Assembly: GCA_900316985.1 (NCBI GenBank) | Contig: ONFE01000002.1 | Location: forward strand, 1-64,000 | Length of the DNA: 64,000 bases | From: an uncultured Prevotellaceae bacterium | GTDB lineage: Bacteria; Bacteroidota; Bacteroidia; Bacteroidales; Bacteroidaceae | Direction of reading: 5' to 3' | Shown here: one piece after another, positions 1 through 64,000 of the stretch | How the letters are laid out: each line of letters opens with the position of its first letter | How positions within the stretch are numbered: the first letter of the stretch is position 1 | Program-made: the position numbers and the translations under genes | The notes under the pieces: generated by a model | Told to the model about the DNA's origin: nothing | The model's input: the letters and a program-made list of their open reading frames with translations, nothing else | Database searches by the model: none

Positions 1-408
1 GCGGAGCACCTTGTCGATGAAGTCGATGATGTCTGCACGTACCATCGAAATCTCATCGATGATGATGAGTTCCAGTTCGCGGAGAATCTTGCGCTTCTCG
101 CCGTTGTATTTCAAGGTCTCGCGGATGTTCCGCATGTTGTAGCGGCTGTCGTTGGGCAGCAGCGGATGGAAGGGGAGCTTGAAGAAGGAATGGAGCGTGC
201 TGCCGCCGGCATTGATGGCTGCTATGCCCGTCGGGGCGAGTACCACGTGCTTCTTCTTGGTGTGGTTGCAGATGTAGCGCAGGAACGTAGATTTACCCGT
301 CCCTGCCTTTCCGGTGAGGAAGAGCGAGCGACGGGTATATTGTATAATCTGGAGAGCCTGCTGCATCTCCGCATTATCCAGGTCGATCTGTTCTATGTCT
401 TGTACCAA
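1..408 (-). CDS. PIF1-like helicase, N-terminal part (runs off the window edge)
   Basis: The first 136 codons of an SF1 DNA helicase of the PIF1/RecD-like group. The visible part reads LVQDIEQIDLDNAEMQQALQ at the start, then a Walker A motif (GKAGTGKST), the segment LAPTGIAAINAGG and a Walker B/motif II (LIIIDEISMVRADI). These are the nucleotide-binding motifs of helicases that unwind DNA 5' to 3'. The C-terminal helicase half lies outside the window. An in-frame TAA (the stop of the upstream mrcA gene) sits two codons before the proposed TTG start at 408, so no upstream ATG is possible. A TTG start is therefore inferred; an internal ATG would remove conserved sequence. The gene follows mrcA within 3 bases and is probably co-transcribed with it. 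Confidence 0.8.
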   Translation of the reverse strand, partial: MVQDIEQIDLDNAEMQQALQIIQYTRRSLFLTGKAGTGKSTFLRYICNHTKKKHVVLAPTGIAAINAGGSTLHSFFKLPFHPLLPNDSRYNMRNIRETLKYNGEKRKILRELELIIIDEISMVRADIIDFIDKVLR

Positions 409-411
409 GAT

Positions 412-2940
412 TTAAATGTCATCGAAGGTGACCACTTCCTCGTGGGAGTTCTGCGTAGACTTGTTCACCTTGTGTTCATCGGTGGGTACCTGTATCTCGT
501 TGGGGTCCAAGGGTTCAGCCGTGGACTTGATGGGATTGCCGTCCTCATCGAAGAGCATCTCCTCATCCGTCATGACATCGAGGCTGTCGGACGCCATAGT
601 GTCGCGGCGTTGCTCGTAATAGCTGGAGCATTCGTACATGTCGTTGGTGATGTCGTTGTCGGCTGGCTTCTCAAAGCGGCCATGATACTGCTTGAATTCA
701 GGGTCGCTCATCAGGGATTCAAGGAAATAGCCGCAGATGGGCAAGGCTGTCTTGGAACCTTGTCCCAAAGCACCCGTGCGGAAATGGATGCATCGGTATT
801 CACCACCTACCCAGGCGCCGCAGACAATCTTCGGACTGATGCACATGAACCAGGCATCGGAGTGGTTGTTGCTGGTGCCGGTCTTTCCACCGAAATCGGT
901 ATCCAGGGCGGCACGGATGCCTACCCAATGGTTCAGGCTCATCGAGGTGGCTCCAGGCTCGCGGAGGCCGCCCATCATCATCTTCTGCATGAGATAGGCA
1001 CTCTTCACGGGAATGGCCTGCTTCTCGGTCTTGGGTGCCTTATACACCTCGCGTCCGTCCTTATCGACAATCCGGGTAACGAGCACGGGGTCCACATGCT
1101 TGCCTTGGTAGGCCACGCAACTGTAGGCATCGGCCAGTTCGAGCAGGTTCACGTCACTTGCACCCAGGGCCAGCGAGGGTTCTTCCTCCAACGGGCTCTT
1201 GATACCCATATCATGGGCTGTGGCAGCGATGTTGCGGATGCCCATTTCCTGACCTAACCTGACAGCTACGGAATTGATACTCTGGGCAAAAGCAGCCTTC
1301 AGAGGAACGGAATCGCCCGAGAAACGGCCATTGGCATTGGTGGGGCGCCAGATGGTAGTCTCGTGTTTCTTCTTGTCATACACTTCCATCTGGATATACT
1401 CGTCGCGGCGCTTGTCGCAGGGTGTCAGTCCTTGGTTCATGGCCTCGGTATAGACGAATAGCTTGAAGGTGGAGCCGGGCTGGCGCATGGCCGTCACCTT
1501 GTCGTACTTCCAGGAATTGAAGTCCACGTCGCCCACCCAAGCCTTCACATGGCCCGTCTGGGGCTCCATGGCCACAAATCCGCAATGCATGAATCGCACC
1601 ATGTAGCGTATACTGTCCATGGTTGACATTTCTTCCTCGATTTCGCCCTTCTCATAGTCGAAGAGTTTCACTTTGTGGGGCTGATTCAGGTGGTATTCAA
1701 TGGAGTCGGGGCTGTTGGGGAACTTGCGCAGGAGACGCTTATAGACGGGGAGTTTGCGGGCGATGCCCTCAATGAATCCTTGAATCTCCACATGGTTCTC
1801 ATCCTGCCAGGGATTTTGTGACCCCCAGTGGGCCTTGAAGTTCTGCTGCACGATTTTCATCTGCTTTAAGGCAGCCTCCTCGGCATATTTCTGCATGCGA
1901 GTGTCGATGGTGGTATAAATCTTCAGACCGCTCGTGTAGAGGTCGTAGCCGTTATCCTTGCACCATTCTTTCAAATGGTCTGCCACTGCCTCGCGGAAGT
2001 ATTGGGCCTGTCCGTCGTAGTTGCTTTCCACGCTATAGTCGAGCTTGATGGGTATTTTCTTCAGTCGGTCAAACTCTTCTTGGGTGAGGTCTCCGTGAAT
2101 GAGCATGTTGTTCATCACCACATTACGGCGCTTGATGGAATTCTCGGGGTGGGAGATAGGGTTATAGAACGTGGTTGCCTTCAGCATACCCACGAGTACG
2201 GCTGCCTGTTCGGTGGTGAGTCGTTTGGGAGTGGTGTCGAAATAGGTCTTGCAAGCCGTCTTGATGCCGTATGCATTGCTTCCGAAGTCAACGGTATTTG
2301 CATACATCGTGAGTATCTCGTTCTTGTCGAATACCATTTCCAGCTTGGTGGCGATGATCCACTCCTTGGTCTTCATGATAAGCATTTTCACGCCGGGAAT
2401 CTTGCCGAGCAGACCTGTGGAATACTGGGTGCGCACGCGGAACATGTTCTTGGCCAGCTGTTGCGTGATTGTGCTGGCTCCGCGGGCATCCTTGTTGACA
2501 AGAGCGTCCTTGGCTGCTCCGAAGAGGCCGATGGGGTCAACGCCCTTGTGCTTGTAGAAGCGTTCGTCCTCCGTGTCAATCAAAGCCTTCCAGAAAGCGG
2601 GATTTACCTCTTCAAACTTCACAGGCGTACGGTTCTCCGAGAAGAACTTGCCGATGAGCTTGCCGTCGGCAGAATAAAGCTCTGAAGCCTCTGCCGTCTG
2701 CGGATCACGGATGCCGGAGAAGAAACCGGGCGACTTACCGAAGAGCCAGAGGAAATTGATGTCAACCGCTCCCAGATACAAGATGAAGAAGAGGATGAAC
2801 GAAATCAGGCCCACGATGGTCTTGGTGTACCACGCACGGCCCTTGTAGAGCCCTGCGTACCATCGGCAGAAGCCTTTCAGTTTACGCCAGCACCAGGTGA
2901 ACGGCGCAAATATACGTGCTATTTTGGAGTTTTGGAACAT
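412..2940 (-). CDS. mrcA: Penicillin-binding protein 1A (bifunctional transglycosylase/transpeptidase)
   Basis: An 842-residue class A PBP that polymerises lipid II into glycan strands and cross-links the stem peptides on the periplasmic face of the inner membrane. It has a short basic cytoplasmic tail and one membrane anchor at about residues 40-66. The GT51 transglycosylase domain shows the catalytic-Glu motif EDERFYKHKG at 124-133 and GASTITQQLAKN near 154. The penicillin-binding domain has all three transpeptidase motifs: STFK (Ser490), SIN (554-556) and KTGTS near 690. The length is normal for the family. The C-terminal 60 residues are an acidic, unstructured tail. A clean Bacteroidota promoter lies about 50 bp upstream, and the helicase gene follows directly. 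Confidence 0.95.
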   Translation of the reverse strand: MFQNSKIARIFAPFTWCWRKLKGFCRWYAGLYKGRAWYTKTIVGLISFILFFILYLGAVDINFLWLFGKSPGFFSGIRDPQTAEASELYSADGKLIGKFFSENRTPVKFEEVNPAFWKALIDTEDERFYKHKGVDPIGLFGAAKDALVNKDARGASTITQQLAKNMFRVRTQYSTGLLGKIPGVKMLIMKTKEWIIATKLEMVFDKNEILTMYANTVDFGSNAYGIKTACKTYFDTTPKRLTTEQAAVLVGMLKATTFYNPISHPENSIKRRNVVMNNMLIHGDLTQEEFDRLKKIPIKLDYSVESNYDGQAQYFREAVADHLKEWCKDNGYDLYTSGLKIYTTIDTRMQKYAEEAALKQMKIVQQNFKAHWGSQNPWQDENHVEIQGFIEGIARKLPVYKRLLRKFPNSPDSIEYHLNQPHKVKLFDYEKGEIEEEMSTMDSIRYMVRFMHCGFVAMEPQTGHVKAWVGDVDFNSWKYDKVTAMRQPGSTFKLFVYTEAMNQGLTPCDKRRDEYIQMEVYDKKKHETTIWRPTNANGRFSGDSVPLKAAFAQSINSVAVRLGQEMGIRNIAATAHDMGIKSPLEEEPSLALGASDVNLLELADAYSCVAYQGKHVDPVLVTRIVDKDGREVYKAPKTEKQAIPVKSAYLMQKMMMGGLREPGATSMSLNHWVGIRAALDTDFGGKTGTSNNHSDAWFMCISPKIVCGAWVGGEYRCIHFRTGALGQGSKTALPICGYFLESLMSDPEFKQYHGRFEKPADNDITNDMYECSSYYEQRRDTMASDSLDVMTDEEMLFDEDGNPIKSTAEPLDPNEIQVPTDEHKVNKSTQNSHEEVVTFDDI

Positions 2941-2989
2941 ATCGATTCTAATCTTTCAATTCTAGTGATAATCACATTCTATTATTGGG

Positions 2990-3021
2990 CAAAGGTAGTG
3001 CAAAAAAACTATCCGCGCAAA
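2990..3021 (-). promoter_or_regulatory. Promoter of mrcA
   Basis: Read on the minus strand this is TTTG, exactly 20 bp, then TACCTTTG, the Bacteroidota -33/-7 promoter form. It faces mrcA, whose ATG is about 50 bp further on, and lies after the end of miaA. Confidence 0.75.
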
Positions 3022-3031
3022 GATTCAATGT

Positions 3032-3940
3032 TTATTTTGGTTTATTTAAATTCTCTTCAATGTAGTGAATGATTCCGTCTGCTTCATCGGGATGAAACCA
3101 TCGAATCTCAGGGTCGCGTTTGAACCAGGTGAGCTGCTTGCGCATATAGCGGCGGGTGTTTCCCTTCATCCGTTCCACGGCTTCCTCCAAGGTCCAGGTT
3201 CCGTCGAGGTAATTGAACAACTCCTTGTAACCTACTGTGTTAAGGGAGTTTAAGTGTCGTTTCGGGTACATATTCTTTACCTCTTCCAATAGCCCTTGGC
3301 ACATCATTTCATCCACCCGCTGGTTGATGCGTTGGTAGAGTTCCTCGCGGTCGCGATTGAGTCCGATTTTGAGTATTCGGAAGGGTCTTTCTTTCTTTTC
3401 ACCCACACGGAAGGATGTATAGGTCTTGCCGGTTTGATGGCAGATTTCCAAGGCATGAATCACGCGCCGGTAATTCTTCTTGTCCACGATGGCATAATGC
3501 TCAGGGTCAAGCTTGCGGAGTTCTTCTACCAAGGCGTCAAGCCCTTCCTCTGCGTATCGGCGCTTCATCTCCATGCGTATGTCTTCGCGAATGGTGGGAA
3601 TGTCGTCAATGCCATTACATACTGCATCAATATACATCATGGAACCGCCCGTCATCAGCGCACACTCGTCTTGTAGCAAGAGTTGGTTGATAAGTTTGAC
3701 GGCATCCTCCTCATACATGGAGGCGCTGTAGTAGTCGTCTATGCTATGAGTGCCCACGAAATAATGCTTCACCCGCCGTTGTTGTTCCTCCGTGGGAGCG
3801 GCTGTTCCGATGGGAATCTCCCGGAAAATCTGACGCGAGTCGGAATTAATAATAGGTATATGAAAATACTCAGCCACACGGAGGCAGAGTTCGGTCTTGC
3901 CTACGCCCGTGGGGCCGAGTATCACTATCAGGGTCTTCAA
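3032..3940 (-). CDS. miaA: tRNA dimethylallyltransferase
   Basis: A 302-residue MiaA, which transfers a dimethylallyl group to N6 of A37 in tRNAs reading UNN codons, the first step toward ms2i6A. The P-loop [10 protein letters not shown] is at residues 9-18, followed by [17 protein letters not shown] (the DSxQ-type substrate motif) at about 32-48. Near 94-102 is LMTGGSMMY, corresponding to the conserved GGTGLY motif, here with SMM in place of TGL. A later RRVIHALEI segment matches the family. The variant GGTGLY motif suggests one of the two MiaA paralogues that many Bacteroidales carry; that is inference. The gene is 31 bp downstream of lpxA on the same strand and is likely the last gene of the lpx operon. 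Confidence 0.9.
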
Positions 3941-3971
3941 AGTCTAATTGTCAATAGTCAATGGTCATTGC

Positions 3972-4745
3972 TCAGCGGATGATGCCTCGCTTGGAATTCT
4001 CCACGAAGTCGATGATGTATTGGATTTCGGGAGTGATCTCCATGTTCTTGCGGATTTCCTCAATGCCTTCCTTCAGCACGCCCTTGGAATAGAGCAGGCG
4101 ATAGGCCTCGTGGATGCTTTGGATGGTCTCGTTGCTGAAACCGCGGCGGCGCAGGCCCACCAGGTTGATGCCCGAGAAGCGGATGGGCTCCTTGCCGGCA
4201 ATCACGTAGGGAGGAATGTCTTGACTGGTGCGGCTTCCGCCTTGGAACATGATGTAGCCGCCCACGCGGCAGAACTGGTGGAACAGGCAGGTGGCTGAGA
4301 TGATGGCAAAGTCGTCGACAATCACCTCGCCGGCAAACTTCGTGGAGTTGCCGATGATGCAGCCGTTGCCAATCACGCAGTCGTGACCGATGTGCATGTT
4401 CTCCATCAGCAGGTTGTTGCTGCCCACGACGGTCTTTCCCTTCGAGGCCGTGCCGCGGCTGATGGTCACATTCTCACGGATGGAGTTGTTGTCGCCAATC
4501 TCGGCCGTGGTGTCCTCGCCCTGGAACTTCAGGTCCTGGGGTTTGGTGGCAATGGATGCACCGGGGAAAATCTCGTTGTTCGAGCCCAGGCGGGTGCCGT
4601 AGTTGAGCGTCACCGAATTTTGGAACACGTTGTTGTCGCCAATCACCACATTACGGTCTATGTAGCAGAACGGACCGATGATGTTGTTGTCACCTAAGAT
4701 TGCCTCTGGATGAACAAAGGCCATTGGGCTGATTTGATTTGCCAT
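3972..4745 (-). CDS. lpxA: UDP-N-acetylglucosamine acyltransferase
   Basis: A 257-residue cytoplasmic acyltransferase that adds a 3-hydroxyacyl chain from ACP to UDP-GlcNAc, the first step of lipid A synthesis. The N-terminal two thirds is a left-handed beta-helix made of hexapeptide repeats (for example ILGDNNIIGPFCYIDRNVVI). The catalytic-His region reads MENMHIGHDCVIGNGC at about 114-129. The C-terminal helical domain (about 195-257) contains GLRRRGFSNETI, typical of LpxA. The length matches the family. It starts 17 bp after lpxC-fabZ, which makes the next acyl acceptor in the pathway. Confidence 0.95.
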   Translation of the reverse strand: MANQISPMAFVHPEAILGDNNIIGPFCYIDRNVVIGDNNVFQNSVTLNYGTRLGSNNEIFPGASIATKPQDLKFQGEDTTAEIGDNNSIRENVTISRGTASKGKTVVGSNNLLMENMHIGHDCVIGNGCIIGNSTKFAGEVIVDDFAIISATCLFHQFCRVGGYIMFQGGSRTSQDIPPYVIAGKEPIRFSGINLVGLRRRGFSNETIQSIHEAYRLLYSKGVLKEGIEEIRKNMEITPEIQYIIDFVENSKRGIIR

Positions 4746-4762
4746 ATCGTGGTTTTTAAGGT

Positions 4763-6145
4763 TTATTTGTTCTTGATTATCTGAGCGGTAAAGGTGGCTT
4801 CGGCAACCACATTGTCGCCTACGAACATGTATCCCTTCATGGATGAGATGCCGTGACGGACGGGTGCCAGCAGTTCAACCTTGAACAGCAGGGTGTCGCC
4901 AGGAACTACTTTCTGGCGGAACTTCACGTCGTCTATCTTCATGAAGTAGGTGCTCCAGCGCTCGGGCTCTTCCAGTGTGTTCAGCACCAGCAGTCCTCCG
5001 CATTGTGCCATAGCCTCCACCATCAGCACGCCGGGCATGACGGGCTCTTCGGGGAAGTGTCCCTGGAAGAAAGGCTCGTTGCTCGTTACGTTCTTCACGC
5101 CTACGATGGTCGTCGGTCCCAGCTCGATTACCTTGTCTACCAACTGCATGGGATAGCGGTGGGGGAGCAGCTCGCGGATGCGGTTCACGTCCATGATGGG
5201 CGCCTCGTTGGGATCGTAGAACGGAGCCTGCACCTCGTGCTTGCGGATTTCCTTGCGCATCAGACGGGCAAACTTGTTGTTGACGGTATGTCCCGGACGG
5301 GTGGCCACAATCCTTCCTTTGATGGGACGACCGATAAGGGCCATGTCGCCGATGATGTCGAGCAACTTGTGGCGGGTGCACTCGTTGTCCCATACCAGCG
5401 GCTTGTTCTGGATATATCCCAGGTTGGTGGCATCCATGTGGGGAACGCCCAGCACGTCGGCCAGTTTGTCGAGGTTCTCTTGCGACATCTGACGCTCGTA
5501 GATCACGATGGCATTATCCAGACTACCTCCCTTGATGAGGTTGGCATTGAGCAGCGGCTCGATATCGCGCACAAAGACAAAGGTACGGGCAGCAGCAATT
5601 TCCTCGGCATAATTTGACATTCCGTCGAGGGTGGCAAACTGACTGGCAATGAACTTCGATTCGAACGAACACATGGCGGTGATTGAGAATTCCTCGTCGG
5701 GCAGCAATGTGATGCACGAACCGCTCTTATCGTCCTTGATTTCAATCTTCTTGCGGATTACGTAAAAATCCTTCGGGGCATTCTGTTCCTGAAGGCCAAT
5801 CTCGCGAATCTTCTCCACATACTTGATGGCTGAGCCGTCGAGAATGGGGAACTCCGGACCGTTCACCTGAATCAGACAGTTGTCGATGCCCATCGCATAG
5901 AGGGCCGACATACCGTGCTCGATGGTACTGACACGCACATCGCCCTTGGCCACAACCGTTCCGCGCTGGGTGTCAACCACGTTTTCAGCCACGGCATCAA
6001 TAATCGGCTCGCCTTCAAGGTCGATGCGCTGGATTTTGTATCCGGTATTTTCTGGGGCGGGATTGAAGGTCACGGTGATGCTCAGTCCTGTGTGCAATCC
6101 CTTTCCAAAGAGGGTAAAACTGCCTTTTAGTGTCTGTTGTTTCAT
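4763..6145 (-). CDS. lpxC/fabZ: LpxC-FabZ fusion: UDP-3-O-acyl-GlcNAc deacetylase / 3-hydroxyacyl-ACP dehydratase
   Basis: A 460-residue natural fusion of two enzymes, a hallmark of Bacteroidota. Residues 1 to about 300 are LpxC, the zinc deacetylase that commits UDP-GlcNAc to lipid A. The zinc-site segments STIEHGMSALYAMG (near 75) and ECTRHKLLDIIGDMAL (about 255-270) are present. Residues from about 315 to 460 are FabZ, the hotdog-fold dehydratase of fatty acid synthesis, with the catalytic-His region LLPHRYPMQLVDKV and GHFPEEPVMPGVLMVEAMAQ. Fusing the two could balance lipid A against phospholipid synthesis; that is inference from the two activities. The gene lies 19 bp after lpxD and 17 bp before lpxA. 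Confidence 0.96.
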   Translation of the reverse strand: MKQQTLKGSFTLFGKGLHTGLSITVTFNPAPENTGYKIQRIDLEGEPIIDAVAENVVDTQRGTVVAKGDVRVSTIEHGMSALYAMGIDNCLIQVNGPEFPILDGSAIKYVEKIREIGLQEQNAPKDFYVIRKKIEIKDDKSGSCITLLPDEEFSITAMCSFESKFIASQFATLDGMSNYAEEIAAARTFVFVRDIEPLLNANLIKGGSLDNAIVIYERQMSQENLDKLADVLGVPHMDATNLGYIQNKPLVWDNECTRHKLLDIIGDMALIGRPIKGRIVATRPGHTVNNKFARLMRKEIRKHEVQAPFYDPNEAPIMDVNRIRELLPHRYPMQLVDKVIELGPTTIVGVKNVTSNEPFFQGHFPEEPVMPGVLMVEAMAQCGGLLVLNTLEEPERWSTYFMKIDDVKFRQKVVPGDTLLFKVELLAPVRHGISSMKGYMFVGDNVVAEATFTAQIIKNK

Positions 6146-6164
6146 GTTTATTTGGTTTCGATTT

Positions 6165-7142
6165 TCATTCTTTTTTCAGTTCTTCAATCTGCTTCTTCAG
6201 CTGGCCTATCTCGCGATAAATGTCAGGAAGACGGCGGAAGATGGCCGAGGCACGCATGTACTCCTTGGCATCTATGGCTGGGGCACCGAGCAACTTCTCG
6301 CCACCCTTGGTGTTACCGATGACACCTGCCTGTGCTCCGATAAACGTCTTGTCGGCAATATGGATATGACCGGAGAAGCCAGCCTGTCCGCCAGCCATGC
6401 ACCAGGCACCAATCTTAGTGCTACCGGCAAGTCCTACCTGAGCTGACATCACGGTGTTTTCGCCCACCTCGCAGTTGTGGGCTATCTGAATCAGATTGTC
6501 CAGCTTTACGCCTTTGTGAATCACGGTGGCACCCATCGTGGAGCGGTCCACACAGGTGTTGGCTCCGATTTCCACATCGTCCTCGATTACCACGATACCA
6601 ATCTGAGGAATCTTGTCGTATCCTTCTCCGTTGGGAGCGAATCCAAAGCCGTCGGCACCAATCACGGCACCGGCATGAATCGTCACGCGGTTGCCAATCT
6701 TGCATCCGTCGTAGATGGTCACGTTGGGATAGATGGTGCAGTTGTCGCCAATCGTAACGCCGTCGCCAATATAGACAAACGGAGCGATATAGCAGTCCTT
6801 GCCGATGGTGGCTTTCTCTGAGATGAAGGCCAGGGGCGAAATGCCCGTCTTCTTCGGCATCATGCTCTGGTAGAGCTGGAGCAGCTTGGCCACGCATTCG
6901 TAGGCGTTCTTCACGCGGATGAGCGTTGCCTTGACGGGTTTCTCCAGTTCTACGTCCTCGTTGACGAGCACCACGCTCGACTGAGTGTCGTAGATGAAAT
7001 GTGTATACTTGGGGTTAGAAAGGAACGAAATGGCTCCTGGCTTACCTTCTTCAATTTTTGCAAAGGAATTAATCACGGCGTTTTCATCGCCTTCTACACG
7101 ACCCTGAATCAGGTCGGCAATCTGTTTTGCTGTGAATTCCAT
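6165..7142 (-). CDS. lpxD: UDP-3-O-(3-hydroxyacyl)glucosamine N-acyltransferase
   Basis: A 325-residue LpxD, the third step of lipid A synthesis (N-acylation of UDP-3-acyl-glucosamine). The N-terminal uridine-binding domain (about 1-100) precedes a left-handed beta-helix of hexapeptide repeats such as [19 protein letters not shown]. The catalytic histidine region is [15 protein letters not shown] near 228-242. A short C-terminal helix ends in IEELKKE. It is the first gene of the lpxD - lpxC/fabZ - lpxA - miaA run, with spacings of 17-31 bp, and has a promoter box upstream. Confidence 0.95.
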
Positions 7143-7189
7143 ATCTATATTTTATGGTTTACTAAGTAATGATTATCAATTAATTCATG

Positions 7190-7197
7190 CAAAGATA
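7190..7197 (-). promoter_or_regulatory. -7 promoter box of the lpxD operon
   Basis: TATCTTTG on the minus strand, about 48 bp before the lpxD ATG. No clear TTTG -33 box is visible at the expected distance, so this rests on the -7 element and its position. Confidence 0.55.
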
Positions 7198-7205
7198 ATG
7201 CTTTT

Positions 7206-8436
7206 TTATGAAATACGTTGATAACAGAGGTAATATTTACGAATTTTTTTGGAAAGTAAGGCAACATTCAGAATCTCGGAGGCTTCTGAGATGTCGCGGA
7301 TGGTTCCATCGCGATAAAGAATGGCAATGCGGTCATCGTTAACGTCGTACATGTCTTTCTGGATGGTGTTAACACTCATCAGGAAGTCCGCATCTTCTCT
7401 CGAAATGCCGTAATGGGAGGTCATTGTGGCAAGAACTTCTTCGATTCGTTCTTCTGGTATAGGCTCGTCTGAAATCTCCACGCGGAAAATGTGGCGGTTG
7501 ATAAGATTAGTGGCCAGCAGCGAAAGAATCTTGTCGTCGCTTGTCATCCATACCTTCAGGGCGCTCCAGATATCGCTGTCATCGAGCAAACTGTAGTGGT
7601 GAAGGGCTTCATCGTGATGCTGCTCAAAGAAACGGGCATCCACCTCGTTGTAGAGGAAATAGCGTAGGGCGGGGGAGGCGAAGAGCTCCTTTCCCTGACG
7701 GGCGAGCATCTTGGCGCGCCGGAGGGTGTTGACCAGCATCTTCTCGAAGGCTACCGTAGTCTTGTGCAGATACACCTGCCAGTACATCAGCCGGCGTGTG
7801 GTCAGGTAGTTCTCGATGGAATATATTCCCTTTGAATTCACTACCAGCTTATCGTCAACAATGTCAAGCATTTTGATGATGCGGGCTGAACCGATATTGC
7901 CCTCGGTGACACCTGTGAAGAAGGAGTCGCGACGGAGGTAATCCAACCGGTCCATATCGAGTTGCGATGAGATGAGCTCGTGCAGAAACTGCTTGGGATA
8001 GTCGCCCTTGAAGATTTTCAGCGCCAGATTCAAAGCCCCCTGCATCTCGTGGTTAATCTGCTCCATCATCAAAAGGGAGATTTCCTCGTGCGAAATACCC
8101 GTGATGAGCGTGTCTTCCAAGACGTGCGAGAACGGTCCGTGACCGATGTCGTGCATCAGAATGGCAGCCTCCACGGCTTCGGCTTCAGAGTCGAAAATGA
8201 AATGCCCTTTCTGCTGGAGCGAGAGAATGGCCTCGCTCATCAGGTGGAAGGCACCGATGGAATGCTGGAAACGCGTGTGCTGGGCAGCCGGATAAACCAC
8301 GTTGGCCATGCCGAGTTGCTTGATGCGGGTGAGTCTTTGCATCAGCGGGTGTTGCACAATGTTGAGCAACAGCCCTCGGGGAATCTTGATGGATGAATCC
8401 GAATACGGGATCGTTAATTATTTTCGCATCGTTCAT
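7206..8436 (-). CDS. HD-domain phosphohydrolase, 5' end frameshifted
   Basis: A metal-dependent HD-superfamily phosphohydrolase related to dGTPase/YdhJ-type proteins; its substrate is unknown. The main frame (7206-8369 if a TTG is used) has YPAAQHTRFQHSIGAFHLM and HDIGHGPFSHVLED, which give the H...HD metal ligands. The conserved N-terminus MNDAKIINDPVFGFI is present from the ATG at 8436, but in another frame. The two frames meet at a GATGGATG tandem duplication (8388-8395). Removing one 4-bp unit joins them as FGFI-KIPRGLLLNIVQHP, the spacing I recall for the family. Either this is a real frameshift, with the shorter TTG product as the only product, or it is a sequence error. It follows a pyrF-proximal repeat array. 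Confidence 0.75.
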
Positions 8437-8480
8437 TGTCGTGAGAATCGGGTTTCGCGTTGATGATATTCAGGCACTTT

Positions 8481-8569
8481 GCTTCCGATGAGTGGAAGCC
8501 TTGTTTCCAGACTTTGGAAGCATCCTTTCCAGACTTTGGAAGCAAGGCTTCTGATGGGTGGAAGCATGG
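8481..8569. repeat. Four-unit 22-bp tandem repeat (GGAAGC type)
   Basis: Four units of 22-23 bp: 8481-8503, 8504-8525, 8526-8547 and 8548-8569. The middle two share the 19-mer TTTCCAGACTTTGGAAGCA. The outer two read GCTTCCGATGAGTGGAAGCC and CTTCTGATGGGTGGAAGCAT. Each unit is a small imperfect palindrome (TTCC...GGAA). Related units recur at 43253-43318. The array fills the gap between the HD gene and the end of pyrF. Confidence 0.8.
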
Positions 8570-8599
8570 CAGTTATTGAGCGCATTGATAATGTGCAGC

Positions 8600-9424
8600 T
8601 CAAACTAACTTTGCGAGCTCCACGGCCATCTGCTCCTGAAGCTCTTTTGCCTTCTCGGCAGCCACTTGAGCAAAGTCTTCACCATTTGAGGCGTAAATGA
8701 TTCCGCGTGAGGAATTTACGAGTAGTCCGCAATCCTTAATCATGCCATACTTGCATACCTCCTGAAGACTGCCACCCTGTGCACCTACACCCGGAACGAG
8801 CAGAAAGTGATTGGGAGCAACGCGACGGATGTCTTCAAACATCTTTCCTTGAGTGGCACCTACCACATACATCATATTCTCCGATGTGCCCCATTGTTGG
8901 GATTTTTCAAGTACTTTCTCGAAGAGCCGCTGGCCCTCTTTGTCTTCCGTCAATTGGAAGTCGTGGCTGCCCTTGTTGCTGGTCAGCGCAAGCAGGATGA
9001 CCCACTTTCCCTCGTAGGTGAGGAATGGCGAAACGGAGTCTTCTCCCATGTATGGCGCTACGGTCAAGGAGTCCACATCGTATTCATCGAAGAAGGTGCG
9101 GGCATACATGGCCGAGGTATTGCCGATGTCGCCGCGCTTGGCATCTGCTATGATGAAGTGATTGGGATACTGCTCTTTAAGATAGCTCACGGTCTTCTCG
9201 AAACTGATGAGTCCCTTTACGCCGAAAGCCTCATAGAAGGCCAGATTCGGTTTGTAACTCACGCAATAGGGGGCCGTTGCATCTATAATCTGCTTGTTGA
9301 AGGCGAAGATAGGGTCTTCTTCCTTCAGGATATGTGCGGGAACCTTCTTCAAATCGGTATCCAAACCCACACAAAGAAACGATTTCTTAGCGAAAATCTG
9401 TTCTACAAGTTGTTGTCTATTCAT
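8600..9424 (-). CDS. pyrF: Orotidine 5'-phosphate decarboxylase
   Basis: A 274-residue OMP decarboxylase, the last step of UMP synthesis. The TIM-barrel start is [10 protein letters not shown] at 16-25. The catalytic loop reads [13 protein letters not shown] near 91-103, with the Asp-Lys-Asp charge network. The substrate-phosphate loop [10 protein letters not shown] is near 217. The length of about 270 residues is that of the longer, type 2 PyrF group rather than the E. coli enzyme (about 245). The ATG overlaps the stop of the preceding small membrane-protein gene by 4 bases, so translation is probably coupled. Confidence 0.94.
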
Positions 9425-9618
9425 TTTTTAGTTAAATGTTTAATGAGCAAGAAAACGAAAAACACGAAGCAATACCAAAGCAGGAATACCAGCAAGGCAA
9501 CCCAAATGCTGGGTGCGTATTGTGCATAGAAGATGGCTATGCAACCAATGGCTATGCATAATACGATTTCCCAAGGCTTGGCTTTTACAAAAGGGCGGAA
9601 GAATTCTTGTCGTGTCAT
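9421..9618 (-). CDS. Small two-helix membrane protein
   Basis: A 65-residue protein of unknown function with two predicted membrane segments (about residues 17-34 and 37-58), a basic start ([16 protein letters not shown]) and a basic end (KHLTKK). It overlaps pyrF by 4 bases and the upstream small gene by 4 bases (ATGA-type overlaps), which supports it as a translated gene of the prfA-pyrF run. I do not recognise the family. Confidence 0.7.
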
Positions 9619-9821
9619 TTGCTTATTAACTTTTTAATGAAGAGAATGACAAATCTGCAAATAATAAAGGTAATAACCCAAATTAAAATAAAGACAAACT
9701 TCCATCTACCGCGATATGGGTCTGCTATAAAGAAAGCAATGAGAGCGGCCACATAGTCAGGCCAATTTCTTTTGATGCTTTTCCACGTCCATTCTTCCTT
9801 TAATTCATTCCAAAATCCCAT
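9615..9821 (-). CDS. Small membrane protein
   Basis: A 68-residue protein with a Trp-rich amphipathic N-terminus (WNELKEEWTWKSIKRNW) and one or two membrane segments (about 24-36 and 42-63). It resembles the next gene in size and layout and may be an ancient duplicate; that is inference. It sits 17 bp after prfA and overlaps the following gene by 4 bases. Function unknown. Confidence 0.7.
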   Translation of the reverse strand: MGFWNELKEEWTWKSIKRNWPDYVAALIAFFIADPYRGRWKFVFILIWVITFIICRFVILFIKKLISK

Positions 9822-9838
9822 AACATAATATAATATGT

Positions 9839-10954
9839 TTAAAGTTCAGCTTCTTTCATGCGCTCGGCATTCTCGGCCACGGTCAGATGGTCTATCATGT
9901 CTTGGATGTCTCCGCCGAGGAAGCCCTGCAGGTCGTGGGTGGTGTAGCCGATGCGATGGTCGGTGACGCGGCCTTGAGGGAAGTTGTAGGTGCGAATCTT
10001 GGCACTACGGTCGCCCGTGGAAACCAGCGACTTGCGGCGGTTGGCAATATCGTCAACATACTTCTGGTGCTCCTTGTCGTAGATGAACGTATAGAGGCGG
10101 CTCAAGGCGCGCTCCTTGTTCTTGGGCTGGTCGCGCGTCTCTGTACATTCTATGAGGATTTCCTCGGTCTCGCCAGTGTTGGGGTTCTTCCACATATAGC
10201 GCAGACGCACACCTGATTCTACCTTATTCACGTTCTGACCACCGGCACCGCTGGAACGGAACGTGTCCCACTTGATTTCGCCTTCGTTCACATGCACCTC
10301 AAACTTGTCGGCCTCTGGCAGGACGGCTACCGTGGCTGCAGAAGTCTGCATGCGGCCGTTCGACTCCGTGACGGGCACTCGTTGCACACGATGCACACCC
10401 GACTCATACTTCAGCGTGCCATAGACATCCACTCCGGAGACCGCAAAGTCAATCTCCTTGTAGCCGCCCACGGCTCCCTCGTTGAAGTCGGTAACGCTGA
10501 GCTGCCAGCCTTTCATGTCGCAGAAACGCTTGTACATATTAAACAAGTCGCCGGCAAACAGACAGGCTTCGTCACCGCCCGTTCCTGCACGGATTTCCAT
10601 CTGTACGTTCTTGGCATCCTCGGGGTCCTTCGGAATGAGCAGAATCTTGATTTCCTCTTCTAGTCGCGGCTGGAGTTCCTCGTTGGTAGCCAGTTCCTCT
10701 CGGGCCATATCCTTCATCTCGGGGTCGGTCTCGTTGGCCAGAATATCCTTGGCTTCGCGGATTCCCTCCAGACAATTGATGTAGCGCTTGCGGGCATCCA
10801 TAATGTTGCCCAGGTCTTTCCATTCCTTTGTCAGTTTCACGTAGCGGTTCTGGTCGGCAATCACGGCGGGGTCGGTAATCAGCGTAGAGACTTCCTCGTA
10901 ACGGGCTTCCAGACCGTCGAGCTTTTGTAATATTGAATTGGTTGTATCAGCCAT
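9839..10954 (-). CDS. prfA: Peptide chain release factor 1
   Basis: A 371-residue class I release factor that reads UAA and UAG and hydrolyses peptidyl-tRNA on the ribosome. The codon-recognition tripeptide region reads RVPVTESNGRMQTS, so the PxT motif is PVT (PAT in E. coli). The catalytic GGQ loop is RSSGAGGQNVNKVESGVRL near 240. The PxT motif separates RF1 from RF2, which has SPF. The length is normal. It sits 15 bp downstream of a small lipoprotein gene in the purM-to-pyrF run. Confidence 0.95.
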   Translation of the reverse strand: MADTTNSILQKLDGLEARYEEVSTLITDPAVIADQNRYVKLTKEWKDLGNIMDARKRYINCLEGIREAKDILANETDPEMKDMAREELATNEELQPRLEEEIKILLIPKDPEDAKNVQMEIRAGTGGDEACLFAGDLFNMYKRFCDMKGWQLSVTDFNEGAVGGYKEIDFAVSGVDVYGTLKYESGVHRVQRVPVTESNGRMQTSAATVAVLPEADKFEVHVNEGEIKWDTFRSSGAGGQNVNKVESGVRLRYMWKNPNTGETEEILIECTETRDQPKNKERALSRLYTFIYDKEHQKYVDDIANRRKSLVSTGDRSAKIRTYNFPQGRVTDHRIGYTTHDLQGFLGGDIQDMIDHLTVAENAERMKEAEL

Positions 10955-10969
10955 ACTATGGTTTTGTGA

Positions 10970-11269
10970 TTATTCATTTTGATATTTGCCTGTACCTTTA
11001 CAGGTGTTGCAGGTGGTCTTGCCGTCAGGACTCTTTCCCATGCCACGGCAGTCGGGGCATTTTCCGTCATTCATCAATTTCTCACGCTCCTTCTGCTCCG
11101 CTTTGGTCATGGATTTCGACTTGCTGTGAGCCGCCTGGGTAACCTTCTTTGAAGAAGGCGATACAGCATTTTCTACCGCACTCTCGGTAAGCATCTCTCC
11201 GACGATACACCCCGACAAGAGTGGAATACAAAGGGCAACGAGCAATAATCTGACAGGTCTTATCATCAT
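10970..11269 (-). CDS. Small lipoprotein with a DnaJ-type CxxCxGxG zinc motif
   Basis: A 99-residue protein with a lipoprotein signal (hydrophobic segment then LLSGC, so Cys21 would be the lipidated residue). A Lys/Ser-rich linker is followed by a zinc-finger pair: CPDCRGMG and CNTCKGTG. These are two CxxCxGxG repeats like those of DnaJ, enough for one zinc site. Nothing else of DnaJ is present. It lies between purM and prfA with gaps of 11 and 15 bp. A second ATG one codon downstream is an equally good start. A role in periplasmic zinc or redox chemistry is only a guess. Confidence 0.75.
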   Translation of the reverse strand: MMIRPVRLLLVALCIPLLSGCIVGEMLTESAVENAVSPSSKKVTQAAHSKSKSMTKAEQKEREKLMNDGKCPDCRGMGKSPDGKTTCNTCKGTGKYQNE

Positions 11270-11280
11270 ACGTCTAAGTA

Positions 11281-12492
11281 TTAATAATGAAACTCCCCGT
11301 ATTCGCTCTTGATGGTCAGGCTCTTGGGACCTTCTTCAATGCGACCGATAACCTGTGCGTCGATATTGAACCTGCGCGAGATGGCGATAACCTGCTCGGC
11401 AACTTCGGGACGAACGTAGATCTCCATACGATGACCGCAGTTGAACACCTTGTACATCTCTTTCCAATCGGTCTTGCTCTGCTCCTGAATCAGCTTGAAA
11501 AGCGGCGGAATGGGGAACATGTTGTCCTTGATGACGCGACAGTTGTCTGACACGAAATGCAGCACTTTGGTCTGGGCGCCACCCGTGCAATGCACCATTC
11601 CGTGAATCTCCGTGCGGAGTTCGTCGAGCAACACCTTGATGACGGGAGCGTAGGTGCGGGTGGGGGAGAGCACCAGCTGTCCGGCGCTGATGGTGGTTTC
11701 CACGGTCTGAATACCGGAATCCTTTACGACCGAATAGCTGACAGGCACCTCATCGTCGAGTCTTTTCAAACCGCTATACACCAGTTCGTCGGGCACTTGA
11801 TGGTCATAGCTCTCGGGATATTTCTCGGCAAGATATTTCGAGAACACATCATGACGGGCAGAAGTGAGTCCGTTGGAACCCATACCTCCGTTATAACGGC
11901 TCTCGTAGGTGGCCTGACCCGTTGAAGAAAGACCCACGATGACATCGCCCGGACGGATGTTTGCGTTGTCAATCACATCCGAACGCTTCATGCGACAGGT
12001 AACGGTTGAGTCAACAATAATGGTGCGAACGAGGTCGCCCACATCGGCAGTCTCGCCTCCTGTGCCATATATGCCGATTCCCATCTCGCGCATCTGCTTC
12101 ATCAGTTCGTCTGTGCCGTTGATGATAGCAGAAATCACTTCACCCGGGATGAGCATCTTGTTGCGCCCGATTGTAGAAGAAACGAGGATGTTGTCGACGG
12201 CTCCCACGCAAAGCAGGTCGTCGGTATTCATCACGAGTGCATCCTGCGCAATGCCTTTCCAGACAGACAGGTCGCCCGTCTCCTTCCAGTACATGTAAGC
12301 CAATGAAGATTTCGTTCCGGCTCCGTCGGCATGCATGATGTTGCAATACTCGGGGTCGCCACCGAGAATGTCGGGGATGATTTTGCAGAAGGCCTGCGGG
12401 AATACACCTTTGTCTATGTTCTTGATGGCGGCGTGAACATCCTCTTTGGCTGCACTCACGCCGCGCATCATATAACGGTTGCTGTTGTCCAT
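11281..12492 (-). CDS. purM: Phosphoribosylformylglycinamidine cyclo-ligase (AIR synthetase)
   Basis: A 403-residue PurM/AIR synthase-family protein, which uses ATP to close the imidazole ring of AIR in purine synthesis. Recognisable segments are IMHADGAGTKSSLAY (family DGxGTK motif), QDALVMNTDDLLCVGA (metal and nucleotide binding), IGIYGTGGETADVGD and VIVGLSSTGQATYES. It is about 50 residues longer than the E. coli enzyme, in line with the Bacteroidota form as I know it. It follows lemA by 3 bp and precedes the small lipoprotein by 11 bp. Confidence 0.88.
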   Translation of the reverse strand: MDNSNRYMMRGVSAAKEDVHAAIKNIDKGVFPQAFCKIIPDILGGDPEYCNIMHADGAGTKSSLAYMYWKETGDLSVWKGIAQDALVMNTDDLLCVGAVDNILVSSTIGRNKMLIPGEVISAIINGTDELMKQMREMGIGIYGTGGETADVGDLVRTIIVDSTVTCRMKRSDVIDNANIRPGDVIVGLSSTGQATYESRYNGGMGSNGLTSARHDVFSKYLAEKYPESYDHQVPDELVYSGLKRLDDEVPVSYSVVKDSGIQTVETTISAGQLVLSPTRTYAPVIKVLLDELRTEIHGMVHCTGGAQTKVLHFVSDNCRVIKDNMFPIPPLFKLIQEQSKTDWKEMYKVFNCGHRMEIYVRPEVAEQVIAISRRFNIDAQVIGRIEEGPKSLTIKSEYGEFHY

Positions 12493-12495
12493 GTC

Positions 12496-13086
12496 TTAGA
12501 ATTTAACCTCGGGAGCTTTCTGTGCACCGGCTTCAGCCTCGAATTTTGTCATCTTGTCGAATCCGAACAGTCCGGCTACGATGTTCTTCGGGAACGACCT
12601 TACGAGCGTGTTGTATTCCTGAACGGCCGTGTTGAACTTATTGCGGGCCTCGTTGATACGGTTCTCAGTTCCTTCAAGCTGCACCTGTAGGTCCTTGAAG
12701 TTCTCGTTGGCCTTCAGGTCGGGATAGGCTTCCTGGATGGCAAGCAGTTTGCCGAGAGCCGACGACAGGTCGCCCTGTGCCTTCTGGAACTCCTGCAACT
12801 TCTCGGGAGTGAGGTTTGCGGGGTCTACGGTCACCTGTGTAGCCTTCGAGCGGGCATTAATCACTTCGGTCAAAGTTCCTTCCTCATGTTTGGCATAGCC
12901 CTTCACGGTCTCCACCAGATTGGGGATAAGGTCGGCTCTGCGCTGATAGGCGCTCTGCACATTCGACCAGGCCGTGGTGGCTTTTTCCTGTTCTGCAACC
13001 ATCTCGTTGTAACAACTCTTGAACGATGAGAACACAATAAGGCATATAATAATGATGCCGCCAATGATTGTTAATGATTTTTTCAT
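12496..13086 (-). CDS. lemA: LemA family protein
   Basis: A 196-residue LemA-family membrane protein: one N-terminal membrane helix (about 4-22), then a long helical domain. The family signature AWSNVQSAYQRRADLIPNLV (about 40-59) and VKGYAKHEEGTL follow the helix. LPGDL-type segments are replaced by YPDLKANENFKDLQVQLEGT, also typical. The biochemical role is not settled. It lies 44 bp after the TPM-domain gene; LemA and TPM proteins are often adjacent, and a shared role at the envelope is inferred. Confidence 0.92.
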   Translation of the reverse strand: MKKSLTIIGGIIIICLIVFSSFKSCYNEMVAEQEKATTAWSNVQSAYQRRADLIPNLVETVKGYAKHEEGTLTEVINARSKATQVTVDPANLTPEKLQEFQKAQGDLSSALGKLLAIQEAYPDLKANENFKDLQVQLEGTENRINEARNKFNTAVQEYNTLVRSFPKNIVAGLFGFDKMTKFEAEAGAQKAPEVKF

Positions 13087-13130
13087 AATTGCAATTATTT
13101 AAACGTTATATAATTCAAATTCCTAATTCA

Positions 13131-14267
13131 TCACCAGCCTCCTCCGGCGCCTCCGCCACCGAAAGAACCTCCGCCAAAGGAACCTCCACCACCGAAGGAT
13201 CCACCGCCTCCATATGAGCCTCCGCCGCCCCATCCGGAACCCCAACTGCCACCGCTGCCAGCACGGTCACGACCGAAGCCGGTATAGCCTGTTCCACCAA
13301 GGGAAGAAAGCAAAATCCAACGGAATTTCTCATTCAGGCCTGCATAACAGCCAATCCAGAATATGAGAATGGTGAATACCCAGGCACCGAAATCCCAATC
13401 TTCATCATTTTGCTTGGCTCCGAGGGCCAATTTATTGGCATCGGGCTCTGCCGGAAGTTCCTTGCCTTTGAGAAGGCTGTATGTGGCGTTCACCAACTCA
13501 AACATACCGCCATCGGGATTGTCGGCTTTCATAAATGGTGTAAGGTATGTCCGGGCCAACCGGCTGCATTCCGCATCTGTTAAATCGGCTTCAAGCCCCA
13601 GTCCAGGCGCAATAAAGTATTTGCGGTCTTTAAAGGCCACTACGATGACCAGACCACGGTTCGTTTCCTTGTTGCCTACGCCATAGTTGTTGCCTAAATC
13701 CTGCGCCACTCTGAACACATCGGCATTTTCCACATGGTTCACTATGACCACAATCGACTGGATTCCACATTCAGACTCAAGTTTGCCGAGAATCTCATTC
13801 ATTGAGTTTACGGTAGCCTGAGTGATAACAGTATCAGGATTGGATACATATTGAGTGCGGTCTTTCAGGTAGGGGATAGGAATGTTTTTGGCGTTCCATT
13901 CTTTTGTTTCATGGGTGGTAACGACTTCTGTTGAAGTCAGGTCGCAAGTGCACGACAAGATGCACAATCCGATTCCTAGCCAGAAGAGGACACCCCAGAA
14001 CATCTTGTAGAACTTGAAACGCGGCAACTTCTTTTTTTTCTCGTAGGAAAGAGTGGCGTATTTGTTATCGCGAGGTGGGAGCTTGAAATGTTCTGCATAG
14101 AGTGCAATCGCCATGAAGACAAGGGCAATAATGGCAAATCCGCCAAAAAGAATCTGCCAGGAGGTAAAATATTTTATGAGGAACTCAGCTATATGGACAC
14201 ACACGTAGAAGACTCCCATCAACAACAGTATGACTACATAGCATCCCACTTTACCCGTGTCGTTCAT
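13131..14267 (-). CDS. TPM-domain membrane protein with Gly-rich tail (YgcG-like)
   Basis: A 378-residue protein. Three hydrophobic segments lie at about 7-28, 33-56 and 88-108. A TPM domain follows at about 130-275 (IPYLKDRTQYVSNPDTVITQ ... QSIVVIVNHVE), then another membrane segment near 292-310 and a C-terminal tail made almost wholly of Gly and Ser with Phe/Trp/Tyr (from about 335 to the end). TPM proteins have been linked to photosystem repair in plants and are common beside LemA in bacteria; the bacterial function is not known. The Gly-rich tail is encoded by imperfect GGN repeats that may vary in length between strains. Confidence 0.88.
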   Translation of the reverse strand: MNDTGKVGCYVVILLLMGVFYVCVHIAEFLIKYFTSWQILFGGFAIIALVFMAIALYAEHFKLPPRDNKYATLSYEKKKKLPRFKFYKMFWGVLFWLGIGLCILSCTCDLTSTEVVTTHETKEWNAKNIPIPYLKDRTQYVSNPDTVITQATVNSMNEILGKLESECGIQSIVVIVNHVENADVFRVAQDLGNNYGVGNKETNRGLVIVVAFKDRKYFIAPGLGLEADLTDAECSRLARTYLTPFMKADNPDGGMFELVNATYSLLKGKELPAEPDANKLALGAKQNDEDWDFGAWVFTILIFWIGCYAGLNEKFRWILLSSLGGTGYTGFGRDRAGSGGSWGSGWGGGGSYGGGGSFGGGGSFGGGSFGGGGAGGGW

Positions 14268-14288
14268 AACATTGCGCTTTTCAGTTGT

Positions 14289-15035
14289 TTATTCCTTTCC
14301 GTTCCAGAACTCCCACGAGGCAAATGCCTGCAGAAGCAACATTTCAAGACCGTTCTTTACCTGTGCACCATGGGCAAGACCTTTTTTCATGAAAAGCGTC
14401 TGGTCGGGATTATAGATCAGGTCGTAAAGGATATTGTGACTGTCGAGTGCCTCATATGGTAACTTGGGACATTCGTCGGAATGAGGGTACATACCAAGGG
14501 GCGTACAGTTCACAATCACGTTGTATTCCTTTACCACATCCGGGGTAATGCTCTCATACTGAATAGTATCCGGACGCTCATAACGACTGACAAAGACCGT
14601 TTCCAACCCGAGCGACTTCAGTCCGTAGTTGACAGCCTTTGATGCTCCTCCAGTTCCTAAGATGAGCGCCTTCTTGTGACATTTCTCCAGCATTGGCTCA
14701 ATGCTCTTCGTGAAGCCAATGACATCACTATTAAAGCCCCTCAAGATGACTTTGTTGCCTTTGTGCGTCACGCGAATTACATTTACAGCCCCTATGGCAC
14801 GTGCCTCCGGACTTACTGAATCAAGGAAGGGGATGACTTTCTCTTTGTAGGGGATGGTCACGTTAAGACCCTTCAGTTGAGGGTTGGAAGCCAGAACCTC
14901 AGGCAAATCATCAATGCTGGGAATTTCGAAGTTGATGTACTTTGCATCGATGTTCTCGTTCTCAAAGCGCTCATTGAAATATCCGATTGAAAACGAGTGG
15001 CCGAGAGGATATCCTATCAATCCGTATTTGTCCAT
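14289..15035 (-). CDS. aroE: Shikimate dehydrogenase
   Basis: A 248-residue NADP-dependent dehydrogenase reducing 3-dehydroshikimate in the aromatic amino acid pathway. The substrate-binding start GYPLGHSFSIGYFNERF is at residues 8-24, the catalytic Lys/Asp region is LNVTIPYKEKVIP near 57-69, and the nucleotide loop is LILGTGGASKAVNYG near 124-138. It is slightly shorter than E. coli AroE, as expected in this phylum. It lies 21 bp before the TPM gene and 19 bp after ubiE. Confidence 0.93.
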   Translation of the reverse strand: MDKYGLIGYPLGHSFSIGYFNERFENENIDAKYINFEIPSIDDLPEVLASNPQLKGLNVTIPYKEKVIPFLDSVSPEARAIGAVNVIRVTHKGNKVILRGFNSDVIGFTKSIEPMLEKCHKKALILGTGGASKAVNYGLKSLGLETVFVSRYERPDTIQYESITPDVVKEYNVIVNCTPLGMYPHSDECPKLPYEALDSHNILYDLIYNPDQTLFMKKGLAHGAQVKNGLEMLLLQAFASWEFWNGKE

Positions 15036-15054
15036 TCTCTTTTCCTCCTTTTGT

Positions 15055-15789
15055 TTATTTTGTTGCTATATAAAGTGTGCAAATACCAAACGTGAGCCGT
15101 TTGAAACGGGTTTCTGCAAAGCCTGCTTTCTTAAGGATCTGCATCATCTGCTCTCCTTGCGGAAAGGCCTCGATGGTCTTTGTCAGATAGCTGTAGGCTC
15201 TTTTGTCCTTCGAGATGAGTTTACCGTAGATGGGCAGAAACGTGTGACTATAGAGCCAGAAGAGTTGCTTCATTGGAAAACTCACGGGAGTAGTCAGTTC
15301 CACTATAGAGAGCATACCTCCTTTCTTCAATACGCGGCACATTTCAGCCAGTCCTTTATCCAAACTCTGGAAGTTGCGAATGCCAAAGGCTGCCGTCACG
15401 GCGTCGAAACTACCATCAGGATAGGAGAGGTCAAGGCAGTCTTGTCTCTCAAATGTAATAATGTCTTCGAGACGCGCTTCTTTTACCTTCTGCCTACCGA
15501 TCTCCATCATCCCCTCAGAGATATCGGCTCCTATGAGTTTTCGGGGCTTCAGCATCTGTGCCGCCAACAAGGCAAAGTCGCCGGTACCTGTAGCGATGTC
15601 GAGCATGGTTTGGGGCTGATGGGCTGCCAATTCCTTGATGGCCTTCCTCCGCCAGCCTTTGTCGATATTCCACGACAGACGATGATTCAGCGTGTCATAG
15701 GTGGGAGCGATGTCGTCAAACATTTGCTCCACCTGTGCGGCTTTTTCCGAATCTTCGCCGTAGGGAGTTATCTTCTCTTGCTCGTACAT
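15055..15789 (-). CDS. ubiE: Demethylmenaquinone methyltransferase
   Basis: A 244-residue SAM-dependent methyltransferase of the UbiE/MenG family. Motif I is [16 protein letters not shown] at about 61-76 and the family segment [17 protein letters not shown] lies near the start. Later motifs include [19 protein letters not shown] and [10 protein letters not shown]. In an anaerobe of this phylum the product is expected to be menaquinone, so menG is an alternative name. It starts 17 bp after purC. Confidence 0.92.
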
Positions 15790-15806
15790 ACTATCTTGAA
15801 TACGAC

Positions 15807-16754
15807 TTATCTGGATTTTAGATACTCGCTCACATTCTTTTCGATGCGGGCGGCAATGTCGCCTTCCTCTGTGGCCTTATCGAAACGTTCTCCGGTGATG
15901 TGCTCGTAGAGTTCGATATAACGGTCGCTCACGCTTTCGGCATACTCATCAGTAATCTCAGGCATCACCTGTCCGGGCTCATTCATGAAGTCGTGTTCGA
16001 TGAGCCACTGGCGAACGAATTCCTTCGAAAGCTGCTTTTGCGGTTCACCCTTGGCGAACTTCTCCTCGTAACCGTCGGCATAGAAATAGCGGCTGCTGTC
16101 GGGGGTGTGGATCTCGTCGATGAGATAGACCTTTCCGTCGCGCTTGCCGAATTCATACTTCGTATCAACAAGGATAAGCCCCTGGCGGGCTGCGATTTCC
16201 TGTCCACGGGCAAATATCTTGCGGGTATAGTCTTCCATTACCTCGTAGTCTTCCTTAGAGACGATGCCTTGGGCAATGATTTCTTCTTTGGAAATGTTCA
16301 TGTCGTGGCCTTCGTCAGCCTTTGTTGTCGGCGTGATGATAGGCTCGGGGAAACGCTCGTTCTCGCGCATTCCATCAGGCAGTTTTACACCACAGATCTC
16401 ACGTACACCTTTTTTGTAGTCACGCCAAGCAGAACCGGTGAGGATGGAACGGATAATCATCTCCACACGGAATCCCTCGCACTTCAGTCCTACGGTCACC
16501 ATCGGGTCGGGGGTGGCCAGCTTCCAGTTGGGACAAATGTCGGTGGTAGTATCCAGGAACTTGGCGGCAATCTGGTTCAGCACCTGTCCCTTGAAAGGAA
16601 TACCTTTAGGCAGAACCACGTCAAAGGCAGAGATTCTGTCAGTAGCGACCATCACGAGCAGGTCGTCGTTGATGTTATACACGTCGCGCACCTTTCCATG
16701 GTACACGCTCTTCTGTCCATCAAAATGGAAATCGGTATTTGTTAATGCTTTCAT
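15807..16754 (-). CDS. purC: SAICAR synthetase (phosphoribosylaminoimidazole-succinocarboxamide synthase)
   Basis: A 315-residue PurC joining aspartate to CAIR with ATP in purine synthesis. The family signatures are [20 protein letters not shown] near 18-37, [16 protein letters not shown], the SAICAR signature LVDTKYEFG and [13 protein letters not shown]. It is of the longer PurC type (about 310 residues rather than about 240). It sits 55 bp downstream of phoH. Confidence 0.94.
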
Positions 16755-16809
16755 TTTATATTTTGTTATGTTCTACTTTTCTTTTTACCCACGTGTGGCA
16801 ACGTTATGC

Positions 16810-17763
16810 CTATTCCTCGCTCTTCTTTTGACGGTCAAATGCTTCGTAGGCATTGACTATACGTGTGACGAGTTTATGACGGACGATGTCCTTCTTATTG
16901 AGTTCCACAAAAGAGATTCCCTCGACACCTTTCAATATACGGATAGCCTCACGGAGTCCGCTCTGATGTTCACGAGGTAGGTCCACCTGCGTCATATCTC
17001 CGGTGATGATCATCTTCGTGTTCCATCCCATACGGGTAAGGAACATCCTGATCTGTGCCGGAGTGGTATTTTGTGCCTCGTCTAGAATTACCACAGCATC
17101 ACTCAGGGTGCGGCCTCGCATAAATGCCAGCGGGGCAATTTGAATGATGCGTTTCTCCATCATATCCTGCAGCTTGACGGCAGGAATCATATCCTCCAGG
17201 GCATCATAGAGCGGCTGAAGATACGGATCTATCTTATCTTTCATGTCACCAGGAAGAAATCCCAGTTTCTCACCTGCTTCAACAGCCGGACGCGAAAGGA
17301 TAATCTTCTTGGCCTGCTTCTCTTTCAGGGCACGAACGGCCAGAGCAATCGAGAGATAAGTCTTTCCTGTTCCGGCAGGACCGACGGCAAAAAGCATATC
17401 ATCCTTGTCAAAGCCGTCAACAAGTTTCTGCTGGTTCTCGGAACGGGGCTTGATAGGTCGGCCACTGATGCTGTAGCAAACGACACCCTTCACGGCATCA
17501 TCCTTCGTCTTATGTCCGTGAACAATATCAAGAATGTCTTCTTCTGAAATGCGGTTGTACTTTAAGACGTGCTTGCGCATCAACTCCACCTGCTCTTCAA
17601 AAACGGCCATCTGTTCCGCATCTCCAAGTACGCGTAACACATTATCTCGTGCTACAATACGTAGTTTCGGGAAAAGGGCCTTGAGCATTTGCAGGTGACT
17701 GTTGCCAACTCCATAGAAAACTACGGGGTCGATATCTTCAAGTACAAGATGCTTTTCTATCAC
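16810..17763 (-). CDS. phoH: PhoH family ATPase
   Basis: A PhoH-like protein of about 317 residues with a P-loop NTPase domain: Walker A GPAGTGKTYLSIALAV and Walker B VVILDEAQNTTPAQIRMFLT, plus the PhoH segment FLPGDMKDKIDPYLQPLYD. The family is linked to RNA metabolism; its precise activity is unsettled. The reading frame is open further upstream to 17937, but that extension would cover the divergent gene and both promoters. I therefore place the start at the GTG at 17763, giving IEKHLVLEDIDPVVFYGVG at the N-terminus, about 20 bp after a promoter box. It heads the long phoH-to-pyrF run. Confidence 0.9.
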   Translation of the reverse strand: MIEKHLVLEDIDPVVFYGVGNSHLQMLKALFPKLRIVARDNVLRVLGDAEQMAVFEEQVELMRKHVLKYNRISEEDILDIVHGHKTKDDAVKGVVCYSISGRPIKPRSENQQKLVDGFDKDDMLFAVGPAGTGKTYLSIALAVRALKEKQAKKIILSRPAVEAGEKLGFLPGDMKDKIDPYLQPLYDALEDMIPAVKLQDMMEKRIIQIAPLAFMRGRTLSDAVVILDEAQNTTPAQIRMFLTRMGWNTKMIITGDMTQVDLPREHQSGLREAIRILKGVEGISFVELNKKDIVRHKLVTRIVNAYEAFDRQKKSEE

Positions 17764-17783
17764 GTGAAATCTAAATTTTTCTG

Positions 17784-17791
17784 CAAAATTA
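17784..17791 (-). promoter_or_regulatory. -7 promoter box of phoH
   Basis: TAATTTTG on the minus strand, 21 bp before the GTG start of phoH. It lies back to back with the promoter of the divergent gene (17801-17831). Confidence 0.55.
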
Positions 17792-17800
17792 CAATAAAGT

Positions 17801-17831
17801 TTTGAGATTCGTGTAAAAATTAATACCTTTG
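17801..17831 (+). promoter_or_regulatory. Promoter of the DUF5715 gene
   Basis: TTTG (17801-17804), 19 bp, TACCTTTG (17824-17831). The ATG at 17856 is 25 bp downstream. This placement excludes the earlier TTG at 17829 as a start. Confidence 0.75.
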
Positions 17832-17855
17832 TGCTTGAAAAAGGACAAAAAAATA

Positions 17856-18764
17856 ATGAAGATAACGAAAAACAGATATTTGATGGGGTTTGCAGCAATC
17901 GTGGTGTTGCTGGCATTAGTGCGACTGATTTTCCCATCCGTTGCTGCTCCGAGATTATCAGCCGAAGAAATGCTGAATGATTCTACTCAGGTGGAACTGG
18001 CTGAAAGCAAAACGGATAAGGAAACAGCCGAGTCATCAGCGTTAAATGCAAAGGTCGAAAAAGACTCCATCAAGATAGCTGAAGAAACCAAGAAAATAAC
18101 GGAAGAAACTGAAAAACCACTTGTACCCGTCAAGGCCGAACCTATTCCGCTCTCGAAACCTTCAAAGTTTTTTAATGCAGACGGAACACTGGTTAAACAC
18201 CGCATATGGAGTGTGGCCAGTTATAAAGAGGCATTCCCCGACAGTCAGTCGGTTCAGTATGCTTCCGCACGTCGATGGGGCGTTGAATCAGTTCAGAATC
18301 GTCAGGAGGCTGAAAGTCGTAAACGTGAACTGGTCTATGTAGGTTCCAATCCTTATTATTTCGTAGATAAGATGAATCGTTCCATTCCTTATCTTGTTCC
18401 ACGGGCTGCCGTATTGCTGAACGATATAGGACGGGCTTTTTTCGATAGTCTGCAGATGAAACAGGTGCCGCTCCATAAAGTGATTGTGACCAGCGTGCTG
18501 CGTACAAAGGATGATGTGGATAAGCTGAGGAACTACAACAAAAATGCGACAGAGAACTCTTGCCATCTCTATGGCACGACATTCGATATCTGTTACAACC
18601 GCTATAAGACAGTTCAAGACCCCGATGGCCCCAAGCGTCGTCAGGTACAGAACGATACGCTCAAATGGGTGCTCAGCGAAGTCTTGAACGATATGCGCCG
18701 AAATAAGCGCTGCTATGTGAAATACGAAGTGAAACAGGGCTGTTACCACATCACCGTAAGGTAA
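17856..18764 (+). CDS. DUF5715-like protein with an M15-type peptidase motif
   Basis: A 302-residue exported or membrane-anchored protein. A hydrophobic N-terminal segment (about residues 8-25) is followed by a Glu/Lys/Ser-rich linker (about 35-85) and a globular C-terminal half. There the sequence SCHLYGTTFDI places Ser235, His237, Gly240 and Asp244 in the SxHxxGxxxD pattern of M15 (VanY/DacY-like) D,D-peptidases. The end (CYVKYEVKQGCYHITV) could hold the second His ligand. The M15 link is my inference from the motif. A role in peptidoglycan trimming in the periplasm would fit. It is transcribed divergently from phoH. Confidence 0.8.
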   Translation: MKITKNRYLMGFAAIVVLLALVRLIFPSVAAPRLSAEEMLNDSTQVELAESKTDKETAESSALNAKVEKDSIKIAEETKKITEETEKPLVPVKAEPIPLSKPSKFFNADGTLVKHRIWSVASYKEAFPDSQSVQYASARRWGVESVQNRQEAESRKRELVYVGSNPYYFVDKMNRSIPYLVPRAAVLLNDIGRAFFDSLQMKQVPLHKVIVTSVLRTKDDVDKLRNYNKNATENSCHLYGTTFDICYNRYKTVQDPDGPKRRQVQNDTLKWVLSEVLNDMRRNKRCYVKYEVKQGCYHITVR

Positions 18765-18786
18765 TTTCCCTGCTGCATTTCACGTT

Positions 18787-19596
18787 TTAATAGTCATCAT
18801 CGTCGGATGCATCAACGGCATCGAGTGAGAGGTCTTCGGGATTCTCTTCGAAGGTCGTACGGTAGCTTTCCTCTGTGAGCTTATCCTCATCGAAAGCATC
18901 ATCGTCCTCATCGGGCTTTCCGTAGTTGTCCTCAATCTCAGGAGCATCCTCGTCATCGTTTTCCTCGTTGTCTGTATCGATGTCTTCATCATCGAGGCCA
19001 AACTTCATCTTCGGCTTCTCAACAATGGGTTTCACCTTGGCAAAGATAGCCTCCACCCAGGTTCCCTTGGGAATCTCAAGCACTTCGAATCCGTCTTCAA
19101 TCTTCTTCTCATACATGCCGCCCTTCTTACGAAGACGGTCTTTGGGTAGGGTAGTGGTAGAGATATCGAATCCCGACTGGATAATATCCTGAATGCTCTG
19201 TGAAAGAGAGTCCCATCCTCCACCGAAGTTACGGTCAAGCACCTCAATGAGTTTGGCGGCAGAGATGTGGCGGATATTCTCGTAGGTCAGATCGGTCACG
19301 CGCATGATGGGACGCTTTTTGATACCCCATTTGACCTTGTTGGCTTCATCCACACGAATCATGCCCACCTTAAAGCCACGGGCCTCGTATTTCTTGATGA
19401 CTTCGGGCTTGTCAATCTTGATTTCCTCAATGTCGAATGCAGAGCGGATCACATCAGTGTAGTGGCGCACATTATCCTTGAGGTCAGCGTCTTTCTCGGC
19501 TGCCTCCCACATTCGGAATACATCGTTCTCCTGAAGATCCCACACATTACTCTTGTTGAGGGTCTTCAAAGTCAGTGTTCTTGTCGTTTCGTTCAT
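18787..19596 (-). CDS. Unknown protein with a very acidic C-terminal tail
   Basis: A 269-residue soluble protein I do not recognise. Residues 1 to about 190 are of mixed composition (for example RVTDLTYENIRHISAAKLIE and IEVLDRNFGGGWDSLSQSIQ). From about 200 to the end the protein is dominated by Asp, Glu and Asn (DEDIDTDNEENDDEDAPEIE is one stretch). The layout recalls acidic-tailed RNA polymerase or nucleic-acid-mimicking proteins, but no homology is claimed. It follows the omega-amidase gene by 15 bp in the same transcription unit. Confidence 0.8.
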   Translation of the reverse strand: MNETTRTLTLKTLNKSNVWDLQENDVFRMWEAAEKDADLKDNVRHYTDVIRSAFDIEEIKIDKPEVIKKYEARGFKVGMIRVDEANKVKWGIKKRPIMRVTDLTYENIRHISAAKLIEVLDRNFGGGWDSLSQSIQDIIQSGFDISTTTLPKDRLRKKGGMYEKKIEDGFEVLEIPKGTWVEAIFAKVKPIVEKPKMKFGLDDEDIDTDNEENDDEDAPEIEDNYGKPDEDDDAFDEDKLTEESYRTTFEENPEDLSLDAVDASDDDDY

Positions 19597-19611
19597 ATTT
19601 TGTTATAAATT

Positions 19612-20367
19612 TTAATTGCTGAAAACAAACCGGTCACGATCTGCCAAAACGCGGAACTTCTCGCGGAACTCCCTCAGGCGTTCAATGTCAATGTCGGCAG
19701 AGACTGTTGTCGCTTGTTCTGTCTCATCCTCGATAATGGCATTGCCGCGTGAATCGATTATGGAACTGTGACCGATATAATGAGTATTCGGATCATCACC
19801 CACACGGTTGCAACCTATCACATAACATTGGTTCTCAATGGCACGTGCACGGAGCAATGTGTGCCAGACATTCTGCCTGGATTCAGGCCAGTTGGCCACA
19901 CAGATGATAGCATCATAGTCTTCCTGATAGCGCATCCATACGGGGAAGCGTAAGTCATAACAGGTGACGAGCAGGAATCTGATGCCACACCATTCTACCA
20001 CCGTCCGTTTACGGCCCGTTTGATAGTAACGGTCTTCCCCACCATATTTAAATAGGTGGTGTTTATCGTAGGTGGTGATATCGCCATCAGGCTTCACGAA
20101 GAACTGGCGGTTCAGGCTCCTTCCATCCAGCATGACAGCCAGGCTTCCGCAGATAGCTGCATTCTTGCGCTTGGCCGTTATCCACATCCATTGCAAAGCC
20201 TCCTGCTGGTCTTCGCCGGGAGCATCAGTCACGAATCCCGTGCTCCACATCTCAGGCAGCACATAAAGGTCGGAGCCTTCGGCTTCGGCCATAAGAGCCT
20301 CTGCCTCAGCAATGTTCTCTGCCGGACTTGACCATTTGATGTCTGTTTGCAGAAGGGTGATTCTCAT
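19612..20367 (-). CDS. Nitrilase-superfamily omega-amidase (YafV-like)
   Basis: A 251-residue carbon-nitrogen hydrolase. The catalytic triad is visible: Glu39 in LYVLPEMWSTG, Lys102 in YDKHHLF and Cys136 in LLVTCYDLRFPVW. The motif set and length fit YafV-type omega-amidases, which deaminate 2-oxoglutaramate or 2-oxosuccinamate as metabolite repair after transaminases. Specificity is inferred. It has its own promoter and precedes the acidic-tailed protein; rarA is divergent. Confidence 0.87.
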   Translation of the reverse strand: MRITLLQTDIKWSSPAENIAEAEALMAEAEGSDLYVLPEMWSTGFVTDAPGEDQQEALQWMWITAKRKNAAICGSLAVMLDGRSLNRQFFVKPDGDITTYDKHHLFKYGGEDRYYQTGRKRTVVEWCGIRFLLVTCYDLRFPVWMRYQEDYDAIICVANWPESRQNVWHTLLRARAIENQCYVIGCNRVGDDPNTHYIGHSSIIDSRGNAIIEDETEQATTVSADIDIERLREFREKFRVLADRDRFVFSN

Positions 20368-20400
20368 TAATTGTAATTAATCTCGTTCTTCTTTTGGTGG

Positions 20401-20431
20401 CAAAGTTAATGCAAGTATGACATAAAACAAA
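20401..20431 (-). promoter_or_regulatory. Promoter of the omega-amidase gene
   Basis: On the minus strand: TTTG (20431-20428), 19 bp, TAACTTTG (20408-20401). The ATG lies 33 bp further at 20367. Confidence 0.72.
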
Positions 20432-20482
20432 ATAAAAACGAGTTTTTTTTCAAGAATCTTCTATTTTTCATTATTTATTTTT

Positions 20483-20490
20483 TACTTTTG
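20483..20490 (+). promoter_or_regulatory. -7 promoter box of rarA
   Basis: TACTTTTG ending 9 bp before the ATG at 20500. If transcription starts at the usual distance, the mRNA would have a leader of only a few bases. No good -33 box is seen. Confidence 0.5.
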
Positions 20491-20499
20491 CATTCAGAT

Positions 20500-21780
20500 A
20501 TGTCACAACCATTAGCTGAAAGAATGCGACCACGCACGCTCGACGAATATATTGGTCAGCGTCATTTGGTGGGAGAAGGTGCCGTGCTCCGAAAGATGAT
20601 AGAATCGGGGCGCATCACCTCTTTTATATTATGGGGACCTCCAGGAGTCGGAAAGACAACACTTGCGCAAATCATAGCCAACCGTCTGGAAACCCCTTTC
20701 TATACACTTTCGGCTGTCACCAGTGGCGTGAAGGATGTACGTGACGTTATTGAAAAGGCATCTAAGGGGCGCTTTTTCAACGAGAACTCGCCGATACTCT
20801 TTATCGATGAAATCCACCGTTTCAGCAAGTCTCAACAAGATTCTCTATTGGGAGCGGTTGAGCGTGGAGTGGTGACACTTATCGGTGCCACTACAGAGAA
20901 TCCTTCGTTTGAAGTTATCAGGCCGTTACTTTCACGATGTCAACTCTATGTATTGAAGTCATTGGAAAAGGACGACCTCCTGCAACTGCTCAACCGTGCC
21001 ATTACCGAGGATGTTTTTCTGAAAGAACGGAAGATTACGCTGAAGGAAACAGGAGCCATCCTTCGCTATAGCGGAGGTGATGCCCGCAAGTTGCTCAACA
21101 TACTTGAACTCGTGGTGGATTCGGCCAATGGCAATGAGGTGGAAATCACGGATGAACTTGTCGTCAGCCGACTTCAGCAGAATCCTCTGGCCTATGACAA
21201 GGACGGAGAGATGCACTACGACATCATCTCGGCCTTCATCAAGAGTATCCGGGGAAGTGATCCCGATGCAGCCCTCTATTGGATGGCGCGCATGATAGAG
21301 GGTGGGGAAGACCCGCAGTTCATTGCCCGACGGCTTGTCATCAGTGCTGCCGAAGATATCGGATTGGCCAATCCAAACGCCCTGCTTCTGGCCAATGCCG
21401 CCTTCGATGCCGTGATGAAAATCGGTTGGCCTGAGGGACGAATACCCTTAGCTGAGTGTGCGGTCTATCTGGCCACCTCGCCCAAGAGCAATTCTGCCTA
21501 TATGGGCATAGGAAGCGCCTTGCAACTGGTGAAGCAGACAGGTAACCAACCGGTTCCTCTTCATCTTCGGAATGCACCTACCCAACTGATGGCCGACCTC
21601 GGCTATAGTGACGGTTATAAGTATGCACACGATTATCCGGGACATTTCGTTAGCCAGCAGTTTATGCCCGATGCGCTGAAGAATGAACGACTGTGGCATG
21701 CACAGCGGCATACACCCAGCGAGGAAAAACTCTACCAGCGGATGGTTCAGTGCTGGGGAAAGCGGTTTGAAGAAGAGTAA
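20500..21780 (+). CDS. rarA: Replication-associated recombination protein A (MgsA/RarA AAA+ ATPase)
   Basis: A 426-residue clamp-loader-like AAA+ ATPase acting at stalled replication forks. It opens with SQPLAERMRPRTLDEYIGQR. The Walker A is GPPGVGKTTLAQ, Walker B LFIDEIHRFSKSQQD, sensor 1 IGATTENPSFEV. The C-terminal part includes the RarA tetramerisation region (RRLVISAAEDIGLANPNALL and YKYAHDYPGHF). I chose the ATG at 20500; the frame is open 12 bases further to a TTG that would overlap the promoter box. Confidence 0.94.
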   Translation: MSQPLAERMRPRTLDEYIGQRHLVGEGAVLRKMIESGRITSFILWGPPGVGKTTLAQIIANRLETPFYTLSAVTSGVKDVRDVIEKASKGRFFNENSPILFIDEIHRFSKSQQDSLLGAVERGVVTLIGATTENPSFEVIRPLLSRCQLYVLKSLEKDDLLQLLNRAITEDVFLKERKITLKETGAILRYSGGDARKLLNILELVVDSANGNEVEITDELVVSRLQQNPLAYDKDGEMHYDIISAFIKSIRGSDPDAALYWMARMIEGGEDPQFIARRLVISAAEDIGLANPNALLLANAAFDAVMKIGWPEGRIPLAECAVYLATSPKSNSAYMGIGSALQLVKQTGNQPVPLHLRNAPTQLMADLGYSDGYKYAHDYPGHFVSQQFMPDALKNERLWHAQRHTPSEEKLYQRMVQCWGKRFEEE

Positions 21781-21802
21781 CAATCCTTAATAATCAGTCC
21801 AC

Positions 21803-22414
21803 GTGGAAACCATACAGTTCATCATTGAGTTCCTCGGAACATTCGCCTTTGCCATTTCCGGCACGCGCCTGGCTGCTTCCAAACAGTTCGATTGGTTTGG
21901 TGGCTATGTAGTCGGATTGGCTACAGCTATCGGTGGCGGTACACTCCGCGATGTCATGCTGGGGCTCACTCCGTTCTGGATGACCAATTCCATCTATTTG
22001 ATCTGTACAGCCTTTGCGCTCATCGTCACCATCATCTTCCGCAAACGGCTGGTTGGATTCAATCACACGTGGTTCATCTTCGATACTTTCGGACTGGCCC
22101 TGTTCACCATAGCCGGCATACAGAAGTCGCTCTTCGTTGGCCAGCCTTTCTGGGTGGCAATCGTGATGGGTTGCATAACGGGTGCTGCCGGCGGTGTGAT
22201 GCGTGATGTGCTCATCAATGAGGTGCCACTCATTTTCCGCAAGGAGATTTACGCCATAGCCTGTATCATTGGCGGTATCGTATATCAGTTTTGCATCTGG
22301 TGCAATCTGAGCATTGAGATAACGGTTATTGCCAGTTTCCTGAGTGTGGTCATTGTCAGGGTGCTGGCCGTGAAATACCACATCAGTTTGCCGCATCTGA
22401 AGGTGGAAGAGTAG
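21803..22414 (+). CDS. TRIC-type cation channel / UPF0126 membrane protein
   Basis: A 203-residue integral membrane protein with about seven hydrophobic helices in two UPF0126 repeats. Repeat 1 has FAISGTRLAA and ATAIGGGTLRDVMLG; repeat 2 has GLALFTIAGIQKSL and GAAGGVMRDVLINEVP. Prokaryotic TRIC channels of this family are homotrimeric K+/cation channels. The start is a GTG at 21803, 22 bp after the rarA stop, so the two genes are probably co-transcribed. Confidence 0.9.
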   Translation: METIQFIIEFLGTFAFAISGTRLAASKQFDWFGGYVVGLATAIGGGTLRDVMLGLTPFWMTNSIYLICTAFALIVTIIFRKRLVGFNHTWFIFDTFGLALFTIAGIQKSLFVGQPFWVAIVMGCITGAAGGVMRDVLINEVPLIFRKEIYAIACIIGGIVYQFCIWCNLSIEITVIASFLSVVIVRVLAVKYHISLPHLKVEE

Positions 22415-22472
22415 AGGAAGAAGCTCAAAAAACGAGGAAATATCACTTTTTTCGAAAAAAGTTCCCAAAACA

Positions 22473-22504
22473 TTTGGCGATTTCAGCAAAACACCGTACC
22501 TTTG
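22473..22504 (+). promoter_or_regulatory. Promoter of tRNA-Arg
   Basis: TTTG (22473-22476), 20 bp, TACCTTTG (22497-22504), 21 bp before the first base of the tRNA. It fits the Bacteroidota promoter form exactly. Confidence 0.75.
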
Positions 22505-22525
22505 CACTCGCTTTTAAGGAACAAT

Positions 22526-22599
22526 GGTTCCGTAGCTCAACTGAATAGAGCATCTGACTACGGATCAGAAGGTTGTGGGTTTGAATCCCGCCGGAATCA
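22526..22599 (+). tRNA. tRNA-Arg (anticodon ACG)
   Basis: A full cloverleaf of 74 nt. The acceptor GGTTCCG pairs with CGGAATC (one G-U). The D-arm is GCTC/GAGC. The anticodon stem is TCTGA/TCAGA around the loop CTACGGA, giving anticodon ACG at 22560-22562. The T-arm is GTGGG/CCCGC with loop TTTGAAT. The discriminator is A and CCA is not encoded. The A34 is expected to be edited to inosine by TadA so that it reads CGU, CGC and CGA. A promoter precedes it and a terminator follows. Confidence 0.96.
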
Positions 22600-22610
22600 C
22601 AAAGCATCGA

Positions 22611-22638
22611 AGACCTGGCTTTTAGCTAGGTCTTTTTT
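22611..22638 (+). terminator. Rho-independent terminator of tRNA-Arg
   Basis: Stem AGACCT (22611-22616) with AGGTCT (22628-22633), followed by a run of T (to 22638). It lies 12 bp after the tRNA. Confidence 0.8.
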
Positions 22639-22661
22639 CGTTATAATTCCTTGCTTTCCAG

Positions 22662-22744
22662 CGGATGATACTTTAGCTTCGGGCGGATGATGTTTAGGAG
22701 TCGGGCGGATGATACTTTGAAGTCGGACGGATGATGTTTTGGGG
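22662..22744. repeat. 22-bp tandem repeat (CGGATGAT type)
   Basis: Three full 22-bp units (22662-22683, 22684-22705, 22706-22727) and a partial fourth, each starting CGGATGAT and then A/G, C/T, TT. The unit length equals that of the arrays at 8481 and 43253, though the sequence differs. The gap between the tRNA terminator and the next gene holds only this array and the inverted repeat that follows it. Confidence 0.8.
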
Positions 22745-22750
22745 TGTAGA

Positions 22751-22860
22751 GTGTGTAGAGGTGTAGAGTGTTTCTATAAACTTTTACTTTTTTTATACGC
22801 GCGCAAACCCTATAATATGTTTTATAAAATGTTGCGGAAATACTCTACACCTCTACACAC
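22751..22860. repeat. Large inverted repeat with AT-rich core
   Basis: Left arm 22751-22774 (starts GTGTGTAGAGGTGTAGAGT) and right arm 22837-22860 (ends CTCTACACCTCTACACAC) match over 23 of 24 positions. The 62-bp core is AT-rich apart from a CGCGCGC stretch. The arms are themselves built from a GTGTAGAG repeat. It lies 10 bp beyond the last gene of the cytoskeleton-like operon, so it could fold as a long hairpin in that operon's 3' end. Confidence 0.8.
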
Positions 22861-22870
22861 TCAACACACT

Positions 22871-23410
22871 TTATTTGAAAATTGCCACGGTGGCAATCAT
22901 CGTCACAATGCTGCAGATGGTTACCAACGGAATACAGATGGCAAGCATCACGCGAAGCCAAGTTGGTATGCGGTTCTGGCGTTCCTGAGCAGCATCACGG
23001 CGCTGGTCAATACGGCGGATCATATTGTTTACGTTCTCTACCAACTGCCAGTTGTACTGCTCCATCTTGTTGACAAGCACATCCAGCTTATGAGGCATTT
23101 CAGCCATGTCGTCCAGTCGCTCTGCAATGGAAGGGTAAGCCTTCACCTGCTTGTCGAACTGTGTTTTCATCGTTTTGCTAACGTCGATGAAAGCATCGCG
23201 CTCCTCATTGATGATGTCCTTGAAAGCCTCGCTCTGCTCCACAATCTGGCGCTTTAGTTCGGTGATACTATAATAAGAGGTGTCCTTCACGTCCTTCAAC
23301 GCTTCACGAAGGGCATTGTCGCTTTCGCCTAGTTCCTTTGCAATCTCTTGTTTGTGGCGACGGAAGAAGTCGCGTATCTCTATCAGTACTTCCAGTTCTT
23401 CTTTTTCCAT
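22871..23410 (-). CDS. Coiled-coil protein with C-terminal membrane anchor (cytoskeleton-like operon, gene 6)
   Basis: A 179-residue protein of unknown family. It is helical and charged through about residue 145 (IEIRDFFRRHKQEIAKELG, then ERDAFIDVSKTMKTQFDKQV), with a predicted coiled coil, and ends in one hydrophobic segment (about 148-176, LRVMLAICIPLVTICSIVTM). The layout is that of a tail-anchored protein with its bulk in the cytoplasm. I start it at the ATG at 23410, 10 bp after the previous gene; the longer open frame to 23446 would overlap that gene. It is the last of six tightly spaced genes. Confidence 0.8.
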   Translation of the reverse strand: MEKEELEVLIEIRDFFRRHKQEIAKELGESDNALREALKDVKDTSYYSITELKRQIVEQSEAFKDIINEERDAFIDVSKTMKTQFDKQVKAYPSIAERLDDMAEMPHKLDVLVNKMEQYNWQLVENVNNMIRRIDQRRDAAQERQNRIPTWLRVMLAICIPLVTICSIVTMIATVAIFK

Positions 23411-23420
23411 TCTATATGTG

Positions 23421-24038
23421 TTATTTCTGCATTTGGAGTTCTGCACGGGCAGTTACCACCCAGTAGTTGTTCTGTTTCTTTACCTGTCCCTTGCTCTTCA
23501 GTTGGAATCCGCGGGCTTCCTTCAACGGACATCCATCATAGCGGATTACACCCTCAATGGCCGGAAGTGATTTCAGACGCATCAGGTCGATGGGTTCAAA
23601 CTCTGCTTCCGTCGTAGAGAGATAGTGCACGCTGAAGAAACATTCATCACGCAACTCGTCATATTGGTCATTGAAAAGTGCAGCCTCAGCATCGCCCTTC
23701 GGTGCTCCGAAGAATCCGTCCTTTGGTATTTTCGGGGTTACTGGCTTCGGCGCAAATGAAGGACCGGCATTATTGGCACTCACAGAAGCTGCAATGCGGA
23801 TGGGACGCTCCAATTTGTCAATGCGGGCTTTCAGCTCTTTAAGTGTTTCGGAAGCATCTGTTTCACGCTGAAGGTCAACCACCGTTTTGCGTAGTGCACG
23901 GATGGTGTCGTCAGTTTCCTCGGTCAGGTGTTCGGTTTCCTTCTTGAATTTCTGGAGGTCGATGAAGGATTTGATTGACAGGAAGAGTCCTGTCAGCGCA
24001 ATGATGAGAATAATGCTGATGAAAACGGGATCGTTCAT
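23421..24038 (-). CDS. N-terminally anchored coiled-coil protein (cytoskeleton-like operon, gene 5)
   Basis: A 205-residue protein of unknown family. One membrane helix at about 5-24 is followed by a coiled coil at about 30-80 (KKETEHLTEETDDTIRALRK and TLKELKARIDKLERP). A Pro-rich linker (about 90-112) leads to a small globular domain (about 118-205). It follows the large actin-like gene by 9 bp and precedes the tail-anchored protein by 10 bp. With gene 6 it would place two helical rods at the inner membrane, a plausible scaffold for the filament-type proteins upstream. Confidence 0.8.
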   Translation of the reverse strand: MNDPVFISIILIIALTGLFLSIKSFIDLQKFKKETEHLTEETDDTIRALRKTVVDLQRETDASETLKELKARIDKLERPIRIAASVSANNAGPSFAPKPVTPKIPKDGFFGAPKGDAEAALFNDQYDELRDECFFSVHYLSTTEAEFEPIDLMRLKSLPAIEGVIRYDGCPLKEARGFQLKSKGQVKKQNNYWVVTARAELQMQK

Positions 24039-24047
24039 ATTCTTTCG

Positions 24048-27000
24048 TTATTTGATGGCGTGGTAAATAGCATTGGAGAGTTCATGGATAGCTCCCTTGA
24101 GAGGATAGAAGAAGAGCGTTTCTTCCAAACGGTCCTCACCGTCACTTTCTTCGCGGCGCTGCTGGAGTCCCTTGCGGAGATAGGTGGCAATGTCCTTGTA
24201 GCATTCCGTACGGGCAATCTGAAGTGACTGCTTGGAAACGCCGAAGTTGGCATCAAAGTCAAAGGCATCATCAAGGTCCTTGAGTACAAAGTCATAGAAT
24301 GCCTTGATGGCTTCCACAGAACGGTTAATGTATTCCTCATCCACGTGGTCATAGGTGTCTTCCTTTGAAATGAAGTCAGGACCAAAGGCTTTCTTGATGA
24401 CAATCTTGTCACGGTCGTCGGTAACAATATCACCCAGCAGACCGCCCTTACAGGTGCTCTCCTTGGGGTTGGCACCACTTTCGAAACCAAGAATCTCCAG
24501 CTCCTTGTCATACTTGTGGCCTACCACCCGTTCAATAATCAGCTTGGTGAAAGCGGCCAACTGCTGTTCATCGGTGGTCAATACGGTAATCAGCTTCGAA
24601 CCGTTACCCGAGAATGAGATATGGCGCGGCATCTCAAGGTCTTTGGCCTTGATGATCTGTGCCACGTGATAGATGATGGCCGAATAGAAGAGAATGAAGA
24701 TTACTTTGAAGTTCTCGTCATCCTGTAGCATGTGGTTGAAATCCACATACTTGGAATCCAGTCCGCGAACCATAGAGTTCTCCTTTAGCGTGAAGAGGAA
24801 GGAAGCCATATTGGATGGCTGTACGTTGTTCTCGCTGTTGAATATGGAAAGGAGTTCTGTCAGTTTGTTGTCTGTCAGCACGCGGTGAATCTGTTCCTTA
24901 TAGCAGTCCACGATACCGTTTGACATATCCACGTCGGAGAATGAATTCTCAAAGACGGAGTTGGCAGCAAAACGGAAGGATGTCACGTATTGAATCTCTT
25001 TATCGCGTGCAAAAGCAATATCCGTAGTACCGCCACCGATATCCACGTTCACCAGATTGGTGGCGTTGGCATAGCGGCGGAAGAAATACTGGATAGGAGC
25101 AGCCGACTCCGACATGTTCGAAGTCTGCCCGCTTGCAAAGTATTTGTTGTATGCTGAATTCCAGGTCTCACGCAGGTTCTTCAGACGCTTTGGAGCCATA
25201 CTGATAGGATAGAACCACGTAATCTTGACACGCTGCAGATCACCCTGTTCAATCAGCACCTTGTTGCGAAGCATCAGCATTAATGTCTCCACATAACTCT
25301 CCATCACACGGAGCATTTCACCTTTTCCCCATTTGATGTTATAGATGTTGCGGTTATAGAGATAGGATTCGCGCTTGTCGTAGGTGAGCGGGATGTTCAC
25401 CAGTCCGAAAGGACGCACAATCTCATGCCACTTGGTGGTTTGGGCAGCTGAAAGAACCGTACGTGTAGGGAAGTGGAAATCGCTCTGCTGGCTGACGGCC
25501 AATGGCAGGAAATCGCGTTCCATCAACGACTGCTCTGCCAGGAGGTCATCCTGCAACTGACGGCCGTTGAACTGCAACATGGAAGGCGTGAAGAACTCGC
25601 TGTAAGGCTTCCCGATCTGTTCATAGGAGAACACCTGTGAGGTGGGACCGTTGTTCACACGATATTCAATATGAGTGTTAGAAGTTCCGAGGTCAATGGA
25701 GAAGTCGAAGGCATTGACACTCTGCTGCTCTTTGAAAAGCGGCACGATCACGCCAGTATTTCCCTCGGCATCCTCAATCTCAATATGGTCGAAGTTGTTG
25801 TTGGCAACCGTATAGTTCTCAGCCTTATAGTTGGCAGCACGATTCTGGTTGCGGCAGTCCATCTCCACATCGGCAATCTGCTGGTCACCCTTGAAGAACT
25901 TCAAGGCATAATTGCGTGAATAGGTGGATATGCAACTCACGGTATAGAGGGCATCCTGCTCCTGACGGAAACGGATGAGCGGCATGACAAAGCCGGCAAA
26001 GTCAAACTCGCGCATTCCTCCGATATTGTGCTGTGGGTCAGCCTCATTCTCTCCATAGAAATTGCGGGAATACTCCACATATTTATTCCTTGAACGGCTC
26101 TTCACGGGAATACGGAGCGTAACCTTCACGGAACCGCCTGCCAGACGCTCCATCTCGAACATAGGCGATCCATCCACCATTGGCTGCATCAGGTCGTCCA
26201 CGTCAAAGTATTTGAAGAAGAGCGGTTTCAACGGCAAAAGGTAGCTCATCTTCTCGTCGCCCAACTCAATGCTTCCGTCGAAATATTCCTTATTGTTCAG
26301 CTTATGGGGAACACGGACAATGTTGTCCTGCATTAAGTCGCCGATAGTGATATAGGCACGGATGGAACCGTCGAAGGGAAGTTCACGCTTGGTGAGATCC
26401 TGTTCTTCAACTACACAAGGAGCAGAGTTAATCTTGCCCCATGTATCGGTGACATAGAGCATGTCACGATAGCGGTTGCCGGAATCGATAGGAAGAACGA
26501 GCGGAATGATGTCAGCATCCTTTTTGGTGTCAATTACGAAGTCACTCTCATTGCCGTTATTGGCTACCGAACGCTTCAGCAAGGGATAGCCAAGCACTTC
26601 CACCGTGTTGTTCTGACCATCGGTACGAACCTCAATCTCCGAGAGTTGGCGGGTGTCTGATTCCGTCAATGAACGCAGTTGAGACTTGAGCGTGTTGTCG
26701 GTGATGGCACGCATGGTCAGTTTCAGGTATTCCTCCACTTCGGGGAAGCGTGTGGCAAAGTCGGGAATCGACTTGCGGAGGATAAACCAGAACTTGATGT
26801 ATTCCGAATCACGCTTGTAAAGCGGATAGTAATCATCGTCGAAAGGCGACGACTGACCGAAGTTCAGGCTTTGCGAGACATAGTCCAGTTTGTTGGCATT
26901 CGAGAAGAACACCGTAGCTGGTGATGTGGCGCCGATGATGTTCAGTTCATCGGGACCTTGAAGGAAGTTAAGCAGATAGACATTGTGCAAATCGCCGAAG

Positions 27001-27446
27001 TTATAAGCCTGGGCATCGCTCTGAAGATACTTCTCCAAAGCATCACCCAGATAACGATGACCGTCCATGTCGCTCTGCTTGAGCTGTTCAATCATCAGGG
27101 CAGAATCCCAGGGGATAATCTCTATCTTATTCTTGAACTTGTCGATATTGAAGAATATCTCGCCCACATCGAGTGCATCGCTGACCATCTTGTGGAAGAT
27201 CGTGGTTCCATCGAGGTCGGTCTCATGCGTCTTCTTATGCGGTGTGGTCACCATCTTGAAAGCATTCTTCACCAGGTCGATACGGGCAAAGGGAGAGGGA
27301 ATGCTCGTTATCTCATTCCTGGCCGAGGCGCCATCGGGATCATCGATGTTGTCGCGGTTGTTACTATTGTAGGGGAAGGTGGGACTCTCGTTCCAGTCGG
27401 TAAAGGTGGAGGCTCCTTCGGTATATAGTCGGAATATCTTTGACAT
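24048..27446 (-). CDS. Very large actin/Hsp70-like ATPase (cytoskeleton-like operon, gene 4)
   Basis: A 1132-residue protein whose C-terminal half (from about 580) has the actin/Hsp70 nucleotide-binding motifs in order. Phosphate-1 is FSIDLGTSNTHIEYRV near 585, phosphate-2 is VNVDIGGGTTDIAFA near 803, and the adenosine motif is ISFSGNGSKLITVL near 948. FTPSMLQFNG after phosphate-1 resembles the PS.V.F segment of Hsp70. The first 570 residues match nothing I know and contain many Asp/Asn-rich turns. There is no signal peptide or membrane helix, so it is cytoplasmic. It lies 28 bp after the tubulin-like gene. SrfB-type proteins are another large actin-like group that could be related; I cannot test this. 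Confidence 0.82.
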   Translation of the reverse strand: MSKIFRLYTEGASTFTDWNESPTFPYNSNNRDNIDDPDGASARNEITSIPSPFARIDLVKNAFKMVTTPHKKTHETDLDGTTIFHKMVSDALDVGEIFFNIDKFKNKIEIIPWDSALMIEQLKQSDMDGHRYLGDALEKYLQSDAQAYNFGDLHNVYLLNFLQGPDELNIIGATSPATVFFSNANKLDYVSQSLNFGQSSPFDDDYYPLYKRDSEYIKFWFILRKSIPDFATRFPEVEEYLKLTMRAITDNTLKSQLRSLTESDTRQLSEIEVRTDGQNNTVEVLGYPLLKRSVANNGNESDFVIDTKKDADIIPLVLPIDSGNRYRDMLYVTDTWGKINSAPCVVEEQDLTKRELPFDGSIRAYITIGDLMQDNIVRVPHKLNNKEYFDGSIELGDEKMSYLLPLKPLFFKYFDVDDLMQPMVDGSPMFEMERLAGGSVKVTLRIPVKSRSRNKYVEYSRNFYGENEADPQHNIGGMREFDFAGFVMPLIRFRQEQDALYTVSCISTYSRNYALKFFKGDQQIADVEMDCRNQNRAANYKAENYTVANNNFDHIEIEDAEGNTGVIVPLFKEQQSVNAFDFSIDLGTSNTHIEYRVNNGPTSQVFSYEQIGKPYSEFFTPSMLQFNGRQLQDDLLAEQSLMERDFLPLAVSQQSDFHFPTRTVLSAAQTTKWHEIVRPFGLVNIPLTYDKRESYLYNRNIYNIKWGKGEMLRVMESYVETLMLMLRNKVLIEQGDLQRVKITWFYPISMAPKRLKNLRETWNSAYNKYFASGQTSNMSESAAPIQYFFRRYANATNLVNVDIGGGTTDIAFARDKEIQYVTSFRFAANSVFENSFSDVDMSNGIVDCYKEQIHRVLTDNKLTELLSIFNSENNVQPSNMASFLFTLKENSMVRGLDSKYVDFNHMLQDDENFKVIFILFYSAIIYHVAQIIKAKDLEMPRHISFSGNGSKLITVLTTDEQQLAAFTKLIIERVVGHKYDKELEILGFESGANPKESTCKGGLLGDIVTDDRDKIVIKKAFGPDFISKEDTYDHVDEEYINRSVEAIKAFYDFVLKDLDDAFDFDANFGVSKQSLQIARTECYKDIATYLRKGLQQRREESDGEDRLEETLFFYPLKGAIHELSNAIYHAIK

Positions 27447-27474
27447 AGTCTTATTATCTGTTTTGCATCATTAC

Positions 27475-28872
27475 TCAAAATCCAAACTTCTCTTTGGCCA
27501 GCTGCGCCGTGGCTATGCTGTATGTCTCCAGCCAGCGACTTTCCTTATCGCCTTTGGCCTTCTTGACGGCATTGTTCAGACGGTCGTAGAAAAGGTTGTA
27601 ATTGGAAAGCATCGTGAAGAGCGACTTGGGCTTCTGACCTACGACGACATTGAACGGCTCATCTCCACAATCGAAATTGAAGAGGTCTAACGAACGCTTG
27701 TTGTCTTTCATTTCAGAGAGCCAGAGGCGATAGTCATCAAGGAACGACTTCAGGTTCTGCATAAAGGGCGCATTATAGAAGGCTTCATCGAAATTGCCAT
27801 TGTTGGCTGCAAGGTTCTTCTTGCTGATGAAGTCGAACTTATCGTGAACGCAGTTGGACATCAACATGAACTGAGTGAGCGGCATACGAAGCATGGCCGT
27901 CAGTTCGTCATAGAAGGAATCCATGTGAATGGTGCGATGGTTATCCTTCAGGCCGAGTTCCTTGTTCACGGCAGGTCCTTCGTGATGCTTGTTGGCAAAG
28001 TCGAAGGCTGCAGAGGCGGCCAGGAACTCGATGAGATGGGCAGAATTGCGCTGCTGGGTTCCTCCTTCATGGTTGGCATAGGTATTCGACATATTGTCAG
28101 CCAGGAAATAAAGCGCGTTGATCTGGTTGTTCTTCGAGATATTGTTCTCGTAATAAGCCAAAGCCGATTTTGCCTTGGAGATGAATGTCGAGGAATCAAT
28201 CTCGCTGTCCTCACTCTGTTCCAGTTTGAAGTAGGGCAGGATGGTAACGGCACCGATTTCGGCCTTGTTGATCAGGTCGTTGTTGGGGAAGGTATCACCC
28301 GTGCGGAGTGTTTTCAAAAGAAGCGGGAAACCGCTGGCACCCGTACCTCCGAAGATACTCGAAACGATGAATATCTTGTCGCCTTTTTCAAATGAGTTGG
28401 CGAAGGTGATGAAATCCTCAGAATTGACAATCTGGTTGAGCACCACACTACCGATGTTTGGATTACCCTTGAAACCAACGTTCATGCTGGAAGCCAGGTT
28501 CTTCTCGGAGAAAAGCATCCGCATCATCGCCTGGTTTTGCTTGTTCATGGCAGGCAGTTCGATGAATTGCTGGAACTGGCGGTCCTCCGTATCCTTAATC
28601 AGCAGGTTATAGTTAGGCAGAATCTGGTCAATCTTGGCCTTGAAAAACGTTCCCTGTCCTTTTTCCGGGAAGGTAAGATGCTGCCGAAGGTTGGCATACT
28701 TGTTCATCAGGGCAACGGTACGTGTCAGGTCAGCATTAGCCGAATCCGGGTCAATCACAATGGGAACTACATCGCTCTGACTGGTTTTCACACCAGCGGC
28801 AAGCATCATAGTCAGCGAACGGAGCACTCTTGAGCCAGTGCCACCGATTCCGAAAACATATAACTTAGACAA
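27475..28872 (-). CDS. Tubulin/FtsZ-like GTPase (cytoskeleton-like operon, gene 3)
   Basis: A 465-residue protein with tubulin-superfamily nucleotide motifs. The N-terminal loop FGIGGTGSRVLRSL (7-20) matches the T1 loop of FtsZ (GVGGxGxN). SSIFGGTGASGFPLLLKTLR (171-190) matches the G-box T4 loop (GGGTGTG) followed by its helix. A clear T7 catalytic loop (NxDxxD) is not evident. It looks like the group Pfam calls Tubulin_2, a call made from memory. It is not FtsZ, which is longer-conserved and lies in the division cluster. It sits 29 bp after a membrane-protein gene and 28 bp before the actin-like gene. Confidence 0.8.
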   Translation of the reverse strand: MSKLYVFGIGGTGSRVLRSLTMMLAAGVKTSQSDVVPIVIDPDSANADLTRTVALMNKYANLRQHLTFPEKGQGTFFKAKIDQILPNYNLLIKDTEDRQFQQFIELPAMNKQNQAMMRMLFSEKNLASSMNVGFKGNPNIGSVVLNQIVNSEDFITFANSFEKGDKIFIVSSIFGGTGASGFPLLLKTLRTGDTFPNNDLINKAEIGAVTILPYFKLEQSEDSEIDSSTFISKAKSALAYYENNISKNNQINALYFLADNMSNTYANHEGGTQQRNSAHLIEFLAASAAFDFANKHHEGPAVNKELGLKDNHRTIHMDSFYDELTAMLRMPLTQFMLMSNCVHDKFDFISKKNLAANNGNFDEAFYNAPFMQNLKSFLDDYRLWLSEMKDNKRSLDLFNFDCGDEPFNVVVGQKPKSLFTMLSNYNLFYDRLNNAVKKAKGDKESRWLETYSIATAQLAKEKFGF

Positions 28873-28901
28873 TTTCTTATTGAATTAAATATTTGACAAA
28901 A

Positions 28902-29360
28902 TTAGAATGGAGCACGAGGCACGTTCGTGCTTCCCCATTTGATGAGATAGGAAATGATCAGGAAGGCGATCATGGAGATAATCATATTGGCAAAGCCGAA
29001 ACTGATGCAATCGTTCTCCATAATACCTAAAGGCGTAAGTTGACCCGTGGTCTGATCCATTTTTTCCATCATACCGTCCAGCAGGTCACTCAACACCCAT
29101 CTCCAGCCGACCATGTAGTTGATCAGACCGTTGATCACAAGGAAAATGCCCCATCCCCACCAGTTGTTGAGTTTGGGATGATTGACGACGTAATAGAACA
29201 GTACGGCTACGAGTAGCGAAATGCCTAACATAACCAGACCGATCGTCAGAAACATATTTCCCTGCTGGCGTTCGGTAGCCTCGCCAGCCAGATAACTTGC
29301 CAGTTCCAGACCAAAGAGGTCATCAAAAAGGCAATAAACGGTAGTGAAAAATTCTCCCAT
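28902..29360 (-). CDS. Three-helix membrane protein (cytoskeleton-like operon, gene 2)
   Basis: A 152-residue integral membrane protein of unknown family. The clearest membrane segments are at about 36-58 (MFLTIGLVMLGISLLVAVLF), 69-90 and 121-142. The acidic loop between the second and third (about 92-118, SDLLDGMMEKMDQTTGQL) should lie on one side of the membrane. It follows the vWA-like gene by 10 bp and is a candidate membrane receptor for the filament-type proteins of the operon. Confidence 0.8.
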   Translation of the reverse strand: MGEFFTTVYCLFDDLFGLELASYLAGEATERQQGNMFLTIGLVMLGISLLVAVLFYYVVNHPKLNNWWGWGIFLVINGLINYMVGWRWVLSDLLDGMMEKMDQTTGQLTPLGIMENDCISFGFANMIISMIAFLIISYLIKWGSTNVPRAPF

Positions 29361-29370
29361 ATCCTTAAAA

Positions 29371-30576
29371 TTAATTCTTTACGATGTTAAACTTGATGTT
29401 CGTGAGCAGCTTGTCGTTCTTGTAGGCATCGGCAATACCACCGATGATATACTTGATGCCCGTGGTTTTTTCCAGGTTCTTGCGCACGTTCTTGCCCGTA
29501 TCGTCATTGACGGCATCCAGCCAGTTGGGTGTTTCCTGCTGGATAAGACGGAGTTGCTCGCCTGACGGATTCATCTTACCGTCGAGGTCGATGGTAAACA
29601 CGTGTGTATAGGGACTCTGCGTATCATCCATACGTTCTACGGCACCCACATTGACCGTGGCATTCTGAGTACGGTAGTTCTCCGGATTCATCACGTAGGC
29701 ATCATCCTGCAGGGTGGTGAGCAGATTGGCTTTCAGCTTCAGATGGCACTTCCCCTTGGCATCAGAGCGGCATTCCAGCATGTTCTTCCTGGCCACGCCG
29801 AACTCATTGGTCATGTCGAAATTGACGTCCTCGTAGGTCGTGAAAGCACAATAGTTGGCAATGCCGTGCTTCACTTCGCTGAAAGGAACGCGCTTGTTGA
29901 TTGAAGCCAGCACATCACGGTCTCCGATGACAAACATATAGTAAGGACGGCTCTGGCCTTCCAGCTCTTCGCCTCCTACGCTGTAATAGTACATTCCCTT
30001 GAAGTTGGACTTCAGGCGGAAAATCTCCACGCTCAGGTTCTTCAGCTTATTGCGATACTTGGTGAAGGCATTGCGGATGTCAATCTGACGGTTGATGAAG
30101 AAGTTGTTGGCCTGTCCTTCAGGCACGTCGAGGATACAGTCGCTGACGAAGACGCTGATGGTATTCTTGCCCTGTACGGACAGCATCATTTCCATCATCT
30201 GGGCGATGTCTGAGTTGGCACGGCTTCCACCGGCTTTCTTGAAGCTTTCAGGATTCATGTCGCTGATGAAACTCTTCATCGAACCGTTATACGGAATGAT
30301 TTGCGAATTGATGAAATGCAGCTGCGGCTTGCCGTTGGAATAACTAGCCAGGCTGCTTACGTAGCTGTAAACGGCATCTTTGAGCTGTGAACCGTCGCCC
30401 ATATAGCCGTCCATACTGCCTGAATTCTCAATATAGACCTTGATTTGGGGAGTTGACACAGGCAGTTCCTTCTTCACCGTTTCCCATTTCACGATAAGGT
30501 TGTGCTCACGTGGAATGAGCATATAGACAATCAGCAAGAGAACCACTAAAGTGGCGGGAATAATAACTTTTTTCAT
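29371..30576 (-). CDS. Membrane-anchored vWA-like protein (cytoskeleton-like operon, gene 1)
   Basis: A 401-residue protein with an N-terminal membrane helix (about 4-22) and then a von Willebrand A-like domain (about 45-230). The metal-site (MIDAS) motif reads E50-N-S52-G-S54, with Glu where Asp is usual. S118-R-A-N-S122-D123 and VFVSDC (Ser145-Asp146) stand in for the second and third MIDAS loops. The C-terminal 170 residues look beta-rich and are unassigned. The bulk is probably periplasmic. I start at the ATG at 30576; the frame is open to 30621, but that would overlap the promoter. It is the first gene of the operon. Confidence 0.8.
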   Translation of the reverse strand: MKKVIIPATLVVLLLIVYMLIPREHNLIVKWETVKKELPVSTPQIKVYIENSGSMDGYMGDGSQLKDAVYSYVSSLASYSNGKPQLHFINSQIIPYNGSMKSFISDMNPESFKKAGGSRANSDIAQMMEMMLSVQGKNTISVFVSDCILDVPEGQANNFFINRQIDIRNAFTKYRNKLKNLSVEIFRLKSNFKGMYYYSVGGEELEGQSRPYYMFVIGDRDVLASINKRVPFSEVKHGIANYCAFTTYEDVNFDMTNEFGVARKNMLECRSDAKGKCHLKLKANLLTTLQDDAYVMNPENYRTQNATVNVGAVERMDDTQSPYTHVFTIDLDGKMNPSGEQLRLIQQETPNWLDAVNDDTGKNVRKNLEKTTGIKYIIGGIADAYKNDKLLTNIKFNIVKN

Positions 30577-30598
30577 TTCCGTTTTTTGATATTGACGG

Positions 30599-30606
30599 CA
30601 AAAGTA
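30599..30606 (-). promoter_or_regulatory. -7 promoter box of the cytoskeleton-like operon
   Basis: TACTTTTG on the minus strand, 22 bp before the ATG of the vWA-like gene. A hairpin (30631-30647) separates it from the upstream TPR gene, so the six-gene operon appears to have its own transcription start. Confidence 0.55.
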
Positions 30607-30623
30607 CAAAAAAAGTTGCACAC

Positions 30624-30647
30624 CAAGAAAAGATAACTATGTTATCT
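30624..30647 (-). terminator. Hairpin between the TPR gene and the vWA operon
   Basis: On the minus strand AGATAAC (30647-30641), a 3-nt loop, GTTATCT (30637-30631), then TTTCTT. The stem is only 7 bp and AT-rich, so it is a weak terminator candidate for the ftsK-to-TPR unit. Confidence 0.4.
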
Positions 30648-30674
30648 ATGGTTTTTTTACTATTTTTAGGAAGG

Positions 30675-31277
30675 TTAATTGTCAGAGGTACGTTTTTTAA
30701 CCTCTTCTTCGATGCCGGGGAGCATTTTTTGGATTTGTGTGATGCGGGCTTTCAGTTCGGGCGTATTACGGTACCGCTGATAGTAGGAGAGGGCACTCTG
30801 GAAACTGTCCCGTGCATTTTCCCATTCCTCCAGAAACATGTAGCTGAAGGCTATCCGATAGAAGGAATCACCCTTCTCGTTGTCATAGCACACCTGCAAT
30901 TGTTTCTCGTAGAGCGGGATGCACTTGCGGTAATGCCCCAAATTGAAATGACTCTCAGCATCCGCAAAATAGTAGAAACTGCGTTCATGGGGGGCATAGA
31001 CGTCAAGTTTGGTGATGACCGAATCAAGATAGGCCGTTGCCTTCTCGTAGTTCCATTCGTAATAGTAGCAGACGCCCAAGTAGGCCTTAAACCGCGGATT
31101 CAGTTCGTATTCATCGTCCAGTTTCTGGAAAAGCAGCAGAGCCTCGTGGTATTTCCCTGAAGAGAAATACTCCATGGCCCTTCCGAGCTGTTCCGCATCT
31201 TCCGATTTCTGGCGGCGTTGGGCATCAACCGGCATGACTGTCAGAAGCAGGAGAGCGATGAAAACGTACTTTTTCAT
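30675..31277 (-). CDS. Exported TPR protein
   Basis: A 200-residue protein with a signal peptide (MKKYVFIALLLLTVMPVDAQ) and about four tetratricopeptide repeats between 30 and 175, such as GRAMEYFSSGKYHEALLLFQ and DSFYRIAFSYMFLEEWENAR. TPR domains bind proteins; the partner is unknown. It is the last gene of the ftsK - lolA-like - folK - M64 run, 22 bp after the M64 gene. Its TPR content could also tie it to the next operon, but the promoter between them argues for separation. Confidence 0.82.
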   Translation of the reverse strand: MKKYVFIALLLLTVMPVDAQRRQKSEDAEQLGRAMEYFSSGKYHEALLLFQKLDDEYELNPRFKAYLGVCYYYEWNYEKATAYLDSVITKLDVYAPHERSFYYFADAESHFNLGHYRKCIPLYEKQLQVCYDNEKGDSFYRIAFSYMFLEEWENARDSFQSALSYYQRYRNTPELKARITQIQKMLPGIEEEVKKRTSDN

Positions 31278-31299
31278 TTTCTGAATCCGATGAAATGGG

Positions 31300-32523
31300 T
31301 TATTCCGTATAGAATCTGATCAGCCGTTCAATGGCTTGCCGGCAAACAGGACAAAACTCGGGATGTTCGTTCGTCCGCATCCTGCAATTCTGATAGGCCC
31401 GATAAACGCCTTTCAGGGAATAGCCGGCACCCTCGAAGAGACCTGCTCCTTTGAAATTCTTCCACTTGCTGTCAAAATCTTTCAGCGTTGTAATGTTGGG
31501 CTCCCAGGGTTCTATGTCAGCCGGATACATGGGAATCTGCTCTTGCTCGTAGGCGTATTCATCAGCAAGGCCTGCGAAGGAATGTCCGAACTCATGAACG
31601 ACCACAGGCTTGAACGACGGGTGGTGGGTCATACTCAGATTGTAACTATTGAGGATTCCTCCGCCGCCATAGTTGTCCGTATTGACCAGGACGATGATAT
31701 GCTCGTAGGGAGTACCTGCAAGCCAATCATGTAAACGCTTGAGATTAAGAGTAGTTAGGTATCTATCGCTATAGAAAGTATCGAAGTGGCTGCCGAGGGC
31801 TGTCTCTTTCCAGATTCCTTTGCCGGGTATGCTTGTGCCGGAATCTTTTGAGGGCGATTTCACCGCGATGATCTGGAAACGGTCCTTCAACTGCTTGAAG
31901 GGCTCGTGCAGGAACAAGGCCTCCATGGCCGTATGGGCATCTTTCAGGAAAACGCCCATTTCATCGGGTTGATATCCTTCTGCCACATAGGCAATGTGAA
32001 TACAGTTGGATGTATCTTTTGCCTGTTGAATAATTTCATAATCGGTCGGCGTCTTTCCAATATGATGGATCAGGATATCCTGAGGGCTTACCGTATGTGT
32101 CAGAGCGGTCATCACCTCCCTGCGGTTATTACGGAGTTCAATGGTCACGTCAACGGTATCTTTCGGCATGGGAATCAGGAAGACATTTTCAAAGCTCCGC
32201 TGTTCTGTCTCGGCTTCGGGATAGGAAAGCCATTCCTGGAAAAGGGTGGAGAAGGAGTTCTTGTAGATGATCTCCTCCGAACGATGCCTGCGTACGATAA
32301 TCTGGCCGTTGCCTTCCACAGGCACTTCTGCCAGCCTGCGGTGCTTCCCGTACCATCGCGGCATCATGTTCAACTTGTCCACATAGATGCTTTGGGCCAT
32401 GGCATTGCCCGCAAAAATATAGTCAATGCGAAGCGTGGAATCACGGAAAAATGCATCGAATTGTTGAGAATAACCCGATGAAACTGCCAAAAAAGTAAAG
32501 ATTAAAAGCAGGATTCGCCTCAT
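31300..32523 (-). CDS. M64 (IgA peptidase-like) metallopeptidase
   Basis: A 407-residue exported zinc metallopeptidase. A signal peptide (MRRILLLIFTFLAVSSGYSQ) precedes an N-terminal beta-rich domain (about 20-150). The catalytic domain has VVHEFGHSFAGLADEY (HExxHxxGxxxE-type, near 295-310). Near the end is FCPVCRQAIERLI, a CxxC pair typical of Bacteroidota M64 proteins. The family takes its name from an IgA protease, but most members have unknown substrates. I start at the ATG at 32523, which overlaps the folK stop by 4 bases. Confidence 0.88.
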   Translation of the reverse strand: MRRILLLIFTFLAVSSGYSQQFDAFFRDSTLRIDYIFAGNAMAQSIYVDKLNMMPRWYGKHRRLAEVPVEGNGQIIVRRHRSEEIIYKNSFSTLFQEWLSYPEAETEQRSFENVFLIPMPKDTVDVTIELRNNRREVMTALTHTVSPQDILIHHIGKTPTDYEIIQQAKDTSNCIHIAYVAEGYQPDEMGVFLKDAHTAMEALFLHEPFKQLKDRFQIIAVKSPSKDSGTSIPGKGIWKETALGSHFDTFYSDRYLTTLNLKRLHDWLAGTPYEHIIVLVNTDNYGGGGILNSYNLSMTHHPSFKPVVVHEFGHSFAGLADEYAYEQEQIPMYPADIEPWEPNITTLKDFDSKWKNFKGAGLFEGAGYSLKGVYRAYQNCRMRTNEHPEFCPVCRQAIERLIRFYTE

Positions 32524-32897
32524 TTTCTTTTCTGTCTTAGTTCTTTCCACAAAGCCTTTACGTAGTCACGGCTCCAATCCTCCTCCTTGAAGCGCTTGTC
32601 TCCGTATTGGAGGATGTCAATGTCAACGGGAATATAGCCATCGCCTGAATCCTCCTGATTGCGGCCACAATTCTGCTCCAGGTCCTTGAACCATTGTTTC
32701 AAGTCTTTATACGACATGTTCGTGTGAATCTCGGCCAGGGCATTGATATAATAGCCATCACCGCCATCCACTGGCTTCGTCTTCATAAACTGGGTGAAAA
32801 CGATGTCAGAACCGAACATTCCACCGAGATACTCACGTACGGAAAGTGCGTTGTCACGCTGGTTGAGATTCGTTCCGATGGCTATAATAGCTTTCAT
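32520..32897 (-). CDS. folK: HPPK-family protein (2-amino-4-hydroxy-6-hydroxymethyldihydropteridine pyrophosphokinase-like)
   Basis: A 125-residue protein of the HPPK fold, which transfers pyrophosphate from ATP to the pterin in folate synthesis. IIAIGTNLNQRDNAL at the start matches the SxGSNxG-type motif, and GYIPVDIDILQYGD matches the catalytic DxDIL(x)Y motif with the two metal-binding Asp. It is about 30 residues shorter than E. coli FolK, so it may be a divergent paralogue; the HPPK assignment is firmer than the folate role. An ATG at 32897 is preferred over a GTG two codons earlier, which would overlap the lolA-like stop. Confidence 0.78.
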   Translation of the reverse strand: MKAIIAIGTNLNQRDNALSVREYLGGMFGSDIVFTQFMKTKPVDGGDGYYINALAEIHTNMSYKDLKQWFKDLEQNCGRNQEDSGDGYIPVDIDILQYGDKRFKEEDWSRDYVKALWKELRQKRK

Positions 32898-32902
32898 GGG
32901 CA

Positions 32903-33496
32903 CTATCGTAGATCAATGACTTCTGCCTTCGGATAGTCCTTCGCATTAAAACGGAAGGCCTTGTCGGGAAGGGAAGCCTTGCGGAAATTGCTGATGTTGA
33001 TGTTTGTCCAGCCTTTCGCGGTTTTCATTTTCACGTTGGTGGGCACAAACTGGTTGTTCACGGTGATATACATCTCCGTGATGGTACGCTTGGGATTGGT
33101 AGCTTTTAGATAAACCTCAAAGCCGTTCTTCACCTCTTTCTTGGTCATGGCGTAACCCATATTATAAAGGTTGATGAAGCGGTAGGGATTCATCGTCTGC
33201 TGCTGAGCCTCTGTAGGGGTTGAAACGTTGACTTCTTCGGTGGAGGTCATATAGGTCCATTGTGTCTTTCCGTCATACCACATCTTGGCCTGCGGGGTGT
33301 TGGCCACGAATTTATTGCCCTTGATGGAGATGGTTCCGGCGGCATTACCATATTTGCCACTCATCACGAAATCGGCCGTTGCACCCTTCTTGGCATTCAC
33401 CACGGAAGCGGCTTTGTCGAGAATTTCCTTAGCAGTCTGTGCACTTACGTTTGCAAGCGAGAGTGCGCATATCAATGTGAAGATGATTCTTTTCAT
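32903..33496 (-). CDS. LolA-like periplasmic lipoprotein carrier
   Basis: A 197-residue periplasmic protein with a signal peptide ending in LANVSAQ. The mature part is beta-rich with LolA-type segments: AKEILDKAASVVNAKKG, then SGKYGNAAGTISIKGNKFV and PQAKMWYDGKTQWTYM. The LolA fold carries lipoproteins from the inner to the outer membrane. Its position directly after ftsK (55 bp) matches the neighbourhood usual in Bacteroidales. Sequence similarity to the E. coli protein is low, so the transport role is inferred. Confidence 0.82.
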   Translation of the reverse strand: MKRIIFTLICALSLANVSAQTAKEILDKAASVVNAKKGATADFVMSGKYGNAAGTISIKGNKFVANTPQAKMWYDGKTQWTYMTSTEEVNVSTPTEAQQQTMNPYRFINLYNMGYAMTKKEVKNGFEVYLKATNPKRTITEMYITVNNQFVPTNVKMKTAKGWTNINISNFRKASLPDKAFRFNAKDYPKAEVIDLR

Positions 33497-33551
33497 TTCT
33501 GTTCTGTTTTAAAATTATCCTGTTCTTTTGACGTTTCCTGATTCGGATGGT

Positions 33552-36035
33552 TTAACCGCGAAGAGAAGCCAGCAGACTGTCGAGGCTGGCAATGTCGGTA
33601 ATCAATACCTCGCGGGGCTTGGAACCTTGTGCGGCTCCTACGATACCGGCTTCCTCCAACTGGTCCATCAGCCTTCCTGCACGGTTGTAGCCGATAGCAA
33701 ACCGGCGCTGAACCATACTGGTGGAACCCTGCTGGGAAATGACGATGGCATGGGCAGCCTCTTCGAACAACGGGTCCAGATTGTGGGCATCGATGGAACC
33801 GCCGGCAGCTGCTCCGGCTTCGTCGGTGGAAGGTTCGGGCAATTCCATCGGCTCAACGGGTCCGGGCTGTGCTTCCACATATTTATTAATGCGCTCCACC
33901 TCAGGAGTGTCCACAAAGGCACATTGCACACGGATAGGATCGCTTCCTGCCGAGTAGAGCATGTCTCCGCGTCCTATCAGCTGGTTGGCTCCTGTACGGT
34001 CGAGAATAGTCATCGAGTCGATGCGGGCAGAAACCTTGAAGGCGATACGTCCAGGGAAGTTGGCCTTGATGTTACCCGTGATGATCTTCGTGGTAGGACG
34101 CTGGGTGGCAATCACCATATGGATACCAACGGCACGGGCCAACTGGGCAATACGTGCGATAGGAAGCTCGATCTCCTTGCCGGCCGTCATGATCAAATCA
34201 CCGAACTCATCGATGATGACGACGATGTAAGGCATGTAGTCGTGGCCGTCGGTCAGACGGAGCTGATGGTTCACGTACTTATGGTTATACTCCTTGATAT
34301 TACGCGCACCGGCCATCTTCAGCAGATCGTAGCGGTGGTCCATCAGTTTGCAGAGGGAGTTGAGCGTACGGATCACCTTGGTGACGTCCGTGATGATGGC
34401 CTCCTCATCGCCGGATTCATCGGGAATCTGGGCCATGAAGTGGTTCACGATCGGGGCATAGATGGAGAATTCCACCTTCTTCGGGTCAACGAGCACGAAC
34501 TTCAGTTCGTTGGGATGCTTCTTATAAAGCAGAGAGGTGATGATGGCATTCAGTCCGACGGATTTACCCTGACCGGTAGCACCGGCTACGAGCAGATGCG
34601 GAATCTTGGCCAGGTCCACCATGAACACATCATTCGTAATCGTCTTACCGAGAGCCAGCGGCAGTTCCATCGTGGTCTCCTGGAACTTGCGGGAATTGAG
34701 GATACTCTCCATCGAAACGATACTGGCCTTAGCGTTAGGCACTTCAATACCGATGGTTCCCTTGCCGGGGATAGGTGCGATGATACGGATGCCGAGGGCT
34801 GAGAGGCTCAGGGCAATATCATCTTCCAGGTTACGGATCTTGGAGATACGCACACCTTCAGCCGGTGTCAGTTCATAGAGCGTGATGGTGGGTCCAACGG
34901 TGGCTGAAATACTCGAAATCTTCACGCCGAAGGAATTCAGCACCTCGATGATGCGGTTCTTATTGGCCGTCTGCTCCTTCATGTCGATATACGGACGGTT
35001 GTCGGTATCGTATTTCTTGAGCAGGTCGAGCGTAGGATATTTGTACTTCAGGAAAGGCTCCTTAGGATTGATGGGCGTAGAGAGATCCACCTCGCCCTGT
35101 ACACTCTTGCCTGATGCCTTTTCGCCCTCTCCGGCAACGGTCACGGTCATGTCACCGATTTCTGCGGTTCCATCGGCCTTATCCGCCTTCTTAACTTTCT
35201 GGCCGTCAGTTTTTTCGCCGATTTCATCGACAAACTTATCGTTATGGTTAACGTTATCGTTAGCGTTAACGTTAAGGTTATCGTCCGTCAGGTCAATCGT
35301 CTGACTGGGAATGGGGTCTTCATAGGCAGTTGCGAGTGCAGGTTCGGGTTCATTACCTTCACTCACGTTGGTGATGCGGAACTTCACGCGGTCGGTAATG
35401 ATACTCACGGGATTGAGCAACTTCCTGATTACGTTGATGGTCTCATTGCTGATATAGGTCAGGAAGATGATGGCCACGATACCCAAGACCGCCATCAGGC
35501 CAGGTGAGCCGATGACGTTCTCCAGCCATTGGCAGACGAAGGCTCCGTGGTCTCCGCCGGGATTATAGACCTGGTCGCCAAGGATGGGCGTGAGGAACTT
35601 GGCAAATGTCACCGAGCACCACAGCATGATGATGACCAGCGAGAGGAACCACTTGAATAGGTTGATCTTCGTGTAGGCCTTAGAGATGCGAAGTCCGATA
35701 ATGGCCAGCAGCACAGGAATAATGAAAGCCGCAAAACCGAAACAGCGCGAGATGAAGAAGTAGGAGAGAAGTGCTCCCGTGGAACCACAGGTGTTCTGGA
35801 ATTCACGTTGTGTATTCATCCATTCGCCAGGCTTCAGATCGAGTACGAGACTTTGGTCTGCCTGTCCCGTGGTGAAGTAGCTGACAAACGCCATGATCAT
35901 GTAAATAGCGATAATAAACAACGAAAATCCGAAGATTCCGTTGAAAATATCGTTCTGGAATATATTTTTGAAGCCTACTGCCTCCGAAAAGGATTTCGCC
36001 GGTTTAGGCTGCTTCGTCTGCTTTTTCTTTGCCAT
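33552..36035 (-). CDS. ftsK: DNA translocase FtsK
   Basis: An 827-residue septal DNA pump. Four or so membrane helices lie in the first 210 residues. A variable linker follows (about 215-320), containing an Asn/Asp-rich run (NLNVNANDNVNHND). The RecA-like motor has Walker A GATGQGKSVGLNAI and Walker B YIVVIIDEFGDLIM. The C-terminal gamma domain (about 765-827, MVQRRFAIGYNRAGRLMDQL) reads KOPS-type sequences. FtsK moves chromosome dimers and termini to the septum and activates XerCD. The linker run is encoded by eight TTANNG hexamers (35236-35283). Confidence 0.95.
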   Translation of the reverse strand: MAKKKQTKQPKPAKSFSEAVGFKNIFQNDIFNGIFGFSLFIIAIYMIMAFVSYFTTGQADQSLVLDLKPGEWMNTQREFQNTCGSTGALLSYFFISRCFGFAAFIIPVLLAIIGLRISKAYTKINLFKWFLSLVIIMLWCSVTFAKFLTPILGDQVYNPGGDHGAFVCQWLENVIGSPGLMAVLGIVAIIFLTYISNETINVIRKLLNPVSIITDRVKFRITNVSEGNEPEPALATAYEDPIPSQTIDLTDDNLNVNANDNVNHNDKFVDEIGEKTDGQKVKKADKADGTAEIGDMTVTVAGEGEKASGKSVQGEVDLSTPINPKEPFLKYKYPTLDLLKKYDTDNRPYIDMKEQTANKNRIIEVLNSFGVKISSISATVGPTITLYELTPAEGVRISKIRNLEDDIALSLSALGIRIIAPIPGKGTIGIEVPNAKASIVSMESILNSRKFQETTMELPLALGKTITNDVFMVDLAKIPHLLVAGATGQGKSVGLNAIITSLLYKKHPNELKFVLVDPKKVEFSIYAPIVNHFMAQIPDESGDEEAIITDVTKVIRTLNSLCKLMDHRYDLLKMAGARNIKEYNHKYVNHQLRLTDGHDYMPYIVVIIDEFGDLIMTAGKEIELPIARIAQLARAVGIHMVIATQRPTTKIITGNIKANFPGRIAFKVSARIDSMTILDRTGANQLIGRGDMLYSAGSDPIRVQCAFVDTPEVERINKYVEAQPGPVEPMELPEPSTDEAGAAAGGSIDAHNLDPLFEEAAHAIVISQQGSTSMVQRRFAIGYNRAGRLMDQLEEAGIVGAAQGSKPREVLITDIASLDSLLASLRG
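35236..35283. repeat. Hexamer microsatellite inside ftsK
   Basis: Eight perfect-phase TTANNG hexamers on the plus strand (TTATCG, TTATGG, TTAACG, TTATCG, TTAGCG, TTAACG, TTAAGG, TTATCG). On the coding strand they encode the Asn/Asp-rich linker. The unit is a multiple of three, so copy-number changes would not shift the frame. Confidence 0.8.
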
Positions 36036-36063
36036 TACGTTTGATGTGGTTTAAAATTTGATG

Positions 36064-36071
36064 CAAAAGTA
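36064..36071 (-). promoter_or_regulatory. -7 promoter box of ftsK
   Basis: TACTTTTG on the minus strand, 28 bp before the ftsK ATG. It lies in the 100-bp gap shared with the divergent exonuclease gene. Confidence 0.55.
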
Positions 36072-36114
36072 GCAGATTTTTCTAAGAAAACACCATAAAA
36101 TGGCATTTTTTTAC

Positions 36115-36122
36115 TAATTTTG
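36115..36122 (+). promoter_or_regulatory. -7 promoter box of the exonuclease-rlmI-tilS run
   Basis: TAATTTTG on the plus strand, 13 bp before the ATG at 36136. Confidence 0.5.
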
Positions 36123-36135
36123 CACCGATTTTTAT

Positions 36136-36762
36136 ATGAAGACAATATTTAAGAAGTTTGACAAGAAACGCATCACCGCTCTTCCCGTTGTGCATTTTGA
36201 AGGAAAAATCGTCGTGGTGATTTCTGAAGGTGAGGCTGAGAGAGCCGTTGACTACCTCTTGACCCAACCCATTCTCGGCGTTGATACGGAGACGCGTCCT
36301 TCGTTCAAGAAAGGACAGAATCACAAAGTGGCCCTCCTGCAGGTGTCCACCCATGACACGTGTTTCCTCTTCCGCCTCAATTACCTGGGACTGGCACCGG
36401 CCGTCGTCCGTCTGCTGGAAGATGAGACGGTTCCCAAGGTGGGACTTTCGTGGCATGATGATATCCTCCAGCTCCACAAGCGGGCTGAGTTCACGCCAGG
36501 CAATTTCATCGACCTTCAGAAGCATGTGGGGGAGATAGGCGTGGAAGACCGTTCGTTGCAGAAACTCTATGCCAACTTCTTCGGACAGAAGATTTCCAAG
36601 TCCCAGCAGTTGAGCAACTGGGAGAACGACGTGCTTCAGGAAAAGCAGAAGATATACGCGGCTACCGACGCCTGGGCCTGCATCAAGCTCTACGAGGAAC
36701 TGCTCCGGCTTGAACAGACCAACGATTTCAAACTGGTGGAAGAAGAGGTTGCGACCGCCTGA
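36136..36762 (+). CDS. RNase D-like 3'-5' exonuclease
   Basis: A 208-residue DEDDy exonuclease domain protein. Exo I is ILGVDTETRPSF (Asp and Glu metal ligands), Exo II is near VGLSWHDDILQLH, and Exo III is YAATDAWACIKLYEEL, with the Tyr-x3-Asp of the DEDDy class. There is no HRDC domain, unlike full RNase D, so it is the short single-domain form common in Bacteroidota. The substrate may be RNA or DNA. It lies 43 bp before rlmI. Confidence 0.85.
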   Translation: MKTIFKKFDKKRITALPVVHFEGKIVVVISEGEAERAVDYLLTQPILGVDTETRPSFKKGQNHKVALLQVSTHDTCFLFRLNYLGLAPAVVRLLEDETVPKVGLSWHDDILQLHKRAEFTPGNFIDLQKHVGEIGVEDRSLQKLYANFFGQKISKSQQLSNWENDVLQEKQKIYAATDAWACIKLYEELLRLEQTNDFKLVEEEVATA

Positions 36763-36805
36763 AGACACCTGAGACTCATTAACTCAAACCTATACACATT
36801 TGACC

Positions 36806-37987
36806 ATGTACAAGTCAGTATATTTAAAGAGAGGAAAGGAAGAGAGCCTGCTCCGCTTTCACCCCTGGGTGTTCTCAGGGGCTATCCAGCGTATGGATGA
36901 AGGCATCGGGGAAGGCGACCTGGTGCGTGTTATGGCAGAAAACGGCGGTTTCATCGCTGTTGGCCATTACCAGATAGGATCCATTGCCGTCCGTGTGCTT
37001 TCATTCCGCGACGTTGAGATAGATGAAAAGTTCTGGGAGAGCCGCCTGGCATCAGCCCTCCAGATGCGCATTTCCATCGGAATTGCCGATAATCCCCAGA
37101 ATAACACCTACCGACTTGTACACGGTGAGGGTGACAACCTGCCCGGACTGGTCATCGACTGTTATGGGAAGACGGCCGTCATGCAGGCCCATAGCGTGGG
37201 CATTCACGTTTGCCGCAAGGAGATTGCCAACGCCCTGATGAAGGTGATGGGCAACCGTATTGAGCATGTGTTCTACAAGAGTGAGACCACGCTGCCCTTC
37301 AAGGCCGAACTCGGTCAGGAGAACGGTTTCATCATCGGTGGTTCCGATGACAACACAGCCCTGGAGAACGGCCTGAAATTCCACGTAGACTGGCTTCGCG
37401 GCCAGAAGACGGGATTCTTCGTAGACCAGCGTGAGAACCGCTCCCTGCTGGAGAAATATGCCCGTGGCAAGCGGGTGCTCAATATGTTCTGCTATACGGG
37501 CGGCTTCTCCTTCTATGCCATGCGCGGAGGGGCTGAACAGGTGCATTCCGTAGATTCTTCAGGCAAGGCCATCGAACTGACGCGTGCCAATGTGGAACTC
37601 AATTTCCCGGGTGACTCCCGCCATGAGGCTTTTTGCGAGGACGCCTTCAAGTTCCTGGAGAAAGCCGGCAACCAGTACGATCTCATCATTCTCGACCCGC
37701 CTGCCTTTGCAAAGCACCGTGGGGCTCTCCACAATGCGCTGAAGGGCTATACCCGTCTGAACCGTGCTGCCTTGGAGAAAATCAAGTCTGGCGGCATTCT
37801 TTTCACGTTCAGCTGCTCACAGGTGGTGACCAAGGACAATTTCCGTAATGCCGTCTTCACGGCTGCTGCCCAGAGCAAGCGGAAGGTGCGTATCCTCCAC
37901 CAGCTTCATCAGCCCGCCGACCATCCCGTCAACATCTATCATCCGGAAGGGGAATACCTGAAAGGCCTCGTGCTTTATGTTGAATAG
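36806..37987 (+). CDS. rlmI: 23S rRNA m5C methyltransferase RlmI-like
   Basis: A 393-residue class I SAM-dependent methyltransferase of the RlmI (YccW) family, which makes m5C1962 in 23S rRNA of E. coli. The N-terminal PUA domain (about 1-75) includes HPWVFSGAIQRMDEG. An EEHD-like middle domain follows, then the Rossmann domain with FFVDQRENRSLLEKYARGKR, VLNMFCYTGGFSFYA and the catalytic loop LIILDPPAFAKHRG. The ATG at 36806 is preferred over a TTG two codons earlier. It overlaps tilS by 11 bases. Confidence 0.9.
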   Translation: MYKSVYLKRGKEESLLRFHPWVFSGAIQRMDEGIGEGDLVRVMAENGGFIAVGHYQIGSIAVRVLSFRDVEIDEKFWESRLASALQMRISIGIADNPQNNTYRLVHGEGDNLPGLVIDCYGKTAVMQAHSVGIHVCRKEIANALMKVMGNRIEHVFYKSETTLPFKAELGQENGFIIGGSDDNTALENGLKFHVDWLRGQKTGFFVDQRENRSLLEKYARGKRVLNMFCYTGGFSFYAMRGGAEQVHSVDSSGKAIELTRANVELNFPGDSRHEAFCEDAFKFLEKAGNQYDLIILDPPAFAKHRGALHNALKGYTRLNRAALEKIKSGGILFTFSCSQVVTKDNFRNAVFTAAAQSKRKVRILHQLHQPADHPVNIYHPEGEYLKGLVLYVE

Positions 37988-39335
37988 GAAAGTAGAGACA
38001 TTCATTCGCCAGCAACATCTGCTCCAGTCCGACGGACGTTATCTCGTGGCCTTGAGCGGAGGTGCCGACAGTATTTGTTTGTTGCTTGTTCTGAAGCGTT
38101 TAGGCTATTTCGTTGAAGCAATACATTGTAACTTCCACCTGCGTGGAGAAGAGTCTGACCGAGACGAGGATTTCTGCCGTAGCCTCTGCGCCGAAAAGCA
38201 AATCCCGCTCCATCTCGTTCACTTTGACACCCGAGAGTACGCACAGTTACACAAGGTCAGCATCGAGATGGCAGCCCGTCAGCTACGCTACCATCATTTT
38301 GCCAGTCTTTGTCATGATCTGGGCTTCGACGGAGTCTGTGTGGCCCACCATCAGGATGACGTGGCAGAAACCGTCCTGATGAACCTCATTCGCGGCTCAG
38401 GCATCAAAGGCTTGTCGGGAATCAAACCCAAAATCCAACAAAGGCTACGGGTAGGCGCGAAAGCGGGAATCCCAATCCCCCTGACCGTTATCCGCCCCCT
38501 GTTGTGTGTAACACGCGATGAAATCGAGCATTTTCTGAAAGAAATCGGGCAGGATTACGTGACCGACAGCACCAATCTGGTGCCCGATGTCCTGCGCAAT
38601 AAAATCCGTCTTCAGGTATTGCCATTACTCGATGAAATCGCCCCTTCTGCCTCGCGGAATATCGTTGAAACCGCTGAAAACGTGGCATTTGCAGAAGAGT
38701 TCCTTGACCAGGCCGTTTCCGGGATGATGGAAGAGCTGAAAGACGAAGGCTCTATCCCCGTCAGTAAGATTAAGAACGAGTATCTGCTGTTCAGGATTCT
38801 TTCGGACTATGGATTCACCTCCGTTCAGATCAAGCAGATCTATGCCCATCTCGATGCTCCCACGGGCACGGAATTCCGCTCTGAAAGCCACATCCTGGTG
38901 TTCGACCGTGGCCGTCTGCTCATCGAAGAACTGGAGAAGAATCCTTTCCATGAAATGCGTATTCCCGAGGAAGGCACCTATATCCTCGATGAAACCGCCA
39001 AACTCCGCATTGAGCGGATGCCCAAGCCCGAAGGTTTTGAGATTCCCCGTTCAAGCGATGTGATAGCCGTGGATGCCGACCGTCTGCAGATGCCATTGAC
39101 CGTAAGGCTCCCCCAAGAAGGCGACCGTTTCACCCCCTTTGGCATGCAGGGCAGTAAGTTGGTCAGCGATTTCCTGACCGACCAGAAGCTCTCCCTCCTT
39201 GAAAAGCGCCGTCAGCTGATAATCCTCGATTCCACCGGCAGGATCCTCTGGGTAGTAGGCCTCCGTCCGGACAATCATTTCCGCATCACAGCCTCCACCC
39301 GCACCATCCTCCGCCTCACAATCGAGAAGCAGTAA
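37977..39335 (+). CDS. tilS: tRNA(Ile)-lysidine synthase
   Basis: A 452-residue TilS, which attaches lysine to C34 of tRNA-Ile(CAU) so that it reads AUA. The PP-loop is LVALSGGADSICLLLVLKRL at about 23-42, and the second ATP-binding segment is VAHHQDDVAETVLMNLIRGS near 123-142. The C-terminal TilS domain (about 370-450) includes LPQEGDRFTPFGMQGSKLVS. It overlaps the end of rlmI by 11 bases. Confidence 0.94.
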   Translation: MLNRKVETFIRQQHLLQSDGRYLVALSGGADSICLLLVLKRLGYFVEAIHCNFHLRGEESDRDEDFCRSLCAEKQIPLHLVHFDTREYAQLHKVSIEMAARQLRYHHFASLCHDLGFDGVCVAHHQDDVAETVLMNLIRGSGIKGLSGIKPKIQQRLRVGAKAGIPIPLTVIRPLLCVTRDEIEHFLKEIGQDYVTDSTNLVPDVLRNKIRLQVLPLLDEIAPSASRNIVETAENVAFAEEFLDQAVSGMMEELKDEGSIPVSKIKNEYLLFRILSDYGFTSVQIKQIYAHLDAPTGTEFRSESHILVFDRGRLLIEELEKNPFHEMRIPEEGTYILDETAKLRIERMPKPEGFEIPRSSDVIAVDADRLQMPLTVRLPQEGDRFTPFGMQGSKLVSDFLTDQKLSLLEKRRQLIILDSTGRILWVVGLRPDNHFRITASTRTILRLTIEKQ

Positions 39336-39400
39336 CCCGAAAAAATAGCCCTATTGTGTATTATTTGGGTATTTTTCTTGGTTTTGCGGCATTTTCTTTA

Positions 39401-39408
39401 TATATTTG
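39401..39408 (+). promoter_or_regulatory. -7 promoter box of the Fic gene
   Basis: TATATTTG, 56 bp before the ATG at 39465. Its last G is also the first base of the palindrome at 39408-39424. Confidence 0.55.
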
Positions 39409-39424
39409 CCGCAAAATTTGCGGC
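39408..39424. promoter_or_regulatory. Palindrome at the Fic promoter (operator candidate)
   Basis: A perfect inverted repeat GCCGCAAA-A-TTTGCGGC, directly at and after the -7 box, where transcription should begin. Position and symmetry suggest a repressor site. A hairpin at the 5' end of the mRNA is the alternative. Confidence 0.55.
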
Positions 39425-39464
39425 GATATTAATTGATAATCGACGCAACAGTATTGATTTGAGT

Positions 39465-40754
39465 ATGTATATACACGAGCAAGAGAATTGGACTGATTTC
39501 CGTTGGGAGAGCAAAGATGTTGCACTTCTGTTGGATGAAGTGACACGTGAACAGGGCAAACTTTACGGCCGGCTTAGTGGTCTTGGGTTTGAAAGCCAAC
39601 TTCAAGCAGTAGCAGAGAACTTGACCCGCGATGTTGTGTATTCATCTGAGATAGAAGGAATCCGTCTGAATGCTGATGAGGTGCGCTCTTCCATAGCACG
39701 CAGGCTTGGCATAGAAAATGTAAAAACCACTGCTCCTTCCCATTATATTGATGCCGTAGTGTCTGTAATGATTGAGGCTATGGAGAATTATGACCAGCCA
39801 TTGACCAAAGAAAAACTTTGTGCCTGGCAATCGGCATTCTTTCCAACTGGTTTCAGTGAGGGCTCACAAATAGAAGTAGGTAAATACCGTACACATGAAG
39901 AGCATATCGTTTCAGGCTATCTTGGACGCCAGCGAATACACTATATAGCTCCGGCTCCAGACCGGGTGGAAGATGAAATGAATCTTTTCATAGAATGGTT
40001 CAACCAGGACAAGCCCCTCTCTCCAGTTATCTGCTCCGCTATCGTCCACCTCTGGTTTGTCTCTGTCCACCCCTTTGAGGATGGCAATGGCCGATTGGCA
40101 CGCATACTGGGTGACATCTATCTGGCAAGAGGAGACAAGAGCCGTTTCCGTTTCTACAACATATCATCAGAAATCAACCGTGACAAGAAACACTATTATG
40201 ACATTCTGGAACGCACCCAACATGGTGACGGCGATATTACGGAATGGCTCGTGTGGTATCTCCAGACGCTGATGCACTCCATCAAAGAAACTAACATCAT
40301 TGTGAGTACCGTACTCAACAAGAGTTTCTTCTGGATGAGGGTGGGGGAACTGCCCATGACAGAACGACAGAAGCATACACTCAACCTTTTCCTCGATGGT
40401 TATGAAGCGAAAATCACCTCAAAGACATGGGCAGACTTGAATAACTGCTCAAAGGACACGGCTAACCGGGATATTCAGGACCTGGTGAAGAAAGGAGTGT
40501 TGCGTGAAGACATTCCAGGAGCCCAGCGTCCCAGTTATTCCATCTGCTATGGTGAAGATAATGAAGGCATCGCTAATCTCTTCACAGACATCCAGATTAT
40601 CCAAGAGAATAACGAATACTATCTTACAGCCAAATTCAACGATGCTATGATACGTGAACGTATTCTACGCTTGGATGCTGAACGATATAACCGTGGAGAC
40701 CTGCCTCTGAAAAATATCCTCAGCAAATACTTCTCCTATTTAATCAGGAAATAG
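39465..40754 (+). CDS. fic: Class II Fic-domain AMPylase-type protein
   Basis: A 429-residue Fic protein. The N-terminus (MYIHEQENWTDFRWESKDVA) is of the DUF4172 type. The inhibitory helix motif [S/T]xxxE[G/N] is S60-SEI-E64-G65, N-terminal to the core as in class II Fic proteins. The catalytic motif is H202-PFEDGNGR210. A C-terminal winged-helix-like region (about 310-370, KTWADLNNCSKDTANRDIQD) could bind DNA. The family transfers AMP from ATP to Tyr/Ser/Thr of a target, unknown here. The ATG at 39465 is preferred because the open frame upstream covers the promoter. Confidence 0.9.
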   Translation: MYIHEQENWTDFRWESKDVALLLDEVTREQGKLYGRLSGLGFESQLQAVAENLTRDVVYSSEIEGIRLNADEVRSSIARRLGIENVKTTAPSHYIDAVVSVMIEAMENYDQPLTKEKLCAWQSAFFPTGFSEGSQIEVGKYRTHEEHIVSGYLGRQRIHYIAPAPDRVEDEMNLFIEWFNQDKPLSPVICSAIVHLWFVSVHPFEDGNGRLARILGDIYLARGDKSRFRFYNISSEINRDKKHYYDILERTQHGDGDITEWLVWYLQTLMHSIKETNIIVSTVLNKSFFWMRVGELPMTERQKHTLNLFLDGYEAKITSKTWADLNNCSKDTANRDIQDLVKKGVLREDIPGAQRPSYSICYGEDNEGIANLFTDIQIIQENNEYYLTAKFNDAMIRERILRLDAERYNRGDLPLKNILSKYFSYLIRK

Positions 40755-40941
40755 TCAAACCAAAATTGCACCCGAAGACCATCGCTACACTCTTTGAGCC
40801 AACCTTCACGATGGCGATTCCTCCGCGCTGGAGGTTGGTTGCAATGGAGGCCTGCCCATCCTTCATCGTGGCTGAGCCTAACATCTTGCCGTCAGCAGTA
40901 TATACGGTCAAGGGGAGTCCGTTTTGTTCACCCCTTACCAC
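40744..40941 (-). pseudogene. Remnant of a secretion-tail (T9SS-type) C-terminal domain
   Basis: About 65 codons resembling only the last beta domain of type IX secretion cargo: LTVYTADGKMLGSATM, then GGIAIVKVGSKSVAM. An in-frame stop lies just upstream and there is no signal peptide, so this is probably the 3' stump of a deleted surface-protein gene. It overlaps the end of the Fic gene by 11 bases. Confidence 0.5.
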
Positions 40942-40973
40942 AACCGTTCAATTTTAACCAAAATTACTATAGT

Positions 40974-41507
40974 TTAATTTGATATTACTGTCATATATAC
41001 ATGAGTACCATCATCACAATCTTGATTGAGCACTAGCTTAAATGTATTTTTGTTAAGTGATACAATTTCAAAGAAGTATTTATGGTAGGGACTTAAATCG
41101 AGATGTATTTTTCCATTTTTCTTTACTATTTCATAGTCTCGGTAAGTGGAGCATAATATATATTGACTGTTAACCTTATGGTTCATAAATCGGTTATTAT
41201 CAGAATAATCTTGAGTATCAAAATCATTACGGGTACAATTAGATGTAGAACCGAATATTACTTTTTGACTACTCGTAAAAGTTATATTTCCATCATAGTT
41301 ACCTTCTAATACTTTTCCTGTTTCTTTTTCGACTACTTTTAAATCTCCAGATACCTTCCAAGTCCCTGAAAGTAACTCTACAATTTCAGATTCGGTGTAA
41401 GATACTCCTCCACCATCTTCATCATCACTGCTGCTACTACATGCAACCATCGTGGACATTGTCATTACTGCGAGCAAAATTGTGCTCAAGAATTTCATTT
41501 TTCTCAT
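40974..41507 (-). CDS. Lipoprotein with lipocalin-like fold, unknown function
   Basis: A 177-residue lipoprotein: a signal segment ending STMVACSSSSDDEDGGG (Cys lipidation, then the acidic/Ser stretch usual for surface lipoproteins in this phylum). The rest is beta-rich (LLSGTWKVSGDLKVVEKETG, KIHLDLSPYHKYFFEIVSLN), like small lipocalin-type proteins of Bacteroidota. Base composition is clearly more AT-rich than the core genes around it, consistent with an acquired island. Two ATGs are in reach (41507 and 41498). Confidence 0.75.
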   Translation of the reverse strand: MRKMKFLSTILLAVMTMSTMVACSSSSDDEDGGGVSYTESEIVELLSGTWKVSGDLKVVEKETGKVLEGNYDGNITFTSSQKVIFGSTSNCTRNDFDTQDYSDNNRFMNHKVNSQYILCSTYRDYEIVKKNGKIHLDLSPYHKYFFEIVSLNKNTFKLVLNQDCDDGTHVYMTVISN

Positions 41508-41544
41508 AATCACTAAGTTTTTAATGTTGTTAATATTGGGATAT

Positions 41545-41576
41545 AAAAAAACGTGGACTAATTACTTCGTCTACGT
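41545..41576 (-). terminator. Minus-strand terminator or attenuator upstream of the lipoprotein gene
   Basis: On the minus strand ACGTAGAC pairs with GTCCACGT (7 of 8, with a G-T allowed) around a 10-nt loop, followed by six T. It lies between the hepT gene and the lipoprotein, so it could end mntA-hepT transcription or attenuate the lipoprotein gene. Confidence 0.55.
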
Positions 41577-41586
41577 CATTCAGGTA

Positions 41587-41680
41587 TCGCCAAACACCAT
41601 CGCCACTTAAACGAGTAAAAGCCCACGCCAGCCAGCGTGAACCATTTACTTTCGTCTTGTGGCTTTTGAAATTTTGGCGA
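41587..41680. repeat. 94-bp bulged inverted repeat (structured-RNA candidate)
   Basis: Nested pairings run inward: TCGCCAAA with TTTGGCGA, GCCAC with GTGGC, ACGA with TCGT, GTAAA with TTTAC, and CACGC with GCGTG around a CAGCCA loop. Together they give one long imperfect hairpin filling most of the 280-bp gap between the lipoprotein and hepT. I see no ORF in this gap. Confidence 0.6.
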
Positions 41681-41785
41681 TTTCGAATGACAAGAACAAA
41701 AAGCAAACGCTTCTTCCTTATGTCCTTATGTTTATCTTAGATCATAGGCAATATCCTGTTTTGAGGGTTGATAATATTGTATATG

Positions 41786-42157
41786 TTATTCTTCGTTAGC
41801 CCACTCCTCCCAGTTGATATCCGAGAGATAGTGTTCCACTTGATTTCTCAGTTCTGGAATACCATTGATGGCCGTGTCATAAAGAGTTGCAGGATTAATA
41901 CTGGCATACCCATGCACCAACACGTGCCGCATCCCTTGCACAACCGACCACATGATTTCAGGATGTGCTTTCTTGAAGTCTTCTGTCAACATATATGCCG
42001 CTTCACCAACGATTTCAACATTTTTCATGATAGCATAATATGTACGAATGTCAGCCTCAAAACTGTCAAGCGTGAACCCTTTTATCAGCTCCGAGACGTT
42101 GTTGGAATACTCAACAATATCTTCAAGTCGTCCCTTATCTCTAGCTCTTTCTCTCAT
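41786..42157 (-). CDS. hepT: HepT-like HEPN toxin
   Basis: A 123-residue all-helical HEPN-domain (DUF86) protein. The RNase motif RX4HXY is R77-HVLV-H82-G-Y84. In characterised MntA-HepT pairs HepT is the RNase toxin, silenced when MntA AMPylates the Tyr of this motif. Here it lies 3' of mntA and overlaps it by 17 bases, the usual order and coupling. AT-rich like its surroundings. Confidence 0.9.
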   Translation of the reverse strand: MRERARDKGRLEDIVEYSNNVSELIKGFTLDSFEADIRTYYAIMKNVEIVGEAAYMLTEDFKKAHPEIMWSVVQGMRHVLVHGYASINPATLYDTAINGIPELRNQVEHYLSDINWEEWANEE

Positions 42158-42443
42158 ATATCAGTTTTTTATCACGGTTGGCAGTTGCAGAAGCGTAAGG
42201 GCGAAGAGTTCCCTCTTCAACCAAATCGACTTCACGCCCTAACAATTCTTTCAAATCCATATACATCCCTCCCATAGTGAAAAGGGTGAATGGTTTGCCT
42301 GAACGGTCGGGCACGAACAGTATGTCCACATCGCTTTCCGGTGTCTCCTCTCCCCGGGCAAACGAGCCAAAGAGCCATGCCTTCAACACGGGCTGCGTCT
42401 TGAAGTAGTCGGCTATTTGTTGTTTCATCAACTCTGTGCTCAT
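42141..42443 (-). CDS. mntA: MntA-like nucleotidyltransferase antitoxin
   Basis: A 100-residue minimal nucleotidyltransferase. The motif GSX10DXD is G26-S27-FARGEETPES-D38-V-D40, with a third acidic residue in EVDLVEEG. It should neutralise HepT by AMPylation. I start it at the ATG at 42443; the frame is open 30 bases further but would meet the -7 box. It is followed by hepT with a 17-base overlap. Confidence 0.9.
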   Translation of the reverse strand: MSTELMKQQIADYFKTQPVLKAWLFGSFARGEETPESDVDILFVPDRSGKPFTLFTMGGMYMDLKELLGREVDLVEEGTLRPYASATANRDKKLIYERKS

Positions 42444-42470
42444 ATATTCTCCCTTTATGGTTTTCGAAGG

Positions 42471-42478
42471 CAAAGATA
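42471..42478 (-). promoter_or_regulatory. -7 promoter box of mntA-hepT
   Basis: TATCTTTG on the minus strand, 27 bp before the mntA ATG at 42443. Confidence 0.5.
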
Positions 42479-42608
42479 AACAAAATTTCGGAAACGAAGC
42501 GCTTTTGAATGGGAAAATGTTGAAAAAGTTATAAAGCAGAAAATATTTTGGAAAGATTGTATATCGGTATCGTTTTTTTTTTGTAACTTTAGGGGCATAG
42601 CCTGGCGT

Positions 42609-42753
42609 AAAAACTCCCTTTTCTTCCTTTTAAGGATATGGCAGAATGAGAGTATTATGAATTAACATATATTATACAATATCATATAGTATCTACTTTT
42701 CATGCCACACTCGCACATCCTTAAACGGGAGAAACGGGAGAATAGGAGTTTTT
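42609..42753. repeat. Inverted-repeat element, copy 1
   Basis: The left arm (42609-42640, starting AAAAACTCCCTTTTCTTCC and ending TAAGGATATG) and the right arm (42715-42753, CATCCTTAAACGGGAGAAAC onward to GGAGTTTTT) are imperfect reverse complements. An AT-rich core of about 75 bp separates them. The 60-70 bp after the right arm (CGCCTTTGCTGCTTTTTAGG onward) are also shared with copy 2. Confidence 0.75.
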
Positions 42754-42876
42754 CGCCTTTGCTGCTTTTTAGGCGTAAAGCGCGAAATATACGTGTAAAG
42801 TACGTTCAAAAAATACAAAATAAGTGATTCTTCGGATTGTTAACAAGCTTTAAATGAATAAAGTAAAAGACATTGC

Positions 42877-43059
42877 AAAAAAACTCCCTTTTCTCCCTTT
42901 CTCCCGATTCTCCCTTTTAAGGATATGGCAGAAAGAAAGGGTTATATATTAACATATATTATACTTATATATAAATATAAATATTTATATATAAGTATCT
43001 ATTATTAACGCTACACTCGCATATCCTTAAACGGGAGAAACGGGAGAATAGGAGTTTTT
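42877..43059. repeat. Inverted-repeat element, copy 2
   Basis: Same plan as copy 1. The left arm is 42877-42927, with CTCCC repeated four times before TTTTAAGGATATG. The right arm is 43020-43059 (CATATCCTTAAACGGGAGAA to GGAGTTTTT). Its right arm and downstream flank are nearly identical to copy 1, while left-arm length and core differ. Confidence 0.78.
42961..42998. repeat. Perfect AT palindrome in the core of copy 2
   Basis: The 18-bp arms ATACTTATATATAAATAT and ATATTTATATATAAGTAT are exact reverse complements around a 2-bp centre. Copy 1 has only a degenerate version at this place. Confidence 0.8.
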
Positions 43060-43252
43060 CGCCTTTGCTGCTTTTTAGGCACAAAGCGTGATAAATACGT
43101 CTAAAATACGTTCCAAAAATTCAAAAAATTGATTCTTCTTGTTGTTAATAAGTCTTAAGTGGGTAATGGGGGACGCAAGACTCAACAATCTTATGAACGA
43201 TACATATCACCTGCTGTGGGCGGTGAGATACAAGAAAGGCCTTCTTGCATTC

Positions 43253-43318
43253 TTTCCAATGGCAGGAAGCATGACTTCTAATGGATGGAAGGGCGGCCTC
43301 CAATGAGTGGAAGCACGC
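43253..43318. repeat. Three-unit 22-bp tandem repeat (GGAAGC type)
   Basis: Units 43253-43274, 43275-43296 and 43297-43318 share the plan [C/T]TTCCAATG..TGGAAGCA. They belong to the same family as the four units at 8481-8569, some 35 kb away. Confidence 0.75.
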
Positions 43319-43339
43319 GAAGGGGTTGCTAAGTTCCCT

Positions 43340-43402
43340 TAAGTGCATATAAGGTACCCATAAGTGCATTTAAGTTACCAATAAGTGCATATAAGGTACC
43401 CA
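43340..43402. repeat. Three-unit 21-bp tandem repeat
   Basis: Units one and three (43340-43360 and 43382-43402) are identical, TAAGTGCATATAAGGTACCC plus A. The middle one (43361-43381) differs at a few positions. A partial fourth unit begins at 43403. Confidence 0.85.
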
Positions 43403-43482
43403 TAAGTGACTATCTGGTCGGATACGCTCCTGCCAACATATAAAGCGTTCTTTGAAATACTGAAAACTAAACACATTTAAAT

Positions 43483-43514
43483 TTTGGTGGATTCGAAATA
43501 TATTCGTAACTTTG
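43483..43514 (+). promoter_or_regulatory. Promoter of mazG
   Basis: TTTG (43483-43486), 20 bp, TAACTTTG (43507-43514), then the ATG at 43523. It shows that the open frame beginning at 43484 is not the true start. Confidence 0.78.
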
Positions 43515-43522
43515 CAAAACAA

Positions 43523-44371
43523 ATGGAACTGACCAAAATTATGCATACAAGAGAAGAGAAATTGGAGGCCTTCGGACGGCTGCTGGATGTGCTGGACAGA
43601 CTGCGGAAGGAATGTCCGTGGGACAGGAAGCAGACCAACGAGAGTCTGAGGCCGAACACGATAGAGGAGACCTTCGAACTGTGTGACGCGCTCCTGAAAA
43701 ACGACAAGAAGAATATCTGCAAGGAACTGGGCGACGTGATCATGCACGTGATGTTCTATGCCAAAATCGGCGAAGAAACCGAGGATTTTGACATTGCCGA
43801 CGTCTGCAACAAGGAGGCTGACAAGCTGATTTTCCGTCATCCGCACGTGTATGGCGAGGCTGAGAGCCTGAAGCATTCCCATCTGGCTCAGGCTGCTGAA
43901 GGAAAGGAACTTTCGCCGAAGCAGGTGCTGGAAAACTGGGAACAGATTAAGATGAGGGAGAAGGACGGCAACAAGAGTGTGCTGAGTGGTGTGCCTGATG
44001 CGCTGCCTTCCATCATCAAGGCCTACCGCATTCAGGAGAAGGCCCGCAATGTGGGATTCGACTGGGAGGACCGTCAGGATGTATGGGCCAAGGTGCGTGA
44101 GGAACTCGGGGAGCTGGAGGCTGAGCTGAAGAAGGAAGACAAGGAGAAAGCTACCGATGAATTGGGCGATTTTCTCTTCTCGGTGATCAATGCGTCGAGG
44201 CTCTACAAGCTGAATCCCGACAATGCGCTGGAATATACCAACCAGAAATTCATCCGCCGTTTTAACTATATCGAGGAACATTCCATTAAGACGGGTAAGC
44301 CGTTGACAGAAATGACTTTAGGAGAGATGGATAAACTATGGAATGAAGCGAAGGAACTGGAAAGACAATAA
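43523..44371 (+). CDS. mazG: Nucleoside triphosphate pyrophosphohydrolase MazG
   Basis: A 282-residue protein with two MazG domains. The first has KECPWDRKQTNESLRPNTIE and the metal motif EETFELCDALL...KELGDVIMHV. The second (about 150-245) repeats the pattern in LGELEAELKKED...DELGDFLFSV. MazG hydrolyses NTPs to NMP and PPi, as house-cleaning of aberrant nucleotides, and can lower ppGpp. The start at 43523 is set by the promoter; ATG 43541 is also possible. The lipocalin-like lipoprotein follows after 15 bp. Confidence 0.93.
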   Translation: MELTKIMHTREEKLEAFGRLLDVLDRLRKECPWDRKQTNESLRPNTIEETFELCDALLKNDKKNICKELGDVIMHVMFYAKIGEETEDFDIADVCNKEADKLIFRHPHVYGEAESLKHSHLAQAAEGKELSPKQVLENWEQIKMREKDGNKSVLSGVPDALPSIIKAYRIQEKARNVGFDWEDRQDVWAKVREELGELEAELKKEDKEKATDELGDFLFSVINASRLYKLNPDNALEYTNQKFIRRFNYIEEHSIKTGKPLTEMTLGEMDKLWNEAKELERQ

Positions 44372-44386
44372 AACAACCAACAAGAT

Positions 44387-44950
44387 ATGAAAAGACTGAT
44401 ATACATTTTCGCAGCCATGCTGATCCTGGGTGTCAGCGGTTGCAAGGAGCAGAAGAAGCCGACTCCGAAACTTTGGAACGACCTGGAGGATGACAGCGTT
44501 GAGATGGAGGACACCACCTTATATGGCGTCTGTGGAGACGGAACAGCCATGCACTCGCTGGAGCTGATCACCAACCAGGGAGACACGCTGACCATGGGAC
44601 TCGGCGAAGAGGATGATACGATTTCGTGCGTAAAAGGCGGACTGTCGGTGGGTGACCGTCTGGCTGTCATCGTCAGGAAAGGAACCGGTGATGAATGGGA
44701 CAGAGCCTCGCTGGTGGTCAACCTGACGACGCTGCTGGGCAAGTGGTCGGCCCTCGACAAGACCTTCGAACTGCAGGAAGGCGGCGTGGTGGTGAGCACC
44801 GTTGTGGAGCCCCATCCCCTTACCGAATGGAAGATCTTCAACGGCCATCTGGTGCTTTCTACCGACACCTTCGACATCTATGAACTGGGCGCCGATTCGC
44901 TCTATCTGGAGAACAAGAAGGGGATATTTGCTTATAAGAGGATGAAATAA
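44387..44950 (+). CDS. Lipocalin-like lipoprotein
   Basis: A 187-residue lipoprotein with signal peptide and lipobox (LGVSGC, Cys19). The mature part is beta-strand rich. The C-terminal half, LLGKWSALDKTFELQEGGVV, then WKIFNGHLVLSTDTFDIYEL and LYLENKKGIFAYKR, has the G-x-W start and strand pattern of small lipocalin-like domains in Bacteroidota. Ligand and role are unknown. It is co-directional with mazG and 15 bp after it. Confidence 0.78.
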   Translation: MKRLIYIFAAMLILGVSGCKEQKKPTPKLWNDLEDDSVEMEDTTLYGVCGDGTAMHSLELITNQGDTLTMGLGEEDDTISCVKGGLSVGDRLAVIVRKGTGDEWDRASLVVNLTTLLGKWSALDKTFELQEGGVVVSTVVEPHPLTEWKIFNGHLVLSTDTFDIYELGADSLYLENKKGIFAYKRMK

Positions 44951-44964
44951 AACCCCTTCCCCGA

Positions 44965-44982
44965 CCCTCCCCGAGGGGAGGG
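44965..44982. terminator. GC hairpin downstream of the lipocalin-like gene
   Basis: CCCTCCCC, GA, GGGGAGGG: a perfect 8-bp GC stem with a 2-nt turn, 14 bp after the stop. No T-run follows, so termination is uncertain. Confidence 0.35.
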
Positions 44983-44984
44983 AG

Positions 44985-45026
44985 TTGAATCCTGAATCTT
45001 GAAACTTGAATCTTGAATCCTAAATC
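44985..45026. repeat. Six tandem heptamers ending at the rnz start codon
   Basis: TTGAATC, CTGAATC, TTGAAAC, TTGAATC, TTGAATC, CTAAATC, followed at once by the ATG of rnz. They form the whole 5' leader next to the start. Confidence 0.85.
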
Positions 45027-45941
45027 ATGGAACCGTTTAAAGTTCACATACTGGGTTGCGGAAGTGCGCTTCCCACCTTGCACCACATGGCTTCCTCGCA
45101 GGTAGTGGAATTGCGTGACAAGCAGTTCATGGTGGATTGCGGGGAAGGTACCCAGGTCCAGATACGCCGTTCACGCATCAACTTCAACAAGATTCAGGCG
45201 GTCTTCATCTCGCATATCCACGGTGACCATTGCTTCGGACTGATCGGGATGATCAGCACCTTCGGACTTCAGGGACGCAAGTCTCCGCTCCAGGTGTATG
45301 CCCCGGCAGCCCTCGGTCCGATGCTCCAGTCGCAGATAGAACTCTTCTGCCAGCATCTCAGCTTTGAGGTGGTCTTCCACGCCATTGACACGGAAAAGAC
45401 CGATGTCATCTATGAGGACCGCTCACTCACGGTTTCCACCATTCCCCTGCAGCACAGACTGCCCACATGCGGTTTCCTCTTCCGTGAAAAGCCCACCTTG
45501 CCGCATATCCGCCGCGACATGATAGACTATCTGGAAATCCCCGTCTCGCAAATCAACAACATCAAGAACGGGGCAGGGTGGACCACTCCCGAGGGACGTA
45601 CCTACAGCCATGAGGAACTGACCACGCCCGCTGAGCCCACAAGGGCCTATGCCTATTGCTCCGACACCCGCTATGTGCCCACACTCCACGAACTGATTGC
45701 CGGCGTGGACCTGCTCTATCATGAGAGTACCTACTGCCGCGACAGTCAGCACAGGGCCGAGGCCTACTGGCACAGTACGGCAGCAGATGCCGCCACGGTA
45801 GCCCGTGAGGCAGGGGTGAAGAAACTGCTGCTGGGCCACTACAGTTCGCGCTATCCCGACGAGAATGCCTTTCTGGATGAAGCCCGCGAGATATTCCCGG
45901 AATCCTACCTTACCAACGAAAATGACATCTTCTACGTCTGA
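45027..45941 (+). CDS. rnz: Ribonuclease Z
   Basis: A 304-residue metallo-beta-lactamase-fold tRNA 3'-endonuclease (tRNase Z, short form). The zinc motif HIHGDH is at 63-68, the N-terminal loop is LGCGSALPT, and YCSDTRY and a late His (LLLGHYSSRYPD) supply the remaining ligands. Residues between about 150 and 190 form the flexible exosite arm. It trims tRNA 3' trailers so that CCA can be added, which is needed here because tRNA-Arg has no encoded CCA. Confidence 0.94.
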   Translation: MEPFKVHILGCGSALPTLHHMASSQVVELRDKQFMVDCGEGTQVQIRRSRINFNKIQAVFISHIHGDHCFGLIGMISTFGLQGRKSPLQVYAPAALGPMLQSQIELFCQHLSFEVVFHAIDTEKTDVIYEDRSLTVSTIPLQHRLPTCGFLFREKPTLPHIRRDMIDYLEIPVSQINNIKNGAGWTTPEGRTYSHEELTTPAEPTRAYAYCSDTRYVPTLHELIAGVDLLYHESTYCRDSQHRAEAYWHSTAADAATVAREAGVKKLLLGHYSSRYPDENAFLDEAREIFPESYLTNENDIFYV

Positions 45942-45976
45942 ATTTCCATACGAGGGGCAAAAAAACGGGTGAAATA

Positions 45977-46008
45977 TTTGGAAGTTTCAAGTTAAATACC
46001 TAAATTTG
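45977..46008 (+). promoter_or_regulatory. Promoter of the mini secretion-tail / L,D-transpeptidase / sigma operon
   Basis: TTTG (45977-45980), 20 bp, TAAATTTG (46001-46008), with the ATG at 46027. Confidence 0.75.
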
Positions 46009-46026
46009 CACCAAATATATACGCGT

Positions 46027-46332
46027 ATGAAGAAATATTTACTAAAAATATCACTCTCCCTGGCTTTGTTGGCCGGGTTGCCTGCGATGAGCATGGCAGC
46101 CATTGAAATCATCGATCAGGACGCTCAGACCACGGTGATTTCACAGACCACCAACAACACCCTCCATATTGTGAATGCCAACGGGGATGTGGTCTATATC
46201 TACAACGTGGCAGGCAAGTGCATCAAGACTTTCAAGGTGGAAGGCCCTGACCGCCAATATGAACTCAACCTTCCGAAAGGAATCTACATCGTAAAAGTAG
46301 GTAACACTGCTCGACGCATCACCGTGAAATAA
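46027..46332 (+). CDS. Mini protein: signal peptide plus secretion-tail-like domain
   Basis: A 101-residue exported protein with a signal peptide (LSLALLAGLPAMSMA) and one beta domain. That domain reads like the C-terminal sorting domain of type IX cargo: VVYIYNVAGKCIKTFKV, then LNLPKGIYIVKVGNTARRIT. There is no passenger domain between the two. It is the first gene behind a strong promoter, and its stop codon shares a base with the ATG of the L,D-transpeptidase gene. Function unknown. Confidence 0.78.
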   Translation: MKKYLLKISLSLALLAGLPAMSMAAIEIIDQDAQTTVISQTTNNTLHIVNANGDVVYIYNVAGKCIKTFKVEGPDRQYELNLPKGIYIVKVGNTARRITVK

Positions 46333-47861
46333 TGCGCAGAATTTCCTGGGTAGTATTCTTTTCAGCAGCCATGCTTCTGATGGCTTGTCAGGAAAAGGAC
46401 ACCTATTCAAATAAAGATTTGACATTGGAAGCGTTTTCAGCAATGGAAACGCCTTCTTTTGCTATCAACTCGCATACCATCCGCAAGCATATTTCCCATA
46501 TCCAGAAGGCCGATACCGGCAGGCTGGCCGTGGACAAAGAGGTGCACAACTACTACCGTCAGGAGCGCCCTTTCCTATGGATTGACCGTCATGGTATCGA
46601 CCAGCGGGCCGACTCGTTGCTCTATTGGATTGAAAGAGTGGGAGAGACGGGTGTAGACCCGGCCATCTACCGACTGGAGAAGATCAAGGAAGACCTTGCC
46701 AGGCTCCGCATGCTCGACCTGACGGAAGAGCAGGACATCAACCGCGTGATGGCCAGGCTGGAATACAATCTTACAAGGGCCTACCTGCGCTATGCCTCCT
46801 GCCAGCATTTCGGCTATGTGAATCCTGCCTACACGCTCAACCACTGTGCCGTGAAGGACTCCGATTCCACCCACGTCACCTATTACCATGTCTTTGACGT
46901 GAAGATGAGCCATCCCAACGAGGCTTTCTTCACAAAGGCCTACCATAAGATCATCCACGACAGCGTGGACCTTTTCCTCAGGGAAATCCAGCCCACGGGC
47001 AAGATGTACCGGAAACTGGTGGACTACCTGAACACCAAGCAGCCCACGGGAGATGAACGCCGCAAGGTGATCTGCAGCATTGAGAGATGCCGCTGGCAGA
47101 CGGATGATTCACCCGAGAAGCATGACAAATACGTTTTCGTGAACATCCCTTCCTTCCGCCTCTATGCCTATGGCGAGGACTCGGTACTGACCATGAAGGT
47201 GGGCTGTGGCAAACTCAAGACGCGCACACCACTCATCCATTCCACCATCAAGCGGATGGACCTCAATCCGAAGTGGTTCGTTCCCAAGAGCATTGCCAAG
47301 GGGATTGCCCACAGTTACGGCTACATGCGCCGCAACAACATGTATATCTACGACAGGAAGGCCGGCAAGCTGTCGCCTGAACACGGCTCCTATTCGCGTA
47401 TCATGGAGGGCAAGCAGTATATCGTACAGGAGGGCGGACCGGGCAATTCACTGGGCCGCATCATCTTCCGGTTCGACAACAACCATAGCGTCTACCTGCA
47501 CTACACGAACACGCCCTGGTTCTTCCAGCAGAGCGTCAGGACTGTCAGCCACGGATGCGTGAGAGTGGAAAAGCCGTTGGAACTGGCTGTTTTCCTGCTG
47601 AAGAAGAAGGATCAGGACCTGATAGACAGAATCAAATATTCGATGGAGGCTGACCTCAATCCCAACGACAACGAGCCTGATGAGAAACCTGTGGTTGACC
47701 GCAAGAAACTCATAGGAAGTGTCAACGTGGAACCGGAAATCCCCGTTTTCATCGGTTATTTCACCTGCTATCCTTCGCCTGACGGAGAACTGCAATATTA
47801 TAAAGATGTGTATGGCTATGACGCCGCCATCTGGAAAGAAATGAAAAAATACCTGCTTTGA
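46332..47861 (+). CDS. L,D-transpeptidase (YcbB/LdtD-like) lipoprotein
   Basis: A 509-residue exported enzyme. The signal ends in a lipobox (MLLMAC), so it is probably a lipoprotein. An N-terminal region (about 50-240) corresponds to the scaffold part of YcbB. The YkuD catalytic domain (about 255-430) carries the active-site motif SHGCVRVEKP with Cys409 and an upstream His in NHSVYLHYTN. Such enzymes form 3-3 peptidoglycan cross-links or attach proteins to the wall. It shares one base with the upstream gene, and its stop overlaps the TTG start of the sigma factor. Confidence 0.9.
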   Translation: MRRISWVVFFSAAMLLMACQEKDTYSNKDLTLEAFSAMETPSFAINSHTIRKHISHIQKADTGRLAVDKEVHNYYRQERPFLWIDRHGIDQRADSLLYWIERVGETGVDPAIYRLEKIKEDLARLRMLDLTEEQDINRVMARLEYNLTRAYLRYASCQHFGYVNPAYTLNHCAVKDSDSTHVTYYHVFDVKMSHPNEAFFTKAYHKIIHDSVDLFLREIQPTGKMYRKLVDYLNTKQPTGDERRKVICSIERCRWQTDDSPEKHDKYVFVNIPSFRLYAYGEDSVLTMKVGCGKLKTRTPLIHSTIKRMDLNPKWFVPKSIAKGIAHSYGYMRRNNMYIYDRKAGKLSPEHGSYSRIMEGKQYIVQEGGPGNSLGRIIFRFDNNHSVYLHYTNTPWFFQQSVRTVSHGCVRVEKPLELAVFLLKKKDQDLIDRIKYSMEADLNPNDNEPDEKPVVDRKKLIGSVNVEPEIPVFIGYFTCYPSPDGELQYYKDVYGYDAAIWKEMKKYLL

Positions 47862-48397
47862 CTGAGAACGATATATTGAAACTGCTGTCCAAGCCCGAGA
47901 CCCAGCGGAAGGGCTTTGAGATGATCGTGCGCCAGTATAGCGAAATGCTCTACTGGAAGATACGCAATATCGTCCTGGATCACGAGGATGCCAATGACGT
48001 CCTGCAGAATACGTTCATCAAAGCCTGGCAGGGATTGGGTGAATTCCAGTCGAAGTCGAAACTCTCCACCTGGCTCTACCGTATCGCCGTGAATGAATCG
48101 CTCGATCACCTGAGAAAGAAGAAAAATAAAGTGAGTGCCGATGAAGACATCTCGGTGGCCAACCGGCTGCTGGCCGATGAATTCTTCGATGGAGATGAAG
48201 CACAGGCCCTGTTGCAGGAAGCCATCGCGCAACTGCCTGATGTTCAGCGAACTGTGTTCACTTTGCGCTATTATGACAACATGAAATATTCAGAGATGAG
48301 CATCGTGATGAAAACCTCGGAAGGTGCCCTGAAAGCCTCTTATCACATCGCTGTGAAAAAAATTCATGACTATCTTTTAAACTTTTCCAAATCCTAA
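47858..48397 (+). CDS. ECF-type RNA polymerase sigma factor
   Basis: A 179-residue sigma-70 family factor with region 2 (MLYWKIRNIVLDHEDANDVL, AWQGLGEFQSKSKLSTWLYR) and region 4 (LPDVQRTVFTLRYYDNMKYS and the recognition helix SEGALKASYHIAVKKI). The start is a TTG at 47858 that overlaps the L,D-transpeptidase stop; no ATG is available near the conserved N-terminus. The next gene is a likely anti-sigma factor. Its place behind a cell-wall enzyme suggests an envelope-stress regulon; that is inference. Confidence 0.9.
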   Translation: MTENDILKLLSKPETQRKGFEMIVRQYSEMLYWKIRNIVLDHEDANDVLQNTFIKAWQGLGEFQSKSKLSTWLYRIAVNESLDHLRKKKNKVSADEDISVANRLLADEFFDGDEAQALLQEAIAQLPDVQRTVFTLRYYDNMKYSEMSIVMKTSEGALKASYHIAVKKIHDYLLNFSKS

Positions 48398-48422
48398 TCG
48401 TCTAACAATCAAAGAAATCATT

Positions 48423-48779
48423 ATGAAAGAAGAGAATTATCTTAAACAAGCCTACGGCACGGAAACACCTTTCAAGGTGCCTGAGGGATATTTCGATGAC
48501 TTTGCTACCCGCATGATGGAGATGCTGCCCGAGCAGGAAGCCAAGGTTGTCGAGATGAAGCCTTCAGTATGGCTGCGCTGGCGTCCCTATGTGGCTGCTG
48601 CCAGTATCTGTGCGGTAATCTGTGGCTCGGCCCTGTTCTACTTCGGACAACAAAATACCGAGCAGACGACGGCCTATTCGGGCATGAATACTCCTGCCAC
48701 CGAGATTTCTATGGAGCAGGCTGCTGACTATGTGATGATTGACAATGACGACATTTACAATTATTTAGCAGATTATTGA
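48423..48779 (+). CDS. Putative anti-sigma factor (single membrane helix)
   Basis: A 118-residue protein with a cytoplasmic N-terminus (about 1-55, including PFKVPEGYFDDFATRMMEML), one membrane helix (about 57-76) and a short acidic periplasmic end. Size, topology and position 25 bp after the ECF sigma gene fit an anti-sigma factor. There is no zinc HxxxCxxC motif, so it is not a ZAS-type protein. The VPEGYFDDF segment is frequent in Bacteroidota proteins next to ECF factors. Confidence 0.75.
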   Translation: MKEENYLKQAYGTETPFKVPEGYFDDFATRMMEMLPEQEAKVVEMKPSVWLRWRPYVAAASICAVICGSALFYFGQQNTEQTTAYSGMNTPATEISMEQAADYVMIDNDDIYNYLADY

Positions 48780-49234
48780 TGAAAAAAGTACTTCTATTAT
48801 TCATATTGCTCATGAGCCTGACTCAGGCATCGGCCCAGTTCGGTAACATGCCGAAATTCGACCCGCAGCAGTTTCAGGCCAATATGGAGCAGTTCATCAC
48901 GACCGAGGCTGCTCTCTCACCCAAACAGGCAGAGGCTTTCTTTCCTGTCTATCGTGAGATGCAGAAGAAGCAGCGCCTGCTCTATGACCAGCAGCGCCGT
49001 CTCCGTCACATCAAGCCGACGGATGAAGCCGGTTGCCGTGAAGCCATTCAGAAGAGTGATGACTGTGAACTCCAACTGAAGGAAGTACAGTTGCAATATC
49101 ACAAGAAGTTCATGAAGATTCTTCCCGCCTCAAAGGTCTATGATGTCCTGCGTGCTGAGGAGAAGTTCCATCGCCAGATATTCGGCATGAACAGATTCGG
49201 AAGAGGAGGAAGAGGCAGAATGGGAAGGCAATAA
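48779..49234 (+). CDS. Spy/CpxP-like periplasmic protein
   Basis: A 151-residue exported protein with a signal peptide ending SLTQASAQ and a helical, Gln/Lys-rich mature part (FITTEAALSPKQAEAFFPVY, EMQKKQRLLYDQQRRLRHIK). The spacing of helices and the LTPEQ-like segment ALSPKQAEAF resemble Spy/CpxP chaperones and periplasmic metal sensors. The C-terminus is Gly/Arg-rich (GRGGRGRMG). It overlaps the anti-sigma gene by one base. A role as periplasmic stress sensor for the sigma factor is inferred. Confidence 0.78.
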   Translation: MKKVLLLFILLMSLTQASAQFGNMPKFDPQQFQANMEQFITTEAALSPKQAEAFFPVYREMQKKQRLLYDQQRRLRHIKPTDEAGCREAIQKSDDCELQLKEVQLQYHKKFMKILPASKVYDVLRAEEKFHRQIFGMNRFGRGGRGRMGRQ

Positions 49235-49270
49235 AGAATCTTCACATATCCGATAGGTAAACACATAAAA

Positions 49271-49299
49271 AAAGCCGTTTTCATCGAGAAAGCGGCTTT
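49271..49299. terminator. Bidirectional terminator between the sigma operon and htpG
   Basis: AAAGCCG (49271-49277) pairs with CGGCTTT (49293-49299), with further pairing inside. On the minus strand, for htpG, seven T follow directly; on the plus strand the tail is TATTGTTT. Confidence 0.75.
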
Positions 49300-49322
49300 A
49301 TTGTTTGCGTATAGGAAAGTTT

Positions 49323-51377
49323 TTATCCTATCAGTTCCACACTCCGTTTCAGGAATTTGTCGAGGGCTTCTCCGCGAAGCATTCCGTTCTGCAGGAGGGC
49401 CAAGTCTATCAGCTGATGAACGACCTTGTTGTCCTTGGCGGCATCGGCGATAATCTGCTTCTTCTTGTCCTGCTGCTCGTCGATGGCCTTCTGCGTGTTG
49501 CTCAGGTCGTCCTTCTCTTCCTGTGTCACCTCTTCAGGCTTCTTCTTGTTCTGCTCCTGACGGAGGATGGTCAGACGGGCTTCCTGTCCCTTGATTTCAG
49601 CAAGAACCGGCTTCAGGGCTTCCTCGGTTTTGGCGGTTTCATCGGCAATAACCTTCTTGATAAGCGGATGGTCGGCATTGAGCACCAGGTTGTAGGCATC
49701 GGGCATCTGTGAATAGAATCCCATTCCCTGCTGGTAGCGGCTCATGTCCTTCATACGGCGCATATATTCACTCTGCGTGATTACCACGGGCTGGGCCTGC
49801 TCACCAAGGCTTTCCACTTCCACGTAGAACTCAGCCTTCTCCAGTTTGGGCATTTGTGAACGGAAGGTCTCTGACAAATTGTCACTCGCTTCTTTCTCAA
49901 GTGTGTTCTTCGGGGCATCCTCCTTCACGATGAGACGGTCGATAATGTCACCGTCAACGCGGGTGAAGCGGCTCTTCTCAAACTTCTGTTCCAGCATTCC
50001 CACCATCGGCGTGTCAAGTTGTCCGTCCATCATCAACACGGAATAGCCTTTGGCCTTTGCACTCTCAATGAAGGAGTATTCAGCCTCCTTGTCGTTGGCA
50101 TACAGATAGATCAGATTGCCGTCCTTGTCGGTCTGGTTGTCCTTGATGAGCGTCTTGTATTCCTCATAGGTAAAGAACTTACCGTCCACATCCTTCAGCA
50201 ACGCGAAGTCCTTGGCACGGTCGTAGAAGTCCTCCTGTGAGAGCATACCGTAGTGGATGAAGAGTTTCAGGTCGTCCCACTTCTCCTCGAAGTCCTTGCG
50301 GTTTTCCTTAAAGAGTGAACTCAGACGGTCGGCCACCTTCTTGGTAATATAGGTGGAGATCTTCTTCACATCACGGTCGCTCTGCAGATAGCTGCGGCTC
50401 ACGTTCAGTGGGATGTCGGGTGAGTCAATCACACCGTGAAGCAACGTCAGGAACTCCGGCACAATACCTTCCACCTGATCCGTTACGAACACCTGATTGC
50501 AATAGAGCTGGATCTTATTGCGCTGGATGTCAATGTTTTGCTTGATACGCGGGAAATAGAGGATACCTGTCAGGTTGAACGGATAGTCCACATTCAGGTG
50601 AATCCAGAACAACGGTTCGTCCTGCATGGGGTAGAGCGTGCGGTAGAACGACTTATAGTCCTCATCCTTCAAGGTGGAAGGCGTCTTCGTCCAGAGAGGC
50701 TCCACGTTATTGATGATGTTGTCCTCGTCGGTATCCACCTGCTTGCCGTCCTTCCATTCGGTCTTCTTACCGAAGGCAATGGAAACGGGCAGGAACTTAC
50801 AATACTTGTTGAGCAACCGCTCAATGGTAGCCTTCTCCAGGAATTCCTTGCAGTCATCGTCGATATAAAGGATGATATCCGAGCCGCGGTCGGCCTTTTC
50901 CACCTCTTCAATCGTGAATTCAGGGCTGCCGTCGCAACTCCATTTCACGGCCTTCTCACCTTCACGATAACTCTTGGTCACGATTTCCACCTTCTTCGAC
51001 ACCATGAACGAAGAGTAGAAACCCAGTCCGAAGTGGCCGATGATGGCATTGGCCGTATCCTTATACTTGTCGAGGAAGTCTGTCACGCCCGAGAAGGCAA
51101 TCTGGTTGATGTACTTGTCTATTTCCTCGGCTGTCATTCCGATTCCACGGTCGCTGATGGTCAATGTACCTTTGTCAGCATCAAGAGAGACATGCACGGT
51201 CAAGTCACCCAAATCCCCGTTGAAATCGCCTTTTTCTTTCAGCGTCTTCAACTTCTGGGTAGCGTCAACGGCATTGCTCACCATCTCGCGGAGGAAAATC
51301 TCATGATCAGAATAGAGAAACTTTTTGATGACGGGGAAGATGTTCTCTGTCGTAACCCCGATATTACCTTTTTGCAT
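49323..51377 (-). CDS. htpG: Chaperone HtpG (Hsp90)
   Basis: A 684-residue bacterial Hsp90. The N-terminal ATPase domain begins MQKGNIGVTTENIFPVIKKF and has FLREMVSNAVDATQKLK, LTISDRGIGMTAEEID and IGHFGLGFYSSFMVS. The middle domain has RGSDIILYIDD and DSPDIPLNVSRSYLQ. The C-terminal dimerisation domain ends about residue 684. I chose the ATG at 51377, which gives the family N-terminus; an open frame runs about 100 bases further without conserved sequence. It is a single-gene unit with a terminator at 49271-49299. Confidence 0.95.
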   Translation of the reverse strand: MQKGNIGVTTENIFPVIKKFLYSDHEIFLREMVSNAVDATQKLKTLKEKGDFNGDLGDLTVHVSLDADKGTLTISDRGIGMTAEEIDKYINQIAFSGVTDFLDKYKDTANAIIGHFGLGFYSSFMVSKKVEIVTKSYREGEKAVKWSCDGSPEFTIEEVEKADRGSDIILYIDDDCKEFLEKATIERLLNKYCKFLPVSIAFGKKTEWKDGKQVDTDEDNIINNVEPLWTKTPSTLKDEDYKSFYRTLYPMQDEPLFWIHLNVDYPFNLTGILYFPRIKQNIDIQRNKIQLYCNQVFVTDQVEGIVPEFLTLLHGVIDSPDIPLNVSRSYLQSDRDVKKISTYITKKVADRLSSLFKENRKDFEEKWDDLKLFIHYGMLSQEDFYDRAKDFALLKDVDGKFFTYEEYKTLIKDNQTDKDGNLIYLYANDKEAEYSFIESAKAKGYSVLMMDGQLDTPMVGMLEQKFEKSRFTRVDGDIIDRLIVKEDAPKNTLEKEASDNLSETFRSQMPKLEKAEFYVEVESLGEQAQPVVITQSEYMRRMKDMSRYQQGMGFYSQMPDAYNLVLNADHPLIKKVIADETAKTEEALKPVLAEIKGQEARLTILRQEQNKKKPEEVTQEEKDDLSNTQKAIDEQQDKKKQIIADAAKDNKVVHQLIDLALLQNGMLRGEALDKFLKRSVELIG

Positions 51378-51534
51378 AATTTGAATGTAATTAAGTTTCT
51401 GCCTTTCACTCTTGCAAAATCCGTGCCAAAGCAAGAAATGACATGAAACCGGGCTCATAGAGTTTACGTCAAGTCTCAAATAATGTCAAAAAGGTATTAA
51501 TTTATTTCAAAGCCAAATATTTCTTTCTTTTTTA

Positions 51535-51566
51535 TTTGAAACAAACCGAATTTTTCATTATCTTTG
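51535..51566 (+). promoter_or_regulatory. Promoter of the orphan ECF sigma gene
   Basis: TTTG (51535-51538), 20 bp, TATCTTTG (51559-51566), 30 bp before the ATG. It matches the primary-sigma promoter form, so this sigma gene need not depend on itself. Confidence 0.75.
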
Positions 51567-51596
51567 CGAAGAAAATCAGGAATGTTTTAAGCAGAC

Positions 51597-52112
51597 ATGG
51601 AAACGCAATCGAAAAAGTACAGTATAATTGCTAACTATTACTCGCAACATTATGATGAGGTCTTAGGCTTCGTGTCTAAGCGGATGATGTATGCCGAGGG
51701 TGCTGAGGACATCGTTCAGAATGTCTTTGTCAGACTTTTGCGTACCGATAAGATGATTACTCCGATTACACTTCCGTGCCTGGTCTATACCACTGCCCGC
51801 AACCTGCTCATCGACTACTGGCGTCATCATCAGTCGGTGGAGGAATATGAGCATTTCATCGTGCAGCAGGGGGTGAGTGATGATCTCGATGTGGCTTCTG
51901 TCTATAGTGCAGTAGAAATCACTGAGATTCTGGAGCGTGGCATTGCCCGCCTGACTGACCGTCAGCGAACCATTTACCGTATGAATATATATGAAGGGAA
52001 GAAGGTTTCGGAAATTTCCGAGACGCTTCATCTCACCTATAAGAGCGTGGAAAGCCGTCTGGGAATCGCTCGAAAAGAAATCCGCCAGTATATGAAACGT
52101 ATGCTGGCCTAA
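51597..52112 (+). CDS. ECF-type sigma factor without adjacent anti-sigma factor
   Basis: A 171-residue sigma-70 family factor. Region 2 is HYDEVLGFVSKRMMYAEGAE, then VYTTARNLLIDYWRHHQ. Region 4 is LTDRQRTIYRMNIYEGKKVS with the helix YKSVESRLGIARKEI. The size and YWR..Q segment are like sigma factors that in this phylum work with FecR-type anti-sigma and SusC/D systems, but none of those genes is beside it. A strong terminator follows 40 bp downstream, so it is monocistronic. Confidence 0.9.
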   Translation: METQSKKYSIIANYYSQHYDEVLGFVSKRMMYAEGAEDIVQNVFVRLLRTDKMITPITLPCLVYTTARNLLIDYWRHHQSVEEYEHFIVQQGVSDDLDVASVYSAVEITEILERGIARLTDRQRTIYRMNIYEGKKVSEISETLHLTYKSVESRLGIARKEIRQYMKRMLA

Positions 52113-52152
52113 AGTCACCTTTTATTCGATAGGTAGGTTTTTTTAGGTAACA

Positions 52153-52198
52153 GTCCCCGCATTAACGTAGTGATACGTACAGCGGGGACATTTTTTTT
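52153..52198 (+). terminator. Terminator of the orphan sigma gene
   Basis: GTCCCCGC (52153-52160) pairs with GCGGGGAC (52182-52189), with an inner ACGTA/TACGT stem and GTGA loop, then eight T. The T-run overlaps the last codon of the convergent lipoprotein gene. Confidence 0.88.
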
Positions 52199-52553
52199 AG
52201 TTCTGTTTGAAAGCCAGCACCTTGGTCATTTCCGGATCCAGATAGAAGGTGCGCACGATTGTGTCTTCCTGTTGTATCACCTTCATCCGCATATAGATGA
52301 TTTTTCCGGGTACAGGCTTATCCCATTTGATGCCTTTCTTGAAGGCTTTGTCCTGAGGAGCCTGCTGCTGAAGGGCAATGAGCACGCTGTCTTTCACCTT
52401 ATAGGTACTGTCCATCGAGATGTATTCCGTCTTGAACTCGGCATTTACCAGATTCTGTCTGAGAAAGTCCTCAACGGCATTGCTGGCCTTGCGCCGATTG
52501 CCACATGCAATCAGCACAAGGGTACACATTATTATATATAATACCTTTCTCAT
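52197..52553 (-). CDS. Small lipoprotein coupled to pepD
   Basis: A 118-residue lipoprotein with a signal segment ending LVLIACGNRR (Cys at about 17). The rest is a small domain with several strands (EFKTEYISMDSTYKVKDSVL, GKIIYMRMKVIQQEDTIVRT), which I do not recognise. Its ATG at 52553 overlaps the pepD stop by 4 bases, so the two are translationally coupled. Confidence 0.75.
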   Translation of the reverse strand: MRKVLYIIMCTLVLIACGNRRKASNAVEDFLRQNLVNAEFKTEYISMDSTYKVKDSVLIALQQQAPQDKAFKKGIKWDKPVPGKIIYMRMKVIQQEDTIVRTFYLDPEMTKVLAFKQN

Positions 52554-54010
52554 TTCTTGGCAGGTATGTTCTTCAGGATTTCGAGCAGATGATCCCATAC
52601 CATCTGAACCGTGGGAATGAGCAGACGCTCATCGGGTGAGTGCACACCACGAAGGGTGGGACCGAAGCTCACCATATCCATATGCGGATATTTCTCGGAG
52701 AAGAATCCGCATTCCAGACCTGCGTGAATGCCGAGCACCTTGGGATCCTTGTTGAAAAGCTTCTTATAAGCTTCGACGGTAATTTTTGTCAGTTCGCTAT
52801 TGGCATTCATCTTCCAGGCAGGATAGCCGTCGCCCTGGTTCACTTCGGCACCGGCCAGTTCAAACACAGCCTTGATGGAAGCAGCCATATTGCGGAGGTT
52901 GCTCATCACGTTACTGCGCTGGGAAGCCACCACCTTCACCTGTCCGTCCTGGGTTTCCACGCTGGCCACATTGCTCGAAGTCTCCACCAGCCAGGCAATC
53001 TCCTCGTCCTGACACATCGTCAGAATACCGTTGTGCATGGCCTGCAGGCAGCGAATCAGGTTCTTGGCCGTCTTGTCGTCCATTACCTCTGTGGGCTCCG
53101 TGCTTTCCATCAGGAACTCCATCGTGGTATCTGTTACATGGAACTCATCGGCAGCCTCTGTGGCAAACACGTTCCAGTCGGCCCTTACATTCTCCTTGTC
53201 GGCATTGGGAACGGCAATGATAAGTTGGCCGTCGCGAGGAATGGCATTGTGCATCTTACCGGAATTGAAGCAGGCCAGGCGAACGTCTGTCTTCTGCATC
53301 TGGGCATAGATGAAACGGGCCAGCAGTTTGATGGCATTGGCGCGTTTCTTGTTGATGTCGTCACCTGAATGACCGCCCACAAGACCTTTCAGCGCTATCT
53401 TGAGGAAGAAGTAGCCTTCGGGTGCCTTTTCCTTCGTATAGTGGAAGATACCTTCCGTTGTAATACCGCCGGCACATGATACAAATATCTGGCCTTCATC
53501 TTCTGAGTCGAGGTTGATCAGGTAACGGCCGTTCATGAAGTCACCTTTCATGCCGAAGGCACCTGTCAAGCCGGTCTCTTCGTCACGGGTGAAGACACAC
53601 TCGATAGGACCGTGCTCAATATCATCGGAATCCAGGATAGCCAGTTCAATGGCATCACCGATACCGTCGTCGGCACCGAGTGTGGTTCCCTTGGCCCTCA
53701 TCCACTCACCATCGATGTAAGTCTCGATGGGATCGTTCAGGAAGTCAATCTCATGGTCCACGAGTTTGTCGCAAACCATATCCATATGGCTCTGAAGAAT
53801 CACCGTTTCAAGGTTCTCGTAGCCTTTGGTGGCACCCTTGCGGATCAGCACGTTACCGGTCTCATCCACCTTTGTTTCCAATCCACGGCTTTCACCAAAT
53901 TCCTTCAAGTACTCAATCATCTTTTCCTCGTGCTTCGACGGACGTGGAATCTGATTGATTTTTGCAAATTGCTCGAAAACACGAGCGGGTTTTAAATCTC
54001 TTTTATTCAT
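52550..54010 (-). CDS. pepD: Aminoacyl-histidine dipeptidase (M20 family)
   Basis: A 486-residue cytosolic M20/PepD metallopeptidase that splits Xaa-His and other dipeptides. The zinc-site segments are ILQSHMDMVCDK (His, Asp), TTLGADDGIGDAIELAIL (bridging Asp), FTRDEETGLTGAFGMKG (Glu-Glu) and a late AGLECGFFSEKYPHMDMVSF. The dimerisation lid lies between about 200 and 400. I start at the ATG at 54010, matching NKRDLKPARVFEQFAKI as N-terminus. The upstream open frame to 54088 overlaps promoters. Confidence 0.93.
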   Translation of the reverse strand: MNKRDLKPARVFEQFAKINQIPRPSKHEEKMIEYLKEFGESRGLETKVDETGNVLIRKGATKGYENLETVILQSHMDMVCDKLVDHEIDFLNDPIETYIDGEWMRAKGTTLGADDGIGDAIELAILDSDDIEHGPIECVFTRDEETGLTGAFGMKGDFMNGRYLINLDSEDEGQIFVSCAGGITTEGIFHYTKEKAPEGYFFLKIALKGLVGGHSGDDINKKRANAIKLLARFIYAQMQKTDVRLACFNSGKMHNAIPRDGQLIIAVPNADKENVRADWNVFATEAADEFHVTDTTMEFLMESTEPTEVMDDKTAKNLIRCLQAMHNGILTMCQDEEIAWLVETSSNVASVETQDGQVKVVASQRSNVMSNLRNMAASIKAVFELAGAEVNQGDGYPAWKMNANSELTKITVEAYKKLFNKDPKVLGIHAGLECGFFSEKYPHMDMVSFGPTLRGVHSPDERLLIPTVQMVWDHLLEILKNIPAKK

Positions 54011-54027
54011 TATTAATGTAATTTTAT

Positions 54028-54058
54028 TTTGAAATTCAAGGGATATTCCGTATCTTTG
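54028..54058 (+). promoter_or_regulatory. Promoter of the small membrane protein / OmpH-like run
   Basis: TTTG (54028-54031), 19 bp, TATCTTTG (54051-54058). Confidence 0.7.
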
Positions 54059-54085
54059 CACTCGATTTTGCATTACAAATGCATG

Positions 54086-54093
54086 CAAAGATA
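54086..54093 (-). promoter_or_regulatory. -7 promoter box of pepD
   Basis: TATCTTTG on the minus strand, 76 bp before the pepD ATG. It overlaps the 5' end of the divergent transcript, so the two promoters face away from each other across an overlap. Confidence 0.45.
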
Positions 54094-54099
54094 ATAAAA

Positions 54100-54294
54100 A
54101 TGCTGAAAACTCTTGTCATAACCGTGTTAATAATTGCTATTTGTGTAGCATTATTGAGCGTAAAAGTGATTTTCAAGAAGAACGGAAAGTTCTCCTCGCA
54201 ACACATTCACGACAATGAAGCATTGCGCCAGCAAGGCATCCATTGTGTGCTCGATCAGGACCGGGAAGCAAGGGAGGCAGACAAAGCATATTAA
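54100..54294 (+). CDS. Small single-helix membrane protein
   Basis: A 64-residue protein: one membrane helix (about 3-23, KTLVITVLIIAICVALLSVK) and a basic-then-polar tail (FKKNGKFSSQHIHDNEALRQ, ending near CVLDQDREAREADKAY). I recall a conserved Bacteroidales family with this N-x-ALR-x-x-GI-x-C-x-x-x-QD pattern; function unknown. An in-frame ATG at 54079 would add seven residues. The A-rich stretch before 54100 favours the shorter form. The OmpH-like gene follows after 22 bp. Confidence 0.72.
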   Translation: MLKTLVITVLIIAICVALLSVKVIFKKNGKFSSQHIHDNEALRQQGIHCVLDQDREAREADKAY

Positions 54295-54316
54295 GAATCA
54301 AAACATTATAAAGAAA

Positions 54317-54931
54317 ATGAAAAAGACATTTATCGTTGCACTCTGTGCCGTCATGATGGCATCTTGCAACAAACAGGCACCCAAGGTTGACGAGAAGCCG
54401 GCCAGTCAGAATGCTCCCCAGGAACTGAAGATTGCTTTCGTGGAAGTAGACTCTATTATGACTCAGTACACTTTCTGCAAGGAAAAGAGCAAGGAACTTG
54501 AGAAGAAAGGCAACAATATCCAGAACACGCTTGCCCAGAAGCAGCAGGCCCTTCAGAATGCTGCCGTGAAGTTCCAGCAGGACATTCAGGCAAACAAGTA
54601 CACCCAGCAGCAGGCTGAGTCTGTCCAGGCTGGTCTCCAGAAGCAGAACAACGACCTGCAGGCCCTCAACCAGCGTCTGACCGCTGAGTTCCAAAGCGAG
54701 ACCGAAAAGTTCAACGAGGAACTCCGCAAGAATATTCAGGCTTACCTGACTGAATACAACAAGGATAAGAAGTACTCCATCATCTTCAGCAAGCAGGGTG
54801 ACAACATCCTTTATGCTGATGGTGCTTATGACATCACGAAGGAAGTGGTGGCCGGACTGAACAAGTCTTACAAGGCTGCTCCTGCAAAGAAGGATGAGGA
54901 GAAGAAAGACGCCAAGGCTGAAAAGAAATAA
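54317..54931 (+). CDS. OmpH/Skp-like lipoprotein
   Basis: A 204-residue exported coiled-coil protein of the OmpH/Skp family. The signal ends in VMMASC (lipobox), so unlike soluble Skp it is likely lipid-anchored. After LKIAFVEVDSIMTQY, which matches the family's start (I.yvd...i), there is a long helical hairpin (about 55-150, KEKSKELEKKGNNIQNTLAQ). The domain ends with KKYSIIFSKQGDNILYADGA and a Lys/Ala tail. Family members hold unfolded outer-membrane proteins. Its TAA stop is followed in the same frame by the tsaA/trmO coding region. Confidence 0.88.
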   Translation: MKKTFIVALCAVMMASCNKQAPKVDEKPASQNAPQELKIAFVEVDSIMTQYTFCKEKSKELEKKGNNIQNTLAQKQQALQNAAVKFQQDIQANKYTQQQAESVQAGLQKQNNDLQALNQRLTAEFQSETEKFNEELRKNIQAYLTEYNKDKKYSIIFSKQGDNILYADGAYDITKEVVAGLNKSYKAAPAKKDEEKKDAKAEKK

Positions 54932-54934
54932 GCC

Positions 54935-55612
54935 ACGGAAAATATCATTCATCCCATTGCCCGGTTCCACTCTCCGTTCAGGAGCAAGTTTGGCATTCCG
55001 CGCCAAAGTGGACTGGTAGAAGAGCTCGAAGGCGAAATCGTCTTCGAGCCTCCTTTTCGTAACCCTGACTTCATCCGGGGACTGGAAGAATTTGACTATA
55101 TCTGGCTTATCTGGGAATTCTCAGCCAATCGCCGTCAAACCAAGAATGCTATGGTGCGGCCTCCCATCCTTGGAGGTAACGAACGAGTAGGTGTCTTTGC
55201 CACGCGCTCACCTTTCCGTCCCAACAATCTCGGACTTTCTTCCGTTCGTATCGTTAAGATAGAGTGGGAGGGCAGCCGTGGCCCAATCATCAAGGTGAAA
55301 GGGGCAGACCTGATGGACGGCACACCTATCTTCGACATCAAGCCCTATGTCACCTATGCCGACTGCCACGAAGGAGCCAGAAGCGGTTTTGTGGACAGTC
55401 ACGATTGGAAACGTCTTCAGGTCATTATTCCTGAAGAACTCGGCCATCTCTTTTCCCCCAAAGAACTGGAAACCCTCAAAGAAGTGCTTTCCTGGGATCC
55501 ACGTCCGCAGACCCAAATCCATCAGGACAAGGTGTTCGGCATGCCCTATGGCGAATATGACATCCGCTTCCGGGTACAGGAAGACACGCTAACCGTCATT
55601 GAAGTAGTATGA
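54935..55612 (+). CDS. trmO: TsaA/TrmO-type tRNA methyltransferase with a non-canonical (ACG) start
   Basis: About 225 residues of a TrmO (TsaA) family enzyme, which N6-methylates t6A37 of certain tRNAs. The conserved N-terminal core IIHPIARFHSPF, then KFGIPRQSGLVEELEGEIVF, then FDYIWLIWEFSANRRQ and ATRSPFRPNNLGLSSVR are all in one frame from just after the ompH stop. No ATG, GTG or TTG lies between that stop (54929-54931) and this core. The codon where Met is expected (M-E-N-I-I-H-P) is ACG at 54935. The first ATG in frame (55151) would remove a third of the enzyme. An ACG start, stop readthrough from ompH, or an ATG-to-ACG change are the options. Confidence 0.82.
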   Translation, partial: TENIIHPIARFHSPFRSKFGIPRQSGLVEELEGEIVFEPPFRNPDFIRGLEEFDYIWLIWEFSANRRQTKNAMVRPPILGGNERVGVFATRSPFRPNNLGLSSVRIVKIEWEGSRGPIIKVKGADLMDGTPIFDIKPYVTYADCHEGARSGFVDSHDWKRLQVIIPEELGHLFSPKELETLKEVLSWDPRPQTQIHQDKVFGMPYGEYDIRFRVQEDTLTVIEVV

Positions 55613-56530
55613 GAATCGTGATACTTGACGGGTTTACCGCTACCCAGTATGACCTGTCGTGGAAAGAAGTAGAGATGCTTGGTGAGGTCATTGTCTATGA
55701 CCGCACACATCCAGATGACACCGTGGAACGTTGCCGTGGTGCCGTTGCCGTACTCACCAACAAGGTCGTTCTTTCTGCTGATGTCATTGCCCAGTTGCCG
55801 GAGCTTAAATATATCGGTGTGCTGGCCACGGGCTATAATGTATTGGATTTGGAGGCTGCCCGTCAGCATGGAATTGTTGTCACGAATATTCCTGCCTATA
55901 GCACCATGAGTGTGGCACAAATGGTGTTTGCCCATATACTTAACGTCACGATGCATGTGGAGGAGCCGTAGTGAGGATTTCTGTTGGATGGATACTCCCG
56001 TGGTGGAACTCAGCGGCAAGATATTGGGCATTGTCGGTTTAGGCAATATCGGTTCCGCCGTGGCTCGTATTGCAAATGCCTTTGGAATGGAAGTGATGGC
56101 TGTCACTTCAAAGGAGCAGTCCTTGTTACCCAACTATATAAAGAAGGTAACGAAAGATGAACTATTCCATACTTCCGATTTCATTTCCCTCCATTGTCCG
56201 CTTACGGAATCTACCCGAGGGCTCATCTGCCGGGAAAGCATCGCGATGATGAAGCCGGGAGTGGTTATCATCAATACCGGCCGTGGTCCGCTGGTCAATG
56301 AGCAGGATATGGCTGAAGCCCTTCAGCAGGGCAGGGTATGTGCCTTCTGCGCTGATGTACTTGCCCAGGAACCTCCCGCAGCAAATCATCCGTTATCGGG
56401 TTCTCCCCGAGCCTATATCACCCCGCATATAGCATGGGCTAGCAGAGAAGCCCGTATGCGCCTTATCCATATTGCCGCCGCTAATCTGGAGGCTTTCCTC
56501 AACGGGAAACCTCAGAATGTTGTGAGTTAG
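55609..56530 (+). pseudogene. hprA: D-2-hydroxyacid dehydrogenase (HprA-like), frameshifted by a small deletion
   Basis: Two frames together give a glycerate/hydroxypyruvate dehydrogenase-type enzyme. The first (55609-55971) encodes the start, including LKYIGVLATGYNVLDLEAAR and TNIPAYSTMSVAQMVFA, and stops after HVEEP. The second frame resumes at SRSEDFCWMDTPVVELSGK with the NAD loop GIVGLGNIGSAVARIA. The catalytic Arg (NTGRGPLVNEQDM), Glu (ADVLAQEPP) and His (ITPHIAWAS) are intact. About 8-10 residues seem missing at the junction (55958-55966), so the lesion looks like a deletion of 3n+2 bases between GGAG repeats. The ATG overlaps the trmO stop by 4 bases. Confidence 0.8.
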
Positions 56531-56595
56531 GATTGTTTTCCCACATTTAAGAATGAAAATACCATCATTCTCTTCGCTAACTCGAAAAATTCCAC

Positions 56596-56603
56596 TATCT
56601 TTG
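56596..56603 (+). promoter_or_regulatory. -7 promoter box before the 204-residue unknown gene
   Basis: TATCTTTG, 28 bp before the ATG at 56632. Confidence 0.5.
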
Positions 56604-56631
56604 CACCTAAAATATAATAAGGTAATAAATT

Positions 56632-57246
56632 ATGGGATTTTTCAGTAAATTATTCGGAAAGAAACAAGAGAACAGCGTGGCTGGAATGGAGAACTATATG
56701 ACGCTTATCCGCGTGTATTTCCAGGCTGCCATTGCCGAGAACGTGGGTATCACCAATCTTGCCGCTCTTCCTGATCTGCGTGTTTTCAAGACAACTCTTC
56801 ACGTGCCGACCGTAAATAACAAACTCGGAGTGGGCGAGAAGAAGCATTGCAAGAAGATGCTCAAGGATATCTATAAGACCGAGGACAACTTCTTTGAGGA
56901 GATTGACAAGAGCATCAAGAAGGGATGCCGCAAGATGCAGGACGTGCAGACCTATCTCATCCAGTTCCAGGCCTTCACCAACGACTTGATGATGCTGACG
57001 GGTAATCTGATGAAGTTCAAGCTCCGTCTGCCCAGCTTTTTCAAAGGTGCCATCCGTACGATGACCGAAAAGACTGTTCACGATATCTTCACCAAGAACG
57101 ACTATTCAGATGCAAGTGTGGTGAAGACGGTGCTTTCCGTCCGCCAGCTCGACAAGCGCCTGGGCTTCTCGGAGCAGTGGGTTTCTGATTTCATCTATCA
57201 GGTGGTGATGCTGGCCAAGAAGGAGCCGAAGAAAAAGGAGGAATAA
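56632..57246 (+). CDS. Unknown helical cytoplasmic protein
   Basis: A 204-residue protein I cannot assign. The start (MGFFSKLFGKKQEN) is an amphipathic basic segment that could touch the membrane. The rest is predicted mostly helical (EDNFFEEIDKSIKKGCRKMQ, TNDLMMLTGNLMKFKLRLPS) and ends in KKEPKKKEE. No signal peptide. The C69 peptidase gene starts 3 bp after its stop, so both are in one transcript, but a shared function is not evident. Confidence 0.8.
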   Translation: MGFFSKLFGKKQENSVAGMENYMTLIRVYFQAAIAENVGITNLAALPDLRVFKTTLHVPTVNNKLGVGEKKHCKKMLKDIYKTEDNFFEEIDKSIKKGCRKMQDVQTYLIQFQAFTNDLMMLTGNLMKFKLRLPSFFKGAIRTMTEKTVHDIFTKNDYSDASVVKTVLSVRQLDKRLGFSEQWVSDFIYQVVMLAKKEPKKKEE

Positions 57247-57249
57247 AGA

Positions 57250-58893
57250 ATGAAAAAGATCATCTGTTTCATCCTTGCGGCTTGTGGTCTTACACTCTCT
57301 GCGGATGCCTGTACCAATTTCATTGTTGGTAAGAAGGCTTCAGCAGACGGGTCGGTGATGTGCACTTACAATGCTGATTCCTATGGTATGTTTACAGGCC
57401 TTTGTCATTATCCTGCCGGAACCCATGCAAAAGGGGAGATGCGCAAGATTATCGACTACGACACATACGTTTGTCATGGCGAGATACCCGAAGCTCCTGT
57501 CACCTACAACGTGATAGGCAACATCAATGAATACCAGGTGAGCATCGGCGAGACTACTTTCGGAGGTCGCGAGGAACTGGTGGATTCCACCGGAATGATT
57601 GACTATGGTTCGTTGATGTATCTGGGTTTGCAACGTGCCAAGACGGCCCGTGAAGCTATCGATGTGATGACTTCGCTCGTAGCCCAGTATGGTTATAACT
57701 CTGAGGGTGAGACTTTCACAATCTGCGACCCCAATGAGGCCTGGATTATGGAAATGATAGGCAAGGGACCTGGCCGTACAGGTGCCGTATGGGTGGCTAT
57801 CCGCATTCCCGATGATGCCATCTGTGCACACGCTAACCAGAGCCGTATCACCACTTTCGACCAGAAAGACAAGAAGAACGTGCTCTATTCGAAGGATGTA
57901 ATCAAGTTTGCCCGTGAAATGGGTTTCTTCACTGGAAAGGACAAGGATTTTTCCTTCAATGCCGCCTATGCCTATCCCGATTTCGGTGGACGTCGCTATT
58001 GTGAAGCACGTGTGTGGAGCTTCTTCAACCATTTCTCCAAGAATATGGACCGCTACCTGCCTTATGCGATGGGCAAGGTGAAGGAAGCAGAACCTATGCC
58101 ACTTTGGATTATTCCTAACAAGAAGGTTTCCCTGCAAGACGTACAGGCCTGTATGCGTGACCATTACGAGGGTACACCCTTTGCGCTTGATTCTGATATT
58201 GGAGGTGGTGTATGGCAGATGCCCTATCGTCCTACGCCATTGAGTTTCAAGGTGGACGGTAAGGAGTATTTCAATGAACGTCCGACCAGCACCCAGCAGA
58301 CGGGATTCTCTTATGTGGCACAGTTGCGCGGATGGCTTCCCCGTCAGATTGGCGGTATTCTTTGGTTTGGTAATGATGACGGCAACATGGTAGCCTATAC
58401 GCCCGTGTATTGTTCTGCCACCCGCCAGCCTGAATGCTACAACACACCGGGTGCTGATGCCGTGACCTTCTCCGACAAGAATGCGTTCTGGGTATGCAAC
58501 TGGGTGAGCAATATGGTCTATCCTCGTTACTCTGCGATGTTCCCCTCATTGAAGGCAGTTCGTGATTCACTCGAACATAGTTACTTCAAGGAAGTACCCG
58601 CCGTGGATGCGAAGGCACAGCAGTTGTTGGCTACTTCTGAACAACAGGCCGTGGATTATCTCACGTCCTATACTTGCAAGAAAGGTGATGAAATGATCAG
58701 CCGTTGGCGACAACTGGCCATCTACCTCATTGTGAAGTTCAATGATATGGCTGAGAAGAAGGAAGTGGACGGTCATTTTGAGACCACTCCCGAGGGTGTC
58801 TCTAAAGTAGTGCGTCCGGGGTATCCCGAGGCCACAGCCCGTAAACTCATTGAGCAGACGGGAGACCGTTATGTAATTCCCGACTGGAAGTAA
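57250..58893 (+). CDS. C69 family dipeptidase (Ntn hydrolase)
   Basis: A 547-residue exported peptidase of the C69 (PepD/dipeptidase A) family. The signal peptide (ICFILAACGLTLSADA) is directly followed by Cys21 in CTNFIVGKKASADGSV. In this family the Cys becomes the N-terminal nucleophile after removal of the leader. Other family segments are FTICDPNEAWIMEMIGKGPG and VWVAIRIPDDAICAHANQSR. It should cut dipeptides in the periplasm. Its last 47 bases overlap the end of the convergent DUF1537 kinase gene. Confidence 0.9.
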   Translation: MKKIICFILAACGLTLSADACTNFIVGKKASADGSVMCTYNADSYGMFTGLCHYPAGTHAKGEMRKIIDYDTYVCHGEIPEAPVTYNVIGNINEYQVSIGETTFGGREELVDSTGMIDYGSLMYLGLQRAKTAREAIDVMTSLVAQYGYNSEGETFTICDPNEAWIMEMIGKGPGRTGAVWVAIRIPDDAICAHANQSRITTFDQKDKKNVLYSKDVIKFAREMGFFTGKDKDFSFNAAYAYPDFGGRRYCEARVWSFFNHFSKNMDRYLPYAMGKVKEAEPMPLWIIPNKKVSLQDVQACMRDHYEGTPFALDSDIGGGVWQMPYRPTPLSFKVDGKEYFNERPTSTQQTGFSYVAQLRGWLPRQIGGILWFGNDDGNMVAYTPVYCSATRQPECYNTPGADAVTFSDKNAFWVCNWVSNMVYPRYSAMFPSLKAVRDSLEHSYFKEVPAVDAKAQQLLATSEQQAVDYLTSYTCKKGDEMISRWRQLAIYLIVKFNDMAEKKEVDGHFETTPEGVSKVVRPGYPEATARKLIEQTGDRYVIPDWK

Positions 58894-59986
58894 AGGCTTC
58901 TGTCGGCCATAAATAACTGCCGGGCTTTAGTGTGATAAGGTCTTGGTGATGTTTGATGGTCACGATGCCAGGTGCCAGTTCCCTTTCAATAGAAAAAACA
59001 TTCCAGCCTAAGTGCTGAATAATGGCATAAGCCGTTGCTCCGCCTTCAACGACGAGATGAAGAGGAGCAGCGGTTTTCGTTTTGATGAGTTGCGTGGCTA
59101 CCGTTGCCATGACCTCTCTGAGACGGGTGGCATAAGGCTTTCCTCCTTCAGATGGCTGTGCAATACGGATGGCCATCCTGGGATGCTCACGGAATTGATT
59201 CTTCAAGGATTCAATCCATTCTTTCGGCTCAGCGCCGTGAAAGACATCGTAAGGCATCAGAGCCTCCGTGATATGCCAGGGATTAGGGCGGCTCTGCGTG
59301 CTTCCCTGGATGAGGAGCAACGAAGAGTTGGGATCCTGACTATCTTCGATAGAAGTCCGCTCCTTGCATTCAAAATGCTCTTCCAAAAACAAGCTGAAAG
59401 CATCAGCAGCGCCAGCAATTAACGTTGTCTCATCCGCTTTGTGAAGTTGTAGCAGCAGTTCTTCTTTTGTAGACCCGTCAGCCACATTAATTCCTTTATG
59501 AAGCGAATCTTGTAGGGATAATGACCGTGTGCCTGGCAAACGTTCTTCAACCAAAGAAGAATTGGCAGGGAATTCGGGGTCGTAATAGAACAGGCTACGG
59601 TCGAGCGGAAGGTCGTCGAGATAATAGATTCCTTCCTGAATGATCCGTCCCTTCGATGGATTCTGAGCCATCAGCAAAGCCTTATCTTTGTCAAGCGCAT
59701 ACATCAACGCCCTTATCTCAGCCACGATATGGCCTCGCAAGGCACTGTCTGTCTTTTTAAATATAAGGTGTTCACCGGGATTCGCTATTCTTTGCAGAAT
59801 GCCTTCAACGGTTTTCACGGCCGCTTTCCTGGAAGCTTGCCGGGTATCTGTGACAACGACGAGCACATCACATGATGGCAGATTTCTACTCACCTGCATC
59901 ATCATGTTGACGCTCAAACCTTTGCTCCAAGCTACGCCAGCCATTTCGGCGGCACCCGTCAAATCGTCTGCAATAACAATCAGCAT
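58847..59986 (-). CDS. Four-carbon acid sugar kinase (DUF1537 family)
   Basis: A 379-residue kinase of the family that phosphorylates D-threonate, erythronate and similar acids at O4. The N-terminal domain begins MLIVIADDLTGAAEMAGVAW, with the family DDxTGA motif; HLIFKKTDSALRGHIVAEI follows near 75-95. The C-terminal nucleotide domain includes LVVEGGATAYAI (GGxT motif) and ELAPGIVTIKHH. It overlaps the pdxA-type gene by 7 bases. DUF1537 kinase plus PdxA2 is a known pair for D-threonate or D-erythronate use, which is the best guess for the cluster. Confidence 0.88.
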   Translation of the reverse strand: MLIVIADDLTGAAEMAGVAWSKGLSVNMMMQVSRNLPSCDVLVVVTDTRQASRKAAVKTVEGILQRIANPGEHLIFKKTDSALRGHIVAEIRALMYALDKDKALLMAQNPSKGRIIQEGIYYLDDLPLDRSLFYYDPEFPANSSLVEERLPGTRSLSLQDSLHKGINVADGSTKEELLLQLHKADETTLIAGAADAFSLFLEEHFECKERTSIEDSQDPNSSLLLIQGSTQSRPNPWHITEALMPYDVFHGAEPKEWIESLKNQFREHPRMAIRIAQPSEGGKPYATRLREVMATVATQLIKTKTAAPLHLVVEGGATAYAIIQHLGWNVFSIERELAPGIVTIKHHQDLITLKPGSYLWPTEAFTSSRELHNGLPSAQ

Positions 59987-61020
59987 TTCAAATTCTCTTT
60001 TCGGTAAATAGCCATCTTGGTTGCATAGTCGATACTGAGCAACATCGCGTCAGGTGCTGCCACACCCTGTAGGGCTACGTCGAAGGCTGTACCATGGTCC
60101 ACACTAACGCGGATGATGGGCAGTCCGAGGGTGATGTTCACGCCTTTGGCAGTCTCCATTTTACCGGTTTCCTTGTTCCATTGGAAGCCGCACATCTTGA
60201 AGGCGATGTGTCCCTGATCATGATACATGGCCACGCAACCGTCGAACTTGCCGCTTCGAGCCTTAGCAAAGATGGAATCGGGCGGCACGGGGCCCTCCAC
60301 ATTCCATCCCCGTTGGCGCATTTCCTCTACGGCAGGTATAATTTCCTTCTCTTCCTCCCAGCCGAAAAGTCCGTTCTCTGAAGCGTGGGGATTCAGTCCG
60401 GCAATACCGATATGCGGCTTTTCAATACCAAACTGGCGACAGGCATCCATGATGAGTTCGGTCACTTCGATAACGCGTTCCTTCTTTACACGGTCGCATG
60501 CCTCACGGAGAGAGCAATGGGTGGAAACATGAATCACACGCAGGAACTCATCAGCCAATAGCATCGCATATTTCTTTGTTCCCGTGTAATGGGCATAAAT
60601 CTCGGTGTGACCGTCGAAATTATGTCCTGCCTTATGCAGGGCTTCTTTGTTGAGGGGTGCTGTCACGGTTCCGTCCACTTCGTTGGCCATAGCCAGTTCG
60701 ATAGCCTTGATGACGGAAATGAAGGCGGCATGTCCGCATTGCACCTGTACAACGCCCGGCTGGAACGAGTCCATGTCGATGCATTCAAGGTCGATGACAT
60801 CCACGATGCCTTGTTCGAAACGGGCTTCCGAGACTTCCTTGATAGCGCGAATCTTGATGTTGTAGCCCAGTTTATCGGCAGTCCATTGCATCACTTTGGC
60901 ATCACCCGTGACCAACGGACGGCATTGTTCGTACGTTTCAGGTAAAAGGAGCGACTTGAGTATAATCTCGGGACCGATGCCGGCGGGGTCGCCCATGGTA
61001 ATGGCAAGTATTGGTTTCAT
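59980..61020 (-). CDS. pdxA: PdxA2-type 4-phospho-acid dehydrogenase
   Basis: A 346-residue PdxA-family NAD-dependent dehydrogenase. The start ILAITMGDPAGIGPEIILKS and the metal/substrate motifs GTVTAPLNKEALHKAGHNFD, then HTEIYAHYTGTKKYAM and GCVAMYHDQGHIAFK, are those of PdxA. Classical PdxA makes vitamin B6. The neighbouring DUF1537 kinase instead suggests the PdxA2 role: oxidising 4-phospho-threonate or -erythronate, with decarboxylation to dihydroxyacetone phosphate. Sequence alone does not separate the two reliably. Confidence 0.87.
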   Translation of the reverse strand: MKPILAITMGDPAGIGPEIILKSLLLPETYEQCRPLVTGDAKVMQWTADKLGYNIKIRAIKEVSEARFEQGIVDVIDLECIDMDSFQPGVVQVQCGHAAFISVIKAIELAMANEVDGTVTAPLNKEALHKAGHNFDGHTEIYAHYTGTKKYAMLLADEFLRVIHVSTHCSLREACDRVKKERVIEVTELIMDACRQFGIEKPHIGIAGLNPHASENGLFGWEEEKEIIPAVEEMRQRGWNVEGPVPPDSIFAKARSGKFDGCVAMYHDQGHIAFKMCGFQWNKETGKMETAKGVNITLGLPIIRVSVDHGTAFDVALQGVAAPDAMLLSIDYATKMAIYRKENLKC

Positions 61021-61032
61021 TGTATGCTGTTT

Positions 61033-62598
61033 TTATTTCTGTTCTTTTTGCATGCGGCGCTCTTCCAGATAGCCGTAGACCGTGAGTTCCTTGTCGGCCA
61101 ATGGCGTCTTGAAGCAGAGACTGGCCAGATAGCCAACGACAAGTACGATGAGATGGCTGTACACACCGAGCATCAGCGTGTGATGGCTGAAGTTGTAGTC
61201 GCCGAGGTCGAGCATCAGTTTCTTGGTACCGTCAGCTGCATCGAAGGTAGTTGTGGTAAGAATGGCATAAGCCGTGAAGATGACGGCACAGGCAATGCCG
61301 ATGTAGACACCCTGCCAGTTGGCCCTGCGCGAGAACAGTCCAAGCAGGAAGATTCCGACGATACCTGCCGACACGATAGCATAGAGACCGAAGAGCGTTC
61401 CGAGCACACCTTCGCCTCCCCATGATACGTAGAGCAGCGCTATGAGGATGCTCAGAATACCGATAACGAGCACCGATGCACGACCAACGAGCAGCTTCTG
61501 CTTGTCGGTGGCATTCTTCTTCAGTCGGCCATAATAGTCTTCCACGATGACCGCTGAGATACAGTTCACATCGCTATCAATACTTGAGATAGCTCCGGCC
61601 ACAAGTGCCGCAATGATAAGTCCGCAGATGCCGATAGGCAGCTCATTGGCAATGAAGTAGGGGAACACCTGGTCGCTCTTCATGGCTGCCACTTCGGGAG
61701 ATGGATTCAGATGATAATAAACGAACAGACAGGTGCCAACAAACATGAACAAGGCCCAGGCCGGAACGCTCATCAGCACACCCATATAGCTGGCCTTCTT
61801 GGCACTTTTCTCATCCTTGGCAGCCAGGTAGCGCTGAACGATACTCTGGTCGGTTCCGTATTTCTGAACGGCATAGAAGATACCGTTTACCACGAGCACA
61901 ATGAACGTGCGCTCATGGAAGTCCCAGTCGTAGGGGCCAAAGTCTATCTTATCGTATTCGCCTGCCACCTGGAAGATGGTAGCAGCTCCGCCATCGGTAA
62001 TCCAGAACAGGATACCTATCGTGAGCACGCCACCAAGAATAAGCAGGAATCCTTGCACCACGTCCATCCAGATGATAGCTTCCATTCCGCCCAGATAGGT
62101 GAGCAGGATGATGACGATGCCGATGAATACAATAATGTAGGTGATATCCAAGCCCGTAAAGGTGGCCATGGCCATGCCCATCAGGTAGAGGATGGTTCCC
62201 ATCTTGGCAAAATGCTCCAAAACGAAGGCCAGCGAACTATAGTAACGGGCCACGGCTCCAAATCGGCGTTCGAAATACTCGTAGGTGGAAAGCCTGATGA
62301 CGCGTCGGAACAACGGCACGATGAACCAAATCATTCCGACGAGTACGATGGGCACCATCAGTCCCTGTACCAGCAGAATCCAGTTGCCGGCATAGGCAGC
62401 ACCCGGATAGGCCAGGAAGGTGACGCTCGAAATGATGGTTGCAAACATTGACATGCCTACGGCCCAGGCGGGCACGCTGCCATTGGCAGCAAAATAGGCT
62501 TTGGTGGAGTTCTGCTTGCGCGAGAACCATACGCCAACGCCAACTGCCGCAATGAGCGACAGAATGACGATGACCATATCAATCCAGTGGAGTTTCAT
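61033..62598 (-). CDS. Sodium:solute symporter (SSS family)
   Basis: A 521-residue inner-membrane transporter with about 13-14 helices. The family signature region is near VGVWFSRKQNSTKAYFAANG and AVGMSMFATIISSVTFLAYP. The sodium-site region GLIIAALVAGAISSIDSDVN is typical of SSS transporters. The substrate is not readable. The position between a DHDPS/NAL-type lyase and PdxA2/DUF1537 genes suggests it brings in the acid sugar they consume. Confidence 0.9.
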   Translation of the reverse strand: MKLHWIDMVIVILSLIAAVGVGVWFSRKQNSTKAYFAANGSVPAWAVGMSMFATIISSVTFLAYPGAAYAGNWILLVQGLMVPIVLVGMIWFIVPLFRRVIRLSTYEYFERRFGAVARYYSSLAFVLEHFAKMGTILYLMGMAMATFTGLDITYIIVFIGIVIILLTYLGGMEAIIWMDVVQGFLLILGGVLTIGILFWITDGGAATIFQVAGEYDKIDFGPYDWDFHERTFIVLVVNGIFYAVQKYGTDQSIVQRYLAAKDEKSAKKASYMGVLMSVPAWALFMFVGTCLFVYYHLNPSPEVAAMKSDQVFPYFIANELPIGICGLIIAALVAGAISSIDSDVNCISAVIVEDYYGRLKKNATDKQKLLVGRASVLVIGILSILIALLYVSWGGEGVLGTLFGLYAIVSAGIVGIFLLGLFSRRANWQGVYIGIACAVIFTAYAILTTTTFDAADGTKKLMLDLGDYNFSHHTLMLGVYSHLIVLVVGYLASLCFKTPLADKELTVYGYLEERRMQKEQK

Positions 62599-62628
62599 TA
62601 TCAGGTTAGGGTTTTAGTTTATTAGGGC

Positions 62629-62649
62629 GGTTGCTGCAAAACAGCAACC
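62629..62649. other. Intercistronic hairpin between lyase and symporter genes
   Basis: GGTTGCTG and CAGCAACC pair perfectly around a 5-nt loop in the 68-bp gap. There is no T-run on the transcribed (minus) strand, so processing or mRNA stability is likelier than termination. Confidence 0.6.
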
Positions 62650-62666
62650 TACGGTAAATCTGGGGG

Positions 62667-63575
62667 TTAAAGACTATTCACGATGGGGGCAGCCTCTTTG
62701 CGAATGCGGTCGGAAATTTCGGGACTGAGTTCGGTGAGGGGTGGCAGCATGTATTCCTCGCAAAGGCCGCACATCTTCATGATGACTTTCAGTCCGGCCA
62801 GACTCTCGCCCAAGGTGAGGCCTGCGGTATTGATCTTACCGATTTCAATGGTCTCTTGTTGCAACCGTTCGCATTCGGCCATGTCGCCGTTGATGCCAGC
62901 CTCGTAGAGCTGCTGATACTTTTGTGGCAGATAGTTGCCAACGCTTGGCACAATGCCGTCGGCACCATTCTTTAACGAAACAGCTGAATTGGCGGCACAT
63001 CCGCAGAAATAGGCGAAGTCTTCGCGGTCGGCAAAGAGTTTCAAGGCTTCTTCCAGGCGGGGCACGTTGTTCTCAGAATCCTTCAGTCCCACGATGTTGG
63101 GATGATGGCTCAGGCGCTCAATCACGTCGAGAGGAATGCTCATGTGGGTGGTGATGGTGATATTGTAGAGCATCAGGGGCACCTTGATGGAATTGGCCAG
63201 CGTCAGATAATAGTTTTCCATCTGCACGGGAGTCAGCGCATAGTAAGAGGGCAGGGTAGCGGCAATCACGTCGGCTCCGGCCTCGATAAAACGCTCAGCA
63301 GCAGCTAGTTGCTCGCTGATGCAGTTGCCTGCCAGTCCGGTATAAATGGTGACGCGTCCCTGAGCGGCTTTCTTGGCAGCGGCAATCATCTGCACACCGC
63401 CCTCGGTGCTCACGGAATTTCCCTCGCCGGTAGTTCCCATAATCAGGGGAGCCACGCCATAGCGGGCCATATTGTCAACAATGCGTTCTACGGCAACGGT
63501 GTCAATACTGCCATCCTTACTTACAGGTGTCACCATGGGCACAACTACGCCATGGTATTTCTTCAATGTCTTCAT
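62667..63575 (-). CDS. DHDPS/N-acetylneuraminate lyase family aldolase
   Basis: A 302-residue TIM-barrel class I aldolase of the DapA/NanA family. GTTGEG is at 47-52, the conserved Tyr137 in MLYNIT, and the Schiff-base lysine is K165 in IVGLKDSENN. It is placed with a symporter and acid-sugar enzymes, so a sugar-acid lyase or dehydratase is likelier than lysine synthesis. The ATG at 63575 gives the family N-terminus (MKTLKKYHGVVVPMVTPVSK). The longer open frame to 63809 would cover the pgk terminator. It heads the four-gene catabolic cluster. Confidence 0.88.
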   Translation of the reverse strand: MKTLKKYHGVVVPMVTPVSKDGSIDTVAVERIVDNMARYGVAPLIMGTTGEGNSVSTEGGVQMIAAAKKAAQGRVTIYTGLAGNCISEQLAAAERFIEAGADVIAATLPSYYALTPVQMENYYLTLANSIKVPLMLYNITITTHMSIPLDVIERLSHHPNIVGLKDSENNVPRLEEALKLFADREDFAYFCGCAANSAVSLKNGADGIVPSVGNYLPQKYQQLYEAGINGDMAECERLQQETIEIGKINTAGLTLGESLAGLKVIMKMCGLCEEYMLPPLTELSPEISDRIRKEAAPIVNSL

Positions 63576-63640
63576 TCGAATGTTTTTTTGATTTGTTTGT
63601 TTATTTATATAAAGACGGAACAGCCCGTGATTTGTAACCA

Positions 63641-63648
63641 CAAAAATA
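63641..63648 (-). promoter_or_regulatory. -7 promoter box of the catabolic cluster
   Basis: TATTTTTG on the minus strand, 65 bp before the lyase ATG. It is adjacent to the tail of the pgk terminator hairpin; the T-rich tail and this box overlap, so the call is tentative. Confidence 0.35.
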
Positions 63649-63672
63649 AGGAGCGACTCTATAAAAAGTCGC
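63645..63672 (-). terminator. Terminator of pgk
   Basis: On the minus strand GCGACT (63672-63667) pairs with AGTCGC (63658-63653), followed by TCCTTATTTTTG. It lies 40 bp after the pgk stop. Confidence 0.6.
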
Positions 63673-63711
63673 CCCTCAGCATTAGTATAAGTTGAATAAT
63701 AAGTTAGTGTG

Positions 63712-64000
63712 TTATTCGTTGATAGCTGCAACACCAGGAAGCACTTTGCCCTCGATGGCCTCGAGCAGAGCACCACCACCGGTAGAGATGTAGCTAACCT
63801 GATCGGCAAGACCGAATTTGTTCACACAAGCCACGGAGTCACCACCGCCGATGAGCGAGAAGGCACCTTCCTTGGTAGCCTTGGCAATAGCCTCACCGAT
63901 GGCACGGCTACCAGCTGTGAACTCATCGCACTCGAATACACCTGCAGGACCGTTCCAAAGAATGGTCTTGGCACCTTCGATAGCTTTGGCGAAATCCTTC
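63712..64000 (-). CDS. pgk: Phosphoglycerate kinase, C-terminal part (runs off the window edge)
   Basis: The last 95 or so codons of PGK, which makes ATP from 1,3-bisphosphoglycerate in glycolysis. [13 protein letters not shown], then [16 protein letters not shown] and [20 protein letters not shown] are the C-terminal nucleotide-binding and hinge motifs. The stop is the TAA at 63712. The N-terminal part lies outside the window. Confidence 0.95.

Follow-up and report, generated by a model that had tools for sequence, protein, structure and literature searches.

A tubulin-like and a giant actin-like protein in a candidate envelope operon of an uncultured Prevotellaceae bacterium

Why would a tubulin-like protein and a giant actin-like protein be encoded side by side among membrane proteins, in an operon that is not ftsA-ftsZ? 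To our knowledge, tubulin-fold and actin-fold proteins are rarely seen as dedicated partners outside division. The window, a 64,000-nucleotide stretch of DNA, contains such an operon, and we examined its products, their spread in other genomes and the genes that accompany them.

Operon layout and products

Six compact open reading frames on the minus strand (22871..30576) encode the proteins that we call vWA, TM3, Tub, Act, CC1 and CC2. All were located where the preliminary description had placed them, forming one tight operon, and its gaps of 9-29 bp were measured as 10, 9, 28, 29, and 10 bp when CC2 begins at ATG 23410, a conserved start used at the same codon in L004 and L005. The alternative upstream start, GTG 23446, creates a 26-bp overlap with CC1. 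The features are as follows.

22871..23410 (start may be GTG 23446), minus: CC2, coiled coil with a C-terminal transmembrane (TM) segment; blastp match to the L033 stator
23421..24038, minus: CC1, N-terminal TM segment, coil and conserved C-terminal domain (~80 aa); 19 proteins aligned
24048..27446, minus: Act, giant actin/Hsp70-fold protein, 1132 aa; motifs and profile similarity
24594..24614, minus: Act adenosine motif FSGNGSK, residues 945-951; G947 and G949 invariant in 20 sequences
25020..25043, minus: Act phosphate-2 motif DIGGGTTD, residues 802-809; D802-G806 and D809 invariant in 20; matches MreB/Hsp70
25674..25697, minus: Act phosphate-1 motif IDLGTSNT, residues 584-591; D585, G587, T588 and T591 invariant in 20
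27475..28872, minus: Tub, tubulin-like protein of the FtsZl1/Tubulin_2 kind, 465 aa; PF13809 above cut-off
28336..28359, minus: Tub T4-like loop SIFGGTGA, residues 172-179; alignment of 24
28828..28845, minus: Tub T1-like loop GGTGSR, residues 10-15; G10, G11, G13 and R15 invariant in 24
28902..29360, minus: TM3, small integral membrane protein, 152 aa; detected by HMM at 30 of 39 mapped loci
29371..30576, minus: 401-aa vWA-like protein, anchored in the membrane at its N-terminus, with MIDAS-like ENSGSM; alignment of 21
30599-30606, minus: candidate -7 promoter element TACTTTTG, ahead of the vWA start codon (ATG, 30576)
30632-30646, no strand assigned: perfect inverted repeat GATAAC-TAT-GTTATC, upstream of the operon

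The inverted repeat agrees with the upstream hairpin reported earlier, and TACTTTTG fits the Bacteroidota -7 consensus. A sigma-70 scan yielded promoter-like or terminator-like sites without clear excess over shuffles. When the window was compared with L002 and L004, dN/dS was 0.015-0.081 for vWA, TM3, Tub, Act, and CC2 (CC1 was left out, its divergence being too high for dS); by this sequence measure the five proteins are under purifying selection, and because of these values the operon is more than a chance arrangement. Upstream lie an M64 peptidase gene and a TPR gene, which were rejected as operon members because the pair also occurs at L197, L200, and L201, where the fetched stretches lack the operon.

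Tub matched Pfam PF13809 (Tubulin_2) with 29.0 bits, above the curated cut-off of 27, and 19 of the 24 aligned Tub sequences matched PF13809 at E <= 0.01; PF00091 matched at E 2.6e-5 but below its cut-off (25.0 versus 33). In the T4-like loop, which aligned with GGGTGTG of FtsZ, residues S172, F174, G175, G176, T177, G178, and A179 were invariant in all 24 sequences, consistent with the earlier claim of a tubulin/FtsZ-like protein having T1 and T4 loops. E282 was nearly invariant in the same alignment, where a T7 catalytic loop (NxDxxD) was not recognizable by eye. FtsZ_C (PF12327) had no match in Tub, and hhalign of Tub against an FtsZ profile from a cleaned set gave 28.2, barely above the maximum of 26.8 for 40 shuffles. 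Relatives of Tub range from 463 to 600 aa.

As had been proposed, Act possesses all three actin/Hsp70 motifs; they occur in actin/Hsp70 order, and their key residues are invariant across 20 sequences with identity down to 21%. The C-terminal half (~550 aa) scored 41.7 against MreB and 41.8 against HSP70, compared to shuffle maxima of 18.6 and 22.4 (20 shuffles each) and to 16.6 and 15.2 for the control profiles FtsZ and ExbB, whereas whole Act scored 60.7 against Hsp70 versus 41.4 against MreB; the MreB, HSP70, and ExbB profile sets used here were uncleaned. A PDB profile match was to MreB (E 0.002). No curated family cut-off was passed (Ppx-GppA, 24.8 versus 27; FtsA, 16.2 versus 31.8), and the N-terminal half (~575 aa) matched none of four profiles tried. 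A reading of 334 among 395 genomes as carriers of the Act family was rejected, as long matches occurred in only nine among the matches listed (G000, G447, G366, G584, G556, G272, G568, G216, and G291, the last at a contig end); the remaining ones were short, lay around the phosphate-2 region, and are consistent with DnaK, MreB, FtsA, or Ppx. One genome (G507) had a short Act match (E 1e-11), yet its locus, L175, is a divergent operon.

The vWA protein had no Pfam or NCBIfam match, and its assignment is by the MIDAS-like motif only. This motif ([D/E]xSGS) was present in 25 of 31 vWA sequences (its first residue is Asp in L053 and L054), and a lipobox-like N-terminal Cys (loose pattern) was found in 24 of the 31, those of the window and L004 not being among them. 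TM3 had been described as a three-helix membrane protein; it is a membrane protein, but Kyte-Doolittle analysis detected two clear TM segments in the window and three to four in four relatives. CC1 relatives, whose alignment takes in the cyanobacterial L065, were identified by an iterated profile in 26 of 39 loci. In three of these (L049, L050, and L052) the CC1-type domain is at the C-terminus of Act, a fusion that rests on the iterated profile; a single-sequence search matched only L033 among three tried (E 9e-6).

Spread of the operon and the stator link

The survey comprised 39 mapped loci, 31 chosen by Tub and 8 by Act. Tub and Act were present in all 39, vWA in 37 (34 by the vWA profile; at L055, L056, and L061 the gene in that position was matched by a second profile), TM3 in 30, CC1 in 26, and CC2 of any length in 18. 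These counts differ, so the six genes are not equally co-conserved, which is the outcome of the co-conservation check named in the preliminary description. At the sequence level, the survey and alignments show that Tub and Act keep their nucleotide motifs intact and are conserved together with a vWA-like protein, which is a membrane protein or lipoprotein, and in most cases also with a small membrane protein. The vWA, TM3, Tub, and Act genes accompany one another in Bacteroidota and on plasmids of cyanobacteria, and the gene layout is similar on two such plasmids. A phage-borne element was rejected because Tub matched nothing in 50,697 phage records; relatives are present at five IMG/VR loci, whose viral nature is only putative.

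At 16 of the 39 loci the operon extends further, first into a gene for a ZorA/MotA-like stator protein that has a long coiled-coil tail (long CC2) and then into one for a ZorB/MotB-like protein, and neither gene occurred without the other. Three N-terminal TM segments were present in all ten long CC2 proteins examined, and CC2-long scored 36.2 against the ExbB profile (20 shuffles, <=15.7; unrelated families, <=22.7); Pfam MotA_ExbB gave no match in two long proteins checked. ZorA matched three of five long CC2 proteins scanned at or below 1e-5, JetC scoring better for L048 and L049 giving none. The ZorB1 match for L038 had an E value of 7e-13, and a membrane Asp was found in 13 of the 16 ZorB-like proteins.

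The window locus has no ZorB-like open reading frame, and its CC2 has the C-terminal TM segment only. Analysis by blastp aligned this CC2 with residues 324-490 of the L033 stator (E 2e-14) at 56.6 bits, compared to <=29.6 in 1000 heptad-block shuffles, and the score without the C-terminal TM segment was 50.1; nine other stators gave 17.7-25.8 bits, inside the shuffle range, and the tail link thus rests on one relative. A ZorA match of the window CC2 itself (1.8e-4) was set aside, as it falls in the coiled coil. In both trees L033, with its full motor, is the sister of the window clade (support 0.70 and 0.82). Full stator (L033), tail only (window), and none (L034) form a series. We conclude from these comparisons that CC2 is probably the remnant C-terminal tail of a ZorA/MotA-like stator. 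The simplest account is loss of the motor in the window lineage, with the tail kept under purifying selection (dN/dS of CC2, 0.016 against L002 and 0.047 against L004). The preliminary description had paired CC1 and CC2 as two anchored rods, a view we abandon: they are different things, CC1 being a membrane protein whose C-terminal domain is conserved and CC2, by the L033 alignment, stator-tail-like. The stator is absent from 23 of the 39 loci and from the window; therefore, the motor cannot be needed for function here.

Candidate function and alternative readings

Our preferred reading, to which we assign a probability of about 0.45, is that the operon's products form an envelope machine anchored in the inner membrane and driven by nucleotides, a Zorya-type envelope-sensing switch with a tubulin/actin relay that is motorless here. 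The vWA-like protein, which would face the periplasm, may sense conditions in the periplasm or wall, together with the ZorB-like protein in motor-bearing relatives. TM3, CC1, and the stator tail would pass that signal across the inner membrane, with the C-terminal domain of CC1 docking on the actin-like ATPase. This ATPase and the tubulin-like GTPase would constitute an NTP-dependent assembly that switches an output; a trypsin-like protease or a nuclease of the Endonuclease_NS kind is the candidate output in some relatives. In the window lineage the switch would run without an ion motor. We tentatively go one step further and suggest an undescribed class of envelope machine, in which the cytoplasmic tail of a ZorAB/MotAB-type ion-driven stator is coupled to a tubulin GTPase and an actin-fold ATPase under a periplasmic vWA sensor. 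If a selected tail was retained after motor loss in the window lineage, docking would be the role of the tail itself, and the L033/window/L034 series is a natural experiment on the purpose of the long stator tail. The link of tubulin and actin to a MotAB/Zorya-type stator offers a testable route from periplasmic signals or ion flow to NTP-driven assemblies.

A conflict system against phages or other invaders, in which an envelope sensor and the NTPase assembly set a threshold and the invader is then halted by an effector (nuclease or protease) or by a factor whose gene lies elsewhere, strikes us as unlikely. It would suit the kinship of the stator to Zorya and the patchy spread (25 of 201 family genomes), including divergent operon versions within one genus and a relative that has the same flanks but lacks the operon there. 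In at least five of the 16 cases, part of the 16 having been scanned, the stator pair is followed by a gene for a trypsin-like protein or Endonuclease_NS: trypsin-like genes come after the ZorB-like gene in L033, L036, and L037 and are also found in L053, which has no ZorB (Pfam call for L037 only; L033, L036, and L053 by profile), and the Endonuclease_NS genes in L048 and L058 are separated from the gene before by 2 and 12 bp. Tubulin with vWA, HSP70, and NucA with trypsin are themes of conflict systems in the part of Kaur et al. 2020 (PMC7159879) drawn on here. The window operon, however, encodes no effector among its six products, and the enzymes were found after only that fraction of stator pairs. 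Pfam families of 103 neighboring proteins were mostly metabolic or housekeeping among the matches listed, and strong PADLOC matches were single (a type II methyltransferase, a restriction enzyme, and RtcR) or FtsK/RmuC-like. A defense-island context was not seen, no defense system recurring among the matches listed for these neighbors (no control neighborhoods were included), and the absence of Tub from the phage records also argues against this alternative.

A second cytoskeleton or membrane-remodeling apparatus, in the sense that Makarova and Koonin proposed for FtsZl1, appears more doubtful still; here filaments of the tubulin-like and actin-like proteins would curve the inner membrane or serve as its scaffold. 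The two folds, the membrane anchors, and the vWA and OmpA-like partners are as in the systems covered by PMC2875224, but filament formation would be a prediction only, the T7 loop was not recognized in Tub, and a scaffold alone leaves the stator tail and the variable enzymes unexplained. That Act is an Hsp70-type folding or quality-control ATPase in a chaperone relay maintaining envelope proteins is improbable: its C-terminal half matches Hsp70 and MreB equally, the whole protein favors Hsp70, and MoxR systems use vWA domains as co-chaperones (PMC7159879, in part), but no substrate-binding domain, DnaJ, or GrpE partner was recognized above Pfam/NCBIfam cut-offs, and the N-terminal half resembles none of the profiles tried.

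Comparison with known systems

The envelope-switch reading can be set against four kinds of system, those from the literature being considered as portrayed in the parts of the cited papers used here. As in ftsA-ftsZ, actin-fold and tubulin-fold proteins adjoin in an operon. Unlike FtsZ, Tub has no FtsZ_C and is barely alignable to it, and the FtsZ_C matches of its own genome are on other contigs, in agreement with the earlier view that the operon is distinct from ftsA-ftsZ. The GAP1-N2 conflict systems (PMC7159879) likewise place tubulin and vWA near the membrane in one theme and HSP70 in another; there tubulin and HSP70 are in separate themes, whereas here they are together, and no GAP1 GTPase (no GTPase Pfam match) or FNIII protein was recognized in our operon.

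With Zorya (PMC11890865), some relatives share a ZorA-like protein with three TM segments and a long C-terminal coil, as well as a ZorB-like protein with a membrane Asp, and the Zorya stator tail is reported to matter for function. The core here is instead vWA-TM3-tubulin-actin, and ZorC, ZorD, or ZorE was not seen among the six products or the 25 of 49 families displayed for the 103 neighbors; the window itself, unlike Zorya, has a tail-like part only and no ZorB. No description of the tubulin, actin, and stator combination was found in the open-access PMC literature among the matches listed.

The FtsZl1/vWA/OmpA operons for which Makarova and Koonin 2010 (PMC2875224) proposed membrane remodeling were said to share their logic with this locus, and the Tubulin_2 match above cut-off and the vWA-like neighbor in 37 of 39 loci uphold this, as do the patchy distribution and the ZorB-like partner in 16 of 39 loci, with an OmpA-like end judged by eye. 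A Bacteroides caccae member stands in their FtsZl1 alignment, and the T7 loop is likewise unrecognized in FtsZl1. Tub, at 465 aa, differs from their 1051-aa example with a long coiled coil; judged by length only, it lacks the extended coiled coil and helical C-terminal domain of most FtsZl1, features ascribed there to the "majority" only and hence not decisive. Neither a P-loop GTPase, frequent in their operons, nor a kinase was recognized here, and the giant actin/Hsp70-fold protein is an addition; the main text of PMC2875224 has no mention of an actin-like operon partner or MotB in the part used, although one of its unnamed families A1-A2 and B1-B9 may be Act. The best reading is that the operon is kin to FtsZl1/vWA systems and somewhat Zorya-like in its working, not a Zorya, and the FtsZl1 family, a membrane-remodeling candidate since 2010, thereby gains a concrete set of partners in Bacteroidota.

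Layout and predicted nucleotide-binding folds of the operon

The membrane operon of six genes that the preliminary description had proposed, with a tubulin-like and an actin-like product, stands and is further extended here: six minus-strand ORFs spaced 9-29 bp apart occupy positions 22871-30576, one matching Tubulin_2 and another carrying actin motifs.

ORFs of the operon, all on the minus strand
vWA-like protein, 401 aa
TM3, small membrane protein, 152 aa
Tub, tubulin-like protein, 465 aa
Act, giant actin/Hsp70-fold protein, 1132 aa
CC1, coiled-coil membrane protein, 205 aa
CC2, coiled-coil membrane protein, 179 aa, or 191 aa if begun at GTG

Directly upstream lie a perfect inverted repeat and TACTTTTG, a candidate -7-like promoter element. 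The upstream same-strand neighbours encode a TPR protein, an M64 peptidase, two proteins that we presume from their sequences to be HPPK-like and LolA-like, and FtsK; the other flank holds tRNA-Arg(acg) (22526-22600), a glycine-transporter-family protein, and RarA/MgsA.

Tub passed the Pfam Tubulin_2 cut-off (29.0 vs 27 bits), and of 24 aligned Tub sequences 19 matched this family and 17 matched PF00091 (E ≤ 0.01). In all 24, at identities to the window's protein down to 21%, the FGGTGA loop and the GGxGxR residues near the N terminus were invariant, and E282 was nearly so. The best match of the Tub profile among PDB chains reached only E 0.02 (3zid, presumably a CetZ-type protein, at the T4 loop). 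When compared with a cleaned FtsZ set (16 proteins), the profile scored 28.2, the best of 40 shuffles falling just below (26.8), with GNPNIG...IFGGTGASGFP placed on GADPxIG...GGGTGTGGAP of FtsZ. No T7 loop was recognised by eye in the Tub alignment. The Tubulin_2 match, the invariant loops, and an FtsZ score barely over the shuffles argue that Tub is a member of the divergent FtsZ-like 1 (FtsZl1)/Tubulin_2 branch, not FtsZ proper. The window's genome has two matches to FtsZ_C (C48:10470-10760 and C107:50496-50795), which reflect a second FtsZ or else a contig of foreign origin (genome contamination estimate, 4.13%).

Act alone reached at most a sub-threshold Ppx-GppA match in Pfam (24.8 vs 27), a family matched by 7 of 20 aligned Act sequences. 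The phosphate-1, connect-1-like (E780, P784), phosphate-2, and adenosine motifs were invariant in this alignment, and the Act profile matched MreB (E 0.002) and Hsc70 (0.0045) in the PDB, both around phosphate-2. For the C-terminal half, hhalign gave 41.7 with MreB (probability 44%) and 41.8 with HSP70 (36%), compared to shuffle maxima of 18.6 and 22.4 (n = 20 each) and control profile scores of 16.6 (FtsZ) and 15.2 (ExbB). The N-terminal ∼575 residues matched none of these four profiles.

Membrane proteins and a probable stator link

A loose pattern found a lipobox-like N-terminal Cys in 24 of 31 vWA sequences, some of them doubtful with uncertain starts (L044, L045), and missed several with a plausible Cys by eye (L036, L038, L169); the proteins of the window and relative L004 have a plain TM helix instead. 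This would place the vWA protein in the periplasm. The divergent L053 and L054 members carry a canonical MIDAS (DxSGS); Glu takes the Asp position in the remaining 23 of the 25 sequences that have the motif, the window's among them. By Kyte-Doolittle, 9 of the 12 CC1 proteins checked contain a TM segment (absent in L034, L042, and L054), and the conserved domain at the CC1 C terminus would lie in the cytoplasm. An iterated profile matched this domain at the Act C terminus in L049, L050, and L052, a hint that CC1 may bind Act.

In some relatives CC2 is a long, ZorA/MotA-like stator protein (453-599 aa) with a long C-terminal coil and, in 10 of 10 checked, three N-terminal TM segments, the second with the consensus PxYxGLMGTxxG. 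At this segment a long CC2 profile (10 of 13 aligned rows, excluding the window clade) scored 36.2 against ExbB/TolQ (probability 24%), compared to 15.7 for the best of 20 shuffles and 22.7 at best for unrelated families. PADLOC ZorA was matched by three of five long CC2 proteins scanned (L033, L036, and L051; 4e-7 to 1e-5); L048 matched JetC better than ZorA (0.005), and L049 matched LmuB only, with hits in the coil. Pfam MotA_ExbB was not matched by the two long CC2 proteins scanned. The following gene encodes a ZorB-like protein with one N-terminal TM, a motif like FWxSYxDLMT, and an end that looks OmpA-like by eye only (NQRFLIHI), Pfam OmpA being unmatched; the two scanned matched ZorB1 (L038, 7e-13; L048, 4.7e-6). 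The membrane Asp is kept in 13 of 16 and is Gly in three near-identical loci, where the motor has perhaps lost ion conduction. DUF4357 proteins lie immediately after the ZorB-like gene at L051:15903-17327 and L058:16908-18407.

ZorB-like genes with Gly for the membrane Asp (FWPAFVGLLT)
L049:3300-3950
L050:14268-14918
L052:2212-2862

The window's CC2 aligned with residues 324-490 of the L033 stator, including the C-terminal TM (E 2e-14; 56.6 bits, or 50.1 without that TM), compared to maxima of 27.7 and 29.6 bits among heptad-block shuffles (two sets of 500 each). The scores of nine other stators, 17.7-25.8 bits, were inside the shuffle noise, and the link therefore depends on L033. Both trees place this locus as sister to the window clade (support 0.70 and 0.82). 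Its motor is complete; L034, the next branch, is without CC2. The simplest history would be a loss of the motor half and ZorB in an ancestor of the window's lineage, with the tail retained. The tail is not decaying: its dN/dS (0.016 vs L002, 0.047 vs L004) is similar to those of Tub and Act.

Distribution and probable mobility

Relatives of Tub are present in 25 of the family's 201 genomes. In 395 genomes from across the phylum, the Act profile had some match in 334 but a long one in only 9; in one further genome (G507) the match is short, yet the locus holds a divergent operon. We mapped 39 loci, 31 via Tub and 8 (L168-L175) via Act, after setting aside fragments, near-duplicates, and loci whose flanks were not retrieved (L002, L003, L005, L032, L035, L059, L062-L064, L066, and G291). 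Gene presence was scored inside each retrieved stretch and order was taken from the maps. Tub and Act were present in all 39 (the L046 Act as a fragment), vWA in 37 (34 with its own profile and 3 with another profile, for the gene at that position), TM3 in 30, CC1 in 26 (three as an Act domain), CC2 of any length in 18, and long CC2 and the ZorB-like gene in 16 each; independent counts are lower, since L049, L050, and L052 are near-identical. Most maps without a TM3 match have a different small ORF ahead of Tub. A distant variant (L055, L056, L061) has another 439-511-aa protein in the vWA place, a small ORF, Tub, a 1128-1387-aa Act-like protein, and another large ORF (678-884 aa).

Six plasmid records carry Tub, five cyanobacterial and one from Prevotella. 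In both cyanobacterial loci that were examined (L065, L067), genes for a vWA-like and a small membrane protein lie before Tub, and Act lies after it; the vWA-like gene of L067 is on the opposite strand. An alternate F1F0 ATPase cluster adjoins the L065 version (Picosynechococcus plasmid), in which three consecutive proteins seemingly end, by eye, in a CC1-type domain.

Within the window's genus, Tub versions share 97, 60, 41, and 40% identity with that of the window, the last two in another clade of the tree, and genome G192 carries two distinct systems. Same-genus locus L200 retains the M64-TPR ... tRNA-Arg ... RarA neighbourhood, with the operon missing from that site. Together these observations indicate that the operon has likely been gained and lost. 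The L200 slot from TPR to tRNA-Arg (3090-5368) holds other minus-strand ORFs of 160, 500, and 83 aa, so the slot beside the tRNA may be variable.

The defence question and comparison with Zorya

A trypsin-like gene follows ZorB in L033, L036, and L037 and is present without ZorB in L053; in L048 and L058 an Endonuclease_NS gene comes after one further gene, and the intergenic gaps measure -8 to 12 bp, counted from the ZorB-like gene onward. Taken together, such enzymes are encoded in at least 5 of the 16 loci with a stator. Kaur et al. (PMC7159879) list trypsin and Endonuclease NS as a conflict-system pair and include tubulin+vWA and HSP70 variants among GTPase-centred systems, which would favour a defence (conflict) system. 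Against this, a scan of 103 of 210 neighbouring proteins, all from operon neighbourhoods, gave mainly metabolic Pfam families (among the 25 of 127 families listed), and strong PADLOC matches were single (type II methyltransferase, restriction enzyme, RtcR, and RmuC; among the 25 of 49 families listed). The operon may serve in envelope sensing, defence, or remodelling.

On the best reading, the operon would encode an envelope machine of the FtsZl1/vWA kind that is anchored in the membrane, depends on NTP, has a giant actin-fold protein as partner, and has been tied ancestrally or repeatedly to a ZorAB-like stator. With no ZorB, no motor half, and no ZorC, ZorD, or ZorE seen, the window's operon is not a member of Zorya, the anti-phage system, but the machine would work somewhat like it.
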